Source: Mycobacterium sp. MS1601
Lineage (GTDB): Bacteria; Actinomycetota; Actinomycetes; Mycobacteriales; Mycobacteriaceae
DNA: 64,000 nucleotides
Assembly (NCBI RefSeq): GCF_001984215.1
Contig: NZ_CP019421.1
Coordinates: 124,001 to 188,000, forward strand
Direction: 5' to 3'
Made by a program: the position numbers and the translations under genes. Numbering within the stretch: position 1 is the first letter of the stretch; the number at the start of each line of letters is the position of its first letter. The notes below the pieces were generated by a model, which searched no databases, had not been told where the DNA came from, and saw only the letters and a list, made by a program, of their open reading frames with translations. Shown piece by piece: positions 1 through 64,000 of the stretch.

Positions 1-1060
1 TCTCCCGTTCCCGGCGGGCGCGTTCACGCTCCTCGGCGACGGCCCGTCGCCGGGCTTCTGCCTCGGACTTTCGTCGTTCTTCTGCCTCAGTTCGCGCTCT
101 CACACGATCTGCTTTCAGACGAGCATGGAGGTCGGCCAGTTCTTGGTCGTTGGCAACTTTCAGATCTGTTGGGGTCGTGACAGTCCCGGTGATCGGGTCG
201 ATATCGCAGTCGATGATCCTGTCCGAGTGCAGCCAGGACCACTGTCCATCGACAACCGTGGTGGTGCGCTGGATATAGCCCCGAGGTAGCCCAGGTTCGC
301 GCACATTTGAAATGTGTTGCACCAGGGTGCCGATCTGACCGAATGTTGGGTCAATCCAGTAGACAGTCTCACCGCCATCAAGCATCGACGCGGCGTAACT
401 GCCGAACACTTCCACCCGCCAGACATCCTTACCCACGCACTTTGGGTCGGCTGTTGTCGCCCAGGCAGACACAAGCCACACCACGCGCAGTCCGACGGTG
501 TCTCGCAGTTCGCGGTAGTCGTCGACTCGGTTCTGCCATTGTGACCGGTGGTCGGCCGGGTCGGTGCCGGCCATCGACTGTTGTTGGCACTCAAAAGCGA
601 CTCGCGCCCCGCCTTCAAACTCCACGTACACATCGGGCCACCGTTGCCTCCCGTCGCGCAGGCGCGGCAGGTTTCTGTACTCAAGTTCGAGCACGGGAGG
701 ATGCATGCTGGCCAGCCAGTCGTGGATTGCGAGCTTGGCCTGCTCATGCCAGACGGATTCAGGTCCGCCACGGTGCATTCCTGCATCGGGTCGGCTCTCG
801 TGGACGAAATGTGTTCGCTTTACGGGTCCTTGGGCGATGGTTTTGAAGGGTTCACACCCTGGCAGGGGGCACCACAACTCTCCAGCTTGGGTCAGTTGTC
901 GATACGTTCGGCCGGACGGATCGAATGGTGCCGGTTCATCTTTGGCGCCATGCGGCAGGTGGACGATCGGTGCGCCGTGTTCGCAACCCCGACGGGCATA
1001 CACTTGGCGGTTCGTTCTGCTCCACCAGTCCCGCTCCGGATTGCTGCCCATGTACGTCAC
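1..1060 (-). CDS. CoiA-like competence/nuclease-fold protein, 3' end beyond window
   Basis: Reading the minus strand from a GTG at 1060 (ATG at 1051 also possible) gives an unbroken frame to the window edge, about 350 residues, so the C-terminus is missing. Two Cys-containing motifs occur early (GCEHGAP and WCPLPGCEPF), followed by the CoiA core with WPDVYVEFEGG and VAFECQQQ, the D...E-x-Q pattern of the restriction-like nuclease fold in CoiA proteins. The visible end is a charged coiled coil rich in Arg, Glu and Ala. CoiA family members are linked to DNA uptake and recombination; the role on a plasmid is not known. Its start overlaps the end of the DUF2637 gene, suggesting one transcript. 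Family call fairly firm, function inferred. Confidence 0.8.
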   Translation of the reverse strand, partial: MTYMGSNPERDWWSRTNRQVYARRGCEHGAPIVHLPHGAKDEPAPFDPSGRTYRQLTQAGELWCPLPGCEPFKTIAQGPVKRTHFVHESRPDAGMHRGGPESVWHEQAKLAIHDWLASMHPPVLELEYRNLPRLRDGRQRWPDVYVEFEGGARVAFECQQQSMAGTDPADHRSQWQNRVDDYRELRDTVGLRVVWLVSAWATTADPKCVGKDVWRVEVFGSYAASMLDGGETVYWIDPTFGQIGTLVQHISNVREPGLPRGYIQRTTTVVDGQWSWLHSDRIIDCDIDPITGTVTTPTDLKVANDQELADLHARLKADRVRARTEAEERRKSEAEARRRAVAEERERARRERE

Positions 1061-1076
1061 CCGCAGCTCGGATCCC

Positions 1077-1967
1077 TCAGACCGGTCGTGAAGCCGGAAT
1101 GCCCATGGCCGGGCCCGGGCCCATCGCGGCGGCACCGGCCTGCAGGAGCTTGCTCACGGTCTCATGGTGCAGGCCGGTGGCCTTGTTGATCCCACGTTTG
1201 CTTTGGGCGCCGTCGTGCGCGAGTTCGAGTACATCGGCGATCTGCTCGACCGGCCGATCGGCGATCGCCTTCTGCGTCGGGTTCTGCTCCTTCACCCTGT
1301 GCGCAACCTCGACCCAGTAGCGGCGCCGATCCGCCGCGCGCTGCGCCTCCTGCGTTTCCTGGTGCGCCCGAACAGCTTTAACCGTCATGGGGCGCACGCG
1401 GCTGAGGATCGCGGCGCCGTGAGCGGTCGCGAGCAGGCTCACCGGCGGCACGACGCCAATCGCGGCCTTGAGCCACGGCTCCAACTCGGCGGTCGGCGGA
1501 AGAGTGGCGTGCAGAGCATTGGCGCCGACGCTGGCCATCGCGGCCAAAGCCAGTACCCACCAGAAGAATCGGCGATTCGAGCGCTGCTGCTGCCCGTACG
1601 CGCCCAACGCGAGCACGGCCATCGTGGCGCTGAGAATGGTCCCGTCGACGATGATGGGCCACAGCGGCGCCAGGCTGCGGTTGTAGCCGGCACGGATCGC
1701 GAGGTCGGTCAGCGACGCGAAACTCAGGATGAACGAGGCGATTCCGATGATCGCGGTGATACCGACCGCCGCGAAGCGAGTCGCGCGCAGCATCTTCGCC
1801 GACCCTGGGGCGGCCAGGACCTCCTCGTCGCCCGCGAGCACCAGGTCATCGTCAGCGACCGGGATCGTCGGCGCGGCCGTCAATGGCGCAATCGGCATCG
1901 TGGATGCCACGGATGAGCCGTTGCGGGCGGGATGGGTGTCCAGTGGGGCGTCGTCGACGACTGTCAT
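1077..1967 (-). CDS. DUF2637 membrane protein with C-terminal helix-turn-helix
   Basis: About 296 residues. Four hydrophobic segments fill roughly residues 65-190 (for example GITAIIGIASFILSF and LWPIIVDGTILSATMAVLAL), matching the DUF2637 plasmid membrane family found on actinobacterial conjugative elements near spread/transfer genes. A cytoplasmic tail follows with a helix-turn-helix-like stretch (GINKATGLHHETVSKLLQ). The ATG at 1967 was chosen because TGAGGAC lies just upstream; a longer frame exists but its extra N-terminus is Arg-rich and unlike a protein. The stop overlaps the start of the CoiA-like gene. Role in plasmid transfer or maintenance is inferred from the family only. Confidence 0.8.
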   Translation of the reverse strand: MTVVDDAPLDTHPARNGSSVASTMPIAPLTAAPTIPVADDDLVLAGDEEVLAAPGSAKMLRATRFAAVGITAIIGIASFILSFASLTDLAIRAGYNRSLAPLWPIIVDGTILSATMAVLALGAYGQQQRSNRRFFWWVLALAAMASVGANALHATLPPTAELEPWLKAAIGVVPPVSLLATAHGAAILSRVRPMTVKAVRAHQETQEAQRAADRRRYWVEVAHRVKEQNPTQKAIADRPVEQIADVLELAHDGAQSKRGINKATGLHHETVSKLLQAGAAAMGPGPAMGIPASRPV

Positions 1968-2103
1968 GGCGTCCTCAGGGGTTCGGCGGCGAAATCGAAA
2001 TGTCACGTGTTGCGGTGAACTGAAAACGTCTGGCGCGCAATGCCAGTACTCAGCACCATCGCAAAAAGCGTAACACCGTCTCGGCGCCGATCCGGGGGCC
2101 GCG

Positions 2104-2126
2104 ACCACCGGAAATGACAGGTCCCC
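2104..2126 (-). repeat. Dispersed short repeat, copy 1
   Basis: On the minus strand it reads GGGGACCTGTCATTT followed by CCGGTGGT. It sits between the DUF2637 start and the stop of the next gene, so it is intergenic here. Confidence 0.7.
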
Positions 2127-2132
2127 CGGAAG

Positions 2133-3158
2133 TTAGTGACCCGAGGAGGTCGAGCCGCCGGCTGTGCCGAAGGGCGGCTCTTCGGACTCGATCTCCGGGA
2201 TCGCTCCGAACGTCTGCTCGACTCCCTGCGGGGCGTCGTAGAGCTTGTCCTCCGGGAAGATCGCGGGGTCGCGCTTGGTCGACTCCCCGTCGCCCTGCTT
2301 GTTGCCGCCATGCATGCCGTGCATCGGCATCATCGGCATCATCGGCATCCGGCTGCCCGCAGCGCCCGCCGGCGACCCGCCACCGGGCGCTTGCAGAGCG
2401 CTCGCCTGCAGCGCGCTCGATCCGTTCATCGGGGTGATCGGACCTTCCAGGCCGGCCGGCATCGTTGTACCGGGGTCCATGCCGCCGCCGCCACCGCCGC
2501 CACCGCCGAAGCCGCCCCCGCCGGCGCCGAGGCCGTCGAGGCCGAGATCCGGTGCGGAGACCTCCGCGGACTTGGACGCCGATTCGGCGACCTTGCTGAC
2601 GAGCTGGCCGACCTGCTCGCCCGCCTTGCCCACCGCCTCGCCGACCTTGCTACCGATCTGCGAGAGCTGCTGGGACAGCTGCTGGGCGATCTGGGAGCCG
2701 GTCTGCATGCCCATCTGCATGACCTGCTGCATCATCTGCTGAGACTGGTCCCCGCCGAGCATCTCCTCGGCCTTGGCCTTGGCTTCCTCGTCGATCGACT
2801 CGGGATCCAGCTGCCCCGCCACATCCGAGCCCGCCAGGCCCTGGCCCGGGGTGCCGCCGTTCTGGAAGCCAGCGGCGTTCTGCGCGTCTTGGCTCTCGAT
2901 GCTCGACATGCCCTGCTGCGTCGTGCCGTTGAGGTCAGTCGCACCATTGCTCAGGGCAGGACCGGCGGGCGAGAGCCCCACCTGCAGCTGCCCAGTCAAC
3001 ATCGAAATTTGGTTGCCCACCGGGCTCGACGCTCCGGGCGGAGACAGTGCAGAGGACACCCCGCTGGACAGATCCGACCCCGCCTGAGTGCCCTTGTCGC
3101 CCAAGTCGTTGGAGCCGCCACGAAACGCCGGCAGATCGAATGTCAATGGCTGACCCAT
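2133..3158 (-). CDS. Gly/Ala/Gln-rich helical protein, possible secretion substrate
   Basis: 341 residues of no family I can name. The first 100 residues are soluble, Ser/Gly/Leu-rich and helical in the manner of ESX-secreted proteins, and there is no signal peptide. A Gln/Met-rich helix (GGDQSQQMMQQVMQMGMQT) follows at about 140-165, then a heptad-like helix with repeated QQLSQ, VGEAVGKAGEQVGQ and KVAESASKS. A Gly run near 215 and Met-rich PMMPMMPMHGMHGG lead into an acidic tail. Architecture and composition resemble the proteins at 48390-51914. The start ATG is preceded by TAAACT about 7 bases upstream, so the message may be short-leadered. Function unknown. Confidence 0.65.
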   Translation of the reverse strand: MGQPLTFDLPAFRGGSNDLGDKGTQAGSDLSSGVSSALSPPGASSPVGNQISMLTGQLQVGLSPAGPALSNGATDLNGTTQQGMSSIESQDAQNAAGFQNGGTPGQGLAGSDVAGQLDPESIDEEAKAKAEEMLGGDQSQQMMQQVMQMGMQTGSQIAQQLSQQLSQIGSKVGEAVGKAGEQVGQLVSKVAESASKSAEVSAPDLGLDGLGAGGGGFGGGGGGGGGMDPGTTMPAGLEGPITPMNGSSALQASALQAPGGGSPAGAAGSRMPMMPMMPMHGMHGGNKQGDGESTKRDPAIFPEDKLYDAPQGVEQTFGAIPEIESEEPPFGTAGGSTSSGH

Positions 3159-3245
3159 GCACGTCAGTTTAGCTGCAAGAACACGCTGGAAGGGCGGCGA
3201 TCACAGCCAGATCTCCATCGCAGGTGGCCGACGCAGCTCACGACC

Positions 3246-3456
3246 GGCTCACCCGTACGCATGTGGAGCCGACACGGGGTGTTGGTCGGCTCGGCGCGGT
3301 TTGGCGGGCTCACCCGTATGCATGCGGAGCCGACTTCGATGTCACCGGTGATGCGCCGGACAGTGTGGGCTCACCCGTACGCATGCGGAGCCGACCCGTC
3401 CGACGAACTGCGGTGGCGCAGAGGTGGGGGCTCACCCGTACGCATGCGGAGCCGAC
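3246..3456 (-). CRISPR. Minimal CRISPR array, four 28-bp repeats and three spacers
   Basis: Repeats start at 3246, 3307, 3368 and 3429, exactly 61 bp apart. On the + strand each starts GGCTCACCCGTACGCATG and ends CGGAGCCGAC. The copy at 3246 differs by one T (GTGGAG) and that at 3307 by one T (GTATGC), while those at 3368 and 3429 are identical, so decay increases away from the effector gene. Spacers are 3274-3306, 3335-3367 and 3396-3428 (33 bp). All three end in G on the + strand, so the working repeat may be 29 bp with 32-bp spacers. The anti-repeat and the effector gene show transcription is leftward (minus strand). No cas1/cas2 is present. Confidence 0.93.
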
Positions 3457-4949
3457 GCTTCTTGACCAGCGCCGATGCGCTCGTCGAGTCGCATTCCGCA
3501 TCGAATGGGGTGACCGACCCGTTGCCGGGTCGGGGTGACCACTGCGTTGTCGCGGTGGCCTTCCCGCTTCATAGCCGTCAACGACCGGGTTCCCGCAGGT
3601 TGCGGGTGGTCCGAGACGGCTCGACGGGCGTTTATCGTCTCCCCCTTGCCGGGGGCGACGGCCGCCTGGGCGGCGATGTTGATGGCCGCGTTGACGTCCC
3701 TGTCTGCGGTGAATCCGCATGCGGCGCATCGGTATATGCGTTCAGCGAGCGTGAGCTTGGCTCTCGCACCGCACGCTGAGCACGTTTGACTAGAGGGGTA
3801 AAAGCGATCGATCACGGCAAGGGCGCTGCCGTACCAGGCGGTCTTGTATTCGAGTTGCCGGCGAAACTCGCCGGGTGAGACGTCGAGAATCGCGCGGTTC
3901 AGCCCGGCTTTCGCCCGGACATTGCGGCCTGGTTTGTCGACTGTGCCGCGGGCGGATGCAGTCATGCCTGCGACGTTGAGGTCCTCGACGGCGACGGTCG
4001 CCCATCTGGTCGCCAAGGCCTTGGTGACGGCGTGAAGTGTTGATGCGCGACGTTCGGCGACTTCATGGTGTCGGCGGCCGACCAGCCGCGCGGCACGACG
4101 ACGACGATTGGAGCCCTTCTTAGTGCGTGAGAGTGCGCCTTGGGCTTTAGTGAGGCGCGTGCGCGCCATATTCGCGTGTCGGGGGTTGCTGACGGTCTCG
4201 CCTGTGGAGAGGGCTGCGAGGGTGTGCACGCCGAGGTCGACGCCGACGGTGCCTGCGAGGCGCTGACGGCGGGTCGGCAAAACCTCGCTGACAATCTCTT
4301 GTTTGGTGAGGATGCTGGCGTACCAGCGATGTCCACCACGGGAAATGGTGACGGACTGGATGACGGCGCCCCGGTCCAGGGCACGGCAGAGCTGCTTGGT
4401 CGATGAGTGGACACGCAGGGAACCGAGGCGGGGTACCCGGATCCGCCGGTAGCAGCCGACATCAGGGCGAATAGTTGGGTTCTTAACGTCGTGATGAATC
4501 CGGAAGCTGTCATGGCTGCGGCGCTTCGCCTTGAACCGCGGCCTCCCGACTCGGCGACCCTTCCGGTTGCCGGTGATGGAGTCGAGCCAGTTCTTCCACG
4601 CGCGGTCAGCATCGGAAAAGGCAGACTGAAACGCGAAAGTGCTGACGGAGTGCCACCACGGGCACTCGCCCTCTCGTCCGGTTCTGTCGTCGCCTTTGAC
4701 CTTGTTGAGGGCCTTCTGGATGTCGAACTTCGAGGGGATCTTGGGTGCCAGGTTGGCGGCGACTGCGGGGTCCACGCCAGCATCGACGGCCTCACGGATG
4801 GCGGCCTGACGCTCGTCGAGCGCCTTGAACTTAGTGGCGATCGCGTGGTTGTAGGCCCACCGCGCCGCGCCGGCATGCTGAGCGACCACAGACGCCTGCG
4901 CGTCTGTGAGGTCCAGCGCGTACCGGTACGCGCGCAGCTGCTCGCCCAT
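3432..4949 (-). CDS. cas12n: Cas12n-like (type V-U4) RNA-guided nuclease
   Basis: 505 residues, in the 400-700 range of Cas12n and close to TnpB. Order: N-terminal helical part with WAYNHAI, RuvC-I GVDLGVHTLA (about 240), RuvC-II VAVEDLNVAGM (about 330), a zinc finger CSACG...YRCAACG (about 395-415) and RuvC-III ADRDVNAAINI, so all three acidic residues are present. About 80 codons follow RuvC-III; they contain the predicted tracrRNA anti-repeat and the stop codon lies inside the first CRISPR repeat (3429-3456). Known Cas12n systems take their guide scaffold from the nuclease gene in the same way. The alternative is a plain IS607/IS605-type TnpB, but the regular array, spacers and anti-repeat argue for CRISPR. 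No strong ribosome site precedes the ATG. Confidence 0.82.
   Translation of the reverse strand: MGEQLRAYRYALDLTDAQASVVAQHAGAARWAYNHAIATKFKALDERQAAIREAVDAGVDPAVAANLAPKIPSKFDIQKALNKVKGDDRTGREGECPWWHSVSTFAFQSAFSDADRAWKNWLDSITGNRKGRRVGRPRFKAKRRSHDSFRIHHDVKNPTIRPDVGCYRRIRVPRLGSLRVHSSTKQLCRALDRGAVIQSVTISRGGHRWYASILTKQEIVSEVLPTRRQRLAGTVGVDLGVHTLAALSTGETVSNPRHANMARTRLTKAQGALSRTKKGSNRRRRAARLVGRRHHEVAERRASTLHAVTKALATRWATVAVEDLNVAGMTASARGTVDKPGRNVRAKAGLNRAILDVSPGEFRRQLEYKTAWYGSALAVIDRFYPSSQTCSACGARAKLTLAERIYRCAACGFTADRDVNAAINIAAQAAVAPGKGETINARRAVSDHPQPAGTRSLTAMKREGHRDNAVVTPTRQRVGHPIRCGMRLDERIGAGQEASAPHAYG
3457..3730 (-). ncRNA. Predicted tracrRNA/scaffold region with anti-repeat at 3488-3515
   Basis: The + strand at 3488-3515 resembles the minus-strand CRISPR repeat: GTCG, TCCGCAT and GGGTGA occur in the same order and near-equal spacing. 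It is therefore inverted relative to the array, as an anti-repeat must be when tracrRNA and pre-crRNA are both read leftward. A second 10-base complement (CCGCATGCGG, 3715-3724) lies in the zinc-finger codons. The anti-repeat is 31 bp from the first repeat and inside the cas12n reading frame. RNA ends are not determinable from sequence; the interval given is a bracket. Confidence 0.7.
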
Positions 4950-4960
4950 GAGCCGAGATG

Positions 4961-5227
4961 TTAGATCCGGGCAGGGACATCTGGCCGGGACGCGGCCGCG
5001 GAGAGGTCCAGCAGAGCGAGGAGCGCTCGGCGGGCGTCGAGGTCGGTTGGGTCATCGTGCAGCTCGTCGCAGGCGATCTTTATGCGTCGTGCGTGTGTGC
5101 GTTCATCGAGCGGTGGGATGGCTTGCAGGAGAACGTGGCGGGCGGCGGCCTGGGCCACGGGATCTAGTGGTGCGCAGTACAGGTCGTCGCACGCTTCCTG
5201 GATCTGTCTGGTGTGTGGGTCGGCCAT
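4961..5227 (-). CDS. Small ACDELHDDP-family protein, paralogue A
   Basis: 88 residues from the ATG at 5227, which has a strong GGGAGGGA ribosome site. It holds two related halves, QEACDDLYC.P.DP near residue 10 and KIACDELHDDP.D..AR near 55, each followed by a Leu-rich helix, so it looks like an internal duplication. Two relatives occur in this window at 35819-36193 and 63507-63740. I do not recognise the family; the conserved acidic Cys/His pattern could bind metal or nucleic acid, but nothing shows this directly. It is divergent from the gene at 5343 across a 21-bp dyad. Confidence 0.75.
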   Translation of the reverse strand: MADPHTRQIQEACDDLYCAPLDPVAQAAARHVLLQAIPPLDERTHARRIKIACDELHDDPTDLDARRALLALLDLSAAASRPDVPARI

Positions 5228-5249
5228 GTCCGTCCCTCCCCTATCGCAT

Positions 5250-5270
5250 GATGCAATCTGTAGTTGCATC
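5250..5270. promoter_or_regulatory. Dyad between divergent genes
   Basis: GATGCAA-N7-TTGCATC is a perfect 7-bp inverted repeat between the starts of the genes at 5227 (minus) and 5343 (plus). It probably binds a repressor acting on one or both promoters. Confidence 0.55.
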
Positions 5271-5342
5271 GTACAACAGGTTTAGGTTGCAGGTGGCGTG
5301 TGCTTCTGTTGATGGTTGCCACCAAGGCGATACTGTCTTTGG

Positions 5343-5726
5343 GTGGCATTCGACGATCTTTCTGACGAGGCGCTGGCTGCAGCGTCGGACGCCGTCGCCA
5401 CGGCCGCTCTTCGTGCGGCGCGCCTGGAGGCTGCGCAGCGATTGCTGGCCGGCCCGGGCGCCGGCGCAGGCGATGATCCCGCAGGGGCGGTCGAGGTACT
5501 GATCAGATCCGACCCTGGCGATCCGCGGTACGAGCTGCTCCACGCATTTGAGAAGCCCTGGGCCCTGCTGGTGATTCGGATTCTCGCCACTGTCTGCGAT
5601 CCAGCTCCAGCCATAGAGGACGCTCGTCGCCGCGGGGTGACCGTTCCAGCAATCGCAAAGACGCTCGGCGTGTCCCATCAGGCGGTCTATTCGCGGTACG
5701 CCGAAATCGTGCGGAAGCCTCGCTGA
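5343..5726 (+). CDS. Small helix-turn-helix protein
   Basis: About 127 residues. The N-terminal half is Ala-rich and helical; the C-terminal 30 residues read as a helix-turn-helix (VTVPAIAKTLGVSHQAVYSRYAE). The GTG at 5343 is chosen because TACTGT lies six bases upstream with TTGATG 16 bp before it, a plausible promoter that would give a leaderless message, common in mycobacteria. It may bind the neighbouring dyad. Not a family I can name. Confidence 0.65.
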   Translation: MAFDDLSDEALAAASDAVATAALRAARLEAAQRLLAGPGAGAGDDPAGAVEVLIRSDPGDPRYELLHAFEKPWALLVIRILATVCDPAPAIEDARRRGVTVPAIAKTLGVSHQAVYSRYAEIVRKPR

Positions 5727-5776
5727 CGCCGCTTTTACGAAACATTGTTTCAGAGTTTCATCCGCGCACCGGGTCG

Positions 5777-6196
5777 TTATGCGGTGGGAGTCGCGGCTGT
5801 TTGTGCTTGCCGATTGGCTGCGTCTTTCGCTGCGGCCGCGGTGTCGGGGGTGGCCGGTTCGACGGTGGCGCGCCAGCCCTTGTCGATGGGGGCGTCGTGC
5901 GCGGGGATGGTGACGGTGCGGTCGGTGCCGGAGAGTGTGCGGCTGGTCCTGGTCTCTGCGGGGACTGGTCCGTGTGGGACGAGGTCGTGGCGGATGACGA
6001 TCAGCCCGTGTTCTTCCAGTGAGCCGAAGGTGCGGCCTTGTTGGCCATGGGCGGCGTGTCCGTCGACGAGGAATACGGGGAATGTGCTGTGGCCGCGGCG
6101 CGCCATGTTCGGGTGTTCGTGGCCGTATTGGACGCGGCCGGCGTGGACGAGTTCGAGGGCTTCGCGTTGGCGGGGTGAGAGGCGCTTGAGCGTCAT
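5777..6196 (-). CDS. Hypothetical protein downstream of the methyltransferase
   Basis: 139 residues. It starts MTLKRLSPRQREALELVHAG, a helix-turn-helix-like opening seen in small DNA-binding proteins, followed by a central stretch with HGQQGRTFGSLEEHGLI and an Ala/Thr-rich tail. AAGGAGCG lies at good spacing upstream of the ATG. The gene follows the cytosine methyltransferase gene by about 70 bp on the same strand and may be its regulator or a specificity partner; this is inference from position. Confidence 0.7.
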   Translation of the reverse strand: MTLKRLSPRQREALELVHAGRVQYGHEHPNMARRGHSTFPVFLVDGHAAHGQQGRTFGSLEEHGLIVIRHDLVPHGPVPAETRTSRTLSGTDRTVTIPAHDAPIDKGWRATVEPATPDTAAAAKDAANRQAQTAATPTA

Positions 6197-6267
6197 GGTT
6201 GCGCTCCTTGGTTAAAAGGGTTGGGCGGGGACGGTGGTCGTGGCGGGCAGTGCTGGTTGATGGGGGT

Positions 6268-7230
6268 TCATGCTGCGCCTGCGAGGGTTTCGCCGAGGCT
6301 GGCGGCGACGCGGTGGCCGAGCCAGCGGGCGATGGGGACGGCGACTGCGTTGCCGATTTGGCGTTTGACGTCGGCGCGGTTGCCGGTGAATGCGTAGGTG
6401 TCGGGGAAGCCTTGTGCGCGTGCGCATTCGCGGTTGGTGATCATGCGGTGGTAGGTGCCGTCGGTGGTGACGGTGGCCAGGCCGTGGTGGTTGCCGCCGG
6501 CGGTGATGGCGGCCAGGGGGTGTTGGTCGGCGCGGCGTGGTTTGGCGTTGCGGCGGTAGACGACGAGGTGGGGCGTGTTGGGCTCGACGATCTGGTCGAT
6601 CTGCGGTGAGACGTAGAGCCTGCGGGTGACGGGTTTCCCGGGGTCGGAGTCGAGGATGGCGGCGGCGGCCACGGCAGGCAGGTGGGGCAGGGTGAGGTCG
6701 ACGTCGCCGTTGCGAGTGAAGACGCCGAACCAGCGCTTGCGGCGTTGCGGCAGACCGAAGTCGGCGGCGTCGAGGATGGCGGTCTGGGCGTGGTAGCCGA
6801 GGGCGGTCATGCCGTCGAGCCACCAGTTGTAGAGCACCCAGTCGGTGAATTCGGGGACGTTCTCGACGATGACCGCTTCGTAGTCGTGGACTTCGGCGGC
6901 GGCGATAACGGCGAATGCCGTTGCTCTGTCGACTGCTCCGGCGTCTTGGCGGCGCAGTTCCTGGTCGACGGGTAGCTTCTTGCGGCCGCCGGCGGGTGTG
7001 TGCCAGACGCACGATGGCGATGCCCACAGCAGTGTGGTGGTGGGGAAGCGCCGCATGTCGGTTTCGTGCAGGTTGGCTAGGTGGTGTTCGGCGTCGGGGT
7101 GGTTTCGGCGGTGCGTTTCGACGGCGCGGTCCCAGTGGTTGGCGCAGGCGCGGATGTCCCAGCCTGCGAGGCGGAGGCCTTCGGAGGAGCCGCCGGCGCC
7201 GGAGTAGAAGTCGGTCGCGGTGAGTGTCAT
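6268..7230 (-). CDS. C5-cytosine DNA methyltransferase
   Basis: 320 residues. Motif I is DFYSGAGGSSEGLRLAGW near the N-terminus. The catalytic Cys lies in SPSCVWHTPAG, an unusual form of the PPCQ motif; VIVENVPEF is motif VI, GLPQRRKRWFGV motif VIII, and RECARAQGFPDTY...RQIGNAVAVPIARWLG motifs IX-X. The start at 7230 has GAGAGGGGC upstream; longer frames run into the toxin-antitoxin operator. No restriction enzyme gene is adjacent, so it is probably an orphan methyltransferase protecting the plasmid from host restriction. Bases 6515-6546 match spacer 1 of the CRISPR array. Confidence 0.92.
   Translation of the reverse strand: MTLTATDFYSGAGGSSEGLRLAGWDIRACANHWDRAVETHRRNHPDAEHHLANLHETDMRRFPTTTLLWASPSCVWHTPAGGRKKLPVDQELRRQDAGAVDRATAFAVIAAAEVHDYEAVIVENVPEFTDWVLYNWWLDGMTALGYHAQTAILDAADFGLPQRRKRWFGVFTRNGDVDLTLPHLPAVAAAAILDSDPGKPVTRRLYVSPQIDQIVEPNTPHLVVYRRNAKPRRADQHPLAAITAGGNHHGLATVTTDGTYHRMITNRECARAQGFPDTYAFTGNRADVKRQIGNAVAVPIARWLGHRVAASLGETLAGAA
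6515..6549 (-). other. Protospacer-like match to CRISPR spacer 1, with AAC PAM
   Basis: On the minus strand the sequence AAC, GCCAAACC, then the rest of a 32-base protospacer agrees with spacer 1 (3274-3305) at 29 of 32 positions. Differences are at guide positions 9, 15 and 31; the first two are third-codon positions and do not change the encoded protein. AAC directly 5' fits the 5'-AAN PAM known for Cas12n. Confidence 0.85.
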
Positions 7231-7285
7231 GGGTTGCCCCTCTCGAAAAGGCTTGGCGCTAGGGCGTTTATCGGCCCGCAAGTTG

Positions 7286-7330
7286 CTGGTACCACCACGG
7301 TACCATAGCGTGGTACCGTGGTGGTACCAG
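7286..7330. promoter_or_regulatory. 45-bp perfect palindrome, toxin-antitoxin operator
   Basis: Two 20-bp arms around TAGCG; each arm holds two GGTACCA/GGTACC boxes, so there are four half-sites. It lies 20 bp before the antitoxin ATG and 55 bp before the divergent methyltransferase start, so one repressor could control both. Confidence 0.85.
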
Positions 7331-7350
7331 AACGGTGATAGGAGAGCGTC

Positions 7351-7548
7351 ATGCCAGCGTTGAATGTGGATTTCTCGGACGAGGAGCTTGCCGTCGTGAG
7401 GGAAGCGGCCCGCAATGCCGGGATGTCGATGCGTGCGTTCGTGAAGCAGACGACCCTCGACAAGGCCGTTGACCGGGAGGGGCGGGTCCGTGCCCTCGGC
7501 CAAGAGATCGCGCAGCGGTCCGCTGAGCTCAACAGCCGGCTCGCGTGA
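7351..7548 (+). CDS. Antitoxin of Doc-type module (ribbon-helix-helix-like)
   Basis: 65 residues: a short beta-prone start (PALNVDFSDEEL), then two helices (AVVREAARNAGMSMRAFVKQ), the layout of ribbon-helix-helix antitoxins, and a charged C-terminal helix likely to bind the toxin. GGAGAGCG precedes the ATG. Its stop overlaps the GTG of the toxin gene, so the two are translationally coupled. Expected to bind the palindrome at 7286-7330 as homodimers. Confidence 0.82.
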   Translation: MPALNVDFSDEELAVVREAARNAGMSMRAFVKQTTLDKAVDREGRVRALGQEIAQRSAELNSRLA

Positions 7549-7925
7549 TCGAGTACCCCACCGCCGATGAGGTGTTGATCGTCGCGGAGTATGCCTGCGG
7601 GTTCCGTCCTATTGTGCGCGATCCCGGTCTGTTTGAGTCGAGCATGATGCGGCCCACGGCAACGGTTTTCGGTGCGGATGCCTACCCCACAGTGTGGGAG
7701 AAGGCGGCGGCGCTGTTGCATTCGATGGTCACCACGCAGGCCCTGGCCGACGGCAACAAGCGCACCGGTTGGGCCGCCTGCTGGCTGCTCCTGGGCCTCA
7801 ACGGCCACCATGTCTCCCCTGCCCTCGATGTCGATGCCGCCGAGCAGTTCGTGCTGGACATCGCCGCCAACAAGCTGGGCTGGGAGCAGATAGCCGAACA
7901 GCTCCCGAAGTTCGCAGAAACCTGA
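7545..7925 (+). CDS. doc: Doc/Fic-domain toxin with Gln in place of motif His
   Basis: 126 residues, normal for Doc toxins, which phosphorylate elongation factor Tu. The Fic signature reads QALADGNKRTGWAACW. The loop ADGNKRT is intact, but the position normally occupied by catalytic His is Gln (CAG, one base from a His codon). Either the toxin is inactive, or it belongs to Fic relatives that work with Gln. The GTG start overlaps the antitoxin stop. Confidence 0.85.
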   Translation: MIEYPTADEVLIVAEYACGFRPIVRDPGLFESSMMRPTATVFGADAYPTVWEKAAALLHSMVTTQALADGNKRTGWAACWLLLGLNGHHVSPALDVDAAEQFVLDIAANKLGWEQIAEQLPKFAET

Positions 7926-7951
7926 ATCTTCCTGAGAGTGAGCGTGGGTTT

Positions 7952-9034
7952 ATGAGTGTGCGGCCGTTGCAGTTTGGATGCGTGGACCTTGCCGGTCTGG
8001 ACGACGCGTTTGATTGGCGTGCGGATGGGTTCTTCCGGGCGCTGCGGTGCGACGGAACGACGATCAAGGGTGTGGCCAGTGACGCGGAGGCGGTCGCGGA
8101 GCTGCTGCGCCGCGCCGGGGTCCTGCAGGCCGATGGCCCGGTGTATCACGCTCGGCCGAATCATGAGGTCGTCGACGCCGGGTGGTCTTCGGAGGCCTCC
8201 GCCGATGTGGAAGATCTCGACGGGGAGTTCGATCGCCAGCTCCGCCAGGGCCGCCCCGCTGATCTGACGGCGCGCCTGGAGTCACTGGCCGCCCAGATCC
8301 CGGTCAGCCATGGTGAGCGTGTCGAGATGGCGCGTACGCGTGGCGCAGAACTGAATGTGTCCGCGCCACAGACGGATTCACTGCGGCTGTTCATGCCGCC
8401 GTTCTCCGATTCCGATGTGGGCGCGCTCGGTGTGGATGATGCTGCGACGCGGGGGTGGGCGACGTGGGCGGAGTGGCTTGAGCCGCGGCTGTTGGTGTGC
8501 ACGAACGACAAGGCGTGGGGCGAGATCGACCGACATGATCGGCGGCCCACGGTCGTTCGCGTCGGCGAGTGGTTGCGTGACGCTGTCGCCGACGGCGACG
8601 TCGATCGATGGCTGGTGAAGATGTTCACCGAGGACCGGATGTTCCTGCACCGCGTGGAAGGGCCGGCGGGCCCGGTGTATCAGGTGGGGCCGGGCACTCA
8701 TCGTGCGCACGCCGCCCGGATCTGGGGTTTGCCGTACGTGCTGGCCCGCGTGCACGTGGAGCGGTTGGCCAAGCCGCTGCGGCCGCGGACGCAACTGGTG
8801 GAGGCGCTGTGGGAGGGCCTGTGTCGCCGTGGCCTTCTGACCGCAGGTACCGACGGTGATCGGTGGTACCTGCGGTCAGTGGTGGCCGACTGGGTCCTGT
8901 CTCCCCCGGCGATGGCGACCCAGTGGAACAGGATGTACGAGCGCGTCTACCCGGGTGCGCTGCAGGCGGTGACCGGGTTGACGCTCGACGAGCTGGTCGA
9001 CGCCGACATGTGGGTCGACGCGCTACTCAGATAG
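7952..9034 (+). CDS. Hypothetical protein with ParB/Srx-like motif
   Basis: About 360 residues starting at the ATG of MSVRPLQF. A segment near residue 245 (VYQVGPGTHRAHAARIWGLPYVLA) fits the G-x-H-R-x-x-A signature of the ParB/sulfiredoxin fold, which hydrolyses CTP in true ParB proteins; the remainder is not recognised. A helical region around residues 85-120 precedes it. It follows the toxin gene by 26 bp and is probably in the same transcript. A plasmid-partition role is possible, but no adjacent parA or parS-like cluster was seen. Confidence 0.65.
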   Translation: MSVRPLQFGCVDLAGLDDAFDWRADGFFRALRCDGTTIKGVASDAEAVAELLRRAGVLQADGPVYHARPNHEVVDAGWSSEASADVEDLDGEFDRQLRQGRPADLTARLESLAAQIPVSHGERVEMARTRGAELNVSAPQTDSLRLFMPPFSDSDVGALGVDDAATRGWATWAEWLEPRLLVCTNDKAWGEIDRHDRRPTVVRVGEWLRDAVADGDVDRWLVKMFTEDRMFLHRVEGPAGPVYQVGPGTHRAHAARIWGLPYVLARVHVERLAKPLRPRTQLVEALWEGLCRRGLLTAGTDGDRWYLRSVVADWVLSPPAMATQWNRMYERVYPGALQAVTGLTLDELVDADMWVDALLR

Positions 9035-9047
9035 CGAGCCGCCGCCA

Positions 9048-9065
9048 CGCACGGATTGACGTGCG
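9048..9065. terminator. Possible bidirectional terminator
   Basis: CGCACG-N6-CGTGCG lies between two convergent genes. The stem is short and lacks a T run, so this is only a candidate. Confidence 0.35.
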
Positions 9066-9069
9066 GCGA

Positions 9070-11076
9070 TTAGGCGGCTGCCGCGTGTTTCGGGGTCGAG
9101 TTGCTTGCCGCGGCGTGGCGGGGCGAGGTGTCGGACGCGTGCTTGGGCGTTGACGTGCTGGCCGCGGTGTCGCCCTTGGTGGTGTCGGCGCTGGCCGGTG
9201 TGCGGGTCGTGGAGGTGCGGGTCGGTGTCGCGTCGTCGTCCTTGTCCGCGGCCCGGGTGGTGGGGCGCTTGGTCTCTTTGTCCGTGGCCGTGTCGGTCGT
9301 GGTGCTCGGCTTGGGCTGGTCGGCCTTCTCAGTGGTGGTCTTCGGGTCGGCGGCCGGGGCGGTGGTGTCGCTGCCGGCCGCGGGGGTCTTCACGTCGGCG
9401 GCCGGGGCGGCGGCCTCGGGCTCGGGCGCCGCGGTGGCGGCTTCCTCGCCCGTGCCGGTGGTGGCGGGGTCTGTGGCGTCGACCGCGGTGGTCTCTCCCT
9501 CGGTGACTGTGCCTGCGGGCGGCGTGATTTCGGCCGTCACGTCAGGGGCGACGTCGGGGGTGGTGGGTTCGACGGCTGTGGCCGGGTCGACCTCTTCAGT
9601 GGCTGCCGGTGCTGACGCTTCCAGGACCTGCTTGCCGGCGGCAGGGGTGGTGGCGGCGTCGGTGAGGGTGCTGTCGGCGGTCTGCGTGGTGAGGACGTCC
9701 TCGGCGGCGGCCGCGGGCGACTCGGCCTGGGTGAGCTGCAGGGTGACCGTCTTGGCTGCGGGTGCGGCGAAGGTGCCGGTGATGGCGGATCCGATGTCGA
9801 GGATGGTGGCAATGGAGCGGAAGCCGACGTTGGCGGCGAAAGCGGCGCCGTCGACGAGGCCGTTGACCGTGGCGGCCAGGGCGTGGGGCAGGTTGTAGAC
9901 GATGGAGGGCAGCCCGACGGCGCGCATGATGCCGCTGGCTGCGGTCGCCAAACCTGAAGTGAGAGCGGTGATGACGTTGGCGCCGGCGGTGGTGATATCG
10001 GCGGCTGCGGTGAACGGCACCGACGCCAACGAGCCGACGGTGTGCACAGCGGTGGTAACGGTGCTGATGCCGGCGCCGACGAGCACGGAGATGGCTCTGG
10101 TGTAGCTCGCGGCGCTCAGTGGTGCCGAGCCGATGGTGTTGATGACGTGCTGGATGGCGCCGCCGCCGGTGCCGTCACCGATCCAGGTGGCGATCGCGTC
10201 GGAGGCTCCGTCGGCGACTCGGCCCAGGGCGGTGCTCGCGGCGTTGACGATCGTCGTGGAGAGGCCGTTGACGCCGGCGACGGCGGCGGTGACGGGCGCG
10301 GAGACGATGCCTTGGACGGCGGTGAGGAGGCCGTTAATGAGGTCGAGGTCGGTGAGGGTCTTGCCGGCGCCGATGAGGCCGTTGAAGGTGTCCAGGGCGT
10401 TGGAGACCTGGGCGGTGACGCCGCGGACGACGGTGTTGGTGACCGAGAGGACGTTGGTGCCGAGGTTGCTGACGGCGCCGATGCCCTGGGTGAGGAGCAG
10501 GCCGGCGATGTCGATGGGGGCGTTGATCAGGCCGGTGTAGCTGGGCAGGGCCAGTGGGTTGTTGACGACGGTGGCCACGGCGTGCAGAACGGAGCCGAGG
10601 GAGCCGGTGATGGTGGAGGTCAGGAGGTCGGTGAGCTGGCCGGTGGTCAGTACGACGTCGCCGTTGGCGGAGTCGACGGTCGTGGCGAGTTGTGAGAGTC
10701 CGTTGCCTGCACTGTTTTTGAGGGTTTTGATGATGGCGAGCAGCGGCTTGCTGTCGGTGGCGTCGATCAGGCCGGCCCACAGGGTGTCGTTGAGGGAGAC
10801 GGCGGAGTTGAGGGCTCCGGACAGGGTTTGGCCGGGCGCTCCGACGAGGTTGGTCACCGTTCCGGACGCGGAGTTCAGGGCGGCGTTGAGGTTGGCGACG
10901 AGTGCGTCGACGTCGGCGGGGTTGATCGCCGCGGCGAGCTGCAGGCGTGGTGCGGTGATGTTGGGCAGGGCGATGTCGCGCATGGCGGGTGCGGGGAGCA
11001 TCAGTGGGGTGAAGGCGAGGGAGACGGCGGTGGTGAGGGCCAGTCCGGTGGGCATTGCTGAGCGGGCGGTGTGCAT
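9070..11076 (-). CDS. Exported Ala/Thr/Val-rich protein with disordered charged tail
   Basis: About 668 residues. A signal peptide opens the protein (MHTARSAMPTGLALTTAVS then LAFTPLMLPAPA). Residues 50-420 are low-complexity helical or beta repeats of Val, Thr, Ala, Gly and Asn, like many mycobacterial surface proteins. The last 200 residues are Thr/Pro/Ala/Lys rich with repeated STPKHA. Signal peptide and tail style match the glycosidase at 21882-24005, and both genes have the same TTTACC-N6-GGTAAA boxes upstream. ATG at 11076 is preceded by CAGGAGCC. Probably cell-surface; function unknown. Confidence 0.7.
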   Translation of the reverse strand: MHTARSAMPTGLALTTAVSLAFTPLMLPAPAMRDIALPNITAPRLQLAAAINPADVDALVANLNAALNSASGTVTNLVGAPGQTLSGALNSAVSLNDTLWAGLIDATDSKPLLAIIKTLKNSAGNGLSQLATTVDSANGDVVLTTGQLTDLLTSTITGSLGSVLHAVATVVNNPLALPSYTGLINAPIDIAGLLLTQGIGAVSNLGTNVLSVTNTVVRGVTAQVSNALDTFNGLIGAGKTLTDLDLINGLLTAVQGIVSAPVTAAVAGVNGLSTTIVNAASTALGRVADGASDAIATWIGDGTGGGAIQHVINTIGSAPLSAASYTRAISVLVGAGISTVTTAVHTVGSLASVPFTAAADITTAGANVITALTSGLATAASGIMRAVGLPSIVYNLPHALAATVNGLVDGAAFAANVGFRSIATILDIGSAITGTFAAPAAKTVTLQLTQAESPAAAAEDVLTTQTADSTLTDAATTPAAGKQVLEASAPAATEEVDPATAVEPTTPDVAPDVTAEITPPAGTVTEGETTAVDATDPATTGTGEEAATAAPEPEAAAPAADVKTPAAGSDTTAPAADPKTTTEKADQPKPSTTTDTATDKETKRPTTRAADKDDDATPTRTSTTRTPASADTTKGDTAASTSTPKHASDTSPRHAAASNSTPKHAAAA

Positions 11077-11132
11077 GGCGGCTCCTGATGGTGGCCGGCC
11101 CTTGCAGGGGCGGGCAATCTTCACAGGCGACT

Positions 11133-11168
11133 TTTACCTGGTGTGGGGAATTTACCAGCCACGGTAAG
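11133..11168. promoter_or_regulatory. Tandem TTTACC-N6-GGTAAA operator, site A
   Basis: Two 18-bp boxes: TTTACC-TGGTGT-GGGGAA (imperfect) and TTTACC-AGCCAC-GGTAAG. They lie 57-92 bp upstream of the exported-protein start. The same box recurs at 24058 and 63489. Confidence 0.7.
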
Positions 11169-11263
11169 TCTGCTCAGGACTTCACGAGTAAACAACTGGG
11201 GCGCCAGGCCTCGCGCCAGCGGGCATCGGCAGCCCCGAGCAGTCCCCCGACTGGCTGTTATGA

Positions 11264-11295
11264 GGGGTGGGGCCATGCCATCACCGCAGGTCAGA
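11264..11295 (+). repeat. Dispersed short repeat, degenerate copy 2
   Basis: GGGGTGGGGCCATGCCATC then ACCGCAGGTCAGAT; the second half matches copy 3 (CCATCACTGCTGGTCAGAT) 124 bp later. Confidence 0.5.
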
Positions 11296-11387
11296 TGGTT
11301 ACGGGTCGGCGGGACGTCAGCTGGGGTTGCTCGGCCGGTTCGAGACCCGCTGACGGAGCGTTCGGCGGGCCCGGTTGAGCGCACGTC

Positions 11388-11410
11388 GGGGACGTGCCAT
11401 CACTGCTGGT
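11388..11410 (+). repeat. Dispersed short repeat, copy 3
   Basis: GGGGACGTGCCATCACTGC then TGGT, in the non-coding stretch 11077-11611. That 535-bp stretch holds the site-A operator and repeat copies 2-4; I see no gene in it. Confidence 0.75.
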
Positions 11411-11531
11411 CAGATACGGTTTTCGCGCGATTCGGTCAACCCGACCGGCGCGGGGCAGCGTTCAGCGCGCTGCTGGCGCTTCACGACGGGTCGAGAGCCG
11501 GCGACCGCCGGGGCGTGCGTCTGCCAGCGCC

Positions 11532-11555
11532 GGGGACGTGGCATCGACACTGTTC
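11532..11555 (+). repeat. Dispersed short repeat, weak copy 4
   Basis: GGGGACGTGGCATCGACACT keeps the first half of the motif only; 57 bp beyond the stop of the small gene at 11612. Confidence 0.4.
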
Positions 11556-11611
11556 CGGGGCGGTTTTCTCGCCTGTCAGGTTTCAGGCCGGCCGGCTGGC
11601 GCGGCGCGCCT

Positions 11612-11872
11612 TCAGGCCTGGTGCTCGACGACCTCGACGGTCTGCGTGGGTTCCCATGCGAGTTCGCCGCCGGTGGAGGGGCCCAGCACTGCATCGGCTT
11701 CGGCGTTGGTGCCAGACGCCTCTTGCTGCGGCGCTTCACGCGGGCCCGTTCCGTACTTGTCCATGAAGTACTGCCCCGACGCTGCACCGTCCGGATCGTA
11801 GATATCCGCCGGTTCAGTGGATGCGTGAGCTTCCGCGTAGCGCCGTCGATCTTCGCGTGAAATGTGAGCCAT
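11612..11872 (-). CDS. Small acidic hypothetical protein
   Basis: 86 residues from the ATG of MAHISREDRRRYAEAHAS, with AAGGACG and AGGAGC upstream. Early segment basic and helical, then DIYDPDGAASGQYFMDKYG and an acidic, Gln/Glu-rich tail. No family recognised. The 212 bp upstream (11873-12084) hold no gene I can support. Confidence 0.6.
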   Translation of the reverse strand: MAHISREDRRRYAEAHASTEPADIYDPDGAASGQYFMDKYGTGPREAPQQEASGTNAEADAVLGPSTGGELAWEPTQTVEVVEHQA

Positions 11873-12084
11873 GCTCCTGGCGTCCTTTCCAGTTCGGCTG
11901 GCAGTCCTTGCTTGTACCAATGTCGGTCTACAGCTTGATCACTGCAGTAAGGGCGCCCGCAACGCTTTGGTCGTCCCCGGTTGCAATGGTGAGACCCCGA
12001 CGGAACCGCCTGCGCGCCACAATCATCCGATCGAAGGGGTCTTTGTTCGCCCAATTGGGTTGGCCGGCCACGATGGCATCTGGG

Positions 12085-12408
12085 TCAGAGTGGTGGTTGC
12101 CCCGTGTTGTCCCGTGGTGCCTGCATCGACAGAACGATCACCGGCGTGACAGCGTCGTACCGGTCGTCCGGCTTGTCGTACTCATCCACGGGGTAATACA
12201 CGTCGCGGCCTGCCGGCTCGTCAGCGTAGGTGTCGTCGCGTTGCATGTGCGCCAGGACGACATCGCGGACACCGTAGTTGCCTAGGGGATCATCCACGGC
12301 GTCGAAGACCACCGGCAGGGACCGAGAGGGATCTAGCTGGACCATTCGGTCGACGATCTCGCCGACAGTCAGTGTGCGGCTTGGGCTGCGGGTCCGGTTG
12401 GCTGTCAT
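12085..12408 (-). CDS. Small hypothetical protein
   Basis: 107 residues starting MTANRTRSPSRTLTVGEIVD, with GGAGCACAAGG upstream. The core LPVVFDAVDDPLGNYGVRDVVLAH and the acidic YYPVDEYDKPDDRYD tail resemble small proteins on mycobacterial plasmids and phages, but I cannot name the family. Its start overlaps the stop of the ASCH gene (ATGA), so the two are translationally coupled. Confidence 0.65.
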   Translation of the reverse strand: MTANRTRSPSRTLTVGEIVDRMVQLDPSRSLPVVFDAVDDPLGNYGVRDVVLAHMQRDDTYADEPAGRDVYYPVDEYDKPDDRYDAVTPVIVLSMQAPRDNTGQPPL

Positions 12409-12941
12409 CCTTGTGCTCCGTTCTGTGGGGACATCGGGCGGTTCGGTTCCCTGGTCGTGGGCCCTGCGTTCGGCTTGTTCTCGGGTAGTTGGCACGCCGT
12501 GCAGATGCCGGTGTGGTCGTCGTAGGTGGCCTGCCAGGCGCACGGCCCGTGCAGGGTGTCGCATGCCTGGTAGTCGGTGCAGCCACAGCTTCGGCATTCG
12601 CGCGGATATTGCCACTGGATCCGGGTGATTTCGGTCGACGCCGTTACCCCGCGGTGGGTCGCTGCGAAGAAGTCGACGAACTGGGCGGGTGTCATGTCGG
12701 GGAAGCCTTCGGCGATCACGTCTTCGGGGGTGATGCTGTCGAGGCGTTCGCGGCGGGTGGACACGACTTCTACTGTCACGATCCGCTCCAGGGGCTCCCC
12801 TGCTCGGCGGCCGCGGACCTTTGGGCACAGGGTCACCAGGTCGCCGGGCTTGAGGACTTTCCAGCCGGCTCGCCGGGTGACCGTCTTCTGTCGGGCCTTC
12901 ACCTGGTCGGTTGTGAGTGCCACGCTCATAAGTCTTGCCAT
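12405..12941 (-). CDS. ASCH-domain protein with C-terminal Cys cluster
   Basis: 178 residues. The first 115 form an ASCH (PUA-like, RNA/nucleotide-binding) domain with ARQKTVTRRAGWK, LKPGDLVTLCPKV and ITPEDVIAEGFPDMTP in the usual order, as in small phage-type ASCH proteins. The C-terminal part has CRSCGCTDYQAC...GPCAW...GICTAC, a likely zinc-binding cluster found in actinophage proteins next to ASCH domains. GAGGTAAGG precedes the ATG. Substrate unknown; RNA binding is inferred from the fold. Confidence 0.75.
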   Translation of the reverse strand: MARLMSVALTTDQVKARQKTVTRRAGWKVLKPGDLVTLCPKVRGRRAGEPLERIVTVEVVSTRRERLDSITPEDVIAEGFPDMTPAQFVDFFAATHRGVTASTEITRIQWQYPRECRSCGCTDYQACDTLHGPCAWQATYDDHTGICTACQLPENKPNAGPTTREPNRPMSPQNGAQG

Positions 12942-12992
12942 CAGTGCCTTACCTCCCGCTCCTTGAAATCCCTTGTATTCAAGGCCGATTCG

Positions 12993-13325
12993 CTACGATG
13001 GCTTGGTGCTGTCCTCGTCGGTTTGTGGCGCTGGGAGGCGGCGTTGCCGAACTAGGCCAACTACTACGCACACCAGGCCGATGGTGCTGCCGGCGGCGGC
13101 GAACACCACACTGCCGACGCTTGGCCGCGCGATGTCAGTGATCGCGAAGATTGCCAACCCGATCACCGCGACACCGACAAGCACCCCGCCGATGCGCAAT
13201 CCCTTCTTGTGGTCCTGGAATTCTTCCTCCGAGGTGGTCGGGGACGCGATGCGCGCGCCGATGTAGCCCGTCAGCGCCGTCGAACACCCGAAAAGCAGGC
13301 ATAACGTGCTCGCTAGAAGTTGCAT
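12993..13325 (-). CDS. Small integral membrane protein
   Basis: 110 residues with three hydrophobic segments: LLASTLCLLFGCSTALTGYI, GGVLVGVAVIGLAIFAI and VVFAAAGSTIGLVCVVVGLV, separated by charged loops (TTSEEEFQDHKKG). The ATG at 13325 follows GTGGAGCC. Function unknown. It lies 46 bp after the Fic gene on the same strand. Confidence 0.65.
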   Translation of the reverse strand: MQLLASTLCLLFGCSTALTGYIGARIASPTTSEEEFQDHKKGLRIGGVLVGVAVIGLAIFAITDIARPSVGSVVFAAAGSTIGLVCVVVGLVRQRRLPAPQTDEDSTKPS

Positions 13326-13371
13326 CGACCGGCTCCACTTCTTTGCGTCTGTTGGTGCATCCCTGGGCCTT

Positions 13372-14052
13372 TCAGTTGCCGTGCGTATCACGGTCTGTGG
13401 GATTGATGTTGGTGATGCCGCGGCTGCGCAGTAGCGCTTTCACCTCGTCCAGCTCGTCGTAGATGTAGGCCCGCGCAAGCAGGTCGTTGAAGGTCCTGGC
13501 GAGGGTCGGGTCGTTGTCGTCGACGGGGATGGTGAGCAGGACTCCAGCGCCGGTGCTGATGAGGAGGCTGTTCGCGACGAACACCGCGGTGCGCTTGTTG
13601 CCGTCCTCGAAGGGTTGCGCCTTGGCCAGGTTCACGAACAGGTCCAGGGCGTTGTCTTGGACGTCGTCGCTGGCCGTGGCGCGATCGATCAAGGTCTGCA
13701 GTTCGGCGTCGGTGAGGGCGTCGGGGGTGTGGCGGCCGTGCGGGGTCGCCACGCCGATCTCCTGCGCAGGCGTCCGTAGCTGCCCGGGGTGTAGGGCGCC
13801 GCTGCGGGTGATCGTGGCGTTCACGGCGCGGACGAACTGGGCGTCGATTGTGCGGCCGGCCTGGGTGATGACGAACTGTGCTGCGTCGCGAAGGTCCTGG
13901 AGAAGTGCCAGGTCTGCGCGTGATGCGACGCCGTCCAGGCTTCCGGAGCGAAGGAAGTTCTCGGTGTCGAGTCGGCCGGTGGACAGGCCGTCGAACACCT
14001 TGCCCGAGGAGTACACGACCCCGGCGAGGTCGGCGACGGTGAGCGTGGTCAT
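13372..14052 (-). CDS. Fic-family protein with Gln in place of motif His
   Basis: 226 residues. The Fic core reads AKAQPFEDGNKRTAVFVAN near residue 145; the normal HPFxDGNxR appears as QPFEDGNKR, so the catalytic His is Gln here, as in the Doc-type protein at 7545. An upstream helical region contains SGALHPGQLRTPAQEIGV, the loop typical of Fic proteins. AAAGGAGCACACC precedes the ATG. It faces a divergent ribbon-helix-helix gene at 14153, which may be its antitoxin. Fic enzymes transfer AMP or phosphate to proteins; activity here is uncertain. Confidence 0.82.
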   Translation of the reverse strand: MTTLTVADLAGVVYSSGKVFDGLSTGRLDTENFLRSGSLDGVASRADLALLQDLRDAAQFVITQAGRTIDAQFVRAVNATITRSGALHPGQLRTPAQEIGVATPHGRHTPDALTDAELQTLIDRATASDDVQDNALDLFVNLAKAQPFEDGNKRTAVFVANSLLISTGAGVLLTIPVDDNDPTLARTFNDLLARAYIYDELDEVKALLRSRGITNINPTDRDTHGN

Positions 14053-14096
14053 GGTGTGCTCCTTTCCGTCGCGGTCGTTGTCCATCCTCATTATGG

Positions 14097-14144
14097 TAGT
14101 CGATTATTGCGGCTCTGGCACACTATTTTCTGTAGTCGTTTATT
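14097..14144. promoter_or_regulatory. Direct repeats between Fic and ribbon-helix-helix genes
   Basis: TAGTCGATTATT (14097-14108) and TAGTCGTTTATT (14133-14144), 36 bp apart, about three helical turns. A likely binding site for the small DNA-binding protein starting at 14153. Confidence 0.6.
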
Positions 14145-14152
14145 ATTGGCGT

Positions 14153-14353
14153 ATGCCGTCCCCCGGGAGGCCGCCCCTTGAGGCGGGCAAGCGCCGAGCA
14201 GCTCCTGTGCCGGTCCGATTCACCGAGGCCGAACGCGCTTTGGTCGAGGCCGCGGCCCAAGCGGATGGGCAATCGTTGTCGGCGTGGGTGCGAGACCGCG
14301 CTGTCGTGGCCGCTAAACGGCGTGCACATAGAGGCGGTTCGGCGGGCCACTGA
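14153..14353 (+). CDS. Ribbon-helix-helix protein, likely antitoxin or MobC-like
   Basis: 66 residues with a basic start (SPGRPPLEAGKRRAAPVPVRF) and the helix pair TEAERALVEAAAQADGQSLSAWVRD, as in ribbon-helix-helix antitoxins and MobC-type relaxosome proteins. It begins nine bases after the second TAGTCG box and diverges from the Fic gene. Antitoxin role is favoured by position; mobilisation role cannot be excluded. Confidence 0.65.
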   Translation: MPSPGRPPLEAGKRRAAPVPVRFTEAERALVEAAAQADGQSLSAWVRDRAVVAAKRRAHRGGSAGH

Positions 14354-14410
14354 TGGCGATGCCTCGGGACGTGGGCGACACGGAGTTACACCCGTCACCC
14401 GCGATCGTCT

Positions 14411-14719
14411 TCAGGTGCGTCGCGGGCCCTGAGTGGCCGAGGCGCATTGCTGCATCTTGCGTTCGGTGAACTCCAGCATTTCGGCACTCAGGCAGCCGAT
14501 CGGCACGGCGCCGAGTTTGATCGCTTTCTCACGCATCGAGTCGGTCACGTCGTAGTGCGACTCCCACGTCCCAGGCGTCTGCGCCCAGGCCAGCTTCAGG
14601 CCGAGTTTGGCCGCGAACTCATTCAGCTCTTCGTCGGTGTCGGCCATCAGGTGTGACCACCGCGCGCGGACCTTGCCCACCTCGGCCGGCAGCCTCATGT
14701 CATCGACATACACCGTCAT
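14411..14719 (-). CDS. DUF4031 protein
   Basis: 102 residues. MTVYVDDMRLPAEVGKVRAR, WSHLMADTDEELNEFAAKLG and HYDVTDSMREKAIKLGAVPI are the conserved blocks of DUF4031, a short phage/plasmid family of unknown function whose Asp/His pattern suggests a metal-binding site. The ATG at 14719 follows GGGCGCCGG. Family call firm, function unknown. Confidence 0.85.
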   Translation of the reverse strand: MTVYVDDMRLPAEVGKVRARWSHLMADTDEELNEFAAKLGLKLAWAQTPGTWESHYDVTDSMREKAIKLGAVPIGCLSAEMLEFTERKMQQCASATQGPRRT

Positions 14720-14777
14720 CCGGCGCCCGCCGTTGCGATCCGGGGAGTGGCAGTTCCCCTGCGGGGCTGAGCGTTTC

Positions 14778-15230
14778 TCATACCTTCCACCACTCCTCCA
14801 AGCGTTTCTTGTTCTCCGCTGTGCTGGCGCGGCGCTGGCTGCGTTCGTCCCGGGCGTGGCGCGCGTCGAGGATCCGGCTCTGTAGCCATGTGATGCTGGT
14901 AAGCGCCTGGCTGATGCGTTGCATGTGGGCGTCGGTGAGGCCGGCCAGTTCGCCGGCGGGTGTGTGTGTCGCCAGGACGAGTCTTCCGCGTAGCAATGGC
15001 ACGTTGCGTGCACTGAATTTGGTTGTTGCGAGGAAGATTTCGGTGGCTTTGCGGTTGACCCCCTGGTGCCCGGGGCTGGTTGATGGTGTGAACCAGAAGT
15101 CGATTTCGCCGTCGGTGCTGGTCAGTGTTTCGAGGTGGGATTCGCGGATCAGGTCGGCGATGTCAGCGGTGCACTGGAGATGGTGTCGGTAGAGCGTGCC
15201 GTTGTGGCTGGCATGGAGTACTTGGAGCAT
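14778..15230 (-). CDS. Hypothetical protein, possibly DUF3846-related
   Basis: 150 residues beginning MLQVLHASHNGTLYRHHLQC. The block GVNRKATEIFLATTKFSARN then VPLLRGRLVLATHT resembles the core of DUF3846 proteins, small plasmid proteins of unknown role. The C-terminus is a charged helix (RDERSQRRASTAENKKRLEE). GAGGGACC lies upstream of the ATG. Moderate confidence in the family. Confidence 0.6.
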   Translation of the reverse strand: MLQVLHASHNGTLYRHHLQCTADIADLIRESHLETLTSTDGEIDFWFTPSTSPGHQGVNRKATEIFLATTKFSARNVPLLRGRLVLATHTPAGELAGLTDAHMQRISQALTSITWLQSRILDARHARDERSQRRASTAENKKRLEEWWKV

Positions 15231-15308
15231 GGCGGGGTCCCTCGTCGGTCGGCTTTCCTCAGTAGCTAGCACGGTAACTCTGATTGATGACACGGTGGCC
15301 GATCGCTA

Positions 15309-15334
15309 TGGGACGTGCTGTCTGCGCTGGTTGT
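15309..15334 (+). repeat. Dispersed short repeat, copy 5
   Basis: TGGGACGTGCTGTCTGCGCT then GGTTG, between the starts and stops of two minus-strand genes. Confidence 0.55.
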
Positions 15335-15348
15335 GGGACGTTCGGTGG

Positions 15349-15567
15349 TCAGTCCGGCAGGAGTGTGGCGGCGGGGACGCCGTAGTGATCCGCGAGGCCG
15401 TACAGGACACCCAGGGTGATGTTCTTCTGGCCGGCTTCGAGGCGGCCGAGGTAGGTACGGTGCACGCCGACGGCCTGCGCGACGTCGGCTTGGGTCTCGG
15501 TGCGTTCCTCGCGGAGTGCGCGCAAGCGGGCGCCCATCCCGGCTAGGCGTCGGGGGTCGATCTCCAT
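15349..15567 (-). CDS. XRE-family helix-turn-helix regulator
   Basis: 72 residues, essentially one helix-turn-helix domain: MGARLRALREERTETQADVA and QAVGVHRTYLGRLEAGQKNI are the classical Cro/C1 pattern. TATAGT lies seven bases before the ATG, so the message is probably leaderless, and that box forms one arm of the 33-bp dyad at 15574, implying autoregulation. Confidence 0.85.
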   Translation of the reverse strand: MEIDPRRLAGMGARLRALREERTETQADVAQAVGVHRTYLGRLEAGQKNITLGVLYGLADHYGVPAATLLPD

Positions 15568-15573
15568 GGTGTG

Positions 15574-15606
15574 GACTATAGAGCACATCGCATGTAGCTT
15601 ATAGTC
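15574..15606. promoter_or_regulatory. 33-bp dyad at XRE promoter
   Basis: GACTATA...ACAT-CGC-ATGT...TATAGTC: nested inverted repeats that include the likely -10 box of the XRE gene. Probable autoregulatory operator. Confidence 0.75.
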
Positions 15607-15676
15607 ATCATTGGTCGGTGGCTTGATCGACAAACTCGACCAGTTCCGCGGGCACCACATGTCTTAGCCAGGGGGG

Positions 15677-16021
15677 ATGATCGACACCATGACCGTCATG
15701 ACATCACGCGCTGGAGACCTCGACGCGGTCCGCGCTTTCGCCGAGTACTACGGGTACACCCAGATCCACGACAGCGGCCCCTGTCTCGATGGCAAGCTCG
15801 CCATCTTCGGTGACGCCGAGTACGCCCACGATTACCTGCACGGCCGCGGAGTCCGTGGAAAGCGGATCGACGTGAACTTTGACCGGCGCGGCGAAGTCGA
15901 CTACGCCCACCTGACGGTCGACAACACGCGCATCGAAGAGGTCGCCCGCGGCCAAGGCAGCTCCGGTGAGCGGTTGGTCTGGACAGCGAAGCTGTTCATC
16001 GAGAATCCGGCCGAGAAGTGA
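15677..16021 (+). CDS. Hypothetical protein
   Basis: 114 residues; the start is uncertain because three in-frame ATG codons (residues 1, 5 and 8) follow an AGGGGGG box. The sequence DLDAVRAFAEYYGYTQIHDS and the mixed alpha/beta remainder (LAIFGDAEYAHDYLHG, KRIDVNFDRRGEVDYAHLTV) suggest a small globular domain. No family recognised. Its GTGA end overlaps the frame of the next gene. Confidence 0.6.
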   Translation: MIDTMTVMTSRAGDLDAVRAFAEYYGYTQIHDSGPCLDGKLAIFGDAEYAHDYLHGRGVRGKRIDVNFDRRGEVDYAHLTVDNTRIEEVARGQGSSGERLVWTAKLFIENPAEK

Positions 16022-16071
16022 CCGGCCGCAGCCGCGTGCCCCAGGCTGCGAAGCAGCACTGGAGGTTACGC

Positions 16072-16515
16072 ATGGGCTCTTCCGGCCCGTACGCGTTGGA
16101 TACGTTCGCTGTTTGTCTCACGTGGTTGGTCGTCACCGTGGTTGCGGCCCCGATGGTCGGGGCGTGGGCCGCGCTGGCGGTAGCGGTGATCTCAGCAGTT
16201 TTGGCTGCGCTGGGTGCGCGGAGCTGGAGGCATCTGCGAGATGGCAGCGGACGGTGGAGCCGCGGCCCGGCCAGCCCCGGAAAGGTCGTCCGAGCCGTGG
16301 GCGAGTTGATTCTGGCGGCGCAGGACTTGGACCCGGAGATCAGCAGTCAGACGCGTGCTCACTTCCTAGACAGTGCCCGCCGCGGCGCACAGGAAGTCCT
16401 CGAGAACCCTCTCTCGACACCGGACCAGCACGATCGAGCGCGTGACGCCCTCAGACATGCCGAACGAATTGCCGAGCGCTTCGATATCCGTCCAGCTCCA
16501 CGAGCCGGACTTTAG
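16072..16515 (+). CDS. Hypothetical membrane protein
   Basis: 147 residues. Hydrophobic segments FAVCLTWLVVTVVAAPMVG and ALAVAVISAVLAALG form two membrane helices, followed by a soluble helical domain (GKVVRAVGELILAAQDLD...HAERIAERFD). The ATG at 16072 has GGAGG eight bases upstream. Function unknown. Confidence 0.6.
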   Translation: MGSSGPYALDTFAVCLTWLVVTVVAAPMVGAWAALAVAVISAVLAALGARSWRHLRDGSGRWSRGPASPGKVVRAVGELILAAQDLDPEISSQTRAHFLDSARRGAQEVLENPLSTPDQHDRARDALRHAERIAERFDIRPAPRAGL

Positions 16516-16551
16516 GTAAGCGTTCCCGAAGACATCAGAGGACGGATCAGT

Positions 16552-17091
16552 ATGGTGCGCAGGTTTATTCACGCTCCGGATGGCGGTTCCATTCCCGGTG
16601 CCCTCTGCCAGGAGCCGACTGGAGACGTGGCGTCATCTGAGAGCGACGTTGACTGCCCTGAATGCCTCGATCGGCTTGAGGCGTCGCCGAAATCTTTCGA
16701 CCAGCTCGCACAGCCGCTCACGGATGTGTGGCGGCCGGCCGATGAGCGGCAGACGAACGTAACTGGGCCCGGTGAATCTGAGGACTCAACAACGGAGCGG
16801 CAGAGACCGCTGGGGGTCGTGTTCAGCGAGCAATCCCGCACGATCCACGTGGGCCCAATGAACGAAGCGCACGACGGTCTGGTCGATGAGATGGAAGACG
16901 TCACTAGTACGGCGGTGGTGGCTGTGGCTGATTACGTGTTCGCCGGCACCGGGGCGGTCGAGGTCAACCTCGACGACGGCAGCGCCTATCGGATCGAGGT
17001 GGTGAAGGTCGGATCCAGTCGCAGTGGTCATCGGACCGCGCTGCTGCCCGGATCTGCGATTGTCGAGTTACCGGATAACGAGGTGAGGTGA
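16552..17091 (+). CDS. Hypothetical protein with N-terminal Cys motif
   Basis: 179 residues. An early CQEP...DCPECLDRLE stretch could bind zinc; a Glu/Ser/Thr-rich linker follows, then a compact C-terminal part (VADYVFAGTGAVEVNLDDGS, YRIEVVKVGSSRSGHRTALL). GAGGACGG is upstream. No family recognised. It leads directly into the 49-residue gene at 17095. Confidence 0.5.
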   Translation: MVRRFIHAPDGGSIPGALCQEPTGDVASSESDVDCPECLDRLEASPKSFDQLAQPLTDVWRPADERQTNVTGPGESEDSTTERQRPLGVVFSEQSRTIHVGPMNEAHDGLVDEMEDVTSTAVVAVADYVFAGTGAVEVNLDDGSAYRIEVVKVGSSRSGHRTALLPGSAIVELPDNEVR

Positions 17092-17094
17092 GCG

Positions 17095-17244
17095 ATGGCC
17101 GCCGGGTGCAAAGCTGAGCTATGTCCGACGTGGGGCGGCGACGATTGCCTCTGCGACATCTTCGGGCTCGACCCAGCCAATCCTCCTCGCAATGGGACGT
17201 TTTCGGTGAGCATCCCGAACGTCGACTCCGACACAGAGCACTGA
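17095..17244 (+). CDS. 49-residue Cys-rich peptide
   Basis: The frame encodes MAAGCKAELCPTWGGDDCLC followed by DIFGLDPANPPRNGTF and an acidic end. Four cysteines in the first 20 residues suggest a metal site. GAGGTGAGGTGAGCG is a strong ribosome site, and the gene sits three bases after the previous stop and one before the next start. Confidence 0.65.
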   Translation: MAAGCKAELCPTWGGDDCLCDIFGLDPANPPRNGTFSVSIPNVDSDTEH

Positions 17245-17245
17245 C

Positions 17246-17497
17246 ATGACCGCGGGCGAGCGAACCGTGACGACGCAGCAGCACCTGTCAGAGGCGCAAC
17301 GGTGGGCGCTCATGGCCGCGTTCAACGGCAGTAACACCGACTGGGTACACGGGAACACCCTCAACTCGCTACTCCGTCGTGGCCTTATCCGGTGGATCGA
17401 CAACGGCAACGCCTACGAGAACGGGCGAGGCGGCTACATCACGACGGCCGCCGGCCGCGAGCTAGCCGCGTCCCTGGAAAGGGCTGTATCAGCCTGA
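17246..17497 (+). CDS. Small winged-helix-like protein
   Basis: 83 residues. QHLSEAQRWALMAAFNGSN, LNSLLRRGLIRWID and GGYITTAAGRELAASLERA follow the pattern of small winged-helix proteins with a helix, recognition helix and hairpin. It begins two bases after the 49-residue gene. DNA binding is inferred from pattern only. Confidence 0.6.
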   Translation: MTAGERTVTTQQHLSEAQRWALMAAFNGSNTDWVHGNTLNSLLRRGLIRWIDNGNAYENGRGGYITTAAGRELAASLERAVSA

Positions 17498-17533
17498 CAC
17501 CGCGGCGCACTGTCGGGTGTGCTGCCAGCGGTG

Positions 17534-18019
17534 CTAGGCCTTCACGCTCGGGTACCAGGGCAAGATGGGGCGTTCGAGCAGCAGCGGCGTCAGCGACCAC
17601 TGCCTCAACGCAGTCGCATCGCCGGCAGCGCGCGCGGCCCTGTGATCGGCGACTGCCGCCTGCACGGTGGTTAGGTCGGTTTCGATTGCGGCGCGGTCTC
17701 GTGAGATTGCTCGGCCCCAGGTGGTGTATTGGCCGTCGTGGCCGAAGCCCACGGTGTACTCGAACTCAATGGGTAGGTCGCCGGCGGCGGGCGATGCTGG
17801 CTTCCATGGCATGACGGTTGTCTGGATGATCTGCACGCGCGGTTCGGCGACAGTGGCGAGTTCCTTCTCGACGTCGAGGCGAGAGCTGACTACCTGGGCT
17901 GGGCCTGTTGGTTGGTAGACGCCATTGTCTTCGGCGCCCAGGGTGTAGACGACGATGGGCCATGGCACTGACTCTGGCAGTGCAACAAGGTGGTTCGTGG
18001 TGCTGGTTTGCTCGCTCAT
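17534..18019 (-). CDS. Hypothetical protein
   Basis: 161 residues, no family recognised. Beta-prone first half (PWPIVVYTLGAEDNGVYQ, VQIIQTTVMPWKP), a Tyr-rich EYTVGFGHDGQYTTWGRAIS, and a C-terminal helix (AAIETDLTTVQAAVADHRAAR). Strong CAGGAGATC site before the ATG, which overlaps the stop of the next upstream gene (ATGA). Confidence 0.6.
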   Translation of the reverse strand: MSEQTSTTNHLVALPESVPWPIVVYTLGAEDNGVYQPTGPAQVVSSRLDVEKELATVAEPRVQIIQTTVMPWKPASPAAGDLPIEFEYTVGFGHDGQYTTWGRAISRDRAAIETDLTTVQAAVADHRAARAAGDATALRQWSLTPLLLERPILPWYPSVKA

Positions 18020-18684
18020 CGTGGATCTCCTGTCGGTGACGTATCGACACGATCGGCGCGCCGGGCAGTGAGGTTGGCGGCGGCCTCGGCGTAGGTCAGG
18101 AACTCATCGCCGAAGGCATAGGCAAGCATGGTGGCCAGTTCCGCATAGGGGAACGGCTGCGGGCCAAGGCCTTCCGGTAGGTCATTGGTGGCCGACAGCC
18201 GGTCGCCCTGCCAGGCGCCGGCTATCCGCCGCAGGGCCGTGATGTCGCTGCGGGGCTCGGTGGAGGCGGCCAGGATCGGCAGCGGGTTGCGTCGGATTTC
18301 GTAGACACTGTCGCCGAAGTCGGGGCGGATTGGCACGCAGTAGGTGATGCGGACCAAGGCCAGGTCGACGTACAGCTGCTTGTCGTGGTTGATCAGATAG
18401 CGCCACGCGAATACCGATGACGGCAGATCGTCGGGAACGTTCGGCACCTGGGTGTTTACTCCCGCGTCCCAGAGCTGGTAGTAGAGGGGGTCTGCGGCCG
18501 AGTCGTCGAGCCACCACACTCGGGTGGGGCCCTGGTGCATGTAGTGGACGACAGCACGGGCACAGGCGTCGTGCTCTCCGAGTTGTTCCTCCAACGGTCC
18601 CCCGTCGCCTCCGCCGTCGGCGGGAGCGACCAGAATCGTGCGGCTGCCGTCGAGTTCCACGACGGGAACAAACCCCAGGCTCAT
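18016..18684 (-). CDS. Hypothetical protein
   Basis: 222 residues starting [20 protein letters not shown], with an acidic Gly-rich linker and a globular remainder (VWWLDDSAADPLYYQLWDAG, VDLALVRITYCVPIRPDFGD). No family recognised. ATGA overlaps at both ends tie it to 17534-18019 downstream and 18681-19028 upstream, one coupled operon running down from VapBC. Confidence 0.6.
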   Translation of the reverse strand: MSLGFVPVVELDGSRTILVAPADGGGDGGPLEEQLGEHDACARAVVHYMHQGPTRVWWLDDSAADPLYYQLWDAGVNTQVPNVPDDLPSSVFAWRYLINHDKQLYVDLALVRITYCVPIRPDFGDSVYEIRRNPLPILAASTEPRSDITALRRIAGAWQGDRLSATNDLPEGLGPQPFPYAELATMLAYAFGDEFLTYAEAAANLTARRADRVDTSPTGDPR

Positions 18685-19028
18685 CGGGTCAGCACTCCTC
18701 CCTCGGACTGCACCTTCGCGTCGCCCGCATCCCGCTCAGCGTCGAGGGTGCGGACAGTGTGGCGAGGAGTGAGACTCATTTCCGAGTACTCGCGGTAGTC
18801 GTCCTCGTTCTCCCACACGTAGTCGACCAACTTGCCGAGCGACTGCGAGGTGTCGATCAATTTATCGCCGCCATATAGGTCGTAGCGATAGCGCTTCGTC
18901 GGGTTGTGGCAGTTGCCGTTTCGGGCGTACGCGCCGACGGTCTCCACACGGTAGATCGACAGACCTTCGGGAAGTCGCCGGTTGACCTGGACGCCCCGAG
19001 CCCCGGTGTCATTAGCGGTCTTACTCAT
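18681..19028 (-). CDS. Hypothetical protein
   Basis: 115 residues beginning [20 protein letters not shown]. The centre is polar and aromatic ([37 protein letters not shown]), the tail charged. Its ATG overlaps the VapC stop, so it is translated as part of the VapBC transcript. No family recognised. Confidence 0.6.
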
Positions 19029-19537
19029 GACTTCACCGCATCCTTCCTCTTGCCGCTTGTGCCAACAGTTTTCGTCCTCAATGTAGGACTGCACGCCACC
19101 TCCAGTGCGTCACCGCAGCCGACTTCTGACAACGCTAGGCGGGTTGCGGGTTGTCCGGTGATCGCTGCGATGGTGTCGAAGTCCTTGTCGGCATGCAGGA
19201 TGGTCAGTCCAGAGAGTTCGGCTGTGGCGGCGATGATGAGATCGGGTATTGATGGGCCGCGGTGCTGCCCCAGATCGGCTAGCAGCATCTGTACTTCTAG
19301 TGCTCGGTCCTCGACCTTGGGCGTCAGGTACTCGACAGGCATTGCGGCCAAGGGTGGTTCGCGGAATTCACGCCTGGCGGCGTGGCCGGTCTGGGCGGAG
19401 TGGCCGATCTCCAGGCGTGTGACGTTTCCGATGTGCACCAATCCGCGTTCGATGCGGTTGCTCCAGAGTTCCAGGTCGTGGCTCCTGGTGAGTCGGGCCA
19501 GGGCCGATTTGTCGATGAGCCACTTTTCTTCGCTCAT
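19025..19537 (-). CDS. vapC: VapC-type PIN-domain ribonuclease toxin
   Basis: 170 residues, longer than the usual 130-140. PIN motifs: [11 protein letters not shown] (first Asp), [10 protein letters not shown] (Glu), [12 protein letters not shown] (third acidic) and [14 protein letters not shown] (last Asp), so the metal site is complete. About 30 extra C-terminal residues ([20 protein letters not shown]) are unlike VapC. The ATG at 19537 overlaps the VapB stop. VapC toxins cleave tRNA or rRNA; target here unknown. Confidence 0.9.
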
Positions 19538-19755
19538 CCCCACGCCTCGCGCATCAGCTCGGGGTCAGCGAGGCCTGCGGTCGCCTGGGCGAATCGCTTG
19601 AGGTCTTCGGGGGTGACTGGGACGCGGGCGGCGCGGGCGTCCTGGGCCAGGCGCCGGCGGATGTACTCGACTCGTGACAGCCCCAGTTCGGCCGCGCGGG
19701 CGTCGATGCCGGCGATGACATCCTCGGGCACGTCTCGGATCAGCACGTCACTCAT
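19534..19755 (-). CDS. vapB: VapB-type antitoxin
   Basis: 73 residues: [20 protein letters not shown] then [18 protein letters not shown] is a ribbon-helix-helix domain with the VLIRDVP strand; the Ala-rich C-terminus should bind VapC. The ATG at 19755 is used rather than the one at 19782 because the latter would encode an extra MISRDIVGG from the operator. Directly upstream are two GATATCACG repeats. Confidence 0.88.
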
Positions 19756-19764
19756 GCCACCGAC

Positions 19765-19783
19765 GATATCACGGGATATCACG
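19765..19783. promoter_or_regulatory. VapB operator, two GATATCACG repeats
   Basis: GATATCACG at 19765 and 19775, one helical turn apart, each containing the palindrome GATATC, 10 bp upstream of vapB. Expected binding site for the VapBC complex. Confidence 0.7.
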
Positions 19784-19831
19784 CAGTGGCGGTGCCGTCA
19801 GAAACTTGAGACAGCCAGCAGATTCCCGGGC

Positions 19832-19858
19832 GGGGACCTGCCATCACCGCTGGTAGGC
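19832..19858 (+). repeat. Dispersed short repeat, copy 6
   Basis: GGGGACCTGCCATCACCGC then TGGTAGGC. It overlaps the stop codon of the FtsK-like gene at 19844. Confidence 0.75.
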
Positions 19859-20824
19859 AGCTGTGCGGTGGGCGATGCTGAGGGCCGCTTCGCCCGCATA
19901 GAGCAGCTGGATCGGGCCCTCTGCAGGTCGTGGCGACTGGCGGATGTAGGCGTGCCCGAGCCCTGGCGAGAGGGTCCAAGCGTCTGGGTGGCCGACAGCG
20001 AGCTGTGAGTGCTCCGGGGACGTCGTGGCCAGTGCGATCGCGGTGTCGGGCGTAACGCGGACGGTGGCGTCCAGGCCTGCGGCGTGGAAGATCCATGCCG
20101 ATGCTTCGGTGGCGTGAATAGTCGTCGCGGAGAGAATGATTCGGATGCCCAGTTCGCGGCCGTGGTCGAATGCTCGTTGCACTGTGGCTGCGGCATGCGG
20201 GTTGAGGTCGAGCAGGAACTCGTCGATAGCGTCGATGACGAGCACCAGCTCGGGCAGTCGAGCCTGCGGGTCGGTGATGCGTCGGTCCATGGCTTGGTCG
20301 AGGTATGTGCACCACTGGCTGGCGCAGGGGACGGGGCGGGCGCCGTCGGATCTGTCGAAGCAGTAGGCGGCGATGTGGGGCAGTTCGGCGATGTCGGAAA
20401 GTACGGCGGCGGTCGGGCCGGCGAGGGCGAACGCGACCCGCTCCGGCGAGTAGCGCGCGCAGGCGGCGAGGGTGATGGCCTTGAGCGCTGAGCTTTTCCC
20501 GGATCCGGCCTTGCCGATCAGTGCGATGGTGCTGTTGGAGGTGTTGAGGCGCAGCACGGTGGGATCGGTGGTCAAGGCTGGTTCGTCGGTCGGGGCGGCG
20601 ATCGGGACGACGAGGTCGCGGTCCTGGGCGTGCTGGCGCCAGGAGGGCTGCGGGGTGAAGGTGGTGGGGTCGGCGATCGTCAGGGCGTCGAGGAACTGCT
20701 GTTCGGCTCGGCCGAGGGCGGCAGGGTTGTGGTGGTGGCCGACGGCGCGCAGCGCTTCGGTGTAGGAGACCTGGTGTGTGCGCTGGTAGTTGCGTGCGGC
20801 GTGCTTGCGGGCGTTGGTGCTCAC
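19844..20824 (-). CDS. Single-domain FtsK/EccC-like ATPase
   Basis: 326 residues from the GTG of VSTNARKHAARNYQRTHQ. After an N-terminal AARNYQ...SYTEALRAVG motif, shared with 27455-28267, comes an FtsK-type domain: Walker A ALIGKAGSGKSSALKAIT, Walker B ELVLVIDAIDEFLLD, and RIILSATTIHATEA downstream. It has no membrane segments and only one ATPase domain, unlike EccC (three) or the coupling protein at 52361. GGGAAGG precedes the GTG. Likely a DNA or substrate-handling ATPase accessory to transfer or ESX secretion. A longer reading frame upstream is Arg/Pro-rich and overlaps repeat copies, so it was not used. Confidence 0.75.
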   Translation of the reverse strand: MSTNARKHAARNYQRTHQVSYTEALRAVGHHHNPAALGRAEQQFLDALTIADPTTFTPQPSWRQHAQDRDLVVPIAAPTDEPALTTDPTVLRLNTSNSTIALIGKAGSGKSSALKAITLAACARYSPERVAFALAGPTAAVLSDIAELPHIAAYCFDRSDGARPVPCASQWCTYLDQAMDRRITDPQARLPELVLVIDAIDEFLLDLNPHAAATVQRAFDHGRELGIRIILSATTIHATEASAWIFHAAGLDATVRVTPDTAIALATTSPEHSQLAVGHPDAWTLSPGLGHAYIRQSPRPAEGPIQLLYAGEAALSIAHRTAAYQR

Positions 20825-21036
20825 GGCGGCCTTCCCATCGTTGTGTGCGGCCGTGGGTGCGGATCCACACCTTCCGCGACGGTCGCGCGAGCAACGGGGT
20901 CGTGCGGGCGCGGCGCCCGAGGGGCGTTGTCCCGGGTGCGGGCCGGTGTGGGGCGATCGCGTCGGGAGTGCAGCCGCACGCCGGCGGCATGGGTTCGAGG
21001 GTATTCGACGCCGGCGGGTGTGAGCTGCGCGCTGGC

Positions 21037-21062
21037 CGGGGGACGTGCTATTTCCCCAGTTC
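21037..21062 (+). repeat. Dispersed short repeat, copy 7
   Basis: GGGGGACGTGCTATTTCC then CCAGTTC. It lies in the 385-bp gap 20825-21209, which otherwise holds only copy 8. Confidence 0.6.
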
Positions 21063-21151
21063 GCCGGGCACTCCCCCAGGGCTGAGCCGAGGCGGTCGAG
21101 CACGGGCTGGATGTGTGCGGGCCCGGCGGGGTTGTCTGCCGCCGTGTTGGC

Positions 21152-21177
21152 GGGGACGTGCCATTTGCGCTGGTGGG
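21152..21177 (+). repeat. Dispersed short repeat, copy 8
   Basis: GGGGACGTGCCATTTGCGCT then GGTGGG, 115 bp from copy 7, same orientation. Confidence 0.75.
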
Positions 21178-21209
21178 TCACCTATTTGGTGGGCCCGTCC
21201 AGGGTTCGG

Positions 21210-21665
21210 TCATATGCCGGCGGTCGCCATGAGCTGCTCTCGCCGATCGGGATCCAGTTCGGTCAGCGCGGTGGTGAGTCTGCGGACGCCGGGATTGCGG
21301 GCCAGGTCGAGCCAGTCGAGTTCTTCTTCCAGGGCAAGGCGGTAGGTCTCGTCGCGGTCGGTGAAGTAGTCGCTCCGGATCCCGAAGAAGTCGGCGATCA
21401 TCTCGATGATCTCCGGTGAGGGCCGCACGCGCTGCCCTGAGCGGAGCTGGGACAGGTAGGGAGAGGACAGTCTGAACCCGCGCATGGCGAGCGCGTGCAC
21501 CAGGTCTTCGCTGCTGTACGGAGCACGGTCGGGCGGGTAGACGGTGGCGAAGAGGCGATTCAGCCGCTGCGCGAAGGCATCTGGATTCACTAGCGGCACT
21601 CTGGCGCGCGGCCGATTGCGCCACCCTGGTGCATCCAAGACCACTCTGCCCTGCAAGCTCGTCAC
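21210..21665 (-). CDS. EspR-like regulator
   Basis: 151 residues from the GTG of VTSLQGRVVLD; GAGGACTCAACG lies upstream. The body FAQRLNRLFATVYPPDRAPY, LAMRGFRLSSPYLSQLRSGQ, MIADFFGIRSDYFTD and EELDWLDLARNPGVRRL follows Mycobacterium tuberculosis EspR (132 residues) from helix-turn-helix to C-terminal dimer helix, with an extra 20-residue N-terminus. EspR is a nucleoid-associated protein that controls ESX-1 substrate genes by binding distant sites. A plasmid copy could regulate the secretion genes here or imitate the host regulator. The boxes it might bind are not identified. Confidence 0.88.
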   Translation of the reverse strand: MTSLQGRVVLDAPGWRNRPRARVPLVNPDAFAQRLNRLFATVYPPDRAPYSSEDLVHALAMRGFRLSSPYLSQLRSGQRVRPSPEIIEMIADFFGIRSDYFTDRDETYRLALEEELDWLDLARNPGVRRLTTALTELDPDRREQLMATAGI

Positions 21666-21729
21666 CGTTGAGTCCTCGTTCTGGTCATGGTTGATGGGGT
21701 GGGAGATCCAGCGCGCCGGGCTGGGTCTG

Positions 21730-21885
21730 TCATACCGCTTCCCGTTGGCGTGGATCTGCTGCCGGCTCCGGGCCGGCGGCGATGCAGGTGCGCAGGGTGG
21801 CGGCCGCGGCCCGCCCCTTGGTGACAACTTCGTTGGCCAGGAACGCAATCCCTGCGGTGCCGACGATCCAGGCGACGATGGTCAT
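21730..21885 (-). CDS. 51-residue membrane-anchored peptide
   Basis: The frame reads MTIVAWIVGTAGIAFLANEV followed by VTKGRAAAATLRTC and a short polar tail, giving one N-terminal membrane helix. Its ATG overlaps the stop of the glycosidase gene (ATGA), so it is translated with it. Function unknown; possibly assists export or anchoring of that enzyme. Confidence 0.65.
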   Translation of the reverse strand: MTIVAWIVGTAGIAFLANEVVTKGRAAAATLRTCIAAGPEPAADPRQREAV

Positions 21886-24005
21886 GCCGGGGCCTCTGAG
21901 GTCTTCGCGCCGGTGCTCGATGTCGAGCGTGTCGGGTTGGACGTATCGGTGTCGCCGGATGCTGCTGGGGCTGACGCGCCCGCAGGAGGGGTGGCCTGCG
22001 GTGAGTTCGCCTGGGGTGAAGGCTTTTCAGTCCTTGCTGGTGCCGATGAGGCCAATGGTCGGCGACTCGGCGGAGTTGCCGCATCCGCGGAGTGGCGCGG
22101 CGACACCTTCGGCGCCGTCCGGTTTCCGATGGTCGCTTCCGGGGCGTCCGCGTCCTCTGTCGAGGTTGCGCCGCCGGCAGACGGTGACGGTTCGGAGGCA
22201 GTGGTGTCGCCCTCAGATTCGGCGGACGGCGACTCAACATCATCGACCGCCTCGGGCTCGGGCTCCGGATCAGTCGTCGGTTCAGGAACCACTGGCTCCG
22301 GACCGGTTTCGGGGATGGATTCAGGAGCATCGGCGGCCTCGGCGGCCGCGCTCTGCGTCGCTGGGTCGCTGGTGGTGCTCTGTTCGCCGTTGGCGAGTTG
22401 GCCGAGGCGCTCGATGGTGATCTGCGTACCGCGCAGCGCGCCCTCCAGGGTCAGCTGGGTGTCGCGGAGGTGTCCCTGCAGCGTGAGCCGGGTGTTGTGC
22501 AGGTTCTCGGCGATGCTGTCACCGGCGTCCCCGGGTGAGGTTGGCGCAAGGGGTGTTTCGCTCTGGAGGGCGGCGCTTTCCGCGGCGGGTTCGGGGGTGT
22601 TCGCGTTCGGGATCATGCGCAGCAGGGATTCGATGCCGGACTGTGCGGCCGGTGCGATCGCCGTCATCGCTTCGGCTGCGACCCGCGAGACTAGGGCGGC
22701 GACTGTGCTGAACGCGCGCTGCATGGGTGCAGGCATCATGTTGTACACCGCGGCGACGGCGAGGTGCGGGATGAGCATGGCCTGATTTGCGAGGCCGAAG
22801 CCGATCGATGCCAGCTGCAGGTACACATCACGTGCCATGGACATCCGTGGTGCGGTGTATTCGGGTAGCTCTCCGAGGGCGCCCGCGGCGATCAGCTCGG
22901 CCAGGACCTGGGCGGCGAGCTTCGGTTTGCCGTTTGAGGTGAACAGCCCGAAGTTGAACTCGTGGTTGAGGATTCCGGTGTTGAGGTCTTGCGCGGAGTA
23001 CACGAATGCCGGGCCCGCGAAGGACAGTCGCGACCAGGCGGTGACGAAGTCGCGCAGCAGCGCGGCTTGTTCGGTCTGGGTGACGCCCCAGCCGGGGGTG
23101 GTCGGTGTGCCGTATTCGGTGGCCCAGATCTTCTTGTGGGCATCGCCGTTGGCGACCATGAGGGCGTAGAGGGCGGTTACTTGCTCCAGGGGCGAGTTGT
23201 TGACGCCTGCTCCGGTGGAGAACGGCAGCGAGTAGTTGTAGGGGTGGTAGGAGAGCGCGTCGAAGTAGCCTCCGGCCCCGGCTGCGTACATCTGGGCCAG
23301 GAACTGTTGGGGGCTGAGGGTGACTCCGGGGATGGTGCCTGTGGCGCCGAGTGCGCCGGCGAGGACGGTCGCGTTGGGCTGGGCAGCTTTGATCGCGGCG
23401 TAGCCGGCTTGGAGGACCTTGGTGTAGGACGCCGCACTGACAGGGGCGTAGAAGATCACTCCGTTGGGCTCGTTCCAGATTTCGTAGCTCGCGATGTGGG
23501 CGCCGTAGCGGGTGGCGACCTCCCCGGCGAACTTGCCGTATGCGGTGGGGTTCGGTGCGCCGGCAAGGGGCATCCCGCCCCAGACCGGGTTGCCGGTGAT
23601 GGCTCCGGTGAGGTTGAAACCCATTGCGGTGGCGGTCTGTACGACGTTGTCCATGCGCGCCCAGTCATAGGTGCCCGATGTCGGCTGGATGTACACCCAG
23701 GGCACTGCGACTCGCAGATCGGTGACTCCGAGGCTGCGGAGTTCTTCCAGGCGTGAGGTGAGGTCGGCTTGGTCGAGGTTGTAGAGATCGGAGTCTGCGA
23801 CCCCGGCGAGTGCGAGATCGGTCGTCGCGGCGGCGAGCTGGATGGCGATCTGCTGTGCGGGGCGGGCCTGTGGGCACGGGGATGCCGAGATGCTGGGGAC
23901 GGTGATGTCTCGATTTGCGGGCGCGGGGATCGCTAGCGGGGTGAATGCGAGGGCGGCGATGGCGGCCATGGCGATGACGGGCTTGGTTGAGCGGGCGTCG
24001 GGCAT
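21882..24005 (-). CDS. Exported cellulase-like glycoside hydrolase
   Basis: 707 residues. Signal peptide with LAFTPLAIPAPANRDITVP, then a TIM-barrel glycosidase (about 60-400): TDLRVAVPWVYIQPTSGTYD, the acid/base Glu in YEIWNEPNGV, and the nucleophile Glu in KIWATEYGTPTTPGWG, as in clan GH-A cellulase-family enzymes (GH5/GH39-like). A helical stretch follows, then a Glu/Pro/Ser/Thr-rich tail of about 200 residues. Probably acts on cell-wall or environmental glycans, perhaps to aid mating or surface remodelling. CAGGAGCCACC precedes the ATG, with two operator boxes 53-87 bp upstream. Confidence 0.85.
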   Translation of the reverse strand: MPDARSTKPVIAMAAIAALAFTPLAIPAPANRDITVPSISASPCPQARPAQQIAIQLAAATTDLALAGVADSDLYNLDQADLTSRLEELRSLGVTDLRVAVPWVYIQPTSGTYDWARMDNVVQTATAMGFNLTGAITGNPVWGGMPLAGAPNPTAYGKFAGEVATRYGAHIASYEIWNEPNGVIFYAPVSAASYTKVLQAGYAAIKAAQPNATVLAGALGATGTIPGVTLSPQQFLAQMYAAGAGGYFDALSYHPYNYSLPFSTGAGVNNSPLEQVTALYALMVANGDAHKKIWATEYGTPTTPGWGVTQTEQAALLRDFVTAWSRLSFAGPAFVYSAQDLNTGILNHEFNFGLFTSNGKPKLAAQVLAELIAAGALGELPEYTAPRMSMARDVYLQLASIGFGLANQAMLIPHLAVAAVYNMMPAPMQRAFSTVAALVSRVAAEAMTAIAPAAQSGIESLLRMIPNANTPEPAAESAALQSETPLAPTSPGDAGDSIAENLHNTRLTLQGHLRDTQLTLEGALRGTQITIERLGQLANGEQSTTSDPATQSAAAEAADAPESIPETGPEPVVPEPTTDPEPEPEAVDDVESPSAESEGDTTASEPSPSAGGATSTEDADAPEATIGNRTAPKVSPRHSADAATPPSRRPLASSAPARTEKPSPQANSPQATPPAGASAPAASGDTDTSNPTRSTSSTGAKTSEAPA

Positions 24006-24057
24006 GGTGGCTCCTGGATGTGGGGGTGTCCAGGCCCTTCTGGCGAGCGGCCCAAAC

Positions 24058-24092
24058 TTTACCTGTGGCGGTAAATTACCACTGGTGGTAAA
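24058..24092. promoter_or_regulatory. Tandem TTTACC-N6-GGTAAA operator, site B
   Basis: TTTACC-TGTGGC-GGTAAA is perfect; the adjoining TTACC-ACTGGT-GGTAAA is nearly so. Box centres are 17 bp apart (18 in site A). Confidence 0.8.
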
Positions 24093-24243
24093 AAACTGCG
24101 CGGCCGGCGATGGTGAACATCAGGCGCTTCTGCTCCAGGGCCCGCAGTTCGGCCCGCCTGAAGGGGTGGCGGGTCGACGCCGATAAGAGGGCTTATCAGT
24201 TCACAAGTGGTGCGGGTGTCGGACGTGGTGCTTGGCTTTGGGC

Positions 24244-24552
24244 ATGAGTGATGAGGGGCTACTGGAGAACGCGCGTCGAGCAGCAGCTGCGTTGGATGAT
24301 CGGTGGTTCGCCGACTTCGCAGAGATCTGTGAGTTCGCCGAGATCCTCATCGCCCTGGACTTCTTGCCCGAGCCCGCTGATGTCGTGGAGTACTTCCGTA
24401 AGCCGTGGCGCTACAGCACGGAGCATGGCGTGTGGGAGCGGTCCGGCCGGCCGGCGGATGTTGATGGGGCCGTCGGCGAGGTCCTCGGCGCGCTGTGGGA
24501 TGCCGGCGGCCGCGGCGAGGCCCCGCTCGTGCTCGCACCGCACCGTGGGTGA
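24244..24552 (+). CDS. Small helical hypothetical protein
   Basis: 102 residues from the ATG of MSDEGLLENARRAAAALDDR. Helical and acidic, with WFADFAEICEFAEILIALDF and VVEYFRKPWRYSTEHGVW. No family recognised, and the ribosome site is weak. It lies on the plus strand between two minus-strand operons. Confidence 0.5.
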   Translation: MSDEGLLENARRAAAALDDRWFADFAEICEFAEILIALDFLPEPADVVEYFRKPWRYSTEHGVWERSGRPADVDGAVGEVLGALWDAGGRGEAPLVLAPHRG

Positions 24553-24575
24553 GCTGCGGTGATGACATGTCCCCC
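24552..24575 (-). repeat. Dispersed short repeat, copy 9
   Basis: Minus strand GGGGGACATGTCATCACC then GCAGCT; begins at the stop of the small gene 24244-24552. Confidence 0.7.
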
Positions 24576-24675
24576 GCTGACGCGCGGGCCTCTTGGGCCT
24601 TCTTGGTTGCCGCGGGCGCTGCGCCGGCGGGCTGCTGTTCGCTCGTCGAGCCCGACCGGCGCGGGGACGTGTCAT
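24562..24675. mobile_element. MITE-like element 1 with repeat-derived inverted ends
   Basis: Ends ATGACATGTCCCC and GGGGACGTGTCAT form 13-bp inverted repeats (one mismatch) about 114 bp apart. Repeat copies 9 and 10 are these ends. The interior shares GCCTTCTTGG and CGCTCGTCGAGCC with element 2. No target-site duplication seen. Confidence 0.45.
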
Positions 24676-24690
24676 CTCTCCTGGTCAGCG
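24663..24690 (+). repeat. Dispersed short repeat, copy 10
   Basis: GGGGACGTGTCATCTCTCC then TGGTCAGCGG; right end of element 1. Confidence 0.7.
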
Positions 24691-24801
24691 GCCTGATTGC
24701 TCCGTTGGATGCCACGGTCGGGTCGTCGCGTAACCCTCCTCATGACAGATGTCACGCCCGGGCGTCGCTTTCGATTTCGGTGACGCGGACGACAGGCAGG
24801 T

Positions 24802-25032
24802 ATGAGTGCCCGAAATGTCGACGAGTTTGTGGTCTGCGTGGTCAATGCGTACCTGGACTATCTGGAAGGCGGGGGTCCCCGGCCGGAGCTGGGTGATCTA
24901 CCTGACGATGTGCGAGCTGGTGCCGTCGCAGTGATCAACCTTGTGCTCGCGGGGCAGGGTTCGGATCTGGACTCCGATACCCCTGCGTTCCAGGAGCTTC
25001 TGGCAGGGACCGAGTTCGACGAAAGCGGGTGA
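24802..25032 (+). CDS. Small acidic protein
   Basis: 76 residues. MSARNVDEFVVCVVNAYLDY, LEGGGPRPELGDLPDDVRAG and the acidic end resemble the N-terminal part of several mycobacterial regulator-like proteins that open with a YLDxLEG helix, but here it is free-standing. AGGCAGGT precedes the ATG. Function unknown. Confidence 0.6.
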   Translation: MSARNVDEFVVCVVNAYLDYLEGGGPRPELGDLPDDVRAGAVAVINLVLAGQGSDLDSDTPAFQELLAGTEFDESG

Positions 25033-25076
25033 CCAACTGCTGAGGCCGTCGTCGACGTTCCGGCTGGGCACCCGTT

Positions 25077-25101
25077 GGCCTGGGCTAATGACATGTCCCC
25101 C
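25077..25101 (-). repeat. Dispersed short repeat, copy 11
   Basis: Minus strand GGGGGACATGTCATTAGCCC; left end of element 2. Confidence 0.7.
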
Positions 25102-25212
25102 GCTGTCGCTTGGCGTGGGGCTTCTTCTCTTCTGCCTTCTTGGGCCCACGGGCGTGGCGCCAGGCGGGGCAGCTGTCGCTCGTCGAGCCGCACACGTGCC
25201 GGGACGTGCTAT
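25089..25212. mobile_element. MITE-like element 2
   Basis: Ends ATGACATGTCCCC and GGGACGTGCTAT, 124 bp apart, interior partly like element 1 (527 bp to the left). Its right end touches the stop of the ADP-ribosyltransferase gene. Confidence 0.4.
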
Positions 25213-25227
25213 CGGGGCTGTTCAGGA
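25199..25227 (+). repeat. Dispersed short repeat, copy 12
   Basis: CGGGACGTGCTATCGGGGCT then GTTCAGG; overlaps the stop codon at 25222 as copy 6 does at 19844. Confidence 0.6.
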
Positions 25228-26958
25228 GGCTTTTCGGGCCTGCTCGGCTGATTCGGCTTCGGCCTCGGCGACCAGGTCTTCGGCCACCAGGTAGACGGTG
25301 GGTCGGTGCTCGACGCCGGCTGCGTCGACGCGTACGCAGCGCAGCGCCGTACCGGGCGGGATGATGACCTCGTCTTCGCCGGCGTTGGCGGAGATCGCCT
25401 TGACCGGCAGGCCGTCTCTGGTGCGGATGACCATCAGGTAGGAGCCGGGCCCGCGGTCGGCGAACTTGGTGGCGGTGGTGGTGCGTGTGGTGGCCGAGGC
25501 GACCTGCCCGAGTTCGACTTTGGCGCCGATGGGGAACGCGGTGGCGAGGTAGTCGCGTGGTGTGGCGGTCCATTCGGAGGGGACATGGGTGCCGCGGACG
25601 ACGGTGACGGGTTCGCGCATCGTGTTGTGGCGGGCGTACTTGTCGAAGGCGCTGCGCAGGTGGGTGCAGGTGTTGGCCACTGCTGGCGATGGTGTGGTCG
25701 TTCGTCCGGTGAAGACGTCGTTGATCTGGATGTAGGCGCCGGAGCCGATGTGTCGGCCGCTGGTGTAGGTGCGCAGTGCGTCGCGCTCGTCGGTGGTGAG
25801 GGCGGTGTTGACGAAGCGGGAGTGGGCCTTGGTGAGTTCGGCGATGTGGGTGGGTCGCAGGGTGCCGTAGACGTCGCGTAGGCCCCACGATGTGAGGTCC
25901 TCGCCGCGGCGTCGGATGACGGTGTAGTCGTCGGCGGTCTCGTGCCCGTAGGCGCGGATTCCGTTGCGGGCCATGGTGGTGTGGGTGTCGGCGCCGATGC
26001 TGGGTGCCGGCAGGGCGTGGTGGGCGAAGTGTGGGATGTGGGCGCCGCCGCGGGTGGGTGTGCCCAGGGCGTTGCGGTAGGCGGCGGTGTATGCGGCGTC
26101 GGGGTCTTGGCCGGCCTGTTCGGCGGCGCGGCGGGCAGCGTCCCCGGCGGCCTGGGCGGCGGTGTGCTGTTGGTGGTGGCGGTGTCGGGTTGTGGCGTCG
26201 AGGATTTCGTTGTGGAGAGGTGTGGCGGCGGCGGCATCGACGATCTCCTCCCGGGCATGGGTCAGGCGTTCTGCCAGAAACGCTGCCTGCTCGTCGGGGG
26301 TGGTGAGCTGGCCGTGGGCCGCCCGTGTGGCCAGCTGCAGCGCCGTGTCGGCGTGGGCGCGGTGCGCCTGCTGCTGGAGATCGTCGATGCCGCCAGGGGG
26401 TTGGTCTAGGGGGGTGAGTGCGGGGATTTGGTTGGCCTTGGTGAGGGCGGTCTTGTACTTGGAGGCTGTGGCGATGGTGCTGTAGGCCTCACCGTCGCTG
26501 ACTTGGTAGGCGATCGCGTAGTCGCCGCGGCGGGTTCGGTACACCGCGGTGCCGGCGTCCAAGCAGGTCGCTGGCATTGTGTCGGTGCCGTGGGGGCGGT
26601 GGATGGGGATCTCGGCGTGCTCGGCGATCGTGGTGTCGCGTGGGGTGTCGGCCAGCCGCAGTGCGGGTGTGGCGGCGAAGGCAGCGTCGACGGCGGGGAG
26701 GATCTGCTGGCGGCGGGCCTCGACGAGTGCGTCGATGTCCTCGGTGGTGAAGCCGGCCAGCAGCTCGTCGCGCTGGGCCGGCGGGAGTGCGGTGGCGGCG
26801 CGGTAGCGGTCGGTGGCGTCATGGGCGGTCAGGGCGCGCTGCAGCTGCTCGTGCTGTGTGTGGAGGGCGTGCGCGGTGGTGGCGGACTTCTCGTAGGCGG
26901 CGCGGGTGTCCCCGGAGCAGCGCCGCGGCCCGCCGGGCTCGTTGGTGGCCAAGCACAT
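25222..26958 (-). CDS. ADP-ribosyltransferase (R-S-E class) with MC..GGPRRC N-terminal module
   Basis: 578 residues. The first 18 read MCLATNEPGGPRRCSGDT, a module also starting 33204-34235 and 40635-39511. A long helical centre follows (about 40-390). The C-terminal 190 residues are an ADP-ribosyltransferase domain: LTTDERDALRTYTSG, catalytic Arg in VTVVRGTHVP, the Ser motif in QVASATTRT, and the E-x-E loop AGEDEVIIPPGTALRC. Such enzymes transfer ADP-ribose from NAD to proteins or nucleic acids. There is no signal peptide. The ADP-ribosylglycohydrolase at 40849 could reverse its action. A promoter-like element lies at 27040. Confidence 0.85.
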   Translation of the reverse strand: MCLATNEPGGPRRCSGDTRAAYEKSATTAHALHTQHEQLQRALTAHDATDRYRAATALPPAQRDELLAGFTTEDIDALVEARRQQILPAVDAAFAATPALRLADTPRDTTIAEHAEIPIHRPHGTDTMPATCLDAGTAVYRTRRGDYAIAYQVSDGEAYSTIATASKYKTALTKANQIPALTPLDQPPGGIDDLQQQAHRAHADTALQLATRAAHGQLTTPDEQAAFLAERLTHAREEIVDAAAATPLHNEILDATTRHRHHQQHTAAQAAGDAARRAAEQAGQDPDAAYTAAYRNALGTPTRGGAHIPHFAHHALPAPSIGADTHTTMARNGIRAYGHETADDYTVIRRRGEDLTSWGLRDVYGTLRPTHIAELTKAHSRFVNTALTTDERDALRTYTSGRHIGSGAYIQINDVFTGRTTTPSPAVANTCTHLRSAFDKYARHNTMREPVTVVRGTHVPSEWTATPRDYLATAFPIGAKVELGQVASATTRTTTATKFADRGPGSYLMVIRTRDGLPVKAISANAGEDEVIIPPGTALRCVRVDAAGVEHRPTVYLVAEDLVAEAEAESAEQARKAS

Positions 26959-27039
26959 GGGAGATCAGCGCCTGGTTGCGTCGATGTCGCCGGGCACCAC
27001 TTGTCGACTCCTTCGGTCTTCGGGGGTGTTCATTCGGGT

Positions 27040-27068
27040 AGTACCGGCGGCGGGCACGTCTTCCGTCA
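27040..27068 (-). promoter_or_regulatory. GACGGAAR-N13-GGTACT element, copy 1
   Basis: Minus strand: GACGGAAGA then 13 bases then GGTACT, 82 bp upstream of the ADP-ribosyltransferase ATG. The surrounding 496-bp gap (26959-27454) holds no gene I can support. Confidence 0.65.
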
Positions 27069-27454
27069 CCTTGGCCTGAAATTGGGTGTCGTCGGGGCCC
27101 GGGGGTGTCGGTTTGCGCTGCTAGCGTTGACGACACGTCCTCGACCCCCCGGAGGACGTGCATTGCGCCCCTGGCCGCTCCTCCCCCTCTGCGGCTGGGG
27201 GCGCGTTCGTTTTCCGGGTCCCCGGGACCTTTTCTTCTGCGGCGGCAGGCGTTGCGCTGGGGCGCAGATTGTAGGCTTGGTGCTATCGCCGCACACGGTG
27301 GCGTGAATCTCGGCATCGACTGCATCCGCCCACATCGGGCAGTCAATCCTGACCGGGACAAGACCCCTTCGGGTTCCGTGCACATGACCCAACAAAGGTA
27401 CTTCCGCGCAGATGTGGGGCGACGCGGGGGAACGACTTTTGGATGGGAGAAAAC

Positions 27455-28267
27455 ATGTCTAACAACGAATCCCGGGAACGTGCGGCGCGCGAATACCAGG
27501 CAGCCAATCCCGGCACTTCCTACACGCGTGCCCGGCGGCAGGTCACAGACGGTCGGCCGCGGCGCCCCCTGGTCGCTGTCCTCGGTGAAGGTCTGGATGG
27601 CGGTGTCGTCTCGGTGAACTTGGAGTGGGAAAGCTTCGGAGGGACTGGGCCGCACTGCCTGGTCGTCGGCGATGAGGTGTCGGACCTGCTGGGCGTGCTG
27701 GCCACCGGTCTCGCCGCCGGCCAGCGTGACGGTGACCTCGAGTTGGTGTTGTGCGCGAAGCCGTCCACCCAGCTGGGCGTGGCACACAGCAGGGTCGACT
27801 CCGACGATCTGACCAGCCATGTCAACGACCTGCTGGAGTCCCGGTTTCGGCTGCTGCAGTCGCTGGAAGCGGTGGACATCGAGGATGCCCGCGCGCGCGG
27901 GCACCGGATTCCGACGACGGTGGTGCTGATCGAGGACTATGCCGGCGTCTGGCCCGGATCTCAGGCACTGGCCCGCTGGTTGAGGATGGGTCGATCAACC
28001 GGGATCAACGTGGTGGTGGGCACTCCTGTCGCGCCGCCGACGGCGCTGACCTCGAACGTCGACATGTCCCCGGCCCGCGCGCTCGACCGGGTGGTGCGCA
28101 CCGCGCTGCACGGAAACGACATGGTGGCCGCCATGGCGCCGACGACCATCTTCAAGCTCGGAGGCGGTCGCGGGACGCTGCGGACGATGGAGTCGTGGGA
28201 TCCCGAAGGGCGCATGCAGCGTGCTGACGTGCTGGTCGACTTCACCTTCACTGCCGTGAGCCCGTAG
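27455..28267 (+). CDS. FtsK/EccC-like protein with degenerate P-loop
   Basis: 270 residues from MSNNESRERAAREYQAANPG; GGGAGA lies upstream. It shares the AAREYQ...SYTRARRQV opening with the ATPase at 19844-20824, then has an FtsK-like fold in which the Walker A region reads CLVVGDEVSDLLGVL with no GKS/T. The Walker B-like strand TTVVLIEDYAGVW remains, as does INVVVGTPVAPPTA, the usual next strand. It probably lost ATP hydrolysis and may act as a structural or regulatory partner of the active homologue. Confidence 0.65.
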   Translation: MSNNESRERAAREYQAANPGTSYTRARRQVTDGRPRRPLVAVLGEGLDGGVVSVNLEWESFGGTGPHCLVVGDEVSDLLGVLATGLAAGQRDGDLELVLCAKPSTQLGVAHSRVDSDDLTSHVNDLLESRFRLLQSLEAVDIEDARARGHRIPTTVVLIEDYAGVWPGSQALARWLRMGRSTGINVVVGTPVAPPTALTSNVDMSPARALDRVVRTALHGNDMVAAMAPTTIFKLGGGRGTLRTMESWDPEGRMQRADVLVDFTFTAVSP

Positions 28268-28292
28268 GGCGGCGGTCAGTACCGTCGATGGG

Positions 28293-29279
28293 GTGGCGGC
28301 TGCGCGATCTGTGGTGCGCCGGCGCTCGGCGCCGGGGCCGATGCTGGCCACCCTGGGCCCTCCGCCGGCCGGCGACGATTTCGCAATCGAGTGGAAATTT
28401 GATGGCCAGCGCGCTCAAGTGGTCGTGACGGGCGGCGAGGTCATCGTCTTCTCCCGCAACGGTGCCGACATCACCGCCACCTTCCCGGAGTTGTCGTCGG
28501 TGAGCCGTGCCGTGGGTGCGCGCTCAGTTGTGCTCGACGGCGAGATCGTCGCGCTGGATCGTGACGGGCGGCCGTCGTTCTCGCGTCTGCAGCAGCGTTG
28601 GCCTCAGCAGCGCCGCCCCAAACCGGACCTGCTACGCGCTGTTCCCGTGCACCTGATGGCCTTTGACGTCATAGAGGTGGATGGGCGCGGTCTCACCGAT
28701 GAGCCGTATGAGAGTCGCCGCGCGGTCCTGGAGTCCCTCCAGGTGGAGGCGGCTGGGGTGTTGACGGTGCCGAAGTCGTTCACTGGTGTGCCCGCCGCTG
28801 AGATGTTGGAGATCGCCGCGAATTTTCGGATGGAGGGTGTAGTCGCGAAGAAGCTGGGCTCGCGGTACCGGGAGGGGCGCTCGCCGTGGTGGGTGAAAAC
28901 CCCTGTGCGGCAGACCCAGGAACTGGTGGTGGTCGCGGTCCTCGGTCCGCCGGGGCGGGTGACGTCGTTGATGGTGGCTGGCCACGACCAGGACGGGTTC
29001 CTGCAATCGGTCGGTCAGGTGGGCACGGGGTTCAGTGCGGCGATGAGCCGGCACCTGTTCGAGGTGCTGCACCCACTTGAACGGAATTCCCCTGCGGTGG
29101 TCAATCCTGTTGTCGGGCAGGGCTGGCGGTGGGTGGAGCCGCGCTTCGTGGGTGAGGTGGCGTTCCGGGAGTACCTGCCCGGGCGGGGTCTTCGGCACGC
29201 CTCGTGGAAGGGGTTGCGAGACGTGGATCCGACGCTCACGGCGCTGCCGCCACATAATGCGGCGCCCGGCGGCGAATAG
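28293..29279 (+). CDS. ATP-dependent DNA ligase
   Basis: 328 residues, the size of LigC-type mycobacterial ligases. Motif I is IEWKFDGQRAQ with the adenylated Lys, motif III VLDGEIVALD, motif IV EGVVAKKLGSRY and motif V SPWWVKTP. An OB-fold C-terminal part follows with LRHASWKGLRDV. GTG start 25 bp after the preceding gene. Ligases of this type seal nicks during repair and may act after conjugative entry; no Ku gene is in the window. Confidence 0.9.
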   Translation: MAAARSVVRRRSAPGPMLATLGPPPAGDDFAIEWKFDGQRAQVVVTGGEVIVFSRNGADITATFPELSSVSRAVGARSVVLDGEIVALDRDGRPSFSRLQQRWPQQRRPKPDLLRAVPVHLMAFDVIEVDGRGLTDEPYESRRAVLESLQVEAAGVLTVPKSFTGVPAAEMLEIAANFRMEGVVAKKLGSRYREGRSPWWVKTPVRQTQELVVVAVLGPPGRVTSLMVAGHDQDGFLQSVGQVGTGFSAAMSRHLFEVLHPLERNSPAVVNPVVGQGWRWVEPRFVGEVAFREYLPGRGLRHASWKGLRDVDPTLTALPPHNAAPGGE

Positions 29280-29283
29280 CCGC

Positions 29284-29565
29284 CTACTCGGCGATGACGA
29301 TGAGCAGGCCGATGACCGCGCCGACAACGACCAGCGTAGGCACGACCGTTGCGAAGATGAACTGCGTGAGCATCTGGTGATGCACTCGGGCCAGAACTTC
29401 GTCGTCGGACTGACCGATGGTCCCGGCCACGGCGGGATTGACCTCGCATTCCTGTGGGTGCAGTGGGGCCCCGGCGTGAACTTCTTTCAGGCGTTGCGCA
29501 GATAGGTCGATTCCCAGGTCTGCGAGGCGCTGGCTCTGCTGCTTGGCGCTTCGGTCATTCAGCAT
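29284..29565 (-). CDS. Tail-anchored small protein, paralogue 1
   Basis: 93 residues. A soluble N-terminus with RLADLGIDLSAQRLKEVHAG is followed by a single C-terminal membrane helix (FIFATVVPTLVVVGAVIGLL). The protein at 42344-42652 has the same plan, including RRLEQLGFVVTPKRLQQLHAG. Not a family I know; it looks like a tail-anchored membrane protein with a small helical head. Confidence 0.65.
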   Translation of the reverse strand: MLNDRSAKQQSQRLADLGIDLSAQRLKEVHAGAPLHPQECEVNPAVAGTIGQSDDEVLARVHHQMLTQFIFATVVPTLVVVGAVIGLLIVIAE

Positions 29566-29650
29566 CCGTTGGCCTTTCCTGTTGCTGGCCTGAGGGTAGG
29601 TAAGCCGTCTGACACATGTGGGGTTCGTGACGCGAGGCTCTGGTTGCGGA

Positions 29651-30328
29651 TCATTTTTGGAGGACTTCGTCGATGAGGTAGTCGACGAAGGGCGGGACTT
29701 CCTGTGTGGCCGAGCCGGCCCACACTTGGTCGAATGGTCCGTCGCTGGGTTCGAGGTTGATCTCGATGGTGATCGCGCGGGCTGACTTGGCGATCAGGGC
29801 GAACTGATTGGCCGGGTACACCGTTCCGGAGGTGCCGATCGCCACGAAGATGTCGGCCTTGCTGAGCTTCTTGGTGACGTGGTCGAGGCCGATGGTGCGT
29901 TCGCCGAACCAGACGACGTGCGGGCGCCATTGCTGGTCGGTTTCTTCGACGTCGTGTGGCCAGTCCAGCACTTCGCCGGTGTTGACGTGGCGGATCTTGG
30001 TCAGTTCTCCGTGCATGGCGGTGATGTGGGTGCTTCCGGCCCGCTGGTGCAGATCGTCGATGTTCTGGGTGACGAGGTGCAGCTTGTGGCCCATGGCGCG
30101 TTCCAGGCGTGCCAGCGCGTGATGGGCAGCGTTGGGCTCTACATCATTCAGGCGGCGGCGCAGCCGGTTGTAGAAGCGCTGCACTCTGGCGGGATCGGCG
30201 GCGAATCCCTCTGGTGTGGCCACGTCTTGGACGCGGTGGCCTTCCCACAGGCCGTCTGGGCCGCGGAAGGTCGATAGACCGGATTCGGCGCTGATCCCGG
30301 CGCCGGTCAGCACGACGATGTTGGTCAT
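29651..30328 (-). CDS. Sirtuin (CobB-like) lacking zinc cysteines
   Basis: 225 residues. NAD-binding motifs VVLTGAGISAESGLSTFRG, VTQNIDDLHQRAG, the catalytic His in AMHGELTKIRH and VVWFGERTIGLDHV are intact, closest in order to CobB-type sirtuins. The zinc ribbon, normally four Cys between MHGEL and RPHVVWFGE, is replaced by a short Cys-free stretch (NTGEVLDWPHDVEETDQQW). Sirtuins remove acyl groups from Lys using NAD; some act in defence as NADases. The ATG overlaps the stop of 30325-31206. Confidence 0.88.
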   Translation of the reverse strand: MTNIVVLTGAGISAESGLSTFRGPDGLWEGHRVQDVATPEGFAADPARVQRFYNRLRRRLNDVEPNAAHHALARLERAMGHKLHLVTQNIDDLHQRAGSTHITAMHGELTKIRHVNTGEVLDWPHDVEETDQQWRPHVVWFGERTIGLDHVTKKLSKADIFVAIGTSGTVYPANQFALIAKSARAITIEINLEPSDGPFDQVWAGSATQEVPPFVDYLIDEVLQK

Positions 30329-31206
30329 GCCGGGATGCCGTTGTGCTGGATCCAGCTCTGTAGGCCGACCTGGAGGTCGTCGACGACGATGACGCCGCGT
30401 TGCTTCTTGAGTTCGCGCAGCGTCTTGCGGGCGGTGGTGGCGAACTTCTTGTCCGCCTTCTGCTCGTAGTCGGCCCGCAGTGTGGCCGGGTCGAGGCTCT
30501 GCTTGGCGGCGAGGGCGGTGATCGCTGCGGTCACGGTCTGTTCCCATTCGTGGGCTGAGGGGTGGTCGGTGCCGTACCAGCGCATGTTGTCCAGGGTGGC
30601 GGCGATCGCGTTGGAGGCGGCCCGGTCGGTCTTGTAGAGCGTCTTGCCGGTGGCGGGGTCCATCACCGCGGCCGCGGCGCGCTGGGCGTTCCTGGCGGCT
30701 TTGTCGGCGGCGCGTTGTTCGCGTTCGAGGTCGGAGGGCCGCCGGATCTCGCCGACGCGGTTCAGCACATCAGCCGGCGCCGAGGGGAAACATACTGTGC
30801 ACGCCAATTCACCACTGGCATAGACGATCTGCTCCTCGTCCCGGCCGCTGTAGTCGGTGAGCCAGGCGTACTGCGTTCTGGGATAACAGGTGGAGCACCG
30901 CATGGAATTGTGGACGTGTCCGCCGGTGTTTTGGACCAGGTAGGCGCGGGTCCAGCCGCCGCGGCGGTAGAACTCGGCGTGGTAGGGCTTCATTTGGTCG
31001 GTGATCGCGGCGATCTGGGGTTTGTACTCGGCGGCTTGGGCTTCGAGCCGGGTGGCGCGCGCGGGGTCGGGGTAGCGGCCGGTGCGGGCGTGGTGGGCGG
31101 AGGTGAGCAGTCCGTCGGCGCGGGCGATGAGTGTGGCGCGTTGGTGGCCGAGTTCGTTGATGATGGCGTCGATTTCGGGTGGGGTCTTGGTGGCCAGGTC
31201 GGTCAT
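30325..31206 (-). CDS. Hypothetical protein with Cys/His cluster
   Basis: 293 residues. A central HVHNSMRCSTCYPRTQ...YASGELACTVCFPSAP is a conserved zinc-finger-like block of a family common on mycobacterial plasmids and phages. The flanks are Arg/Ala-rich helices and a C-terminal LRELKKQRGVIVVDDLQVGL. Function unknown. Overlaps at both ends (30325 and 31206) place it in one transcript with the sirtuin and 31206-31445. Confidence 0.65.
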   Translation of the reverse strand: MTDLATKTPPEIDAIINELGHQRATLIARADGLLTSAHHARTGRYPDPARATRLEAQAAEYKPQIAAITDQMKPYHAEFYRRGGWTRAYLVQNTGGHVHNSMRCSTCYPRTQYAWLTDYSGRDEEQIVYASGELACTVCFPSAPADVLNRVGEIRRPSDLEREQRAADKAARNAQRAAAAVMDPATGKTLYKTDRAASNAIAATLDNMRWYGTDHPSAHEWEQTVTAAITALAAKQSLDPATLRADYEQKADKKFATTARKTLRELKKQRGVIVVDDLQVGLQSWIQHNGIPA

Positions 31207-31445
31207 CAGAGTGTTTCTCCGTAGGTGTTGGCGCTCAGGGCGTTGGCGATGGCGCCGGCGATGACGGCGACCTGGTGGCAGGTGATCTTGCCGTTCTGCA
31301 GGTCGATCAGTTCGTTGATGGAGTTGCGGGCGACGACCTTGGCGGTGTCGTCGAAGGCGTCCAGTCGGGCGAAGGCGTCTTCGTGGGCCTGGCCGGCGTA
31401 GAGGTAGTCACCGGCGCGGAACTGGGTTAGTGGGTTGGCGGACAT
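31206..31445 (-). CDS. Small helical protein
   Basis: 79 residues: FRAGDYLYAGQAHEDAFARL, AKVVARNSINELIDLQNGKI and HQVAVIAGAIANALSANT. Strong GAGGAGACC ribosome site. First gene of an overlapping set with 30325-31206 and the sirtuin. No family recognised. Confidence 0.6.
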   Translation of the reverse strand: MSANPLTQFRAGDYLYAGQAHEDAFARLDAFDDTAKVVARNSINELIDLQNGKITCHQVAVIAGAIANALSANTYGETL

Positions 31446-31471
31446 CGGGTCTCCTCAGGGTGTGGGGCCGG

Positions 31472-31855
31472 TCAGGCGGGGTCGGTGGGTAGGTAGTCGC
31501 CGTAGATGCCGCGGGCGTCGCCTTCGGCGGCGAGTTGGTTCTGGAGGTCGGCTTCGGCGCGCAGGCGGTCGTTGCGGCGGTTGATCCAGCGGATGGTCCA
31601 GACGATGGCGGCGACGACGGCGATCACGGGGACCAGCCACTCCCACTGCCAGATCATGCATGCGATCCAGAAGACGATGAGGATGGTCCAGGCGGGGTGG
31701 CGCTGTGCCCAGTCCTTGGCTGGCGGGGCTGGGACCGCGACCGTGATGACGGTGGGGGCGGCGATGGCCTGTGTCCACTGTTCGCCGTCCCAGAAGCGTT
31801 GTTGGGCAGCCCCGGTGGGGTCGGGGTACCAGCCTTCGGGTGCGTAGTGGGTCAT
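31472..31855 (-). CDS. DUF2510 membrane protein
   Basis: 127 residues. The N-terminus MTHYAPEGWYPDPTGAAQQR then FWDGEQWT is the DUF2510 motif, usually on the cytoplasmic side of actinobacterial membrane proteins. Hydrophobic segments TILIVFWIACMIWQWEWLVP and VIAVVAAIVWTIRWI follow, then a charged tail. GGGGAGGACG precedes the ATG. Confidence 0.8.
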   Translation of the reverse strand: MTHYAPEGWYPDPTGAAQQRFWDGEQWTQAIAAPTVITVAVPAPPAKDWAQRHPAWTILIVFWIACMIWQWEWLVPVIAVVAAIVWTIRWINRRNDRLRAEADLQNQLAAEGDARGIYGDYLPTDPA

Positions 31856-31896
31856 GGTGGCGTCCTCCCCGGGTCGTGGTGTTGCCGCTGAAAACA

Positions 31897-31933
31897 GTAA
31901 ACCATAGATCCGTTTGGTTGCATAGTGGTTTAC
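31897..31933. promoter_or_regulatory. GTAAACCA...TGGTTTAC dyad
   Basis: An 8-bp inverted repeat in the 200-bp gap between the divergent genes at 31855 and 32056. The right arm lies in TAGTGGTTTACAT (31923-31935), a 13-mer repeated at 40818 before the ADP-ribosylglycohydrolase gene. Confidence 0.5.
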
Positions 31934-32055
31934 ATACATTTTTGGGTATAGGCTTTTACACACGCGGTGCGAGTGCACCGTGTTGCGGCCAAGTCGCTCA
32001 CGACTTCCGCAGGCAATCGAGCGCGTGCGCGCGTCGACAGAAGGAGGAGGCCGCC

Positions 32056-32433
32056 GTGAAGGTGATTCTTCGTACGCCCGCAGAAATGGTCGCCGAGTAC
32101 AACCTGCCCGAGCTGGACAGCAGCGCCAGCGACGAGGAAGTCCTGGCCGCCGCGGCCGCGGCCGAGCCGCTGCGGCGCGGGGAACCCGAGATCACCGGGG
32201 ACCCCTACGTGTTCGCCCGCGGCCTGGACGGGCTCGCCCAGCAGGGCCGGCGCCTGGAGCAGGCGGAGTCGCGGCTGGACGCCGAGCGACAGGCCGCCCG
32301 GGAGCTGGCGCGGCAGTACTTCGAGGAGGGGCGCAGCAAGCGCGAGATCGCGACCACGCTGGGCATCACTCGGCCGACGCTGGATTCCTGGCTGGGCGAG
32401 GGCGCGACTCGGCGCCGCAGCAGCGGTGGGTGA
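32056..32433 (+). CDS. Helix-turn-helix protein, first gene of AbiE operon
   Basis: 125 residues from a GTG behind AAGGAGGAGG. Acidic Ala-rich front, a coiled coil (RRLEQAESRLDAERQAAREL) and a C-terminal helix-turn-helix (SKREIATTLGITRPTLDSWL). The stop overlaps the frame of the AbiEi gene. It may be an extra regulator of the AbiE pair, which normally has only AbiEi. Confidence 0.65.
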   Translation: MKVILRTPAEMVAEYNLPELDSSASDEEVLAAAAAAEPLRRGEPEITGDPYVFARGLDGLAQQGRRLEQAESRLDAERQAARELARQYFEEGRSKREIATTLGITRPTLDSWLGEGATRRRSSGG

Positions 32434-32528
32434 TGACGGTGCGCACGTCGCAGAGACTGCCCCACCTCGCCAGTGATTGGCCGATGAGCAGCGGCGATGC
32501 CACGTCCCTGGATTGCTACTATCGCTGC

Positions 32529-33194
32529 ATGGCCGACGCGCAGGCGTGGGGCCGGCTGCATACCCTGGCCGCCGGCCAGTTCGGGCTGTTCACCGCCGCC
32601 CAGGCCCGGCACCACGGGGTCGCACGCTACGAACTCGCCCGCCGCGCGGGCGCCGGCGAGCTGTTTCGGGCGCACCACGGTGTGTACGGCTTCACCGAGG
32701 ATTCCGCCGGCATGTTCACGTTCGAGGACTGGGCTGCCCAGTGGTTGGCGCTGCGCCCCGAGGACGACATCGAGCGGCGCCGGGCCGACCCGGACTGCGT
32801 CCTCAGCCACGACAGCGCCGCGGTGATCCGCGAGCTGGGGACGATCGTTGCGCGCGGTCTGTTCCTGACCGGCCCGCGGCGCATCAACACGCGCTCGCCG
32901 CGGGTGCACACCTACCGCCGCGATATCGGGGCCCGGGGCGTGGACTGGGACGTGGTGGAGGGCCTCCCCGTGGCGACGCCCGGGCGCATCATCGCCGACC
33001 TGGCCCGAGACGATCTCGATGGAGCCCATCAGGGCACCGTGATCGCCGACGTCCTGGATTCCGGCCAGTTGACGATCGACGAGGTGGGCGCTCGGCTGGA
33101 TCCGTTCGCACATCGGTGGAACGAGCCACACGGGGCGGCGTTGGCGCACCGGTTCCTGGCCGCGGCCGGGCGGCCGTCATGCCTGCCGGCGTAG
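32529..33194 (+). CDS. AbiEi-type antitoxin of a type IV toxin-antitoxin pair
   Basis: 221 residues if started at MADAQAWGRLHTLAAGQFGL, where TACTAT seven bases upstream suggests a leaderless message; a start at 32433 (overlapping the previous stop) would add 32 residues. The winged-helix opening GLFTAAQARHHGVARYELAR then LFRAHHGVYGF is the AbiEi pattern, and the C-terminal domain contains VWDVVEG-like and TPGRIIADLARDDLD segments. AbiEi represses its operon and counters AbiEii. Confidence 0.82.
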   Translation: MADAQAWGRLHTLAAGQFGLFTAAQARHHGVARYELARRAGAGELFRAHHGVYGFTEDSAGMFTFEDWAAQWLALRPEDDIERRRADPDCVLSHDSAAVIRELGTIVARGLFLTGPRRINTRSPRVHTYRRDIGARGVDWDVVEGLPVATPGRIIADLARDDLDGAHQGTVIADVLDSGQLTIDEVGARLDPFAHRWNEPHGAALAHRFLAAAGRPSCLPA

Positions 33195-33203
33195 CGCGCG
33201 CCT

Positions 33204-34235
33204 ATGTGCAAGGCCAGCAATGAGCCCGGTGGGCCGAAGCGGTGCTCGGCGGACATGCGTGCCCGCGCCCAGGAGTCTCATGACCGTGTGGAGGCGCTGG
33301 AGCAGCGATACCGCGAGATCGAGGAGCAGCTCGACGCTCGTCGGACCTATGGCTCGGAGAGCGCTTTTCGGGCGGCTCTGAACACCCGGATCCGTCAGAT
33401 CGTGCGGAGTACCGGCGGTGATGCTGCTGAGGTGGCGCGGCGGTTTGCTCTGCAGCAGTTCGTGTCTCGACTTTTCGATCGCGACCCGGAGCCGTGGCTG
33501 GTGACCGGAGGGACGGCTCTGCAGTTCCGGACCCCTGCCGAGGCCCGGGCGACCGCGGATCTGGATCTGGCGGTGACGCGCAACGTGGAGAACCTCACCG
33601 CGGCGTTGACCGAGGCGTCGCGGCGGCGGGCCGGCGAGCATGGGGAGTTCGCGGTCTCGGTGAGTGCGGGCAGCGGCCCCGGTGCGTACACCGGCAAGAT
33701 CACCTACTGGCTCAACGGGTCCCGGTTCGCTGTGGCGAAGCTGGATGTGGCTGTGGGGCGGGAGTTTCCGTTCGAGCCGGACACTCTGGTCCCCGATCCC
33801 GTGGTGGCGATCGACGACGTGCGGCCGATGTCTCGCGTGCGTACCTATGCCGTGGCCGCTCACCTGGCTGACAAGGTAGCCGCCATGTACGAGCTGCACG
33901 GCAGCAGCGGCGTGGCGCCGTCGACGCGCTCCCACGACCTGGCCGACATCGTGATCCTGTCGAGGTGTGCGCGTGTGGATGCCGAGGAGTTGCGCGCTGC
34001 GGTGCGCGGCCAGGAGCAGCGCCGCGGACTGGTTGTCCCCACTCCCCTGGTTCTGCCCACCGACCAGTGGAGACGCAGTTACCCCTCGCGGGTCGCGCAA
34101 GCAGGTCTGCCGGCGGAGTTGCGTGACGCTGACGCCGCCCTGGTGGAGGCCGATCGGTTCCTGGGGGCCGTCCTTGACGGGCGGGTGCAGACCGGCGTGT
34201 GGGATCCAGACCGCCGAGCTTGGGTAGCGAAGTGA
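33204..34235 (+). CDS. AbiEii-type nucleotidyltransferase toxin with MC..GGPKRC module
   Basis: 343 residues. It starts MCKASNEPGGPKRCSADM, the same module as two other proteins here, then a coiled coil (HDRVEALEQRYREIEEQL). The toxin domain has WLVTGGTALQFRT and ATADLDLAVTR, the nucleotidyltransferase GG(S/T)-x-x-D-x-D signature, followed by GSRFAVAKLDVAVG and LADKVAAMYELHG. AbiEii toxins add nucleotides to tRNA or other RNA. Usual AbiEii lacks the N-terminal module, so this is a fusion. Confidence 0.85.
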   Translation: MCKASNEPGGPKRCSADMRARAQESHDRVEALEQRYREIEEQLDARRTYGSESAFRAALNTRIRQIVRSTGGDAAEVARRFALQQFVSRLFDRDPEPWLVTGGTALQFRTPAEARATADLDLAVTRNVENLTAALTEASRRRAGEHGEFAVSVSAGSGPGAYTGKITYWLNGSRFAVAKLDVAVGREFPFEPDTLVPDPVVAIDDVRPMSRVRTYAVAAHLADKVAAMYELHGSSGVAPSTRSHDLADIVILSRCARVDAEELRAAVRGQEQRRGLVVPTPLVLPTDQWRRSYPSRVAQAGLPAELRDADAALVEADRFLGAVLDGRVQTGVWDPDRRAWVAK

Positions 34236-34289
34236 CCCGCCGAAGACTTGCCTGACGTGCCCGAGCGCAAGCTCGGCTAGCTGCGGGCG

Positions 34290-34940
34290 TCAGGAGTCGT
34301 TGCTGTCGTAGCCAGCCCGGAACTGGCCCTTTCGAATCAGCAGGGCCACTGCAGTGTCCCAGCGCTCCAGCTGGTCTCGGGTGAAGAATGGCTCGGGTAG
34401 GTGACGGTCGATGTGAGGACGCAGAATCATGGCGCCGACACGCAGGATCATCGCGTTCATTGCTCCCCAGAGGGGATCGAGGCCGGGCCTGTCCAGTCCG
34501 TGCGCGGTGTAGAGGTCGCGCTGCGCGCAGCTGATTTCTAGAAGGCCGTCGAAGATGGTGGCACCGATGGCGCCGCCTTCGACGAGAGCGCGGGCCACGT
34601 AATCCACGGCATCCGGGTGGTCGATCAGCAGTTTGGTGAAACGCCCGCCGACCCCGTCCATGCTGTCTTTCGCCGGCAGTGGGTCTAGTACCGGTACGGA
34701 CTCGGCGACCGTTCCAAACACCTGCAGGACGTATTCATCGACTGCCTCGACGAGGCCTGCCTTGTTGCCGAAGTGATGCTGCACCAGGCCCACGGAGACA
34801 CCTGCTTTTTCGGCTACTTCGCGGACGGTGGTTGAGACGATCCCCTGTTCGGCAAAGCATTTCATCGCCGCGTCGCGGATGCGGTCGGCGCGAGTTGGCT
34901 CCTTCTTTCGTGGAGCGGCGAAGAACGCAGAGGTCACCAT
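34290..34940 (-). CDS. TetR-family repressor
   Basis: 216 residues. The DNA-binding domain ADRIRDAAMKCFAEQGIV, TTVREVAEKAGVSVGLVQHH and FGNKAGLVEAVDEYVL is the TetR pattern; the C-terminal ligand domain is typical in size. The ATG at 34940 was chosen over an upstream TTG. It diverges from the dienelactone hydrolase gene, which it probably represses through the dyads at 34951-35032. Confidence 0.9.
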   Translation of the reverse strand: MVTSAFFAAPRKKEPTRADRIRDAAMKCFAEQGIVSTTVREVAEKAGVSVGLVQHHFGNKAGLVEAVDEYVLQVFGTVAESVPVLDPLPAKDSMDGVGGRFTKLLIDHPDAVDYVARALVEGGAIGATIFDGLLEISCAQRDLYTAHGLDRPGLDPLWGAMNAMILRVGAMILRPHIDRHLPEPFFTRDQLERWDTAVALLIRKGQFRAGYDSNDS

Positions 34941-34950
34941 CGCTAGAACA

Positions 34951-35032
34951 ATACACCGCGCTTGTATCGCCATGTAGTGTGCATTGCGAAACCGTACCGC
35001 TTGATTGCAAACCAATACACCGATACGGTTTC
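34951..35032. promoter_or_regulatory. Two dyads between TetR and hydrolase genes
   Basis: ATACA-N7-TGTAT at 34951-34967, and GAAACCGTACCG (34988-34999) against CGATACGGTTTC (35021-35032), 11 of 12 matching. Likely TetR operators controlling both directions. Confidence 0.65.
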
Positions 35033-35117
35033 AGTGGCGGTGAGATTCATCGAATGGGTCCCCGGCACAACCACGGGCCGTTGCTGGGCAGTGGCTGATA
35101 GATATGGGGGCAAGCGC

Positions 35118-35822
35118 ATGACAAACACCGTCTACCCGGCTCCGGACGGGCCGCTACCAGGGCATTTGGCGGTACCCACCACCGAAGGGCCTTGGCCGGG
35201 CGTTGTCGTGGTTCAGGACATTCTCGGGGTGACCGCCGATCTGCGACAGATCACCGACCGCCTTGCCGAGCAGGGCTATCTCGCGTTGGCTCCGGCGCTT
35301 TACCGCCGAGGGCGGCGCTTAACCTGCTTGGTCAGCACGATCCGCCAGTACTTCCAGGGCAGCGGGCCTCTCTTCAATGACCTCGTAGCAGCCCGTGATT
35401 TCCTTGCCGCCGACGAGCGCTGCACCGGGAAGGTCGGCGTCGTCGGGTTCTGCATGGGTGGCGGATTCGCCCTACTGATGTCCCCGCGTGGCCACTTCGA
35501 CGCTGCCGCGGCCAACTACGGGCTAGTGCCGAAAGACCTGGACTCGCTACGCGATTCGTGTCCAGTAGTCGCCAGCTATGGGGGCAAGGATCGCGTCATC
35601 CGCCCAGGGTCGGCGGCGAAACTCGATGCGGCCCTCGCCGCGGCCTCCGTTCCCAGAGACGTCAAGGAATACCCTGACGCCGGACACGCCTTCATGAACA
35701 ACTATCAGCTCGCCGCACCCGTCCGCGTCATGGTCAACCTCGCCGAGATGGCGTACTCACAGCCGGAAGCCGACGACGCCTGGAAGCGGATGATGGCATT
35801 CTTCGAAGAGCACCTCGCATGA
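35118..35822 (+). CDS. Dienelactone hydrolase family protein
   Basis: 234 residues. The Cys nucleophile lies in VGVVGFCMGGGFAL, the acid in YGGKDRVIRPG and the His in PDAGHAFMNNY, a complete Cys-Asp-His triad of dienelactone hydrolases (alpha/beta hydrolase fold). The substrate is unknown. ATG at 35118; its stop overlaps the next gene (ATGA). Regulated with the divergent TetR gene by position. Confidence 0.88.
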   Translation: MTNTVYPAPDGPLPGHLAVPTTEGPWPGVVVVQDILGVTADLRQITDRLAEQGYLALAPALYRRGRRLTCLVSTIRQYFQGSGPLFNDLVAARDFLAADERCTGKVGVVGFCMGGGFALLMSPRGHFDAAAANYGLVPKDLDSLRDSCPVVASYGGKDRVIRPGSAAKLDAALAAASVPRDVKEYPDAGHAFMNNYQLAAPVRVMVNLAEMAYSQPEADDAWKRMMAFFEEHLA

Positions 35823-36193
35823 CGCTCACCGACTCCGCCACGTGCCTTCAGATCCAAGAGGCCTGCGACGACCTCTACTGCGACCCTGACGACCCGGCAT
35901 TGTCAGGCCGACTACTGCAGCTGCTCGCCAGCACGTCCGCGTCCTCGGGCGTTGACGATGCTGGCCCGCCGTGTGCCGTCGTGCCGCGAACATCATGGCG
36001 CCGCCTGGTCAAGATCGCGTGCGACGAGCTGCACGACGACCCAGCCGACGCCGATGCCCGCGACCGTCTGCTCCTACTGCTGGCCGCCGGCGACATCAAA
36101 TCGGCATCGATGAGTTGCGGCGGCCGTTCTGGGAGTGTCCAGGAAGAACAGTCCCGCCGGATCCTTGCCCACACCAACAAACACCACACCTAA
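35819..36193 (+). CDS. Small ACDELHDDP-family protein, paralogue B
   Basis: 124 residues with the same two halves as the protein at 4961: QEACDDLYCDPDDP near 15 and KIACDELHDDPADADARDRL near 65, then an extra polar C-terminus. It is translationally coupled to the hydrolase gene. Presence in three different operons suggests a small accessory module rather than a pathway enzyme. Confidence 0.7.
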   Translation: MTLTDSATCLQIQEACDDLYCDPDDPALSGRLLQLLASTSASSGVDDAGPPCAVVPRTSWRRLVKIACDELHDDPADADARDRLLLLLAAGDIKSASMSCGGRSGSVQEEQSRRILAHTNKHHT

Positions 36194-36215
36194 CCGGCGG
36201 AAGCAGCACACATTC

Positions 36216-37034
36216 ATGGACACACCCGCGAACTACCCGTGCGCCATCTCGCCGTTCGAGGACGGCGGTAAGCGCCAATACCTCACGCAGTTGGCGCAAA
36301 CGGACGCTGTCAGACGCTACAAGAGCACCGCCACTTCAGAACTCGACGTCCAACCCGGAAACATCGTCGTCGATCTCGGATGCGGCGCCGGCTTGGACCT
36401 GCACCGCTACGCGGGACTCACTGGACCCACTGGAGCCGTCATCGGCTTCGACTACGACCCACAAATGACCGCCCTCGCAACGCAAGCGACACAGCACCTT
36501 CCCACCGTGAACGTCGAAGTGGCCGACATCCACTGCTTGCCCTTGAACACGCAGTCAGCCGATCGCGTACATATCGACCGCGTACTCCAACACGTCACTT
36601 CCCCGGCCGGGGCCGTCGCGGAGGCCGCTCGCATCCTGCGCCCGACGGGAAAGCTCGTCTGCACCGAACCGGACTGGGCGACCCTCGCAATCGATCACCC
36701 CGACGCGGACCTCAGTGTCGCGTACACGAACATGATGCTCAAACACGTTATCCCGCAACCGACTGTGGGCCGCAGCATCCCGCGGTTGCTCCAACAGGCG
36801 GGTCTCACTGTTACCCGAATCGAACCGGTTACGGCCCTATGGACTGACGTTGTCGCCGCCGATGGCGTCCTGGGTTTGCACGTGGTGACCGAGCGCGCAC
36901 TAGCTGCAGGGCATCTCACCGCAGCGCAGGCCAGCAGCTGGATTGACCAACTTGTGTCGGCGCCATTTCTCGCCACGATGACACTCTTCATGGTGTCCGC
37001 GCAGTACGAGAACATCGACTTGGCCATCGGGTGA
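36216..37034 (+). CDS. SAM-dependent methyltransferase
   Basis: 272 residues from MDTPANYPCAISPFEDGG; a GTG at 36135 in the same frame is less likely because it overlaps the previous gene. Class I motifs: VVDLGCGAGLDLHRYAGL, GFDYDPQMTALA, VADIHCLPL and the DRVHIDRVLQHV post-motif. The C-terminal third is helical, as in small-molecule methyltransferases. Substrate unknown. Confidence 0.85.
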   Translation: MDTPANYPCAISPFEDGGKRQYLTQLAQTDAVRRYKSTATSELDVQPGNIVVDLGCGAGLDLHRYAGLTGPTGAVIGFDYDPQMTALATQATQHLPTVNVEVADIHCLPLNTQSADRVHIDRVLQHVTSPAGAVAEAARILRPTGKLVCTEPDWATLAIDHPDADLSVAYTNMMLKHVIPQPTVGRSIPRLLQQAGLTVTRIEPVTALWTDVVAADGVLGLHVVTERALAAGHLTAAQASSWIDQLVSAPFLATMTLFMVSAQYENIDLAIG

Positions 37035-37633
37035 AAGATCACATGGAACCTGCTCGCGAACTGCCCGTGCTCACCGACGAGGAGAAGGCGCGGTGGCAAG
37101 CCTTGAGATCTGACATCCGGGAAATGGCTCCCCGGATCCGGAGAGCAGAAGCAACCGACGAGGAAATACAGGCAGCCTTCGGCCGCCTCGCCACACTCGA
37201 CATCGACAACTACACCTTGATGAATGCGTTGCACATTCCGGCGGATGCCGGGGAGGCGTATTCGGCAGGGCTCGAACGCATCTTGCGTCGCATACCGGAC
37301 GGGTGGGGGCGCTGGATCAGCCACGAGCGGGGCTGGTACCGACTCATCATCGAGTGCGATCGCCGGCTGTCCAAAGTCGACCCGAACTATGTCGTCTTCC
37401 GGGTCCGAGAGAAATTCGGGTCCCTCGGGTACTACTGCGCGCCCAGCATCGAGGAAACCTACGAGGTACGCAAGCAGTTCCAGGACGCCATCTTCCTGGC
37501 TCAGCGCGGCTCCACGAACACCTGTGAACACTGCGGCCGAAACGGCGTCCTCTACCAACGCAATGACTGGGTCAAACGACTCTGCGAGATCTGTGGCGAC
37601 GACCTCGGATTCACGCGGTGCCAGCGGGCATAA
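37031..37633 (+). CDS. Hypothetical protein with C-terminal zinc ribbon
   Basis: 200 residues. Helical start with EEKARWQALRSDIREMAPRI, then WYRLIIECDRRLSKVDPNYV and VFRVREKFGSLGYYC, and a C-terminal CEHCG...CEICG zinc ribbon. This combination occurs in hypothetical proteins of phages and mobile elements. GTG start overlaps the preceding stop. Function unknown. Confidence 0.65.
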   Translation: MKDHMEPARELPVLTDEEKARWQALRSDIREMAPRIRRAEATDEEIQAAFGRLATLDIDNYTLMNALHIPADAGEAYSAGLERILRRIPDGWGRWISHERGWYRLIIECDRRLSKVDPNYVVFRVREKFGSLGYYCAPSIEETYEVRKQFQDAIFLAQRGSTNTCEHCGRNGVLYQRNDWVKRLCEICGDDLGFTRCQRA

Positions 37634-37724
37634 CCGCTGCAGAACACGTACTTTCGGAGCAGCAGCAAACCAGGATCGGGTCTCGGGAAGGCATTTGCGT
37701 CGGCCTCTTCGATCTGATGCCCTA

Positions 37725-37747
37725 GTTGGAGCAATGACACGTCCCCC
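37725..37747 (-). repeat. Dispersed short repeat, copy 13
   Basis: Minus strand GGGGGACGTGTCATTGCTCC, between convergent genes. Confidence 0.65.
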
Positions 37748-37797
37748 GCGCACCGCCGGCCGAGCACGCCCGCGCGCCGCGTCGGCTGGCAGTGCAC

Positions 37798-38730
37798 CTA
37801 GGCGAGGCTGCGGAGCAGCTGGCCCAGCCTCATCAGGCGTTGACCGGAGGCCAGGCATTTCGGAGCCAGCGCGGCGCCGTCGCCGCTGGAGAGCTGCTCG
37901 GCCAGGGCGGTGGGGTCGCCGGCGGCCATGACGGCGGCGATCGCGGCTTCGAGGTCGGCCATGATCTGTGCGGTGTCGCCCGGTTGTTCGTTATGCGATG
38001 CGGCGGGGGCCGGTCCGGCGGGCGGTGTGGAGCTAGTCGGGGTGGGATCGGTGGTGGTGGCGGCCTTGGACGGGTGCGCAGTGTCTTCCTGCTCCCAGGG
38101 TGGGCCATCATCGTCGTGCGATTGCGCCCAGCCGTGGTCTCCCGTCGGCGGCCGCGGCGCCGTGTCGTCGACGTCGTCGTCTGCGTCCTCGGGCACCTGG
38201 GCCGGGACGAGCGCACCGAGTGGGGACGCAGGAACCGGTGGTGTCGTCGATTCGTAGAGCGGCCCGAAGCCGGGTGCGGTAGAGCGTTGCGCCACGGAGT
38301 CGATGAGTTCCCGTAGTGCGCCGGTTTGAGCGTCAGGATCGGTGACGCCTTCCAGGACTGCGGGAGCTTCCTCGACGACGACGCGGGAACCGGTGACACC
38401 CAGGCGTGCGACGTCTGAGGAGGTGACCGGGATGCGGGCTCCGGGTGCGGTGAGTTCCTGCAGCGGGAGGATCAGTCCGACGATGCCCTGCTGGTAGCGC
38501 CGAGCGTTGGAGGCGGCGCAGCCCATTTGGTCTTGGACGAATGCGGTGAAGCCGCTGTAGGGCCGTCCCGCAGCGTCGTTGATGAACTTCCAGTCTTCAT
38601 CGCGGTAGATCTCGGCGAGCACTTCGAAGGCTGTCTGGAAGGCGTTGTGCAGCTGCTGGGCTCGGCGCAGTGCGCGTTCCTGGCGGGTCTCCATGACGCC
38701 GGGCTCCTGGAAGACGAGGCCGGTGCTCAT
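37798..38730 (-). CDS. Hypothetical protein
   Basis: 310 residues. The helical N-terminal half (AQQLHNAFQTAFEVLAEIYR, GFTAFVQDQMGCAASNARRY, PVTSSDVARLGVTGSRVVVE) looks like a phage/plasmid DNA-binding accessory domain; a 100-residue acidic Pro/Thr/Asp linker follows, then a C-terminal helical end (IMADLEAAIAAVMAAGDPTA). No family recognised. ATGA overlap with 38727-39353. Confidence 0.6.
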   Translation of the reverse strand: MSTGLVFQEPGVMETRQERALRRAQQLHNAFQTAFEVLAEIYRDEDWKFINDAAGRPYSGFTAFVQDQMGCAASNARRYQQGIVGLILPLQELTAPGARIPVTSSDVARLGVTGSRVVVEEAPAVLEGVTDPDAQTGALRELIDSVAQRSTAPGFGPLYESTTPPVPASPLGALVPAQVPEDADDDVDDTAPRPPTGDHGWAQSHDDDGPPWEQEDTAHPSKAATTTDPTPTSSTPPAGPAPAASHNEQPGDTAQIMADLEAAIAAVMAAGDPTALAEQLSSGDGAALAPKCLASGQRLMRLGQLLRSLA

Positions 38731-39353
38731 TGGGCGTCTCGCTGCGCGATCGCGGCGGCGATGAGGTCTGCGGCGTCGTCGAGGCCGGCGCGGAGGCGCT
38801 TCTGTGTGCTCGGGTCGCTCCAGGCGGTGGCGATGACGTCGGCCAGGCCGGCGGTGAGGACACCGAGGTCGGCGGGGGCGTCGATGCGCAGCCGCTTGCG
38901 GGTCTGCCCGTCGGGCAGAAGCCGCAGCACGGTGATGGTGACCACGTTGGTGGTCATCGACGCCGGGCTGTTGCGGTAGGTCGCCATGATTCGTTGTTCG
39001 ACAAGGGCTTTGGCGAGCGGGTCGCGCAGGGATCCGACGGGGACGACGGACAGGGGGCCGTCGTTGTCGCCGGCGTTGCCGCGGGTGAGCCGCTCTTCGT
39101 ACTCTTCGCCGGCCATGGCCAGACCGGACAGGTAGGTGGTCTTGAGGGCTTTGCGCTCCTGGTCGTCGCGGGCCAGCTCGTAGCGGCGGAACGTCTCCGC
39201 GGCGCCGTCTGGGGTGGAGGCGTAGGCGATGGCGTCGGCGTCGCGGCGGCGGCGGGCCTTCTCCAGCTTGGTCTGCACCTTGTCGAGTTCGCGCAGGAGT
39301 TCGTCGAGGGTCGGTTCCTGGGTCGGCGGTTCTTGGGTCATGGTGTCAGTCAT
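38727..39353 (-). CDS. Hypothetical protein with coiled coil
   Basis: 208 residues; begins MTDTMTQEPPTQEPTLDELL. A coiled coil (RELDKVQTKLEKARRRRDAD), then a globular middle (VPVGSLRDPLAKALVEQRIM) and a helical end. AGGAGCGAGACA precedes the ATG. Function unknown. Overlapped by the 49-residue gene upstream. Confidence 0.6.
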   Translation of the reverse strand: MTDTMTQEPPTQEPTLDELLRELDKVQTKLEKARRRRDADAIAYASTPDGAAETFRRYELARDDQERKALKTTYLSGLAMAGEEYEERLTRGNAGDNDGPLSVVPVGSLRDPLAKALVEQRIMATYRNSPASMTTNVVTITVLRLLPDGQTRKRLRIDAPADLGVLTAGLADVIATAWSDPSTQKRLRAGLDDAADLIAAAIAQRDAQ

Positions 39354-39495
39354 TGTCTCGCTCCTGGGCTTCGTTGACGCCGAAGAAGTCTTCGGCGGCC
39401 GCCGTGGCGGCGGCGTCGGTGGGTCCGGTGAACGTATGTCGCTCGCCGGTCTCTGGGTCTTCGACCTCGATCTCGACGTGCTGCGGGGTGGCCAT
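39346..39495 (-). CDS. 49-residue acidic peptide
   Basis: MATPQHVEIEVEDPETGERH followed by TFTGPTDAAATAAAED and FFGVNEAQERDND. The stop overlaps the start of 38727-39353, and AGGAAGGATCACCCACC is a good ribosome site. Likely a small regulatory or antitoxin-like peptide; not identified. Confidence 0.65.
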   Translation of the reverse strand: MATPQHVEIEVEDPETGERHTFTGPTDAAATAAAEDFFGVNEAQERDND

Positions 39496-39510
39496 GGTGG
39501 GTGATCCTTC

Positions 39511-40635
39511 CTAGGTCATGACGGCCGGGGCGGCCTGCGGGAACTGGCCGATGATCTTGTTGCAGGCCTTGTTGACGCGATCGGCGGTCTGCTGCACCTT
39601 CTTCGGGTCGCCCTTGGCCCAGCCGTCGATGTAGGCGAAGGAGCTGCCACCCGGGTTCAGGCCGTAGTGGCGGGCGATGACGTAGGCGACACTTTCGGCT
39701 TCGACCTCCATCGTGGGACGTTGTCCGTCTGGGCCGCTGTGGTATTCGTGGTGGCGCTCCATGTGGCCCATCTGGATATGCGCCAATTCGTGGGCCAAGC
39801 AGACGGCTGCGTGTGCATCACTGTGGCGGGTGCTCACGACGACCTTCTTGGTCGGCTTGTCCTGGGTGTAGGCCTCCGGGCCGTCCTCGGGCAGTTCGAC
39901 GCGTTCGACGGTGTAGCCGTGCGCGTTGATCTGCTTCTCGAGTTCGGCATGCATCTCCGGCGGGGCCACCCCGGTCTCGCGGGTGTAGGTGATCTCGGGG
40001 CGCTGAGGCACGGGTGGGCCGGTGGTGTCGGAGACGTCGTAGACCGGGACGCCGAGCCAGCCGGTGACGACCTCTTCCTCGGTGCCGTCGTCCTTCTTGC
40101 GCTTCTCGATCTTGGGGGCCCGCACCCAGATGGCCTTGCACCCGGCGATGAGGGAGCGGTTGAACTTCTTGTTCCAGACCTTCTTCATGCCGCCGACGAA
40201 GGTGGCGTCGGGGCGCTGCATGCGGATGAGTAGCTGATTACCCAGGGAGTACGAGTGGAACTGGGAGGCGTATTGCAGCCAGTCCTGCCACTGTTCGGCG
40301 GTATTGAGGTTGGCGATCGCGGCGTCGATCTCGCGGCGGAAGTCTTCGACGCGGGTGGACTTGTCGGCGAAGCTGACCGTCTTCGGTGTGGCCACGGCCG
40401 GCTCCGCGGCCAGTGGTGGTTCGGCCGGCGGCGCGGCCAGTGGTGGTTCGGCCGGCGGCGCGGCGAGCGGATGGGCGGCGGCCGCGGCGGGGTAGCCGGC
40501 GTCGGCCAGGGCGGCCTGCAGGACCGATTCGGCTTCCTCCAGGACTTCAACGGAGTGCGCTGAGTGGCTGTATGCCAGTCGGGTGTCCCCGGAGCAGCGC
40601 CGGGGCCCTCCTGGGTCAGTCGTGGCACGACACAT
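39511..40635 (-). CDS. ArdC-like antirestriction protein with MC..GGPRRC module
   Basis: 374 residues from MCRATTDPGGPRRCSGDT, with GAGGAGGTACC upstream. After the module come Pro/Ala linkers with an in-frame repeat of PPAEPPLA. Then the ArdC N-terminal single-strand DNA-binding domain (WQDWLQYASQFHSYSLGNQL, LIRMQRPDATFVGG) and a zinc metallopeptidase domain with CLAHELAHIQMGH and EVEAESVAYVIARHYG. ArdC-type proteins accompany incoming single strands and block host restriction, so delivery during conjugation fits. A promoter-like element lies at 40726. Confidence 0.88.
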   Translation of the reverse strand: MCRATTDPGGPRRCSGDTRLAYSHSAHSVEVLEEAESVLQAALADAGYPAAAAAHPLAAPPAEPPLAAPPAEPPLAAEPAVATPKTVSFADKSTRVEDFRREIDAAIANLNTAEQWQDWLQYASQFHSYSLGNQLLIRMQRPDATFVGGMKKVWNKKFNRSLIAGCKAIWVRAPKIEKRKKDDGTEEEVVTGWLGVPVYDVSDTTGPPVPQRPEITYTRETGVAPPEMHAELEKQINAHGYTVERVELPEDGPEAYTQDKPTKKVVVSTRHSDAHAAVCLAHELAHIQMGHMERHHEYHSGPDGQRPTMEVEAESVAYVIARHYGLNPGGSSFAYIDGWAKGDPKKVQQTADRVNKACNKIIGQFPQAAPAVMT

Positions 40636-40725
40636 GGGTGGTACCTCCTCGGACACGGACGCTGGGACCGCTATTGGTGTAGCGCCAGCTCGGCAAGAAG
40701 AGCTGGAGTGCGTCCTTGTCTAGGA

Positions 40726-40754
40726 AGTACCGGCGGTGGCGGGCGTTTCCGTCA
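40726..40754 (-). promoter_or_regulatory. GACGGAAA-N13-GGTACT element, copy 2
   Basis: Minus strand TGACGGAAAC then 13 bases then GGTACT, about 91 bp before the ArdC-like start. Confidence 0.7.
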
Positions 40755-40792
40755 CGCGTGGCCGCGAGAAGTGTCCCCGCCCCACCCCGAGG

Positions 40793-40830
40793 TATACATG
40801 GGTGCCGCAAATGTGTATAGTGGTTTACAT
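40793..40830. promoter_or_regulatory. Upstream region of ADP-ribosylglycohydrolase gene
   Basis: TATACAT...ATGTGTATA forms an imperfect dyad at 40793-40819, followed by TAGTGGTTTACAT (40818-40830), the 13-mer also at 31923. Confidence 0.5.
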
Positions 40831-40848
40831 CCGAAGGGGAGGCGCACC

Positions 40849-41916
40849 ATGATGAGACGAACTGCCACTCAGGCCCGTTACCGCAACGCCCTGATCGGCC
40901 TGGCCGCCGGCGATGCGTGGGGCTACCAGGTCGAGTTCCGCAAGTACGCTCAGATGCCCGCCTACCCGGTGCCGGCGCCCAAGAAGATCTGGAAGATCTC
41001 CGACGACACCCAGATGACCCTGGCCCTGCACGATGCCCTTGTCGACGCCTCCGGCCAGCTCGACGACGTCGACGTCCTCACCAAGGCGATCACCGCACGC
41101 TTCCTGGAGTGGCAGGTCGACCGCGACAACAACCGCGCGCCCGGAGCGACCTGCATGGGGTCGTTGCGGCAGCTGCGCGCCGGCGCTCGGTGGCATGACG
41201 CCGATGGCGCTCGGGTCAGTGCCGGTTGCGGTGCGGTGATGCGCCTGGCTCCCGCGGCGCTGTGCCCGGACGAGGTGTGGCTGGGGGTCACCGCGCTGCA
41301 GGCTGCGCTCACTCACAAGCACCCGCTGGCGATCGCCTCCGCCCTGGTGCTCAGCGACGCGATCCGCTCTGCCACCTCAGTGCGCGGGCACTTCCTCGAA
41401 CACGCGATCAGTGCCGCGATGTCGGTGCTCTCCGGGCAGAGCCCGTGGCTGCGCGACGAGTTCCTGCTGCGCGTCCTCTCCCCCATGACCGCCGACGTGC
41501 CGGGCATGCTCGCCGCGGGCGTCAAGGAGATCCTCCTCGACGCACTGCTGGATGCCTTCACCGTCAAGCAGGAGCTGTTCACGCTCACTCCGGAGGACTA
41601 CGGCGATCCGTGCATCGGTATCGGCGAGGGGTGGGAGTCGGGTTCAGCGACAGCGATCGCGCTCCTGGTCGCCGACATGGCCACCGCGTCCGGCCGCGGG
41701 CGCGCTCCCCTCAATGGCCGCGAAGCGCTCGCATGGGCGTCAACCAGCAACGGGGATTCCGATTCGATTGCCAGCATCGCCGGCGCAGTCATCGGGGCCG
41801 CCCACACCGGTGATCGCTACTGGGCCGGGGTCAAGCTCAACCCGCGGTTCGAGCCGCGGTATGCCAAGGCGCTGCGCAATGCCCCGTCGGCGGCCCGAGG
41901 GTTCCTGGCTGCATGA
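40849..41916 (+). CDS. ADP-ribosylglycohydrolase
   Basis: 355 residues from MMRRTATQARYRNALIGLAA; AAGGGGAGGCG precedes the ATG. Family motifs: GDAWGYQVEF, the metal-binding ISDDTQMTLAL, GCGAVMRLAPAAL, and NGDSDSIASIAGAVIGAAH, so both acidic pairs that hold two magnesium ions are present. These enzymes remove ADP-ribose from proteins or nucleic acids. Likely partner is the ADP-ribosyltransferase at 25222; it may instead protect against host or rival toxins. Confidence 0.9.
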   Translation: MMRRTATQARYRNALIGLAAGDAWGYQVEFRKYAQMPAYPVPAPKKIWKISDDTQMTLALHDALVDASGQLDDVDVLTKAITARFLEWQVDRDNNRAPGATCMGSLRQLRAGARWHDADGARVSAGCGAVMRLAPAALCPDEVWLGVTALQAALTHKHPLAIASALVLSDAIRSATSVRGHFLEHAISAAMSVLSGQSPWLRDEFLLRVLSPMTADVPGMLAAGVKEILLDALLDAFTVKQELFTLTPEDYGDPCIGIGEGWESGSATAIALLVADMATASGRGRAPLNGREALAWASTSNGDSDSIASIAGAVIGAAHTGDRYWAGVKLNPRFEPRYAKALRNAPSAARGFLAA

Positions 41917-41926
41917 CACAGCCCGA

Positions 41927-42235
41927 TCAGATGCTGCGGCCCACCAGGATCCATGGGAGCAGGGCTCCGAAAGAGACGCCGGCGACGATGATGAAGACGG
42001 CGCCTGCCGGGACGGCTTTCGGGAAAGCGCGGAAGCCAGCGCCGGCGATGAACGTGAGCACGACGGCCAAGCCCAGCATTCCGTAGGCGGCCTGCGTCAC
42101 CGACATCGGCTGGGCCGGTGCACTGAGCTGGGCGTCCAGGCGCGGTGCGGCCCAGAAGGCGAGAGCCGTCGAGCCCACCAGCATCACAAGGGCCGCAGAG
42201 GTCATCCAAACCTTGAGCGTGTGCATTCTCGTCAT
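41927..42235 (-). CDS. Small integral membrane protein
   Basis: 102 residues with three membrane helices: TSAALVMLVGSTALAFWAAP, GMLGLAVVLTFIAGAGFRAF and AVFIIVAGVSFGALLPWILV. Convergent with the glycohydrolase gene. The promoter-like element at 42292 lies 57 bp upstream. Function unknown. Confidence 0.65.
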   Translation of the reverse strand: MTRMHTLKVWMTSAALVMLVGSTALAFWAAPRLDAQLSAPAQPMSVTQAAYGMLGLAVVLTFIAGAGFRAFPKAVPAGAVFIIVAGVSFGALLPWILVGRSI

Positions 42236-42291
42236 GGTTCGTCCGTTGCCTTTCGTATGAGGTGGCGAGGAAATCCTCGTCCTAGTTGGCT

Positions 42292-42320
42292 AGTACCTCA
42301 ACGCCCGGCCTTTTCCGTCA
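42292..42320 (-). promoter_or_regulatory. GACGGAAA-N13-GGTACT element, copy 3
   Basis: Minus strand TGACGGAAAA, 13 bases, GGTACT, upstream of the membrane-protein gene. Confidence 0.65.
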
Positions 42321-42343
42321 CCCATGAAACGACGGCACTGGAT

Positions 42344-42652
42344 CTACCCGAGAGGTGCGGACAGCAGTGCAGCCAAGAGAACGATGAAAGTGATGGCGCA
42401 CAGCGCAATCAGGACTGCTCGCGTGGTCCGACGCATTCTGGTGTCCTCGGCGACGGCCTGCTCCGGACTCATACCGCTGTCGATTTTCGGGAGCAGTTCT
42501 GCCAGTCGGGCGACGTGAGTCTCTGCGGCGGTGGGGCGTGCACCCGCGTGGAGCTGCTGCAGCCTTTTCGGGGTTACGACAAATCCGAGTTGCTCAAGCC
42601 GGCGGCTTCGACGCAGAGCGTCCTCGTCACTGAGAGCGCCGATTCCGATCAC
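42344..42652 (-). CDS. Tail-anchored small protein, paralogue 2
   Basis: 102 residues from a GTG behind GAGGGGG. Soluble helical head (RRSRRLEQLGFVVTPKRLQQ, LHAGARPTAAETHVARLAEL) and a C-terminal membrane helix (AVLIALCAITFIVLLAALLS), like 29284-29565. Located at the downstream end of the transfer cluster. Function unknown. Confidence 0.65.
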   Translation of the reverse strand: MIGIGALSDEDALRRSRRLEQLGFVVTPKRLQQLHAGARPTAAETHVARLAELLPKIDSGMSPEQAVAEDTRMRRTTRAVLIALCAITFIVLLAALLSAPLG

Positions 42653-42740
42653 CCTAACCCCCTCACGTGAGCAGCGATTTCCGCCGAGTGGACCCGGGCG
42701 GTATTCGACCCATTCTCGCAGCCGACTCTGACACCGGGCG

Positions 42741-43379
42741 TCAGCTCATGTCCCAGTCGGTGCCCCAGGTTTTCGACAAGAAGAGGTTGATGGCGCCGAT
42801 GGTGGAGCAGTAGATGACGCCGGGGCGGCGGGGGTCTTCGGAGATGACGGTGCCGACGACGTGGACGCCCTTGCTGCCGGGCTTGAGGCGCTCGTAGATC
42901 GGCGCTCCGCTGTCGCCGTGATCGGCCGGCATTTGGACGGCGAACTTCTTGTCGTCGACGGAAAGCACTGTGCCGCAAGTTTCTTGAGTCGTCGCCCCGT
43001 ATTTACAGACTTTGGATCCTTCGTTGGGCACCCACGGATCCAGGAGTGGCTCGCGAGACATCAGGCTGTACTCGCTGGGGATGTTGGAGTACAGGCGGAT
43101 GGCGATCAGGTCGGTGGTGGGGTCGTGGATCTCCGGTATGAACTGGCCGATCTGGATGTTGCCCAGGCTGACTTCGGTGATGCCGTTCTTGTAGCAGTGG
43201 CCGGCCGTGTAGACGATGTTGGGCATCTTGGGGTCCGGGAAACTTACTGTGCACCAACGTCCGCCGCTGGTGATCATGAAGCCGGCGGTGATGGCCAGTG
43301 CGCCGGCCGGTGCCGCGGCGCTCAGCGCGGTGATGATGGCCAGCGTCACCGCGACCAGGACTGTCAGTAGGCGGCGCAT
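42741..43379 (-). CDS. Secreted trypsin-like serine protease
   Basis: 212 residues with a signal peptide (MRRLLTVLVAVTLAIITALS then AAAPAGA). The catalytic triad is visible: His in VYTAGHCYKNG, Asp in DPTTDLIAIRL and Ser in DHGDSGAPIYE. Cys pairs near the His and before the Ser match chymotrypsin-fold enzymes. Last gene of the transfer cluster, one base after the stop of 43381-43722. It could process secreted substrates or act on recipient surface proteins. Confidence 0.85.
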   Translation of the reverse strand: MRRLLTVLVAVTLAIITALSAAAPAGALAITAGFMITSGGRWCTVSFPDPKMPNIVYTAGHCYKNGITEVSLGNIQIGQFIPEIHDPTTDLIAIRLYSNIPSEYSLMSREPLLDPWVPNEGSKVCKYGATTQETCGTVLSVDDKKFAVQMPADHGDSGAPIYERLKPGSKGVHVVGTVISEDPRRPGVIYCSTIGAINLFLSKTWGTDWDMS

Positions 43380-43380
43380 G

Positions 43381-43722
43381 TCAGTACTTCAGGGTTTCGC
43401 GTTTGTATTGTTCGTACTGCTCGGCGGTGGGGGCGTCGGGCAGTACTTCGTAGGCCGAGGGTGGCACGGTGGTGCCGTTGGCTGCGGCGTTGGCTTCCAT
43501 GCGTTCGCGCACGCCCAGGCGGCCACGCATCGAGGCGACGCCGGCTACGGCCAGGATCTCGCGAACCAGGTTACGTTCGTTGCCTTTTCGGACGTTCTCG
43601 TGCAGGAAGAGGCCGGTGACTGCGCCGCCGGGGGCGGTGGAGACGCCGATGGTGCGGTTGCGGTTGAAGACCTCGTAGCGGTCGGGGAGCTGCAGCCGCG
43701 GGGAGTCGGGTGCTGATGTCAT
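43381..43722 (-). CDS. Small hypothetical protein in transfer cluster
   Basis: 113 residues. DRYEVFNRNRTIGVSTAPGG, AVTGLFLHENVRKGNERNLV and EILAVAGVASMRGRLGVRER have a strand-helix pattern somewhat like YbaB-type subunits, but the match is weak. AAGGAGACCCG precedes the ATG. Probably works with the YbaB-like proteins at 45980-46911. Confidence 0.55.
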   Translation of the reverse strand: MTSAPDSPRLQLPDRYEVFNRNRTIGVSTAPGGAVTGLFLHENVRKGNERNLVREILAVAGVASMRGRLGVRERMEANAAANGTTVPPSAYEVLPDAPTAEQYEQYKRETLKY

Positions 43723-43749
43723 CGGGTCTCCTTGGTGTGGCGGTTGGGG

Positions 43750-45969
43750 TCAGGAAGCGCGGGCGGCGGAGAGCAGCTGGCGCAGTTGGGGGTGTGTGGG
43801 GACGGGGATCGCGTGCTTGAGATCCCAGATCAGTTCTTTGCGGTCGTGGTCGGCCACGGACTCGGCGGCGATCAGCCAGAGGTCTTCGCGTTGTGCGTAA
43901 ACGCGAAGGCCCAGTCGCGCTGTCTGGTAGGCCGCCGCGCGGGCGCCGGTGGCGTGTTGGCGCTGGGCCAGTTCGGCCGCGGCGGTGCTGCAGCGGTCGA
44001 TGAGTTCGTCCTTGAGCAGCTCCACGGAGCGCCAGGAGTACTCCTCTTCGGGGACGTCCTCGAACGGTCTGCCGCGGATGAGCTTCACCGCGGCGGCCAG
44101 GGCCTCCGTGGTGGCGCTTTCGGGGGCGTTGCCGACGAGTCGGTTGAATTCCTTCCAGTCGCAGAACATGTCGACGACGAGGAGTCCGCGCATGTCGCTG
44201 CGGATGGGGTCGTGGCCGCCCATCATCTTGCGGATCTGGGTGCGTAACTGCCGGCGATTCTGCGGGGTGACTTGGAGGATGGTCTCGCCCCACTCGTTGA
44301 GGGTGACGCCGTTGGAGGTGGCCACCGCCATCAGCGCCTTGACCGGCTTGCGGACTCCTTGGCGGGTGACCGCTGAGTGCCGGGTGGGCTCGTTGGTGTC
44401 GGGGTCGACGCCCAGCGCGTACACCGGGCCGAGCACGTAGAGGCCGGGCTCGGTGGGTTCTTCGGCGGGCCGGCCGGGAAGCAGCGGGGTGTCCTCGGCG
44501 CCGGTGTCGTGGTCTTCGGCGGTGGCGACCAGTGATGCGGGAATGCCCGGAGTCAGCAGTGGCGGCGTGACGACGGGCGCCGGCGGACCCGGCTGGACCG
44601 CGGCCGCGGCGTCCTCGTCGACCACCACAGCTGGGGACGTGTCATTTCCGCTGGTAGGCGCGTCGATGCCGCTGACAGCCGGAGGCGCCGCCGGTTCGAG
44701 GCCGGGGTCGGCTGCTCCGGCAACGGCATCGACATCCTCGGCGCCGGCGGCGGCGTCGACGTCATCGCCTTCCGCACCACCGGGAGTCAGCAGTGGTGGC
44801 GTGACGACGGGCGCCGGCGGACCCGGCTGGACCGCGGCCGCGGCGGCCTCGTCGACCGCCACCGCTGGGGACGTGTCATTTCCGCTGGTAGGCGCGTCGA
44901 TGCCGCCGACAGCCGGAGGAGCCGCCGGTTCGAGGCTGTCTTGGGCAGCCGGTTCGAGATCCTGGGCGCCGGCAGCCACCGGGGCGTCGGCCGCGACATC
45001 GGGGGACGTGTCATTGTCGCTGGTTGTGGCGTTGTGGCCGTCGGAGGCTGCAGCTGGCGACGGTGTCGGCACTGGCCCGAGGGACATGTCATCAGCGCTG
45101 GTCAGGGGTGCCCAGGGCGGCAGCTCGTGCTGGTGCTCGTCGAGTGGCTGCGGCGAGACGGATGGGCCCGGGCGGCCGAGGACCTGGACGGGGCGATCCG
45201 CGGCGGCGAGCGCGGGTCCCCCTCGTTCTGCGTGCAGGAGGGCCTGCGGCGTGGGGGTCGCAGGCGCAGGCACCAGCACGGTCTTGAGGTGCTCCCACCG
45301 GTCGTCGGCGATCTCCATGCGTCGCCAGACCGGCCAGTACCGGTTGGCCAGGTAGATGCCGGCGACGGTCTCGTTGCACAGGACGACGTTGGCGGCGTCG
45401 GCCGCCTGCGAGGACACCGTGATGGGATGTGGCTGCCCTGGGGCGGGGGCACTGGTGTGGTGGGTGCTCAAGATCAGCGACGTGCCCGCCGGGGCCGCGC
45501 CCGGGTCCTCGATCAGTGCCAGACGCTCGGCGCCGGCCATAGCCAGGGCCGGATCGGTGACCGCTACTTCGGCGGTGGGGGTCTTGGACAGAACCTGGAT
45601 CAGCCAGGACCGCATCATCAGGATCGGGTTGTCACCTTCGATGCCGAGGTAGTCGGCTGCGGCGAGGTTCACCACGAGAACTTGGTTACGGGAGGTGATG
45701 CCGGCGACCACGTGGTGCGACGCTGATGTGCTGCTGGGCAGCAAGCTGGAACGCAGCGGGTGTGACCACCCCTCTGGGGCCGACGTCCACTCTTGTCCCT
45801 GGGGCTGGGCCTCGGGATCGACGGGGTAGGCGGTGATCGTCGCGGCATCGATGGCGGCGGCCACCACGCCGGTGGGGCCGAAGTCCTCCGTCAGCAACTG
45901 TGCGACGTTCTTCAGGGCCCCGTTTCCAGCAAGCAGCCACCGGGTCAGCTTGGCGGCTTGCTCGTTCAC
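43750..45969 (-). CDS. BTAD-domain protein with long disordered linker
   Basis: About 739 residues; GTG at 45969 preferred (TAGACT six bases before it suggests a leaderless start), longer frames overlap the previous gene. N-terminal helical and alpha/beta region of 240 residues, then a 250-residue Ala/Pro/Asp linker with a duplicated block and four TSGNDTSP-type segments made by dispersed repeats. The C-terminal 200 residues match a bacterial transcriptional activator domain: LKALMAVATSNG-like start, EALAAAVKLIRGRPFEDVPE and YQTARLGLRVYAQREDLWLI. Such domains are helical repeats for protein contacts; role in secretion inferred from position. Confidence 0.65.
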   Translation of the reverse strand: MNEQAAKLTRWLLAGNGALKNVAQLLTEDFGPTGVVAAAIDAATITAYPVDPEAQPQGQEWTSAPEGWSHPLRSSLLPSSTSASHHVVAGITSRNQVLVVNLAAADYLGIEGDNPILMMRSWLIQVLSKTPTAEVAVTDPALAMAGAERLALIEDPGAAPAGTSLILSTHHTSAPAPGQPHPITVSSQAADAANVVLCNETVAGIYLANRYWPVWRRMEIADDRWEHLKTVLVPAPATPTPQALLHAERGGPALAAADRPVQVLGRPGPSVSPQPLDEHQHELPPWAPLTSADDMSLGPVPTPSPAAASDGHNATTSDNDTSPDVAADAPVAAGAQDLEPAAQDSLEPAAPPAVGGIDAPTSGNDTSPAVAVDEAAAAAVQPGPPAPVVTPPLLTPGGAEGDDVDAAAGAEDVDAVAGAADPGLEPAAPPAVSGIDAPTSGNDTSPAVVVDEDAAAAVQPGPPAPVVTPPLLTPGIPASLVATAEDHDTGAEDTPLLPGRPAEEPTEPGLYVLGPVYALGVDPDTNEPTRHSAVTRQGVRKPVKALMAVATSNGVTLNEWGETILQVTPQNRRQLRTQIRKMMGGHDPIRSDMRGLLVVDMFCDWKEFNRLVGNAPESATTEALAAAVKLIRGRPFEDVPEEEYSWRSVELLKDELIDRCSTAAAELAQRQHATGARAAAYQTARLGLRVYAQREDLWLIAAESVADHDRKELIWDLKHAIPVPTHPQLRQLLSAARAS
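44633..44660 (+). repeat. Dispersed short repeat, copy 14 (coding)
   Basis: GGGGACGTGTCATTTCCGCT then GGTAGGCG; on the minus strand it encodes TSGNDTSP. Confidence 0.85.
44867..44894 (+). repeat. Dispersed short repeat, copy 15 (coding)
   Basis: Identical to copy 14, 234 bp away, within the duplicated block. Confidence 0.85.
45001..45030 (+). repeat. Dispersed short repeat, copy 16 (coding)
   Basis: GGGGGACGTGTCATTGTCGC then TGGTTGTGGC; encodes ATTSDNDTSP on the minus strand, outside the duplicated block. Confidence 0.8.
45079..45106 (+). repeat. Dispersed short repeat, copy 17 (coding)
   Basis: GAGGGACATGTCATCAGCGC then TGGTCAGG; encodes TSADDMSL. Confidence 0.75.
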
Positions 45970-45979
45970 ACGGGTGAGT

Positions 45980-46525
45980 CTATCGAGATTGACGGGCTGA
46001 TCCGGGCGCCGCAAGGCCCCCAATTGCCTTGGTTGCCACGGGTTCGAACTCCGGGATCTGGCTGGCGCGGCGAAAGACGTCCTCGGCCTGCTTAGCCGCT
46101 TCCTGACCCGCCGTTGTCACTAGGCGGGTGACCTCCCCGGCGATCTCGGCGGCGGTTCTGCGCGCAAGAATTCCGGGTTCGAGCCGGAGGTCAATGAGCT
46201 GCCCGCTCAGGTCTACTTTGACGGCTACCTCTCCGTCGGCGGAGGACTGCTCTACCGCAATGGTTTTCATCTGCACGACGGACTTGTGGAGGTGTTGGGC
46301 GACCTCCTCGAGATGCAGTTTGGAGTCCACGGTGAGCGCGTCAGTGGCGAGGGTCTGCGAGGCTTCTTTGAGACGCTTCCAGTGTTCGACCTGTTGGACG
46401 ATCTGGTCGGGATCTGTCTCGTTGCGGAGCCGGTCCTCCACCCGTGCAGTGTTTTCAGATACGCGGACCGTGATCCCATGTAATCGAGTGGCGAGGTCCT
46501 TCAACCCAGCTGTTGACTCGCTCAT
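45980..46525 (-). CDS. YbaB/EbfC-like protein, first of two
   Basis: 181 residues. N-terminal coiled coil (TVRVSENTARVEDRLRNETD...), then the YbaB-like domain VAVKVDLSGQLIDLRLEPGI, RRTAAEIAGEVTRLVTTAGQ and a C-terminal helix. YbaB-fold proteins such as EspL occur in ESX loci and bind DNA or partner Esp proteins. ATG overlaps the stop of the next paralogue. Confidence 0.75.
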   Translation of the reverse strand: MSESTAGLKDLATRLHGITVRVSENTARVEDRLRNETDPDQIVQQVEHWKRLKEASQTLATDALTVDSKLHLEEVAQHLHKSVVQMKTIAVEQSSADGEVAVKVDLSGQLIDLRLEPGILARRTAAEIAGEVTRLVTTAGQEAAKQAEDVFRRASQIPEFEPVATKAIGGLAAPGSARQSR

Positions 46526-46911
46526 ACCCGCAGCTTATCTGCCTGCGCTTTTGGGGCGGGTTCAGTGGTATCGCCACTCCCATGGGCTGCCACTACGGCG
46601 TCGAAATCTGGAAGTTCGTGGGCGGCCCGGAAGAGTTCGGCGACCTGATCGGCGTTCTGCTGTCCGGCGGTGGTGACGAGTCGGGTGATCTCCTTGGCGA
46701 TCTCGGCTGCCGTCTTGCTGTCGAGGATCCCCGGTTTGAGCCATAAGTCTGCGAGTTGGCCGTTCATGTCGACCTTGACGGCGATGTCTTTGTCCTCTGA
46801 AATGCCCTCTGCAGCCAGTGCTCTCATCTTCTCGATGGTGCTGAGGAGATGGTCGTGGACCGTGTCTGCGTACAGCAGTGTGTTCTTCACATCGGGGTGG
46901 ATGACGGCCAT
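46522..46911 (-). CDS. YbaB/EbfC-like protein, second of two
   Basis: 129 residues: helical start, then IAVKVDMNGQLADLWLKPGI and SKTAAEIAKEITRLVTTAGQ closely match the previous protein, so the pair arose by duplication. TAGGAATC precedes the ATG. Likely forms a heterodimer with its neighbour. Confidence 0.75.
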   Translation of the reverse strand: MAVIHPDVKNTLLYADTVHDHLLSTIEKMRALAAEGISEDKDIAVKVDMNGQLADLWLKPGILDSKTAAEIAKEITRLVTTAGQQNADQVAELFRAAHELPDFDAVVAAHGSGDTTEPAPKAQADKLRV

Positions 46912-46920
46912 GGTTGATTC

Positions 46921-47522
46921 CTACACGATTTTCGGAGGGATGAAGGCTGCGGCGTTGATCTCTTCAGTGGCCTTGGTGGAGGCGATCGAGGCGCGCAGCG
47001 CTGTGGAGGTCTGGACGTTGTGCTCGGCGAACGTCGTTCCGGCGATCTGCTTGCTGGCCATGAACTCGCGGATCTTGAGGTAGGTCCCGTAGTTCACCTT
47101 GCCGTGGGTGGCCAGGTAGCGCTCGGGAAGTCGGGGTCACCAGAGGCCCAATCGGCGATCTCTTGGGCGTTGAGGTCGTGCTCCTTGGCGAACTTTTCCA
47201 GTTCGGCGTAGTTGACCTGGAAGGGGGCTCCCGCCCCGCCGGGGGAGCCTGCGGGGCCGGTGGTGTTGCTGACCGGCGCCAGGCCGCCGCCCACGCTGGG
47301 GCCGGGGCCGGCGCCTTCGATGGGGTCGAGTTCCTGGATGTAGCGCGTCAGCCCGTCATCGCCGATCTCCCAGTGGTAGTCACCGGTGCCGCTGGTGTTG
47401 CTGATCAGCTGGGCGGGGACTGGGCCGATCGCGCCGGGCCCGGCGGCCGCCCCGCCGGGGTCGATGGGTTCCCAATCGTCTTGCCAGCCGGGCCCCTCGA
47501 ACCAATCGTTGTTGTCAGACAT
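46921..47522 (-). pseudogene. EspC/WXG-like protein gene with one-base frameshift
   Basis: The first 142 codons end at a premature TGA (47094), but the next frame continues the homology to the neighbouring gene. Restoring one C in the run at 47125-47127 joins DWASGDPDF to ERYLATHGKVNYGTYLKIRE and runs on to NAAAFIPPKIV (stop 46921), about 200 residues. The C-terminal 95 residues have the helix pair, Trp and THG features of EspC/WXG-like ESX proteins; the N-terminus is Gly/Pro-rich with SNTSGTGDYHWEI. Sequencing error or true mutation cannot be told apart here. Confidence 0.75.
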
Positions 47523-47548
47523 CGTGATTCACATCCTTCTTGAAGGTC

Positions 47549-48346
47549 TTAGACCTGGGTGGTCGGCGAGCGGAAGGCCGCGGCGGAGGATTCGTCGGTG
47601 GATTGGGTCGACTCGATGGAGGTGCGTAGGCCCACCGCGGTGTCACTGTTGCGCTGCGCGTAGGCGCCCGCCTCTGCTTGGCGGCTGTCGTTGAACTTCT
47701 TCACGTTCAGGTAGGTGGCGTAGGCGATCTTGCCGTGAGTCGCCAGGAGCCGATCGGCGAAGTCCTGCTCGGCGTTGGCCCACTGCGCTACCTGCTCGGC
47801 CTGCTGGTCGTGGTTGTTGGCCAGGCCTTCGAGTTGGCGGTAGTTGACATGGAACACGTCGTTGCTTGTGCCGCCGCTTTGATCGGCTTCGGGGTCGGTG
47901 GTCGTGTCGCTGGCCGGTCGCGCCGATTTGGCCACGGTGTCCGGGCCGGGGACCCATACACCGGAGTCGCCGAGGGGGACGTAGCCGGGCGGGACGGCGC
48001 GGCCGTCGCCGGGGAAGCGGATGTCCTGGATCTGTACGGGCTTCTCCCCCGCCGGCGGGGTGTAGGAGCCGGGGCGCATCTCGTTGGAGCGTGGGTGTGG
48101 GATCCACACGCCGGTGTCGCGGCCGAGTTCCATCATGCCCTGGGGGCCGAGTTCACCTGGTGGGCGGACCTGGATATCGCTGGCGTACAGGGGCATTCGG
48201 ACGTTGTTGTCGTTGACGATGCCGGGTTTCAACTCATTGGCACCGGGGTCGGGGATCCAGACTCCTGGCACCAGCTCCTGGTAGTTCGATGGACCGAGTT
48301 GGTCTGGTCCGATGTCGACCAGATCGGCGATGTCGAATGTCGTCAT
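47549..48346 (-). CDS. EspC/WXG-like protein with N-terminal WIPDPG repeats
   Basis: 265 residues. Three related blocks GVWIPDPGANELKPG, GVWIPHPRSNEMRPG and GVWVPGPD lie in the first 130. The C-terminal domain (FHVNYRQLEGLANNHDQQAE, LLATHGKIAYATYLNVKKFN, RNSDTAVGLRTSIEST) matches the EspC-like helical fold of ESX substrates. Intact paralogue of the frameshifted gene. Probably secreted or part of the mating apparatus; no signal peptide. Confidence 0.7.
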   Translation of the reverse strand: MTTFDIADLVDIGPDQLGPSNYQELVPGVWIPDPGANELKPGIVNDNNVRMPLYASDIQVRPPGELGPQGMMELGRDTGVWIPHPRSNEMRPGSYTPPAGEKPVQIQDIRFPGDGRAVPPGYVPLGDSGVWVPGPDTVAKSARPASDTTTDPEADQSGGTSNDVFHVNYRQLEGLANNHDQQAEQVAQWANAEQDFADRLLATHGKIAYATYLNVKKFNDSRQAEAGAYAQRNSDTAVGLRTSIESTQSTDESSAAAFRSPTTQV

Positions 48347-48389
48347 GGCTTAGGCCTTCCTGGTGGGATGTTCGGTGGTCATCGCGTGG

Positions 48390-50729
48390 CTACTCCAGCC
48401 CTGCTGCGATGCGTTCGCTCTTGGTGGAGCGCGCCGCGGGCGGCGGTGCGTCGTCCTCGAACGGTGAGGGCGGCGCGGGTTGGGGCACGGTGGCGCTGGG
48501 CTGCGGTGCAGGGGCCTGCGGGGCGGCGGGTGCGCCCGCTGGGCCGGGCCCGGACAGCGGGACGCTGTCCGGTGGCGGCTCGGCCGGCACGGACGTCGGC
48601 GGTGGGCTGGGCGGCGTCGGTGCTGGCGGTGTCCGGTCGTTGTCGGCCGGCGGTGGGGGTGTCGGCTGCCCGGGCGGTGACGGCGGGGCCTGCGGGTCGG
48701 TCAGCGGCGGTGCCGAGGTGTGTGTGGACAGCGTCGGGTCGGTCTCGGTGGGGCGGAAGACGCCTTCGAATCCCTTCTGGTCCTTGAAGACCTCGGCCAG
48801 GGTGTGGGTGACGCCGGGCTCGTTGGGGTCGGCGACAAGCCCTGGGGCGACCGCAACCATGGTCTTGTCCTGCCACTTCAGCACGTCCCCGGGCTGCATA
48901 TCGGAGGGGTCGACTTTGGCGCCCAGGTTCTTGCCGTCTCCGGGTAGGTCCAGCCCGGTGGGGCTGTATGCCTTCTGGGCTGCGTCGCCGCCTGGCGAGG
49001 CGTTGTCGATGGCGTTCTGGGCCGCGTCGGCGGCCTGCTTGTTCGGTGCCTCGATGACCTTGCCGTCGGGCAGTGTCACGGTGGGCTTGGCGCCGGTCGT
49101 CGTCGAGTTGCCCGCTGGGGTGGCTGCGGGTTCCTTGGCCGGGCCGGGCTGGCCTGGCGTGCCAGCTGCCACTGCGGCCGGATCCGCGGGCGCGGCGGCG
49201 GGGCTGGTCGCTGGTGGCGGCGGTGCGTTCTGCGGTCCGGGATTCAGGGGCGTGATCGCCGGCTTCTTGTCCTCGCCCTTGCCGTCGTTGTCGGACAGCT
49301 TGGACAGCGGCTTCACCGCATCGGACAGGGACGACAACGGGTTCCCTCCGCCACCCATCGGGCTGCCGCCACCGCCACCCAGAGGGTTCATCCCGCCCAG
49401 AGCGCCCAAGGGGTTGCCTCCCATGGGCATTCCACCACCGAACGGTGATCCGCCCATGCCTCCGAGGAGATCCTTGAGGTCCTTGTTCTCGTCGGTGGGT
49501 GGGGCTGCCAGTGCGGCGTCTGCCGGCGGCATCGCCGCTGCCGGAGCGGGAGGTGTCATCGGTGATCCGGGTCCCCCGGAGGGGTTGGACGGCACGTTCT
49601 GCTGTGTGTTGGCCGCGCTTTCGACCTTGGATTTGACGGTGTCGAGCATGGTGGACTCGGCCTGCAACAGCCCGTCCCAGTCGCCTTCGTCGAGTGACTT
49701 CGCGGTGGTGTTGAACGTGGCGATCGCATTGTTGATCGCATCGCGGCCGGCTTTGGTGACGTTGGCCGAGGTCTGCACGGCATCTTTGAATGCCTGTGCC
49801 GCGGAGTCGAATTGCGACTCGATGCGCTTGAAGTCGCCCTTGACGGTGTCGTAGGCGTCGATCCCGGACTTCTCGCCGGTGTCGGTGCTGAACGGGAACT
49901 CCGGCAGCTCGCTGGTGGCGGGTGACCCGCTACCGAACAGTTCGTAGAGCCGGACGACGACACCGGTCATCTGATTGGGCACATCGGGGTCGACCTCGGT
50001 CGCCCACTCGGGGTACTCCGGCGCCGTCATGCCATCGGGCACGCTCACCTGGGTGCTCTGCAGCGGCGCGCCGGAGCCTGGGGCGGGCGGCTGCCCCGGA
50101 GCTTGACCCGGCTGCGGGAAGGGCGTCCCCGCGAAGTACTTCTCCTTGCTGATCGGCTGGCCGGTCTTGTCGAAGTACTTGTTCTGCCCTGTGGCGGGGT
50201 CGATTTCGTAGTAGTCGCCGTTGGTGTTCAACGGGGTGGCCACACCACCTGCCTCATGCCAGCCGGGGCTGCCCGGAAAGTTGGACGGCTGCGGATTCAG
50301 CGCACCGACCTGGTTTCCACGCGCATCGATCGGCGCGTACTTGCCGTCGGCCATTCTTCGGTAGCCCGCCGGAGCGAAGGGCTGCCCGGTCGGTTGGAAG
50401 TTCTGGTCGGCTTTGGTGAAGGTGCCGTCTCCGTTGTTGATCCAGTTCTGGTTGCTCGCGCTGTCGCGGTAGGCCAGCGTGCCGTCAGAGGGCACCCGCG
50501 TGCCGTCGCCGAAGACGAGGTAGCGATCTTCCCCGTTGTCATCTGTGTTGTAGCGAATGTTGGGGTCGCCGTAAGCAGCTTGGGCATCGGTCAGGTTGGT
50601 GGTCCAGTAAAGGTCTTCTTTGTCGATGACGAAGTCTTGACCGGGGACCTCCCAGCCGCCGTTCGGGGTGAAGCGGAACCCGTCGGTCGGCTCCCACGTC
50701 GTCTGCCCGTCGAACTTGTTGCCAGTCAT
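48390..50729 (-). CDS. Large Pro/Gly-rich ESX-substrate-like protein
   Basis: 779 residues. N-terminal 200: Asn/Gly/Asp-rich beta-like repeats (YRDSASNQNWINNGDGTFTK). Residues 270-380: a helical region GDFKRIESQFDSAAQAFKDA and DAINNAIATFNTTAKSLDEG as in ESX-associated helical domains. Then Gly/Pro/Met repeats (GGMGGSPFGGGMPMGGNPLG), a small DPSDMQPGDVLKWQDKTMVA domain like the end of NlpC/P60 proteins, and a Pro-rich tail. Probably a structural or secreted component of the mating machinery; no enzyme motif seen. Confidence 0.6.
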   Translation of the reverse strand: MTGNKFDGQTTWEPTDGFRFTPNGGWEVPGQDFVIDKEDLYWTTNLTDAQAAYGDPNIRYNTDDNGEDRYLVFGDGTRVPSDGTLAYRDSASNQNWINNGDGTFTKADQNFQPTGQPFAPAGYRRMADGKYAPIDARGNQVGALNPQPSNFPGSPGWHEAGGVATPLNTNGDYYEIDPATGQNKYFDKTGQPISKEKYFAGTPFPQPGQAPGQPPAPGSGAPLQSTQVSVPDGMTAPEYPEWATEVDPDVPNQMTGVVVRLYELFGSGSPATSELPEFPFSTDTGEKSGIDAYDTVKGDFKRIESQFDSAAQAFKDAVQTSANVTKAGRDAINNAIATFNTTAKSLDEGDWDGLLQAESTMLDTVKSKVESAANTQQNVPSNPSGGPGSPMTPPAPAAAMPPADAALAAPPTDENKDLKDLLGGMGGSPFGGGMPMGGNPLGALGGMNPLGGGGGSPMGGGGNPLSSLSDAVKPLSKLSDNDGKGEDKKPAITPLNPGPQNAPPPPATSPAAAPADPAAVAAGTPGQPGPAKEPAATPAGNSTTTGAKPTVTLPDGKVIEAPNKQAADAAQNAIDNASPGGDAAQKAYSPTGLDLPGDGKNLGAKVDPSDMQPGDVLKWQDKTMVAVAPGLVADPNEPGVTHTLAEVFKDQKGFEGVFRPTETDPTLSTHTSAPPLTDPQAPPSPPGQPTPPPPADNDRTPPAPTPPSPPPTSVPAEPPPDSVPLSGPGPAGAPAAPQAPAPQPSATVPQPAPPSPFEDDAPPPAARSTKSERIAAGLE

Positions 50730-50792
50730 GGTGTCCTCGTACCTCCGGGTGTGGTGGAGCGGTCGTCGCGGGAATGGTTGGTGGGCTGCGTG

Positions 50793-51914
50793 TTACAGGG
50801 CATAGGTCTCTTGTCCTGACGGGTAGCCGCCGCCGCTGGTGGCGATGTGGACGTGGTCCATGTGGTTCTGGGTGTAGTCATTCTTGTCCTGCATGCCGCG
50901 TGGGGGGCTGTTCTGCAGGTACATGGTTTGTCGCCAGATTGCGTGGTCGAGACCGTATTTGGAGGCGTGCTGCATCGCGAAGGCGAGCACGCGGTCCCCC
51001 AGCGCCTTACCCTCGGCGGTGTTGGAGTTCGGGATCATCACGTCGATCGCCAGACCGTTGGGGTGCCACTTCAGCGAGTCGGCGCGCACTCCCCCGATGT
51101 CTCCGATTTCCGGGAAGGCCGCACTGATGGCGCGAGAGATCAGGATTGTGTTGCGCTGCAAACCTTTTTCTGGCCCAACCCCCGGTGGCAGGGCACCCTC
51201 GGGTGTGGCGCGAGCGGCCAGGAGGGTTCCGGGTTCGCCCTTTCCGCCCTTGCCGCCGGAGAGTCCCGACATCATGCTTGCCGGGGCGGAGGCTAGCCCG
51301 GACAGCGCGCTGAGCGGGCTGCCGCCACTGCCGCCGCCGGAGCCGCCGCCTGACCCGCCACCCATTCCACCACCGGAGCCACCGCCCATGCCGCCGCCGC
51401 CCATGCCGGACGCTGCGGCTTTGGCCTGCTGGTAGTACTTCTGGGCGAGCTGGTCGACGAGCACGCGGCGCATGTCGGCCGGCGGCATCTGCGCGCGGAC
51501 GGCGCCGCTGCCGCCGGCGAGGGCGTCGGCTTTGTTCTGCAACGAGGCCATGGCACCCATCGGGGTGTTCTCGACTGGGGCCAGGGCATCGTCACGGTTG
51601 ACGTACTGGTTGGTGGTGTTGTCGATGTCTTCGCGTCCGGCGGTGACGTTGGTGGCTGACTCGTCGACGACGGGGACTAGGGAGGGATCGATTTCTGCCA
51701 ACGCGGCGCTGATCTCGGATTGACTTTTGCGGGAGGTCACCATCTTCTCGATGAAGTCGCCGAGTCCGTTGGGTAGGGTCTGCAGTCGCTTTTCGATGTC
51801 GGCGGGGATGGTCGAGGGCAGCGGCGCAGTCACGGGTGTGCCCTCTCCGAGGAGGCCTCGGAGTTGGTTGAGGATCGTCGTGATCTCGTCACGCGTTGCG
51901 CCGCCTGTCGTCAT
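50793..51914 (-). CDS. Peptidoglycan-hydrolase-like protein with Gly-rich linker
   Basis: 373 residues. Helical N-terminus (DEITTILNQLRGLLGEGTP, KSQSEISAALAEIDPSL), a Gly/Ser run with repeated GGGMGGGS, then a C-terminal domain with HPNGLAIDVMIPN, GLDHAIWRQTMYL and QNHMDHVHIATSGGGYP. The conserved His/Asp pattern is that of the D,D-peptidase-like domain (ARB_07466-like) in actinobacterial cell-wall hydrolases. Likely opens peptidoglycan for the transfer channel. Confidence 0.75.
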   Translation of the reverse strand: MTTGGATRDEITTILNQLRGLLGEGTPVTAPLPSTIPADIEKRLQTLPNGLGDFIEKMVTSRKSQSEISAALAEIDPSLVPVVDESATNVTAGREDIDNTTNQYVNRDDALAPVENTPMGAMASLQNKADALAGGSGAVRAQMPPADMRRVLVDQLAQKYYQQAKAAASGMGGGGMGGGSGGGMGGGSGGGSGGGSGGSPLSALSGLASAPASMMSGLSGGKGGKGEPGTLLAARATPEGALPPGVGPEKGLQRNTILISRAISAAFPEIGDIGGVRADSLKWHPNGLAIDVMIPNSNTAEGKALGDRVLAFAMQHASKYGLDHAIWRQTMYLQNSPPRGMQDKNDYTQNHMDHVHIATSGGGYPSGQETYAL

Positions 51915-52250
51915 CTACAGCGAGGGCTCCTGTGCGGAACCGCCTTCGGCGCCGCTGCCTTCGCCGTTGGTCGTGGAGTCGTTGTCCGGGGTGCGTGGTT
52001 CCAGGGCGGCGTTGCGGGGCTGGCGACGCGGGATCGCGGTCCTGGGGACGCCGAGTTTGGTCAGCTCTGCAGGCTTCCAGCCGGCCTCGATGCACTCCAG
52101 GACCGCTTTTTCGATGCTGGCTTCACAGTCTTGGAGTTCGGCCTCCTTCTCGGCCTTGGCGTCGAGCAGCTCGCCGAGGCGTTGGACCGGTCCCAGGCGC
52201 GTCGACAAGAACTCGTTGGCGCGCTTGGTGAAGTCATTCTTCTTGGCCAC
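51915..52250 (-). CDS. Small coiled-coil protein of transfer cluster
   Basis: 111 residues from a GTG behind AAGGAGCC. Basic start (AKKNDFTKRANEFLSTRL), a coiled coil (ELLDAKAEKEAELQDCEASI), then a disordered acidic tail. No family recognised; the gene sits between the coupling ATPase and the peptidoglycan hydrolase. Confidence 0.55.
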   Translation of the reverse strand: MAKKNDFTKRANEFLSTRLGPVQRLGELLDAKAEKEAELQDCEASIEKAVLECIEAGWKPAELTKLGVPRTAIPRRQPRNAALEPRTPDNDSTTNGEGSGAEGGSAQEPSL

Positions 52251-52360
52251 CGGTGGAGGCTCCTTCCGTGATGTTTCCATTATTGGCGATACTTGGTCGT
52301 TATTCCCACGTCAACGCGGGTTTTCTTGAGGGTTGGATTTGCCGAGGTCGGCCGGGGTCG

Positions 52361-54712
52361 TCATAGGGCCGCCAGATGGGTTTCGGCCAGGTCGCGGACC
52401 TCGACGAGTGCGTCGCTGGATACCTCGGTCTCTTCTCGCTCACCGTTGTAGAGGTCGCGCAGGATGAGCACCGTGGTGTCTGGGGTCTCCCCGGGGCCAG
52501 GTTCTTCGTCCAGGATCGCCCAGTCGCCGGTCTCGGGGTGGCACAGGTAGTCGCCGACGTCGAGGTCGACGACTTCGACGCGGCGGATCTCGCCGTCAGG
52601 CTGGTCGTAGGCCGAGACGAGTTCCTGGGCCGATGCGGGGGTGACGGGGCGGGGACCGCCGGGAGCGGTACCGAAGATGGACTCGACGCCGCGGTCATGG
52701 AAGTCCAGCCACCCAGGTGGTGCGTAGTCGGCTGCGTGCGGATCGAACTGCGGGTAGTCGGCGGCCTTGAGCAGCGGCAGGCTCAGGTACTCGCCGAAGT
52801 CCTCGACGCCGTCGTTGGGATCCCAATCGGGCGGCATGACGATGCCCCGCTCGTAGAGCGAGGATGGCGGGCGCAGCTCGTCGAGGATCTGGCGCTCGTC
52901 GTCGTCGGCAGGATCTGAGGGGTCGGGGACGTAGAACGCTTGGACTTCGGTGGGCCATCCCGCGCTGTTGAGCGAGGTGCCGCGGCCGCGCACGCCGATG
53001 GGGACGGTGCGGCCGGCGTTGGCGTCGTTGTGGATCATCATCGCCGCCTGAGTGGAGAGCTTGCCCAGCGACAGGCGCTGGGTGAAGTTGTCCTTGGCTT
53101 CGCCCTTGAGGAAGTCGGCGTCGGCGCGCTGCAGGGCGGCCACACAGTGGAAGCGGCTGGTGCGGCCGAGGCGCAGCAGTGAGGAGAACTGCCGCAGTGT
53201 GGGGCAGTCTCGGGCGCCCTTCTTCTCCTTGTGGTTGGCGTAGAAGTTCTTGATCGCTTCCTGGAATTCGGTGTACTCGTCGAAGATGATCATGAACGGC
53301 TCTTTGCTGGCCAGTGCGCGGCGGTCGCGTTTGTACAGGTTGTAGCGGGCCTGCATCTCCTTGTAGATGGTGTTCACCAACGCGATTGCTTCATGCGGTT
53401 CGGTGAGCACTGCCACGACGTTCGGGTAGTTGCGGTAGCTGGTGAACTCGCCGCCCTTGAAGTCGATGATGAAGATGCGAACCCCGAGCCGGGCGGCCTG
53501 GACGATGGCGTTGTGGATCGTGGCGGTCTTACCTGTGCCGGTGGGTCCCATGAGCAGCATGTGTGGGTTGACCTTGAGGTTCCACTCGATGACGTTGCCT
53601 TCCTCGTCGACTGCAAGCGGGATGGCGGCGTGATCGTATGTGGCGCAGGCTTCTTCGACGGTGGTGACAGCGGGCAGAACGGGCGGGTAGACCTTGGTGG
53701 GCAGTTCGGGGCGGATCTCGAAGACGGCGGTGCCTGCCAAGTGGTCGCAGCGGGTGGCGCGCCAGCGGCCGGGCAGCAGATCGCTGATCTTGCGGGCGAT
53801 GGAGCGGATCCGGTCCGTGCCAGAGAGTTTGGCGCCGATCTGGTGGTGCACGGTGAATCGCACGATGTCGCCGCTCTCGCTGTACTGCAGGTCGGTGACC
53901 GTGGCGCCGGAGGCGAACAGCTCGGTGCTGGAGATCTGTTCTCGCAGTCCACGAACCGTGGGTGATTCGGTGTTGACGCTGGCCAAGCTGGCGGTGATGA
54001 GCTGGTCTGTCGTGGCGTAGGACAGGGTGTAGTGCGATCCGACGGCGTCGTCGAGTCTGCGGCTCAGCTCAGGCTTGAGTTCTTCTCGCCGGCCGCGGTA
54101 GGCCAGCAGCAGCGTCTTGGGCTTCTCAGGTTGGCCCTCGACTTCCTCGTCCCACTCGGTGATGGAGACGACGCGGCGGCGTGGCAGCTCGTCGTATCCG
54201 AGGTATGGGTAGAGCGCCCATTCGATTTCGTTGAGGTAGCGGGCCCGTTCGCGGCGTTCGCGCAGCTTTTCGGTGAGCAGGTCGGCCAGAGCGTAGGCGG
54301 CGATGATCCCGGCGGCCGCGGCGATGAGGTCCGGTATGAACGGGATCAGCACCAGGATCAGCAGTCCCCCGGTGAGGGCTGTGGCGGCCAGAACTGGGGC
54401 CGCTACAGGTGGGACGGGGCGGCGGTCGTCGGGGTCGTGCTGGACCGGTGCTGCCATCCGCACACCTACAAGCACCGCGGCGGCGATGCCGATCGCGATC
54501 GCCAGGAGGGCGGTGATGGTCAGCGCGGTGGGGCCGGCGCCGCCGGGGGCTCCGGGGATGCCGAACACCGGGCGGGTGGAGAAGTAGCCGTGGCGCAGCG
54601 CCCAGGAGGTGGCGGTGGCCGCGCCGCTGAACCAGAGTGCGCCCAGGACCACGGGTACGACGATGATGGCGACCAGGCCGGGATTCTGTTGCTGTGTCTC
54701 GGTTTTGGCCAC
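52361..54712 (-). CDS. FtsK/TcpA-type conjugative coupling ATPase
   Basis: 783 residues. Four membrane helices lie in the first 160 residues (VAIIVVPVVLGALWFSGAAT; ALLAIAIGIAAAVLVGV; APVLAATALTGGLLILVLIP; AAAGIIAAYALADLL). The FtsK domain has Walker A LLMGPTGTGKTATIHNAI, the following strand IFIIDFKGGEFTSYR and Walker B FMIIFDEYTEFQEA, then FSSLLRLGRTSRFHCVAAL. A C-terminal acidic part of 200 residues is extra. In Gram-positive T4SS such ATPases bring the DNA or relaxosome to the channel. Starts with a GTG one base after the neighbouring stop. Confidence 0.88.
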   Translation of the reverse strand: MAKTETQQQNPGLVAIIVVPVVLGALWFSGAATATSWALRHGYFSTRPVFGIPGAPGGAGPTALTITALLAIAIGIAAAVLVGVRMAAPVQHDPDDRRPVPPVAAPVLAATALTGGLLILVLIPFIPDLIAAAAGIIAAYALADLLTEKLRERRERARYLNEIEWALYPYLGYDELPRRRVVSITEWDEEVEGQPEKPKTLLLAYRGRREELKPELSRRLDDAVGSHYTLSYATTDQLITASLASVNTESPTVRGLREQISSTELFASGATVTDLQYSESGDIVRFTVHHQIGAKLSGTDRIRSIARKISDLLPGRWRATRCDHLAGTAVFEIRPELPTKVYPPVLPAVTTVEEACATYDHAAIPLAVDEEGNVIEWNLKVNPHMLLMGPTGTGKTATIHNAIVQAARLGVRIFIIDFKGGEFTSYRNYPNVVAVLTEPHEAIALVNTIYKEMQARYNLYKRDRRALASKEPFMIIFDEYTEFQEAIKNFYANHKEKKGARDCPTLRQFSSLLRLGRTSRFHCVAALQRADADFLKGEAKDNFTQRLSLGKLSTQAAMMIHNDANAGRTVPIGVRGRGTSLNSAGWPTEVQAFYVPDPSDPADDDERQILDELRPPSSLYERGIVMPPDWDPNDGVEDFGEYLSLPLLKAADYPQFDPHAADYAPPGWLDFHDRGVESIFGTAPGGPRPVTPASAQELVSAYDQPDGEIRRVEVVDLDVGDYLCHPETGDWAILDEEPGPGETPDTTVLILRDLYNGEREETEVSSDALVEVRDLAETHLAAL

Positions 54713-54713
54713 G

Positions 54714-56102
54714 TCAGTATCCCTTCGGTGAGGCGTAGGGGTTGGCCTGTTGCACCTTCTGCATCAGGTCTGACCCGTCTGCGGAAACCGAGTATCGCGA
54801 CATCATGTAGTGGATCGCCGCGGCGGCGTTGGACACCGGGTCCAAAATGTCACGTGACGTTCCGGGTCGCCAATGGCTCTCGAAGGTGGGCCGGATGGTC
54901 TGCATCCATCCCATCGACGGGGTGCCTTTCGCGGCGTTGGAGTCCCAGCCGTTCACGGCGCGAGGATTGTTGCCCGATTCACGCTCCCCCATGGTCATGA
55001 GCCCCGGTAGCCAGTTCGCGACGGCGCGAGGGTCGGTGATTCCGTTGGCGGCCAACGCTTTTATGGCCCACGCTTTCGGTCCTCCGGCTGCCAGAAGGTT
55101 CTGTTGCTCTTCGCTGTCGGGGCCGGCTGCGTTGAGGTCTTTGATGTAATCGGCCGACATCGTCTTGACGGTGTCGGCGTTGAGCGCGTCCTTGCCGACG
55201 GCGTCGGTCAGCACCGCACCTGCTTGCTGAAGTCCTTGAGCGATGGTGGTCAGGACGCCGAGCTGGCCCATGGGCGTGCTGGCGATCGGGCCCATGGACT
55301 GCAGGGCTGTCTTGACCTGGTTGATGATCTGCTCGATCTTGTCGCGGCCCAGTGTGGAGTTGGCCGCCGAATCCTCCAGTGAGGTACGGAGTTTGCGTTC
55401 CAGGTTGTCCATGGCGCGGGCCTGGTTGGCCTGCTTGTCGACGTCGGATTGATAGGCGTCCCCTGCGGATCCGGCGATGCCGGTGCTGGCGTCGGTGGAG
55501 CCGAGGCGATCGAGCACCCCTTGCGGGAATCCGCTGGAGGACGGCATGGCCGGGTTGCCTTGACCGAACTGGTTGAGGATCTGGCCGAAGGGGGCGAGTA
55601 GGCCGGATCCGATCCCCATGAGCGCGGACGGAATGCCGGCCAGCGGTTCGGCCAGCCCGGAGAGCATGCCCATCGCGTCTTCGGGGCTGATGGGGGACTT
55701 GGCGGCGGCGTCGTCGGTGGGCGCTTCGGGGGAAGCAGCAGCGTCCTCGCCGCCGTGGTCATGGTCGTGACCGGCCTCGCCGGCGGCGGGGTCTGTGGCC
55801 GTGGCGGGACCTCCGGCTGCCGCGGGTGCTGCAGCTGCCGGGGTGGTTGTCCCCGCGGGTGCGGCAGCCGGGGTCGTTGTTCCGGCAGGAGCTGCTGGGG
55901 TGGCCGGTTGGGCGGGAGCCGGCGTCGGGGTTGGCGCTGACTGTTGCTGCGGTGGTGGGGCGGCGGGGTTGCCGGGCAGGCGCGGGGTGATCGGCAGGAT
56001 CGGCGGCCGGCGCTGATTGTCGCGGTTGCCGGTGTCGGGGGACGTGCCGATTCCCGGTGGCAGCGGCGGGGCCGCGGTGTCGGCGAGCTGGTCCTCGGTC
56101 AC
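54714..56102 (-). CDS. Lytic transglycosylase-like protein
   Basis: 462 residues. Pro/Ala-rich N-terminal 150, then helices with DNLERKLRTSLEDSAANSTL and GRDKIEQIINQVKTALQSMG like ESX helical domains. The C-terminal 110 residues are a lysozyme-like domain: the catalytic Glu in MTMGERESGNNPRAVN, followed by GTPSMGWMQTIRPTFESHWR and DPVSNAAAAIHYMMSRY. VirB1-like role in local peptidoglycan opening. GTG start overlaps the previous stop. Confidence 0.8.
   Translation of the reverse strand: MTEDQLADTAAPPLPPGIGTSPDTGNRDNQRRPPILPITPRLPGNPAAPPPQQQSAPTPTPAPAQPATPAAPAGTTTPAAAPAGTTTPAAAAPAAAGGPATATDPAAGEAGHDHDHGGEDAAASPEAPTDDAAAKSPISPEDAMGMLSGLAEPLAGIPSALMGIGSGLLAPFGQILNQFGQGNPAMPSSSGFPQGVLDRLGSTDASTGIAGSAGDAYQSDVDKQANQARAMDNLERKLRTSLEDSAANSTLGRDKIEQIINQVKTALQSMGPIASTPMGQLGVLTTIAQGLQQAGAVLTDAVGKDALNADTVKTMSADYIKDLNAAGPDSEEQQNLLAAGGPKAWAIKALAANGITDPRAVANWLPGLMTMGERESGNNPRAVNGWDSNAAKGTPSMGWMQTIRPTFESHWRPGTSRDILDPVSNAAAAIHYMMSRYSVSADGSDLMQKVQQANPYASPKGY
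56038..56062 (+). repeat. Dispersed short repeat, copy 18 (coding)
   Basis: GGGGACGTGCCGATTCCCGG then TGG; encodes PPGIGTSP on the minus strand. Confidence 0.55.
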
Positions 56103-57091
56103 GGTGTGGGCACCTCCTGGCCGGCCCTCGTGTGTGGCCTTTTGACGATGACGTTGCCTGTGGGCAGGACACCGACGGCGATCGGTTCGTTGAGCGTGGT
56201 GGCGTCGATGCCGAGGGTGGCGGTGATGGCGATCATGACGGCGGTGGGCCCCTGGGTGGGGGTGAAGTTGAAGAAGACGAGATCGCCGGGGCTGATCGCG
56301 GAGGGGTCCACGCGATCGCCCTCGTCGATCTGGTCTGCGACGTCCGTCGGCAAGGTGACCTCTCCCCCTGTGGCCTGGTAGTAGGCGTATCTGACCAAGT
56401 TAGCTGCGGAAAACGCGTTATTCGTGGGCCCGGCGGTACTTCCGTCGGCCTCGGTGGTCAGCAGACCGACCTGGTTGTTGGCCAGGACGGCGGCTTGCTG
56501 GCCTATCTCGGTTCCGGGCGTGGTCAGGGGTGGTCCGACGACGTCTCCGGCGCGCACGGCGTCGGCGCATGCGGCGGTCTTGGCGTCGGCGGTGGCCGGC
56601 GCGGTCAGCGTGGCGTACGGATTTGCCGGGGACGTGCCATTTGCGCTGGTCGTGGCCGTCGTTGTGGTGGTGGTCGCTGTTGTCGTCGATGGCGGCGGTG
56701 TGGTCGGGGGTGTGGTGGTCGCCGGCTGCAGCTCCGTTGTCTCCCAGGTCGTGGCCGGCGCCTGGTCGTAGGGAACAGAGGTGGCAATTCGGGGCACCAC
56801 GGCCAGTGCTGCGGTGTTGCCCACGGAGTAGCCCAAACGCGATTCGCACTGGTAGCTGAAGTCGCCCCGCTGGTCAGACATTCGGCTCAGCGCCGTGATT
56901 GCCGTGATGACCAGGATGAGGACCAGCAGTGCCGCGGCCGCGGCGACCGAGAGGATGACGGGCCATCCGACGGCGCCGACGACGGCGGTTCCGGCAGAGA
57001 CCGCGGCCTTGCGGATGACTTGTACCGCCGCGGCGTTCGTCAGGCTGCGCAGGGCGGATCGACGAGGCGGGTCGGGGGTGGGTTCACTCAT
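56099..57091 (-). CDS. NlpC/P60-like protein lacking catalytic residues
   Basis: 330 residues. One membrane helix near 40-65 (WPVILSVAAAAALLVLILVI), a Thr-rich linker with SANGTSPANPYA from a dispersed repeat, and a C-terminal NlpC/P60 fold. The usual D-C-S-G-L-V-x-Y reads SAANLVRYAYYQATG, so the nucleophile Cys is Ala, and the His strand reads PTAVMIAI. The structural motif SPGDLVFFNF remains. It is a pseudoenzyme, perhaps a structural or binding part of the channel. Confidence 0.75.
   Translation of the reverse strand: MSEPTPDPPRRSALRSLTNAAAVQVIRKAAVSAGTAVVGAVGWPVILSVAAAAALLVLILVITAITALSRMSDQRGDFSYQCESRLGYSVGNTAALAVVPRIATSVPYDQAPATTWETTELQPATTTPPTTPPPSTTTATTTTTTATTSANGTSPANPYATLTAPATADAKTAACADAVRAGDVVGPPLTTPGTEIGQQAAVLANNQVGLLTTEADGSTAGPTNNAFSAANLVRYAYYQATGGEVTLPTDVADQIDEGDRVDPSAISPGDLVFFNFTPTQGPTAVMIAITATLGIDATTLNEPIAVGVLPTGNVIVKRPHTRAGQEVPTP
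56628..56655 (+). repeat. Dispersed short repeat, copy 19 (coding)
   Basis: GGGGACGTGCCATTTGCGCT then GGTCGTGG; encodes TSANGTSPA. Confidence 0.8.
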
Positions 57092-59303
57092 GGTTTGCCC
57101 TGCTCATCGTGCCGATCGGATGCCGGTGGCAGCGGGCGCCCGGGTCCGGTCTTGGGGGGTGCCGCTGGTGGCGGCGGGGGCGGTGTGTGGCCGGGTTGAT
57201 GCTCGAAGGGCGACGGGGGCGCGGCGTTGCCGCCGGCGGGCCCGGGGTTGGCCGGGTTCGGGGCGGGGACGTGTCATCGGTGCTGGTAGCAGGCTCATTT
57301 GAGTGTGGAAGTGGTGCCGCTGAACCGGTTCTGGGTGCTGGAGGAGGCGCATTGAGCGGGTCGGCGACACCGGAGTGTGTCCCAGCCGGGGGTGCGTTGT
57401 GGCCCGGTGATGCCGACGTTGGCCCTTTGGGCTGCAGGTCGGCGTTGGTCAGCGGGGGTCGAGCTGGTGCGGGTGCGTCGTGGGAGGGCGCGGCGCTGAA
57501 CGTCGATGTCGGTGGCGCGGAGCCGTTGCGCTGAACCGGAGCAGAGGGAGCGGACGAGCCGGACGCGGCTGGGTCGGCCGGCGGCACAACGGTGCTGGTC
57601 ATCGTGGGTGGCGCGCTCGGGTCCCCGGTGGCCGGGGATTGCCCCATCGTGGCGGCCTTTTCCTCCTTCGCGCGCTGTTTGGCCTCTTCCCTTTCCGCTC
57701 TTTGCCTCTCGCGTTCCAGGCGGTCTTGCTCGCGTTCATAGAGGTCGGCGCCGCGATCGAGGTGTCGCACCATGGAGGTGCGTCCGCCTCGCATGAACGG
57801 GGCGACAGCGTGCAGGGCGTGGGTTGCCGACGGTGATCGTGCGGCCAGGGCGCCGCCGGCGGCTGTGGCGCCCAGGCCCAGGGCGACCACGGTGGTGTCC
57901 CGCAGGAAGCCGCCGGCTTTGTCTTGCCAGATGTTGGCGGTCTGCGACGGTGGTGGTGGGGCGGCGCCGGCGCTGTTGAGGACGCCGACGGCGACGTTCG
58001 CGCTGGAATCCTTGAGCTTCTTGGAGAGCTTGAAGACGCCCTGGATGGCGATCACCATCAGCACCAGAACGGAGAACATCGCGACGACTCCGTTGCGCTG
58101 CTGGCGGAAGACCACCGTCACGATCTCGCCGACGAAGATGGTCATGGTGATGTAGCCGAACATGGCGACGCCGGAGAACAGGACGGCGACGAAGGTGTTG
58201 ACCAGTGATGCTTGGGGTCCTCCGGGGATGACGCCGACGGCGAACCCCCAGAGCAGTTTGAAGGCGTTGGCTACGGCGCGGAAGAACTCGGCGACGATGT
58301 GGAAGCCCAGGACGATGCAGAACAGGGCGAAGATTCCGATGAACATCACCATGAGGAATCCGGTCCCCAGCTGCCCGGGGGTGGGGTTGTCGGCGGCGGC
58401 CTTCATCGTCGCGGAATCGGGGGCGCCGCAGGAGGCGATGCCGTCCTTGATGTTGTCGGGTTCACCGGAGTTGACCCCTTCGCTCCAGGCGGCCGCGCAG
58501 CTGGGTGTGTTGTCGGGTTGGCCGGCGAAGTTCCAGGTCTGCAGGGGGCGGCGTACGAACGAGGTTGCCAGCGTGCCCTCCAAGCGGTCGAGGGTGTCGG
58601 CGGTTTGGGTCTTGCCGGCCACCGAGTTGGAGCCGATCCCCACGGCGGCGTCGCGGCCCATTGCCAGCGGCCCGTCGTTGGAGATCACCCAGGTGATGGG
58701 TGAGGAGACGAGTGCTCCCCCGATCAGTGCAATCACGACGGCTGCGGCAGCCTGGGATGCGGCTCGCGGCATGTTGCCGCGCAGGATGTTGACGGCGATG
58801 AAGGTGGCGGCGATGACGGCGGCGATCGCGGCGACGCCCGGCAGGATTTGGCCGGCGTAGTCCTGGGCGACTACCGCCACCGGTTGGACGAGGTCGGGTA
58901 GGAACCCGAAGCTGAGGATGTACATCAAGAAGAAGATGGCCACTCCGCCGATGGCGACGAAGAGTCCTGCTTCGGCTTCGAACAGGGTGGCCAGGACAGC
59001 CTGTGAGCCTCCGTCGAGGATGGATCCGTAGTCGGTGGAGATGGCGTAGAGCGACAGCGGGACGCCGTAGGAGTCGGTGACGCCGAGCACGTAGAGCAGG
59101 GGGCTTTGCGGGCCGATCGCGGCGTGGGCTTCGGCGGGGAAGATGAGCGCCACCAGGCACAGGCACAGCTGCAGGTAGACCGGCAGCACGGTGTAGCGGC
59201 GCAGTGTCGTGGCGTTGGACAGCGCCCAGCCACGCGCGAACAGCTGACCGAAGGCCGGCATCGCGGGGTCCCAGCCGGGCCGGAAGAAGGCGGCGGTGAG
59301 CAC
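57084..59303 (-). CDS. VirB6/TrbL-like T4SS membrane protein
   Basis: 739 residues from a GTG at 59303 that overlaps the VirB4 stop; GGTGAGGAAC lies upstream. At least six membrane segments, for example YLQLCLCLVALIFPAEAHA, GGVAIFFLMYILSFGFL, IAAVIAATFIAVNILRG and FLMVMFIGIFALFCIVLGFH. A loop between them holds Cys pairs (TPSCAAAWSEG, ASCGAPD). The C-terminal 200 residues are a cytoplasmic charged coil and Pro-rich tail containing a dispersed repeat (DDTSPPR). Forms part of the inner-membrane channel. Confidence 0.8.
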   Translation of the reverse strand: MLTAAFFRPGWDPAMPAFGQLFARGWALSNATTLRRYTVLPVYLQLCLCLVALIFPAEAHAAIGPQSPLLYVLGVTDSYGVPLSLYAISTDYGSILDGGSQAVLATLFEAEAGLFVAIGGVAIFFLMYILSFGFLPDLVQPVAVVAQDYAGQILPGVAAIAAVIAATFIAVNILRGNMPRAASQAAAAVVIALIGGALVSSPITWVISNDGPLAMGRDAAVGIGSNSVAGKTQTADTLDRLEGTLATSFVRRPLQTWNFAGQPDNTPSCAAAWSEGVNSGEPDNIKDGIASCGAPDSATMKAAADNPTPGQLGTGFLMVMFIGIFALFCIVLGFHIVAEFFRAVANAFKLLWGFAVGVIPGGPQASLVNTFVAVLFSGVAMFGYITMTIFVGEIVTVVFRQQRNGVVAMFSVLVLMVIAIQGVFKLSKKLKDSSANVAVGVLNSAGAAPPPPSQTANIWQDKAGGFLRDTTVVALGLGATAAGGALAARSPSATHALHAVAPFMRGGRTSMVRHLDRGADLYEREQDRLERERQRAEREEAKQRAKEEKAATMGQSPATGDPSAPPTMTSTVVPPADPAASGSSAPSAPVQRNGSAPPTSTFSAAPSHDAPAPARPPLTNADLQPKGPTSASPGHNAPPAGTHSGVADPLNAPPPAPRTGSAAPLPHSNEPATSTDDTSPPRTRPTPGPPAATPRPRRPSSINPATHRPRRHQRHPPRPDPGARCHRHPIGTMSRANHE
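57265..57293 (+). repeat. Dispersed short repeat, copy 20 (coding)
   Basis: GGGGACGTGTCATCGGTGCT then GGTAGCAGG; encodes TSTDDTSP in the tail of the VirB6-like protein. Confidence 0.8.
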
Positions 59304-61743
59304 TAGTTCCTCACCTGCTCGGGTGTGGTGGACACCGCGAGGGCGCGGTCTTCGCGGGCGGGGCCGAAGATCTTTCCCCGTCCGATTCGGCCGCGGCCGT
59401 CGGCGATGAAGCACTCGCCGCGGCGGTTGGGGGCGACGGTTTCGTTGCGGCCTGTGGGCGGTGAGGTGTTCTCGCGGAGCTGCTTGATCAGGTAGGCGTC
59501 GCGTTCGATGTCGACGCCGAGCCACTCCAGGGTGTTGGCGGCGATCTGGGGGTTGCGCTGGCGAAACCCGAAGCGGTTGGGAATCAGGTTGTGTGCCGCG
59601 GTGACGTAGTCGGCCTTCGGGTCGTGGGAAGCCAAGATGATGCCGGCCGAGTGCTTCCTGCCATCACGGACGAACTCCTCGACGATCTGCTTGCCGACGG
59701 TGGTGGCAGTGAAGTGGTAGGCCTCGTCGACCACCAGTGCTCCGAACCGGCCGGGCTTGAGGAACTGCTCGCGGGCGAGCAGCCCGACCAGCTCGTAGAG
59801 CGTGTGGCCGAGTCGCTTGCGCCATGGCAGGTTCGCGTAGGCGTGGCCCAAGGTCAGTTCGTCGACGGTCGGCAGGGCCAGGGTGTGGGTGCGGACCACG
59901 GTGGCGGTGGCGGTCACCGGCATGGGGGGCAGGGACCGGTCGAACAGCACGGGGGCTTCCACTGCGTCCATGGCGCGCACAAGGGCGTGTTGTTCGTCGG
60001 CGTCGCGGCCGCGGCCGCGCTCGGCGTTGTGGGCGAGGTAGTCGCGGACATCGGCCAGCGAGCGCAGATTGTTCTTCCCGCGGTTCTCGGGTTGGAGCGC
60101 TTCGGCCAGCAGGACACCGGCCGCGGAGACCACCGGGATGTTGAGCAGCGGAAGGATCGTGTCGAGGGTGATGCTGCGGGCCCGGTGCGGGTCGGTGAAG
60201 ATCCGCAACGGGTCCAGGGTGAACTCCGGGACGTCGAGGCTGATCAGAACCGAGCCGGGAATGGACTCCAGGAGCGCGACGTACTCCCCTCCCTGCGATC
60301 GGTCGATGACGAGGAACTGCCCCAGCAGGTCGGCGATGATGCTGATGAGGGTCTTGGTGAAGTAGCTCTTCCCGGATCCCAGCTCGCCGGCGATCGCGAT
60401 GGCGGGGCTGATGTCGGAGAGCACCTTGTTGAGGAAGTTGAAGTGCAGCGGCTCGAAGAGCCCGGAGAGCAGATTGACGCCGATGACCGGGCCGGTGTCG
60501 TCGAGCAGGCGGGCGGTGGTGAAGGGGACGAAGCCAGCCCAATCGGGTGTGGAGATGACGTGCTGATAGTCGGTGTAGACGGTGTCGGCCGGGGCGCCCG
60601 GGTTGAACATCATCCACATCCGGCGCTGCCCGCCGCGCGGAGCGTCGAGGCGGATGCCGAGGCGCCGGAACTTGGCTTTGAGGGTCCCGACGCTGCGCGT
60701 GAGGTCGGCCTCGGTGGGTGCACCGACGGCGAGCACCGTGGTGAACTCGACCTCTTCGGCGTTCTCGTCGGCGGCAAGGCTTTCGTTGTAGGCGGCCAGG
60801 GTGTCGACCTTGCGTCGCAGCTCCTGGGTGTGGAAGCCGACGTCGGTGTCGCGTTCTCCGAGCTGGATACCGAGCTTGGCGAGGACCTTCTCGTTGAGCT
60901 GCATGGCGGACTCGCGGTCGCGGCGGCGTACCCGCATCGCCCAGTCGACGCTGACATCGGGGATCCCGTCGAGCACCGACAGGAACTCCGAGTGACCGGG
61001 AAAGGCCATCGCCGGGGGAAGGACAGCGGGGTCAGCATCGCTTGGTAGCTGTTGATGACGTGTCCGTCATCGAGCCGGACCATCGCTTTGAGCATGGGGT
61101 CGAAGCTGCGCCGAAAGGACTTCTCGGTGCGCGCGCCTTCGTCCAGGACGCCCGGGTGGAAGTTGGTGGCGACCGGGGTGGTGCTCGGCGAGGCGTTGGC
61201 AGGGTTGTGCGGGGCGTGTTCCAGTGCCGAGCCGCGCATCAGGTTGTGGTTCCAGATGAAGGGCAACAGGCCCTCGGGGACGGGCTCGAGTTTGAAGTTG
61301 GATTCGGGGTCGACAACGGCGAGAAGTGCTTCGGCGGCTGCGAGCTGTGTGGCGACTTCGCGGGGGGACGGTTCCCCCTTGAGCGGGCTCTTGTTGATGG
61401 GGAACGTGATCGTGTAGACCCGCGTCAGCGGGGCGATCTCGGCGATGCGCCGGTACCCGGCCAAGGTCTCTTTGATGTAGTCCGGGGTGCGCTGGAGATC
61501 GACGTTGTCCAGTGAGCGGTTCATGACGTCGACCAGATCGAGCGGTGCCTGCAGGCTGAGCAGCACTGTGTTCTCGGGGCAGTTCACGACGAGTGATTCG
61601 TGTGCGTCGGCGACGCCGGCCTTGTCCTCTGGCTGGCGCAGGCCATAGTCGAGCGCCTCGACGAAGTAGGTGGCGTAGACACCGCCATGGTGGGTCCACT
61701 GGAGGTGGTGACGTCGGGCTGCGGTCGGCTGTTTCAGTTTCAC
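59303..61743 (-). pseudogene. VirB4-like T4SS ATPase gene with one-base frameshift
   Basis: Two overlapping frames join into one protein of about 813 residues if one C is added to the run of five at 61014-61018: YQAMLTPLSFP then PAMAFPGHSEFLSVLDG. N-terminal part KLKQPTAARRHHLQWTHHGG; ATPase domain with Walker A AIAGELGSGKSYFTKTLI, Walker B RFGALVVDEAYHF and later GIILASHDPKADYV, as in VirB4/TraE-type ATPases that power T4SS. If the frameshift is real, conjugation should fail; all other transfer genes look intact, so sequencing error is likely. Confidence 0.85.
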
Positions 61744-61782
61744 GGGTGCGCTCTCGGCTGTGTGCGTTGTCGGCGGGGCGAT

Positions 61783-62184
61783 TCAGCTGGCGTTGACGGC
61801 GGTGTCGTCGATGACGAAGGCGTGCGGGTTGGACTCTGCTTGGCGGCCCAGCTCCTCGCGGGCGAGGACGGTCGGCTTGCGGTCGACGACCAGGCTCGCA
61901 AGTCGTGCCGTCTTCCCGAGGACGGGAATGCCGTCGTACTTGATCAAGCTCAGGGCCGCGGTGACGGCGCAGGCCAGGAAGACGCCGACGCCGAACGTGG
62001 CGATCGCGTTGAACGGCAGGAGCCGGATGGCGAAGATCGTGACGATCAGAATGGCGGTGAAGCCGACGATCTGTTCGATCGGGCGTGCGCCGCCGGGAAT
62101 CCTGCGGCCGCCGGGAAGCCGGCCGACGTAGGTGCGGAAGCGCCTGCCACCGGTGGCGACCCGAACCCAACGGATCCCATTCAT
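61783..62184 (-). CDS. PrgI/VirB3-like small membrane protein
   Basis: 133 residues. Basic front (IRWVRVATGGRRFRTYVGR), two adjacent membrane helices (IVGFTAILIVTIFAIRLLP, TFGVGVFLACAVTAALSLI) and a soluble tail. Position directly before VirB4 and the double helix fit PrgI/VirB3-type subunits that dock VirB4. ATG overlaps the stop of 62181-62498. Confidence 0.75.
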   Translation of the reverse strand: MNGIRWVRVATGGRRFRTYVGRLPGGRRIPGGARPIEQIVGFTAILIVTIFAIRLLPFNAIATFGVGVFLACAVTAALSLIKYDGIPVLGKTARLASLVVDRKPTVLAREELGRQAESNPHAFVIDDTAVNAS

Positions 62185-62498
62185 GCGGCCGCCTGGGCGC
62201 TGTTGTCGACGGCGATCGGAGACGGCACCACGTTGAAGGCCGGCATGGAGTACCCGCCGCCGCCGCCGATCTGTTCACCGGTGCTGCTGCCCGCGTCGAT
62301 CAACGACGGGATCAGCGAGTAGACGCCGGCCGCGCCAGCGATCACCGCGGCGCCGATGGCGATCTTCACGGGCTGGCGCCCGCCCTCGCCGAACAGGTTC
62401 TTGAAGAAGTAGAAGAGGCCCCAAAGCATCAGCAGCGTCCCAGAGATGCCCGTGGCGACGACTTGGATGTTCTGGAGGAGGACCTGGATGTCGGTCAT
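62181..62498 (-). CDS. VirB2-like small membrane protein
   Basis: 105 residues. Two membrane helices (ISGTLLMLWGLFYFFKNLF, VKIAIGAAVIAGAAGVYSLI) separated by a short charged loop, and a Gly/Ala-rich C-terminus. The layout is that of VirB2/TrbC-like channel or pilus subunits in Gram-positive T4SS. Identification rests on topology and position only. Confidence 0.65.
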   Translation of the reverse strand: MTDIQVLLQNIQVVATGISGTLLMLWGLFYFFKNLFGEGGRQPVKIAIGAAVIAGAAGVYSLIPSLIDAGSSTGEQIGGGGGYSMPAFNVVPSPIAVDNSAQAAA

Positions 62499-62531
62499 GG
62501 GAGTGTTCCTTTCGGTTTCAGGTGGTGGGGG

Positions 62532-63500
62532 TTAGCCGCGCGTCGGCGGTGGCGGCGGAGTCGTGGACGTGGCCGTGGTGGCGTTGTCTTCGCGTGGGGT
62601 GTCGGGTCGGGTCTGCAGCAGTGGAACCGCGGCGATGGAGATGACTTGCCATTGCCCTTCGACCGACCGCACTGTCAGCGGGTAGGCCAGCTGGGTCAGC
62701 GTGTAGTTCTTGGTTCGGGCCGCGACGGTGATGTAGACCTCCGCGGTGTCTGCACCCGCTCCATCTCCCCCGACGTTCGCCGCGATGGTGAGGGTGTCGA
62801 CCTTGGCGTAGGGCGCCGGTTGGATCGGCTTCTCAGTGGAATCGGCGGTGACGTAGCGCGGGAAGTCGGCGCCGCCGGTGAGGTAGGAGCGGACGAAACC
62901 GGTGACGGTCGTCCCCAACGGTGAGTCGAGGGCAACGGTGTGGCGGTAGCCCAACCGGAAGTCGACGCCGACGCCCGGGCCGGCCACCTGCATGGGCAGG
63001 GCAGTCGCGCGCGGAGCGCTGTCGAGCACTGTGATGGGCACTCGGTAGAAGGTGCGTTGAGGTGAAGCTGTGGTGTCTCCGTTGACGACTCCGGAGACCG
63101 TCACCGTCCACACCGCCACGCCGTCATCGGTGGTGGCGATCTGCTTGGCGAAGGCGACTTCGGTGTCGGTGAACTGTCCGGCGATGGGCGGCAGCTTGAC
63201 GTCTTTGAGGGTGACGTAGCGCGCCAACTTGTCTTCGTCGCCGCTCTTGGCGGTGAGGTAGGTCGTGACGTAGTCGCGGGCGAATCCGGTCACCAATGTG
63301 GAGGACGGGATGGAGGAATTTCCCGGCGTGGGGTCGGCCTGGTTGGACTCTGGCCACAGATTCGCGAGCATCGAGAGGATGGCGAATACGCCGCCGATGA
63401 TGCCCAGGACGGTGATCGCGCGCTGTGCGAGTTTCTGCCGATCGACGGGCTTGACCAGCTCGTCGAATTGTTTCCTTTTGGCGGGAATTTTACCTGTCAC
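62532..63500 (-). CDS. TcpC/VirB8-like T4SS protein
   Basis: 322 residues. Short cytoplasmic start, one membrane helix near 35-55 (AITVLGIIGGVFAILSMLAN), then two VirB8/NTF2-like domains: VTGFARDYVTTYLTAKSGDE and VTGFVRSYLTGGADFPRYVT head the repeats, as in TcpC. GTG start with GGGAG 11 bases upstream; an operator box overlies the start codon. Central assembly factor of the mating channel. Confidence 0.88.
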   Translation of the reverse strand: MTGKIPAKRKQFDELVKPVDRQKLAQRAITVLGIIGGVFAILSMLANLWPESNQADPTPGNSSIPSSTLVTGFARDYVTTYLTAKSGDEDKLARYVTLKDVKLPPIAGQFTDTEVAFAKQIATTDDGVAVWTVTVSGVVNGDTTASPQRTFYRVPITVLDSAPRATALPMQVAGPGVGVDFRLGYRHTVALDSPLGTTVTGFVRSYLTGGADFPRYVTADSTEKPIQPAPYAKVDTLTIAANVGGDGAGADTAEVYITVAARTKNYTLTQLAYPLTVRSVEGQWQVISIAAVPLLQTRPDTPREDNATTATSTTPPPPPTRG

Positions 63501-63506
63501 GGTAAA
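63489..63506. promoter_or_regulatory. TTTACC-N6-GGTAAA operator, site C
   Basis: TTTACC-TGTCAC-GGTAAA is a perfect match to site B. It covers the start codon of the TcpC-like gene, so binding could block translation start or internal promotion. Confidence 0.75.
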
Positions 63507-63740
63507 TCAGTCTCCCACAATCCCGGCGCCATTCTCGGCGAGCGCACGCGTCAATGCGGCGTCCGCTTCGGAGCTGTCATCGACGATCAGTTTGAGTAGC
63601 GCGGCGCGGGCGCCGGCGTTGAAAGGGTCGTCGTGCAGCTCGTCGCAGGCGATCTTCACCTCGCGCGAGTAGGTGCGCACGGCGGCGATGGCCGGGGTGA
63701 TGTCGAGGTCTCGCGAGCGGGCTGTTGCGGATGTCGCCAT
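63507..63740 (-). CDS. Small ACDELHDDP-family protein, paralogue C
   Basis: 77 residues with one copy of the motif (REVKIACDELHDDPFNAGAR) and a Leu-rich helix, so only the second half of the other two members is present. AGAAGGACC precedes the ATG. It is the first gene of the transfer cluster, directly before the TcpC-like gene, and may regulate or chaperone it. Confidence 0.7.
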   Translation of the reverse strand: MATSATARSRDLDITPAIAAVRTYSREVKIACDELHDDPFNAGARAALLKLIVDDSSEADAALTRALAENGAGIVGD

Positions 63741-63795
63741 AGTGGTGGTCCTTCTGGGGAAAGGGAGCGGCCTGGTGTGCCGCCTCTATCCGTGA

Positions 63796-63824
63796 AGTAC
63801 CGGCCAAGGGCCCGGTTTCCGTCG
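63796..63824 (-). promoter_or_regulatory. GACGGAAA-N13-GGTACT element, copy 4
   Basis: Minus strand CGACGGAAAC, 13 bases, GGTACT, 56 bp before the first gene of the transfer cluster. Confidence 0.7.
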
Positions 63825-63888
63825 CGCCGGCGAGAAGTTCGTAGCGATTCAGCTAACCGCTATCGCCGATAGCGCGTCCCTAGTTACT

Positions 63889-63909
63889 CGTTCGTTAGGC
63901 TAACGAACG
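63889..63909. promoter_or_regulatory. 21-bp perfect palindrome near right edge
   Basis: CGTTCGTTAG-G-CTAACGAACG. Lies between the leftward transfer cluster and whatever lies to the right; likely operator. Confidence 0.7.
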
Positions 63910-63928
63910 TTAATCAGATTTGCTACTA

Positions 63929-63984
63929 CCCCCTTGACAGGGGGCTTACGCTGGCTGTGCAGCGGAGCGATAAGGCCAGCGTAA
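63929..63984 (+). promoter_or_regulatory. Promoter-like region with nested dyads at right edge
   Basis: A consensus -35 TTGACA (63934) is framed by CCCCC and GGGGG. TTACGCTGGC (63946-63955) pairs with GCCAGCGTAA (63975-63984). Suggests a regulated rightward promoter for a gene outside the window; the -10 is unclear. Confidence 0.55.
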
Positions 63985-64000
63985 ATCACCGAGGGAACCG

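Follow-up and report, generated by a model that had tools for sequence, protein, structure and literature searches.

The window, i.e., the whole 64,000-nucleotide stretch analysed (124,001-188,000 of the 192,372-bp contig G000:C2), probably carries a Cas12n (type V-N / V-U4) system, plasmid-borne and serving to exclude plasmids closely related to its carrier, with spacers most likely supplied by type I-E proteins. All three spacers of the system match the plasmid that bears them. A sister plasmid without the Cas12n cassette contains a better target for one of them, which suggests that such plasmids may use the system against their close relatives. The genome comprises 6.83 Mb in six contigs, and its similarity to Mycobacterium plasmids points to Mycobacterium as the genus. 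The plasmid nature of G000:C2 is well supported, because this contig bears ESX genes (EccA, EccC and EccD), shows weak matches to conjugation ATPases and is mostly colinear with G095:C2, a contig of 341 kb from a different genome. No end overlap of the contig was found, nor was a TrwC / Relaxase domain found on it. A different contig of the same genome has, close to its start, a MobF (TrwC) relaxase domain (G000:C3:117-1007).

The cassette of Cas12n and mini-array occupies positions 3236..4954 (edges approximate, no strand assigned), the stretch that is cleanly missing from G095:C2. The effector is encoded on the minus strand by an ORF of 505 aa (3432..4949), recognised by PADLOC, by Pfam and by its 65-79% identity to array-bearing mycobacterial relatives. 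Of the best PADLOC models, Cas12f (677.6 bits) scores slightly higher than Cas12u4 (656.9 bits); Pfam assigns OrfB_IS605 and Cas12f1-like TNB, and the NCBIfam model above cut-off is guided TnpB. The stretches containing the RuvC residues D, E and D align with PDB chain 9j09 and are intact. As judged from its sequence, the effector is a TnpB/Cas12-like protein with the RuvC catalytic residues present, as in Cas12n (type V-N / V-U4). The family matches stop near residue 470, and the tail of the ORF extends across the guide scaffold and enters the first repeat.

This scaffold (3457..3631, minus strand) is a predicted tracrRNA-like RNA into which the 3' end of the effector ORF extends, a further Cas12n feature. 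In an alignment of the 175 nt that precede the first repeat at 13 loci, 23 of the 30 predicted pairs were found changed on both sides (counted with the relatedness of the loci uncorrected), and the repeat's 3' half pairs with one helix of the scaffold, which fits a guide in the direction repeat then spacer with a 5' PAM. The guide orientation assumed in an earlier note on this DNA is supported both by this covarying helix and by the AAC or AAG found 5' of independent protospacers when these are read on the strand of the effector. The CRISPR array adjoins the effector, as in type V-N / V-U4, and comprises four repeats of 28-29 nt at a spacing of 61 bp beside the TnpB-like gene; read on the minus strand, which is that of the effector, the repeat is GTCGGCTCCGCATGCGTACGGGTGAGCCC. 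Starting from the effector, this strand bears a 29-nt repeat including the last base C (3428..3456), spacer 3 (3396..3427), a repeat (3367..3395), spacer 2 (3335..3366), a repeat (3306..3334), the effector-distal spacer 1 (3274..3305) and a slightly degenerate terminal repeat (3246..3273). In the terminal repeat the base after the 28-nt core is unlike that of the other three.

Spacer 1 matches a C5-cytosine DNA methyltransferase gene (317 aa, 6268..7221, minus strand; Pfam PF00145, E 8e-35). The agreement with the minus strand at 29 of 32 positions (6515..6546), which the earlier note had described, was reproduced, and 60 mononucleotide shuffles of the spacer compared with the same 192-kb contig always gave at least 6 mismatches (median 10). 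In the whole 6.83-Mb genome, sites with <=3 mismatches are represented by the array copy and the methyltransferase site only. The mismatches fall at guide positions 9, 15 and 31; those at 9 (CCA/CCG) and 15 (CGC/CGA) are synonymous, as had been claimed, but the third (Leu/Val) is at position 31 and not at the final base. The match is flanked by AAC (6547..6549, minus strand; 5' flank cgcAAC), in agreement with the AAN PAM reported, together with double-strand DNA cleavage, for Cas12n (PMC11641405). Relatives of the methyltransferase occur in eight plasmid records, mostly of Rhodococcus, and in four mycobacteriophage records. The gene is adjoined by a Fic/DOC-family gene (window 7353-7925; Pfam PF02661), which a small antitoxin-like gene precedes; at the place of the Fic/DOC gene, G095 has, by eye, a different toxin-antitoxin-like pair.

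A search of 396 genomes drawn from the genus for the 30-nt core of spacer 1 (<=3 mismatches) returned two of them, the own genome and G095. The G095 methyltransferase site has AAC, differs from the spacer at positions 24 and 31 only, is perfect over guide positions 1-23 and holds both synonymous alleles of the spacer. The derivation of spacer 1 from a homologous methyltransferase gene, proposed in the earlier note, thereby gains a copy that matches better than the resident one (2/32 mismatches), but in the collections searched no 32/32 foreign target was found for spacer 1, nor for spacer 3. G095:C2 is 341,437 bp long; 137,742 positions align with G000:C2 at 93.8% identity, and the encoded proteins are 99.1% (EccC), 98.6% (VirB4-like), 98.1% (methyltransferase) and 86.3% (EccD) identical. 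The site of the cassette is cleanly empty in G095:C2, window position ~3236 being joined directly to ~4955, and at another location the same contig has a TnpB-like match, a distant one at 37%. The mismatches of the resident copy had been interpreted as its means of escape. Three mismatches are indeed present, but this is approximately what general divergence predicts, and a selected escape is unneeded, because the block holding the methyltransferase gene is 93.1% identical to G095.

Spacer 3 matches G000:C2:122386-122417 beside AAC, with one mismatch at guide position 2, which is synonymous in a Pro codon (CCG vs CCC). The site is the end of an 860-aa ORF, in which no Pfam or NCBIfam match was found over the 805 residues scanned; among the 396 genus genomes, it occurs with <=3 mismatches in the own genome only. 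G095 keeps AAC, the first 12 guide bases and the spacer's allele at position 2, followed by a 9-nt in-frame deletion inside the protospacer. This deletion may be an escape, because deletions of >=6 nt are rare between both plasmids (22 in 132 kb, or ~0.7% expected per given site), an argument made post hoc. Spacer 2 is matched perfectly by G000:C2:117509-117540, inside a DUF1942 gene and on the opposite strand relative to transcription; this is its only perfect match, and the flank is ACC, not AAN. Sites with <=3 mismatches to spacer 2 are present in nine of the 396 genomes (own included), none of them with AAN, and no close site was found in G095 (10 mismatches). Since the spacer 3 site carries a deletion in G095, spacer 1 alone finds a suitable target in this, the only sister identified. 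No spacer target lies at a gene start.

Rival plasmids or phages carrying the methyltransferase had been named as the targets in the earlier note. The plasmid half of this proposal is supported by the target in the sister plasmid, but the phage searches yielded no good match; moreover, as all three spacers match the plasmid, the target would be the plasmid family and not the methyltransferase as such. A phage origin of spacer 1 was rejected: the phage collection queried with spacer 1 returned 14 weak records, none covering 80% of the spacer, and in 79 viral loci that code for methyltransferase relatives no site came closer than 9 mismatches. The comparison of spacer 1 with named plasmids gave 13 weak records, six of which cover >=80% of it at 87-89% identity in other kinds of genes, and BLAST of the own array as a whole against named plasmids gave two weak records.

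The work of the system could be pictured as follows. If expressed, as we infer, the scaffold RNA with the 32-nt spacers would guide the effector to 5'-AAN sites. The source of the three spacers would be sister copies within this ESX plasmid family. A sibling that has no cassette would be expected to be cut and excluded, whether it enters the cell or already shares it. Resident copies could be spared owing to the mismatch near the PAM (spacer 3), the mid-guide mismatches (spacer 1) and the wrong PAM (spacer 2). Insertion of new spacers would most likely be performed by type I-E Cas1-Cas2 coming from a host or a further element; the reasons are that the array follows I-E in its geometry and PAM logic and that a search of the own genome revealed no Cas1.

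Effector relatives (E 1e-60 or better) are encoded in 12 of the 396 genus genomes. Six of them are 67-100% identical and have arrays; the other six are 41-43% identical, and repeats were not found within 1.5 kb on either side of them. Named relatives are carried by pMyong2, M. avium pP4-4a and Streptomyces plasmids, and in G035 and G220 Cas12n stands beside recognisably similar upstream sequence. From 16 distinct arrays (the own one and 15 further loci) 72 unique spacers were extracted; at the related loci L216, L217, L222 and L087 an array was not found on inspection. The arrays of the six genus members have no spacer in common, which indicates spacer turnover.

Matches to the plasmid of origin, with 0-5 mismatches, are shown by six of the 23 spacers of eight mycobacterial plasmids (three here, two on pMyong2 and one on pP4-4a), the minima over 60 mononucleotide shuffles of each being 6 to 11 mismatches. 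In the five imperfect self matches, 9 of the 16 differences to the spacers are synonymous, compared with about a quarter expected without selection on the protein. The self matches of pMyong2 spacer 1 and pP4-4a spacer 3 are without AAN, like that of spacer 2 of G000. One more spacer, G035_a, read without a 27-nt insert, perfectly matches the related G220 plasmid beside AAC, within an ORF that has a Fic-like motif; the other 16 of the 23 have no clear match in the eight plasmids compared. The G035 contig is only 22 kb long, so that the own-plasmid comparison for G035 is partial. The first (effector-proximal) spacers of L027 (G035) and L224 are 59 nt long, that is 32 + 27; the two ends of the G035 spacer join into the perfect 32-nt G220 protospacer, and 27 nt thus seem to be inserted mid-spacer.

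BLAST against plasmids took in three of the 16 distinct arrays (own, L224 and L226). At least nine of the 23 Streptomyces Cas12n spacers so compared match other plasmids with 0-3 mismatches, four spacers perfectly. Spacers matching other plasmids, as expected under a predicted competition between plasmids, are present; the comparison with phages covered spacer 1. For L224 and L226, the PAM was read at 10 of the 21 non-array records listed, weaker ones (e.g., L224 spacer 6, 90.9%) being left out: seven of the ten sites have exact AAG, at two the AA is displaced by one base, and the remaining one has neither. AAC is found at the spacer 1 sites (resident and G095), at the spacer 3 site and at the G035_a site. 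The fit of the AAC beside spacer 1 to the Cas12n PAM, claimed from the start, holds at these independent protospacers as well, and the predicted PAM of the system is 5'-AAN, as in Cas12n, with the exception of spacer 2 (ACC). Many partial matches to Streptomyces Cas12n arrays are located from NZ_CP108736.1:172471 onwards, a record that is absent from the 42 records with an effector match. NZ_CP108083.1 has two effector places, one of which was read.

Loading of the Cas12n arrays by type I-E Cas1-Cas2, acting in trans for most of them, is likely. Cas1 is present in 18 of the 396 genomes and was found in none of the six Cas12n-bearing ones; four of the 18 have arrays beside Cas1 with the 61-bp I-E period. 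Cas12n arrays have 29-nt repeats, and 48 of the 72 spacers measure 32 nt (49 once the G035_a insert is removed). In the AAC or AAG of Cas12n protospacers, the last PAM base is the last repeat base. One repeat (L223:3311-3339) has A in place of the final G in front of its spacer, which would be expected of a last base that is brought in with the spacer. All 13 Cas12n repeats have 18-22 of 29 bases identical with 29-nt actinobacterial I-E repeats, a level reached by shuffles in 0-1.15% of cases, while reverse complements give 7-13. For this comparison, 23 repeats of 29 nt were taken from PMC4762764, and shorter, longer and one shifted-register repeat were left out beforehand. The 29 + 32 geometry, the AAN whose last base ends the repeat and the I-E-like repeat are the features of an array that is apparently I-E-fed.

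In the type I-E system of S. avermitilis, a 33-bp piece is taken behind AA (AAG), and the G at its start becomes the final base of the new repeat (PMC4762764). Cas12n arrays share with this adaptation the 29-nt repeat, the 32-nt spacer and the last PAM base serving as the last repeat base. Unlike I-E repeats, those of Cas12n keep the ends and not the full palindrome, and mycobacterial Cas12n protospacers show AAC instead of the I-E AAG. A Cas1 match was obtained in two of the 10 Cas12n plasmid records searched and in none of the other eight. Both matching Streptomyces plasmids share the longest Cas12n array extracted, with 16 spacers against 2-7 in the other 15. The one of them that was inspected, at L295 (NZ_CP108311.1:118001-138000), contains a full type I-E operon and two arrays of 61-bp period on the same plasmid as the 16-spacer Cas12n system. 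Host I-E proteins are reportedly used for acquisition by type IV-A3 systems.

The G000 system resembles AcCas12n / Cas12n (type V-N, formerly V-U4 / C2c9), a TnpB-like single effector of ~500 aa with the scaffold in the effector mRNA, an array and 5'-AAN (PMC11641405). Natural spacer targets are not stated in the text consulted; the G000 spacers appear to be aimed at sibling plasmids. Like types IV-A and V-M (Cas12m), the system is plasmid-carried, has spacers against other plasmids and belongs to those in which the adaptation module is often missing; IV-A and V-M repress without cutting (PMC11656645), whereas Cas12n is reported to cut double-stranded DNA. Spacer acquisition in trans is announced for IV-A3 in the title of Benz 2024, cited in PMC11656645. 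CRISPR systems of plasmids mostly aim at plasmids, adaptation modules are rarer there (36% vs 88%), and subtype V-F is the notable exception among Class 2 systems, poorly represented on plasmids (PMC9071438). In the accessible text of the same source the term V-U is absent, and a carrier's own cassette-less sister as the target, with differing resident alleles, is not met. V-N is listed among the poorly represented subtypes (PMC12669027). Among the papers listed in the literature searches, none dealt with natural Cas12n targets as judged by title or abstract start. Cas12n, mainly a genome-editing tool in that literature, would gain a natural job, the policing of close kin by plasmids. A tie of a TnpB-like single effector to I-E acquisition would account for the formation of memories in very small CRISPR systems that lack Cas1-Cas2 of their own, and for the suitability of AAN. 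In the sister pair, one plasmid bears the cassette, whereas the other has its site empty and contains a matching target; both sibling exclusion and feeding by I-E are thereby directly testable.

The same matches could also arise by self-acquisition, the spacers being taken by accident from the resident plasmid, which later changed or never had a working PAM, and being now scars of autoimmunity. The perfect self match of spacer 2 beside ACC, with no plasmid having AAN at that site among the 396 genus genomes, speaks for this unlikely course of events; the two synonymous alleles of spacer 1 and the one of spacer 3, found in G095 and absent from the resident plasmid, speak against it, as do the Streptomyces arrays with matches to foreign plasmids, four spacers perfectly. 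A dead system, in which array and effector are unexpressed or inactive and self matches harmless, is rather improbable. It would account for the AAC kept at the resident spacer 1 site, and three spacers only, a degenerate array end and a genome without Cas1 agree with it, but the open frame, the intact catalytic stretches, the strongly covarying scaffold and the turnover seen in six genus arrays without a common spacer do not. Regulation of a gene, where the imperfect guide would hold Cas12n on the methyltransferase gene and lower its expression, is very improbable, although a partial match with the correct PAM exists on the same plasmid and a type IV-A1 crRNA is reported to regulate a chromosomal target (PMC11551745). 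The spacer 1 site is deep in the coding region, the spacer 3 site is at an ORF end and that of spacer 2 is inside a gene on the other strand; the spacers are not common to the five relatives, and the intact RuvC stretches count against regulation and against a nuclease-dead regulator, which was rejected. Exclusion of sister plasmids by Cas12n remains the preferred reading.

The cassette could, in addition to being a weapon, act as a homing element: a sibling with the empty site, once cut, would be repaired from the cassette plasmid and gain the cassette, the memories coming from I-E Cas1-Cas2. The targets do lie close to the cassette, at 1.6, 4.8 and 9.7 kb here, 3.7 kb in G220 and 8.6 kb in pP4-4a; for the distances of seven matched targets, Fisher p is 0.004, or 0.001 without the small pMyong2 and 0.028 when each plasmid is counted once (all post hoc). 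Homing is nevertheless rather doubtful, given that no rise in identity to G095 is seen around the cassette site and that, between G000 and G220, Cas12n is 78% identical (aa) versus 85-90% for EccA/C/D and the conjugation ATPases. Neighbours of the cassette are in part equally low in the latter comparison (DUF2637 78%, spacer-3 gene 81%, DUF1942 67%). The clustering of targets could alternatively be explained by their position in a leading region, and a MobF relaxase gene is located just upstream of Cas12n in pP4-4a; on G000:C2, no TrwC / Relaxase domain was found. Shortly after the pP4-4a Cas12n array, an annotated IS607-family transposase gene is present (L212:21871-22464), possibly a trace of an origin from a TnpB transposon.
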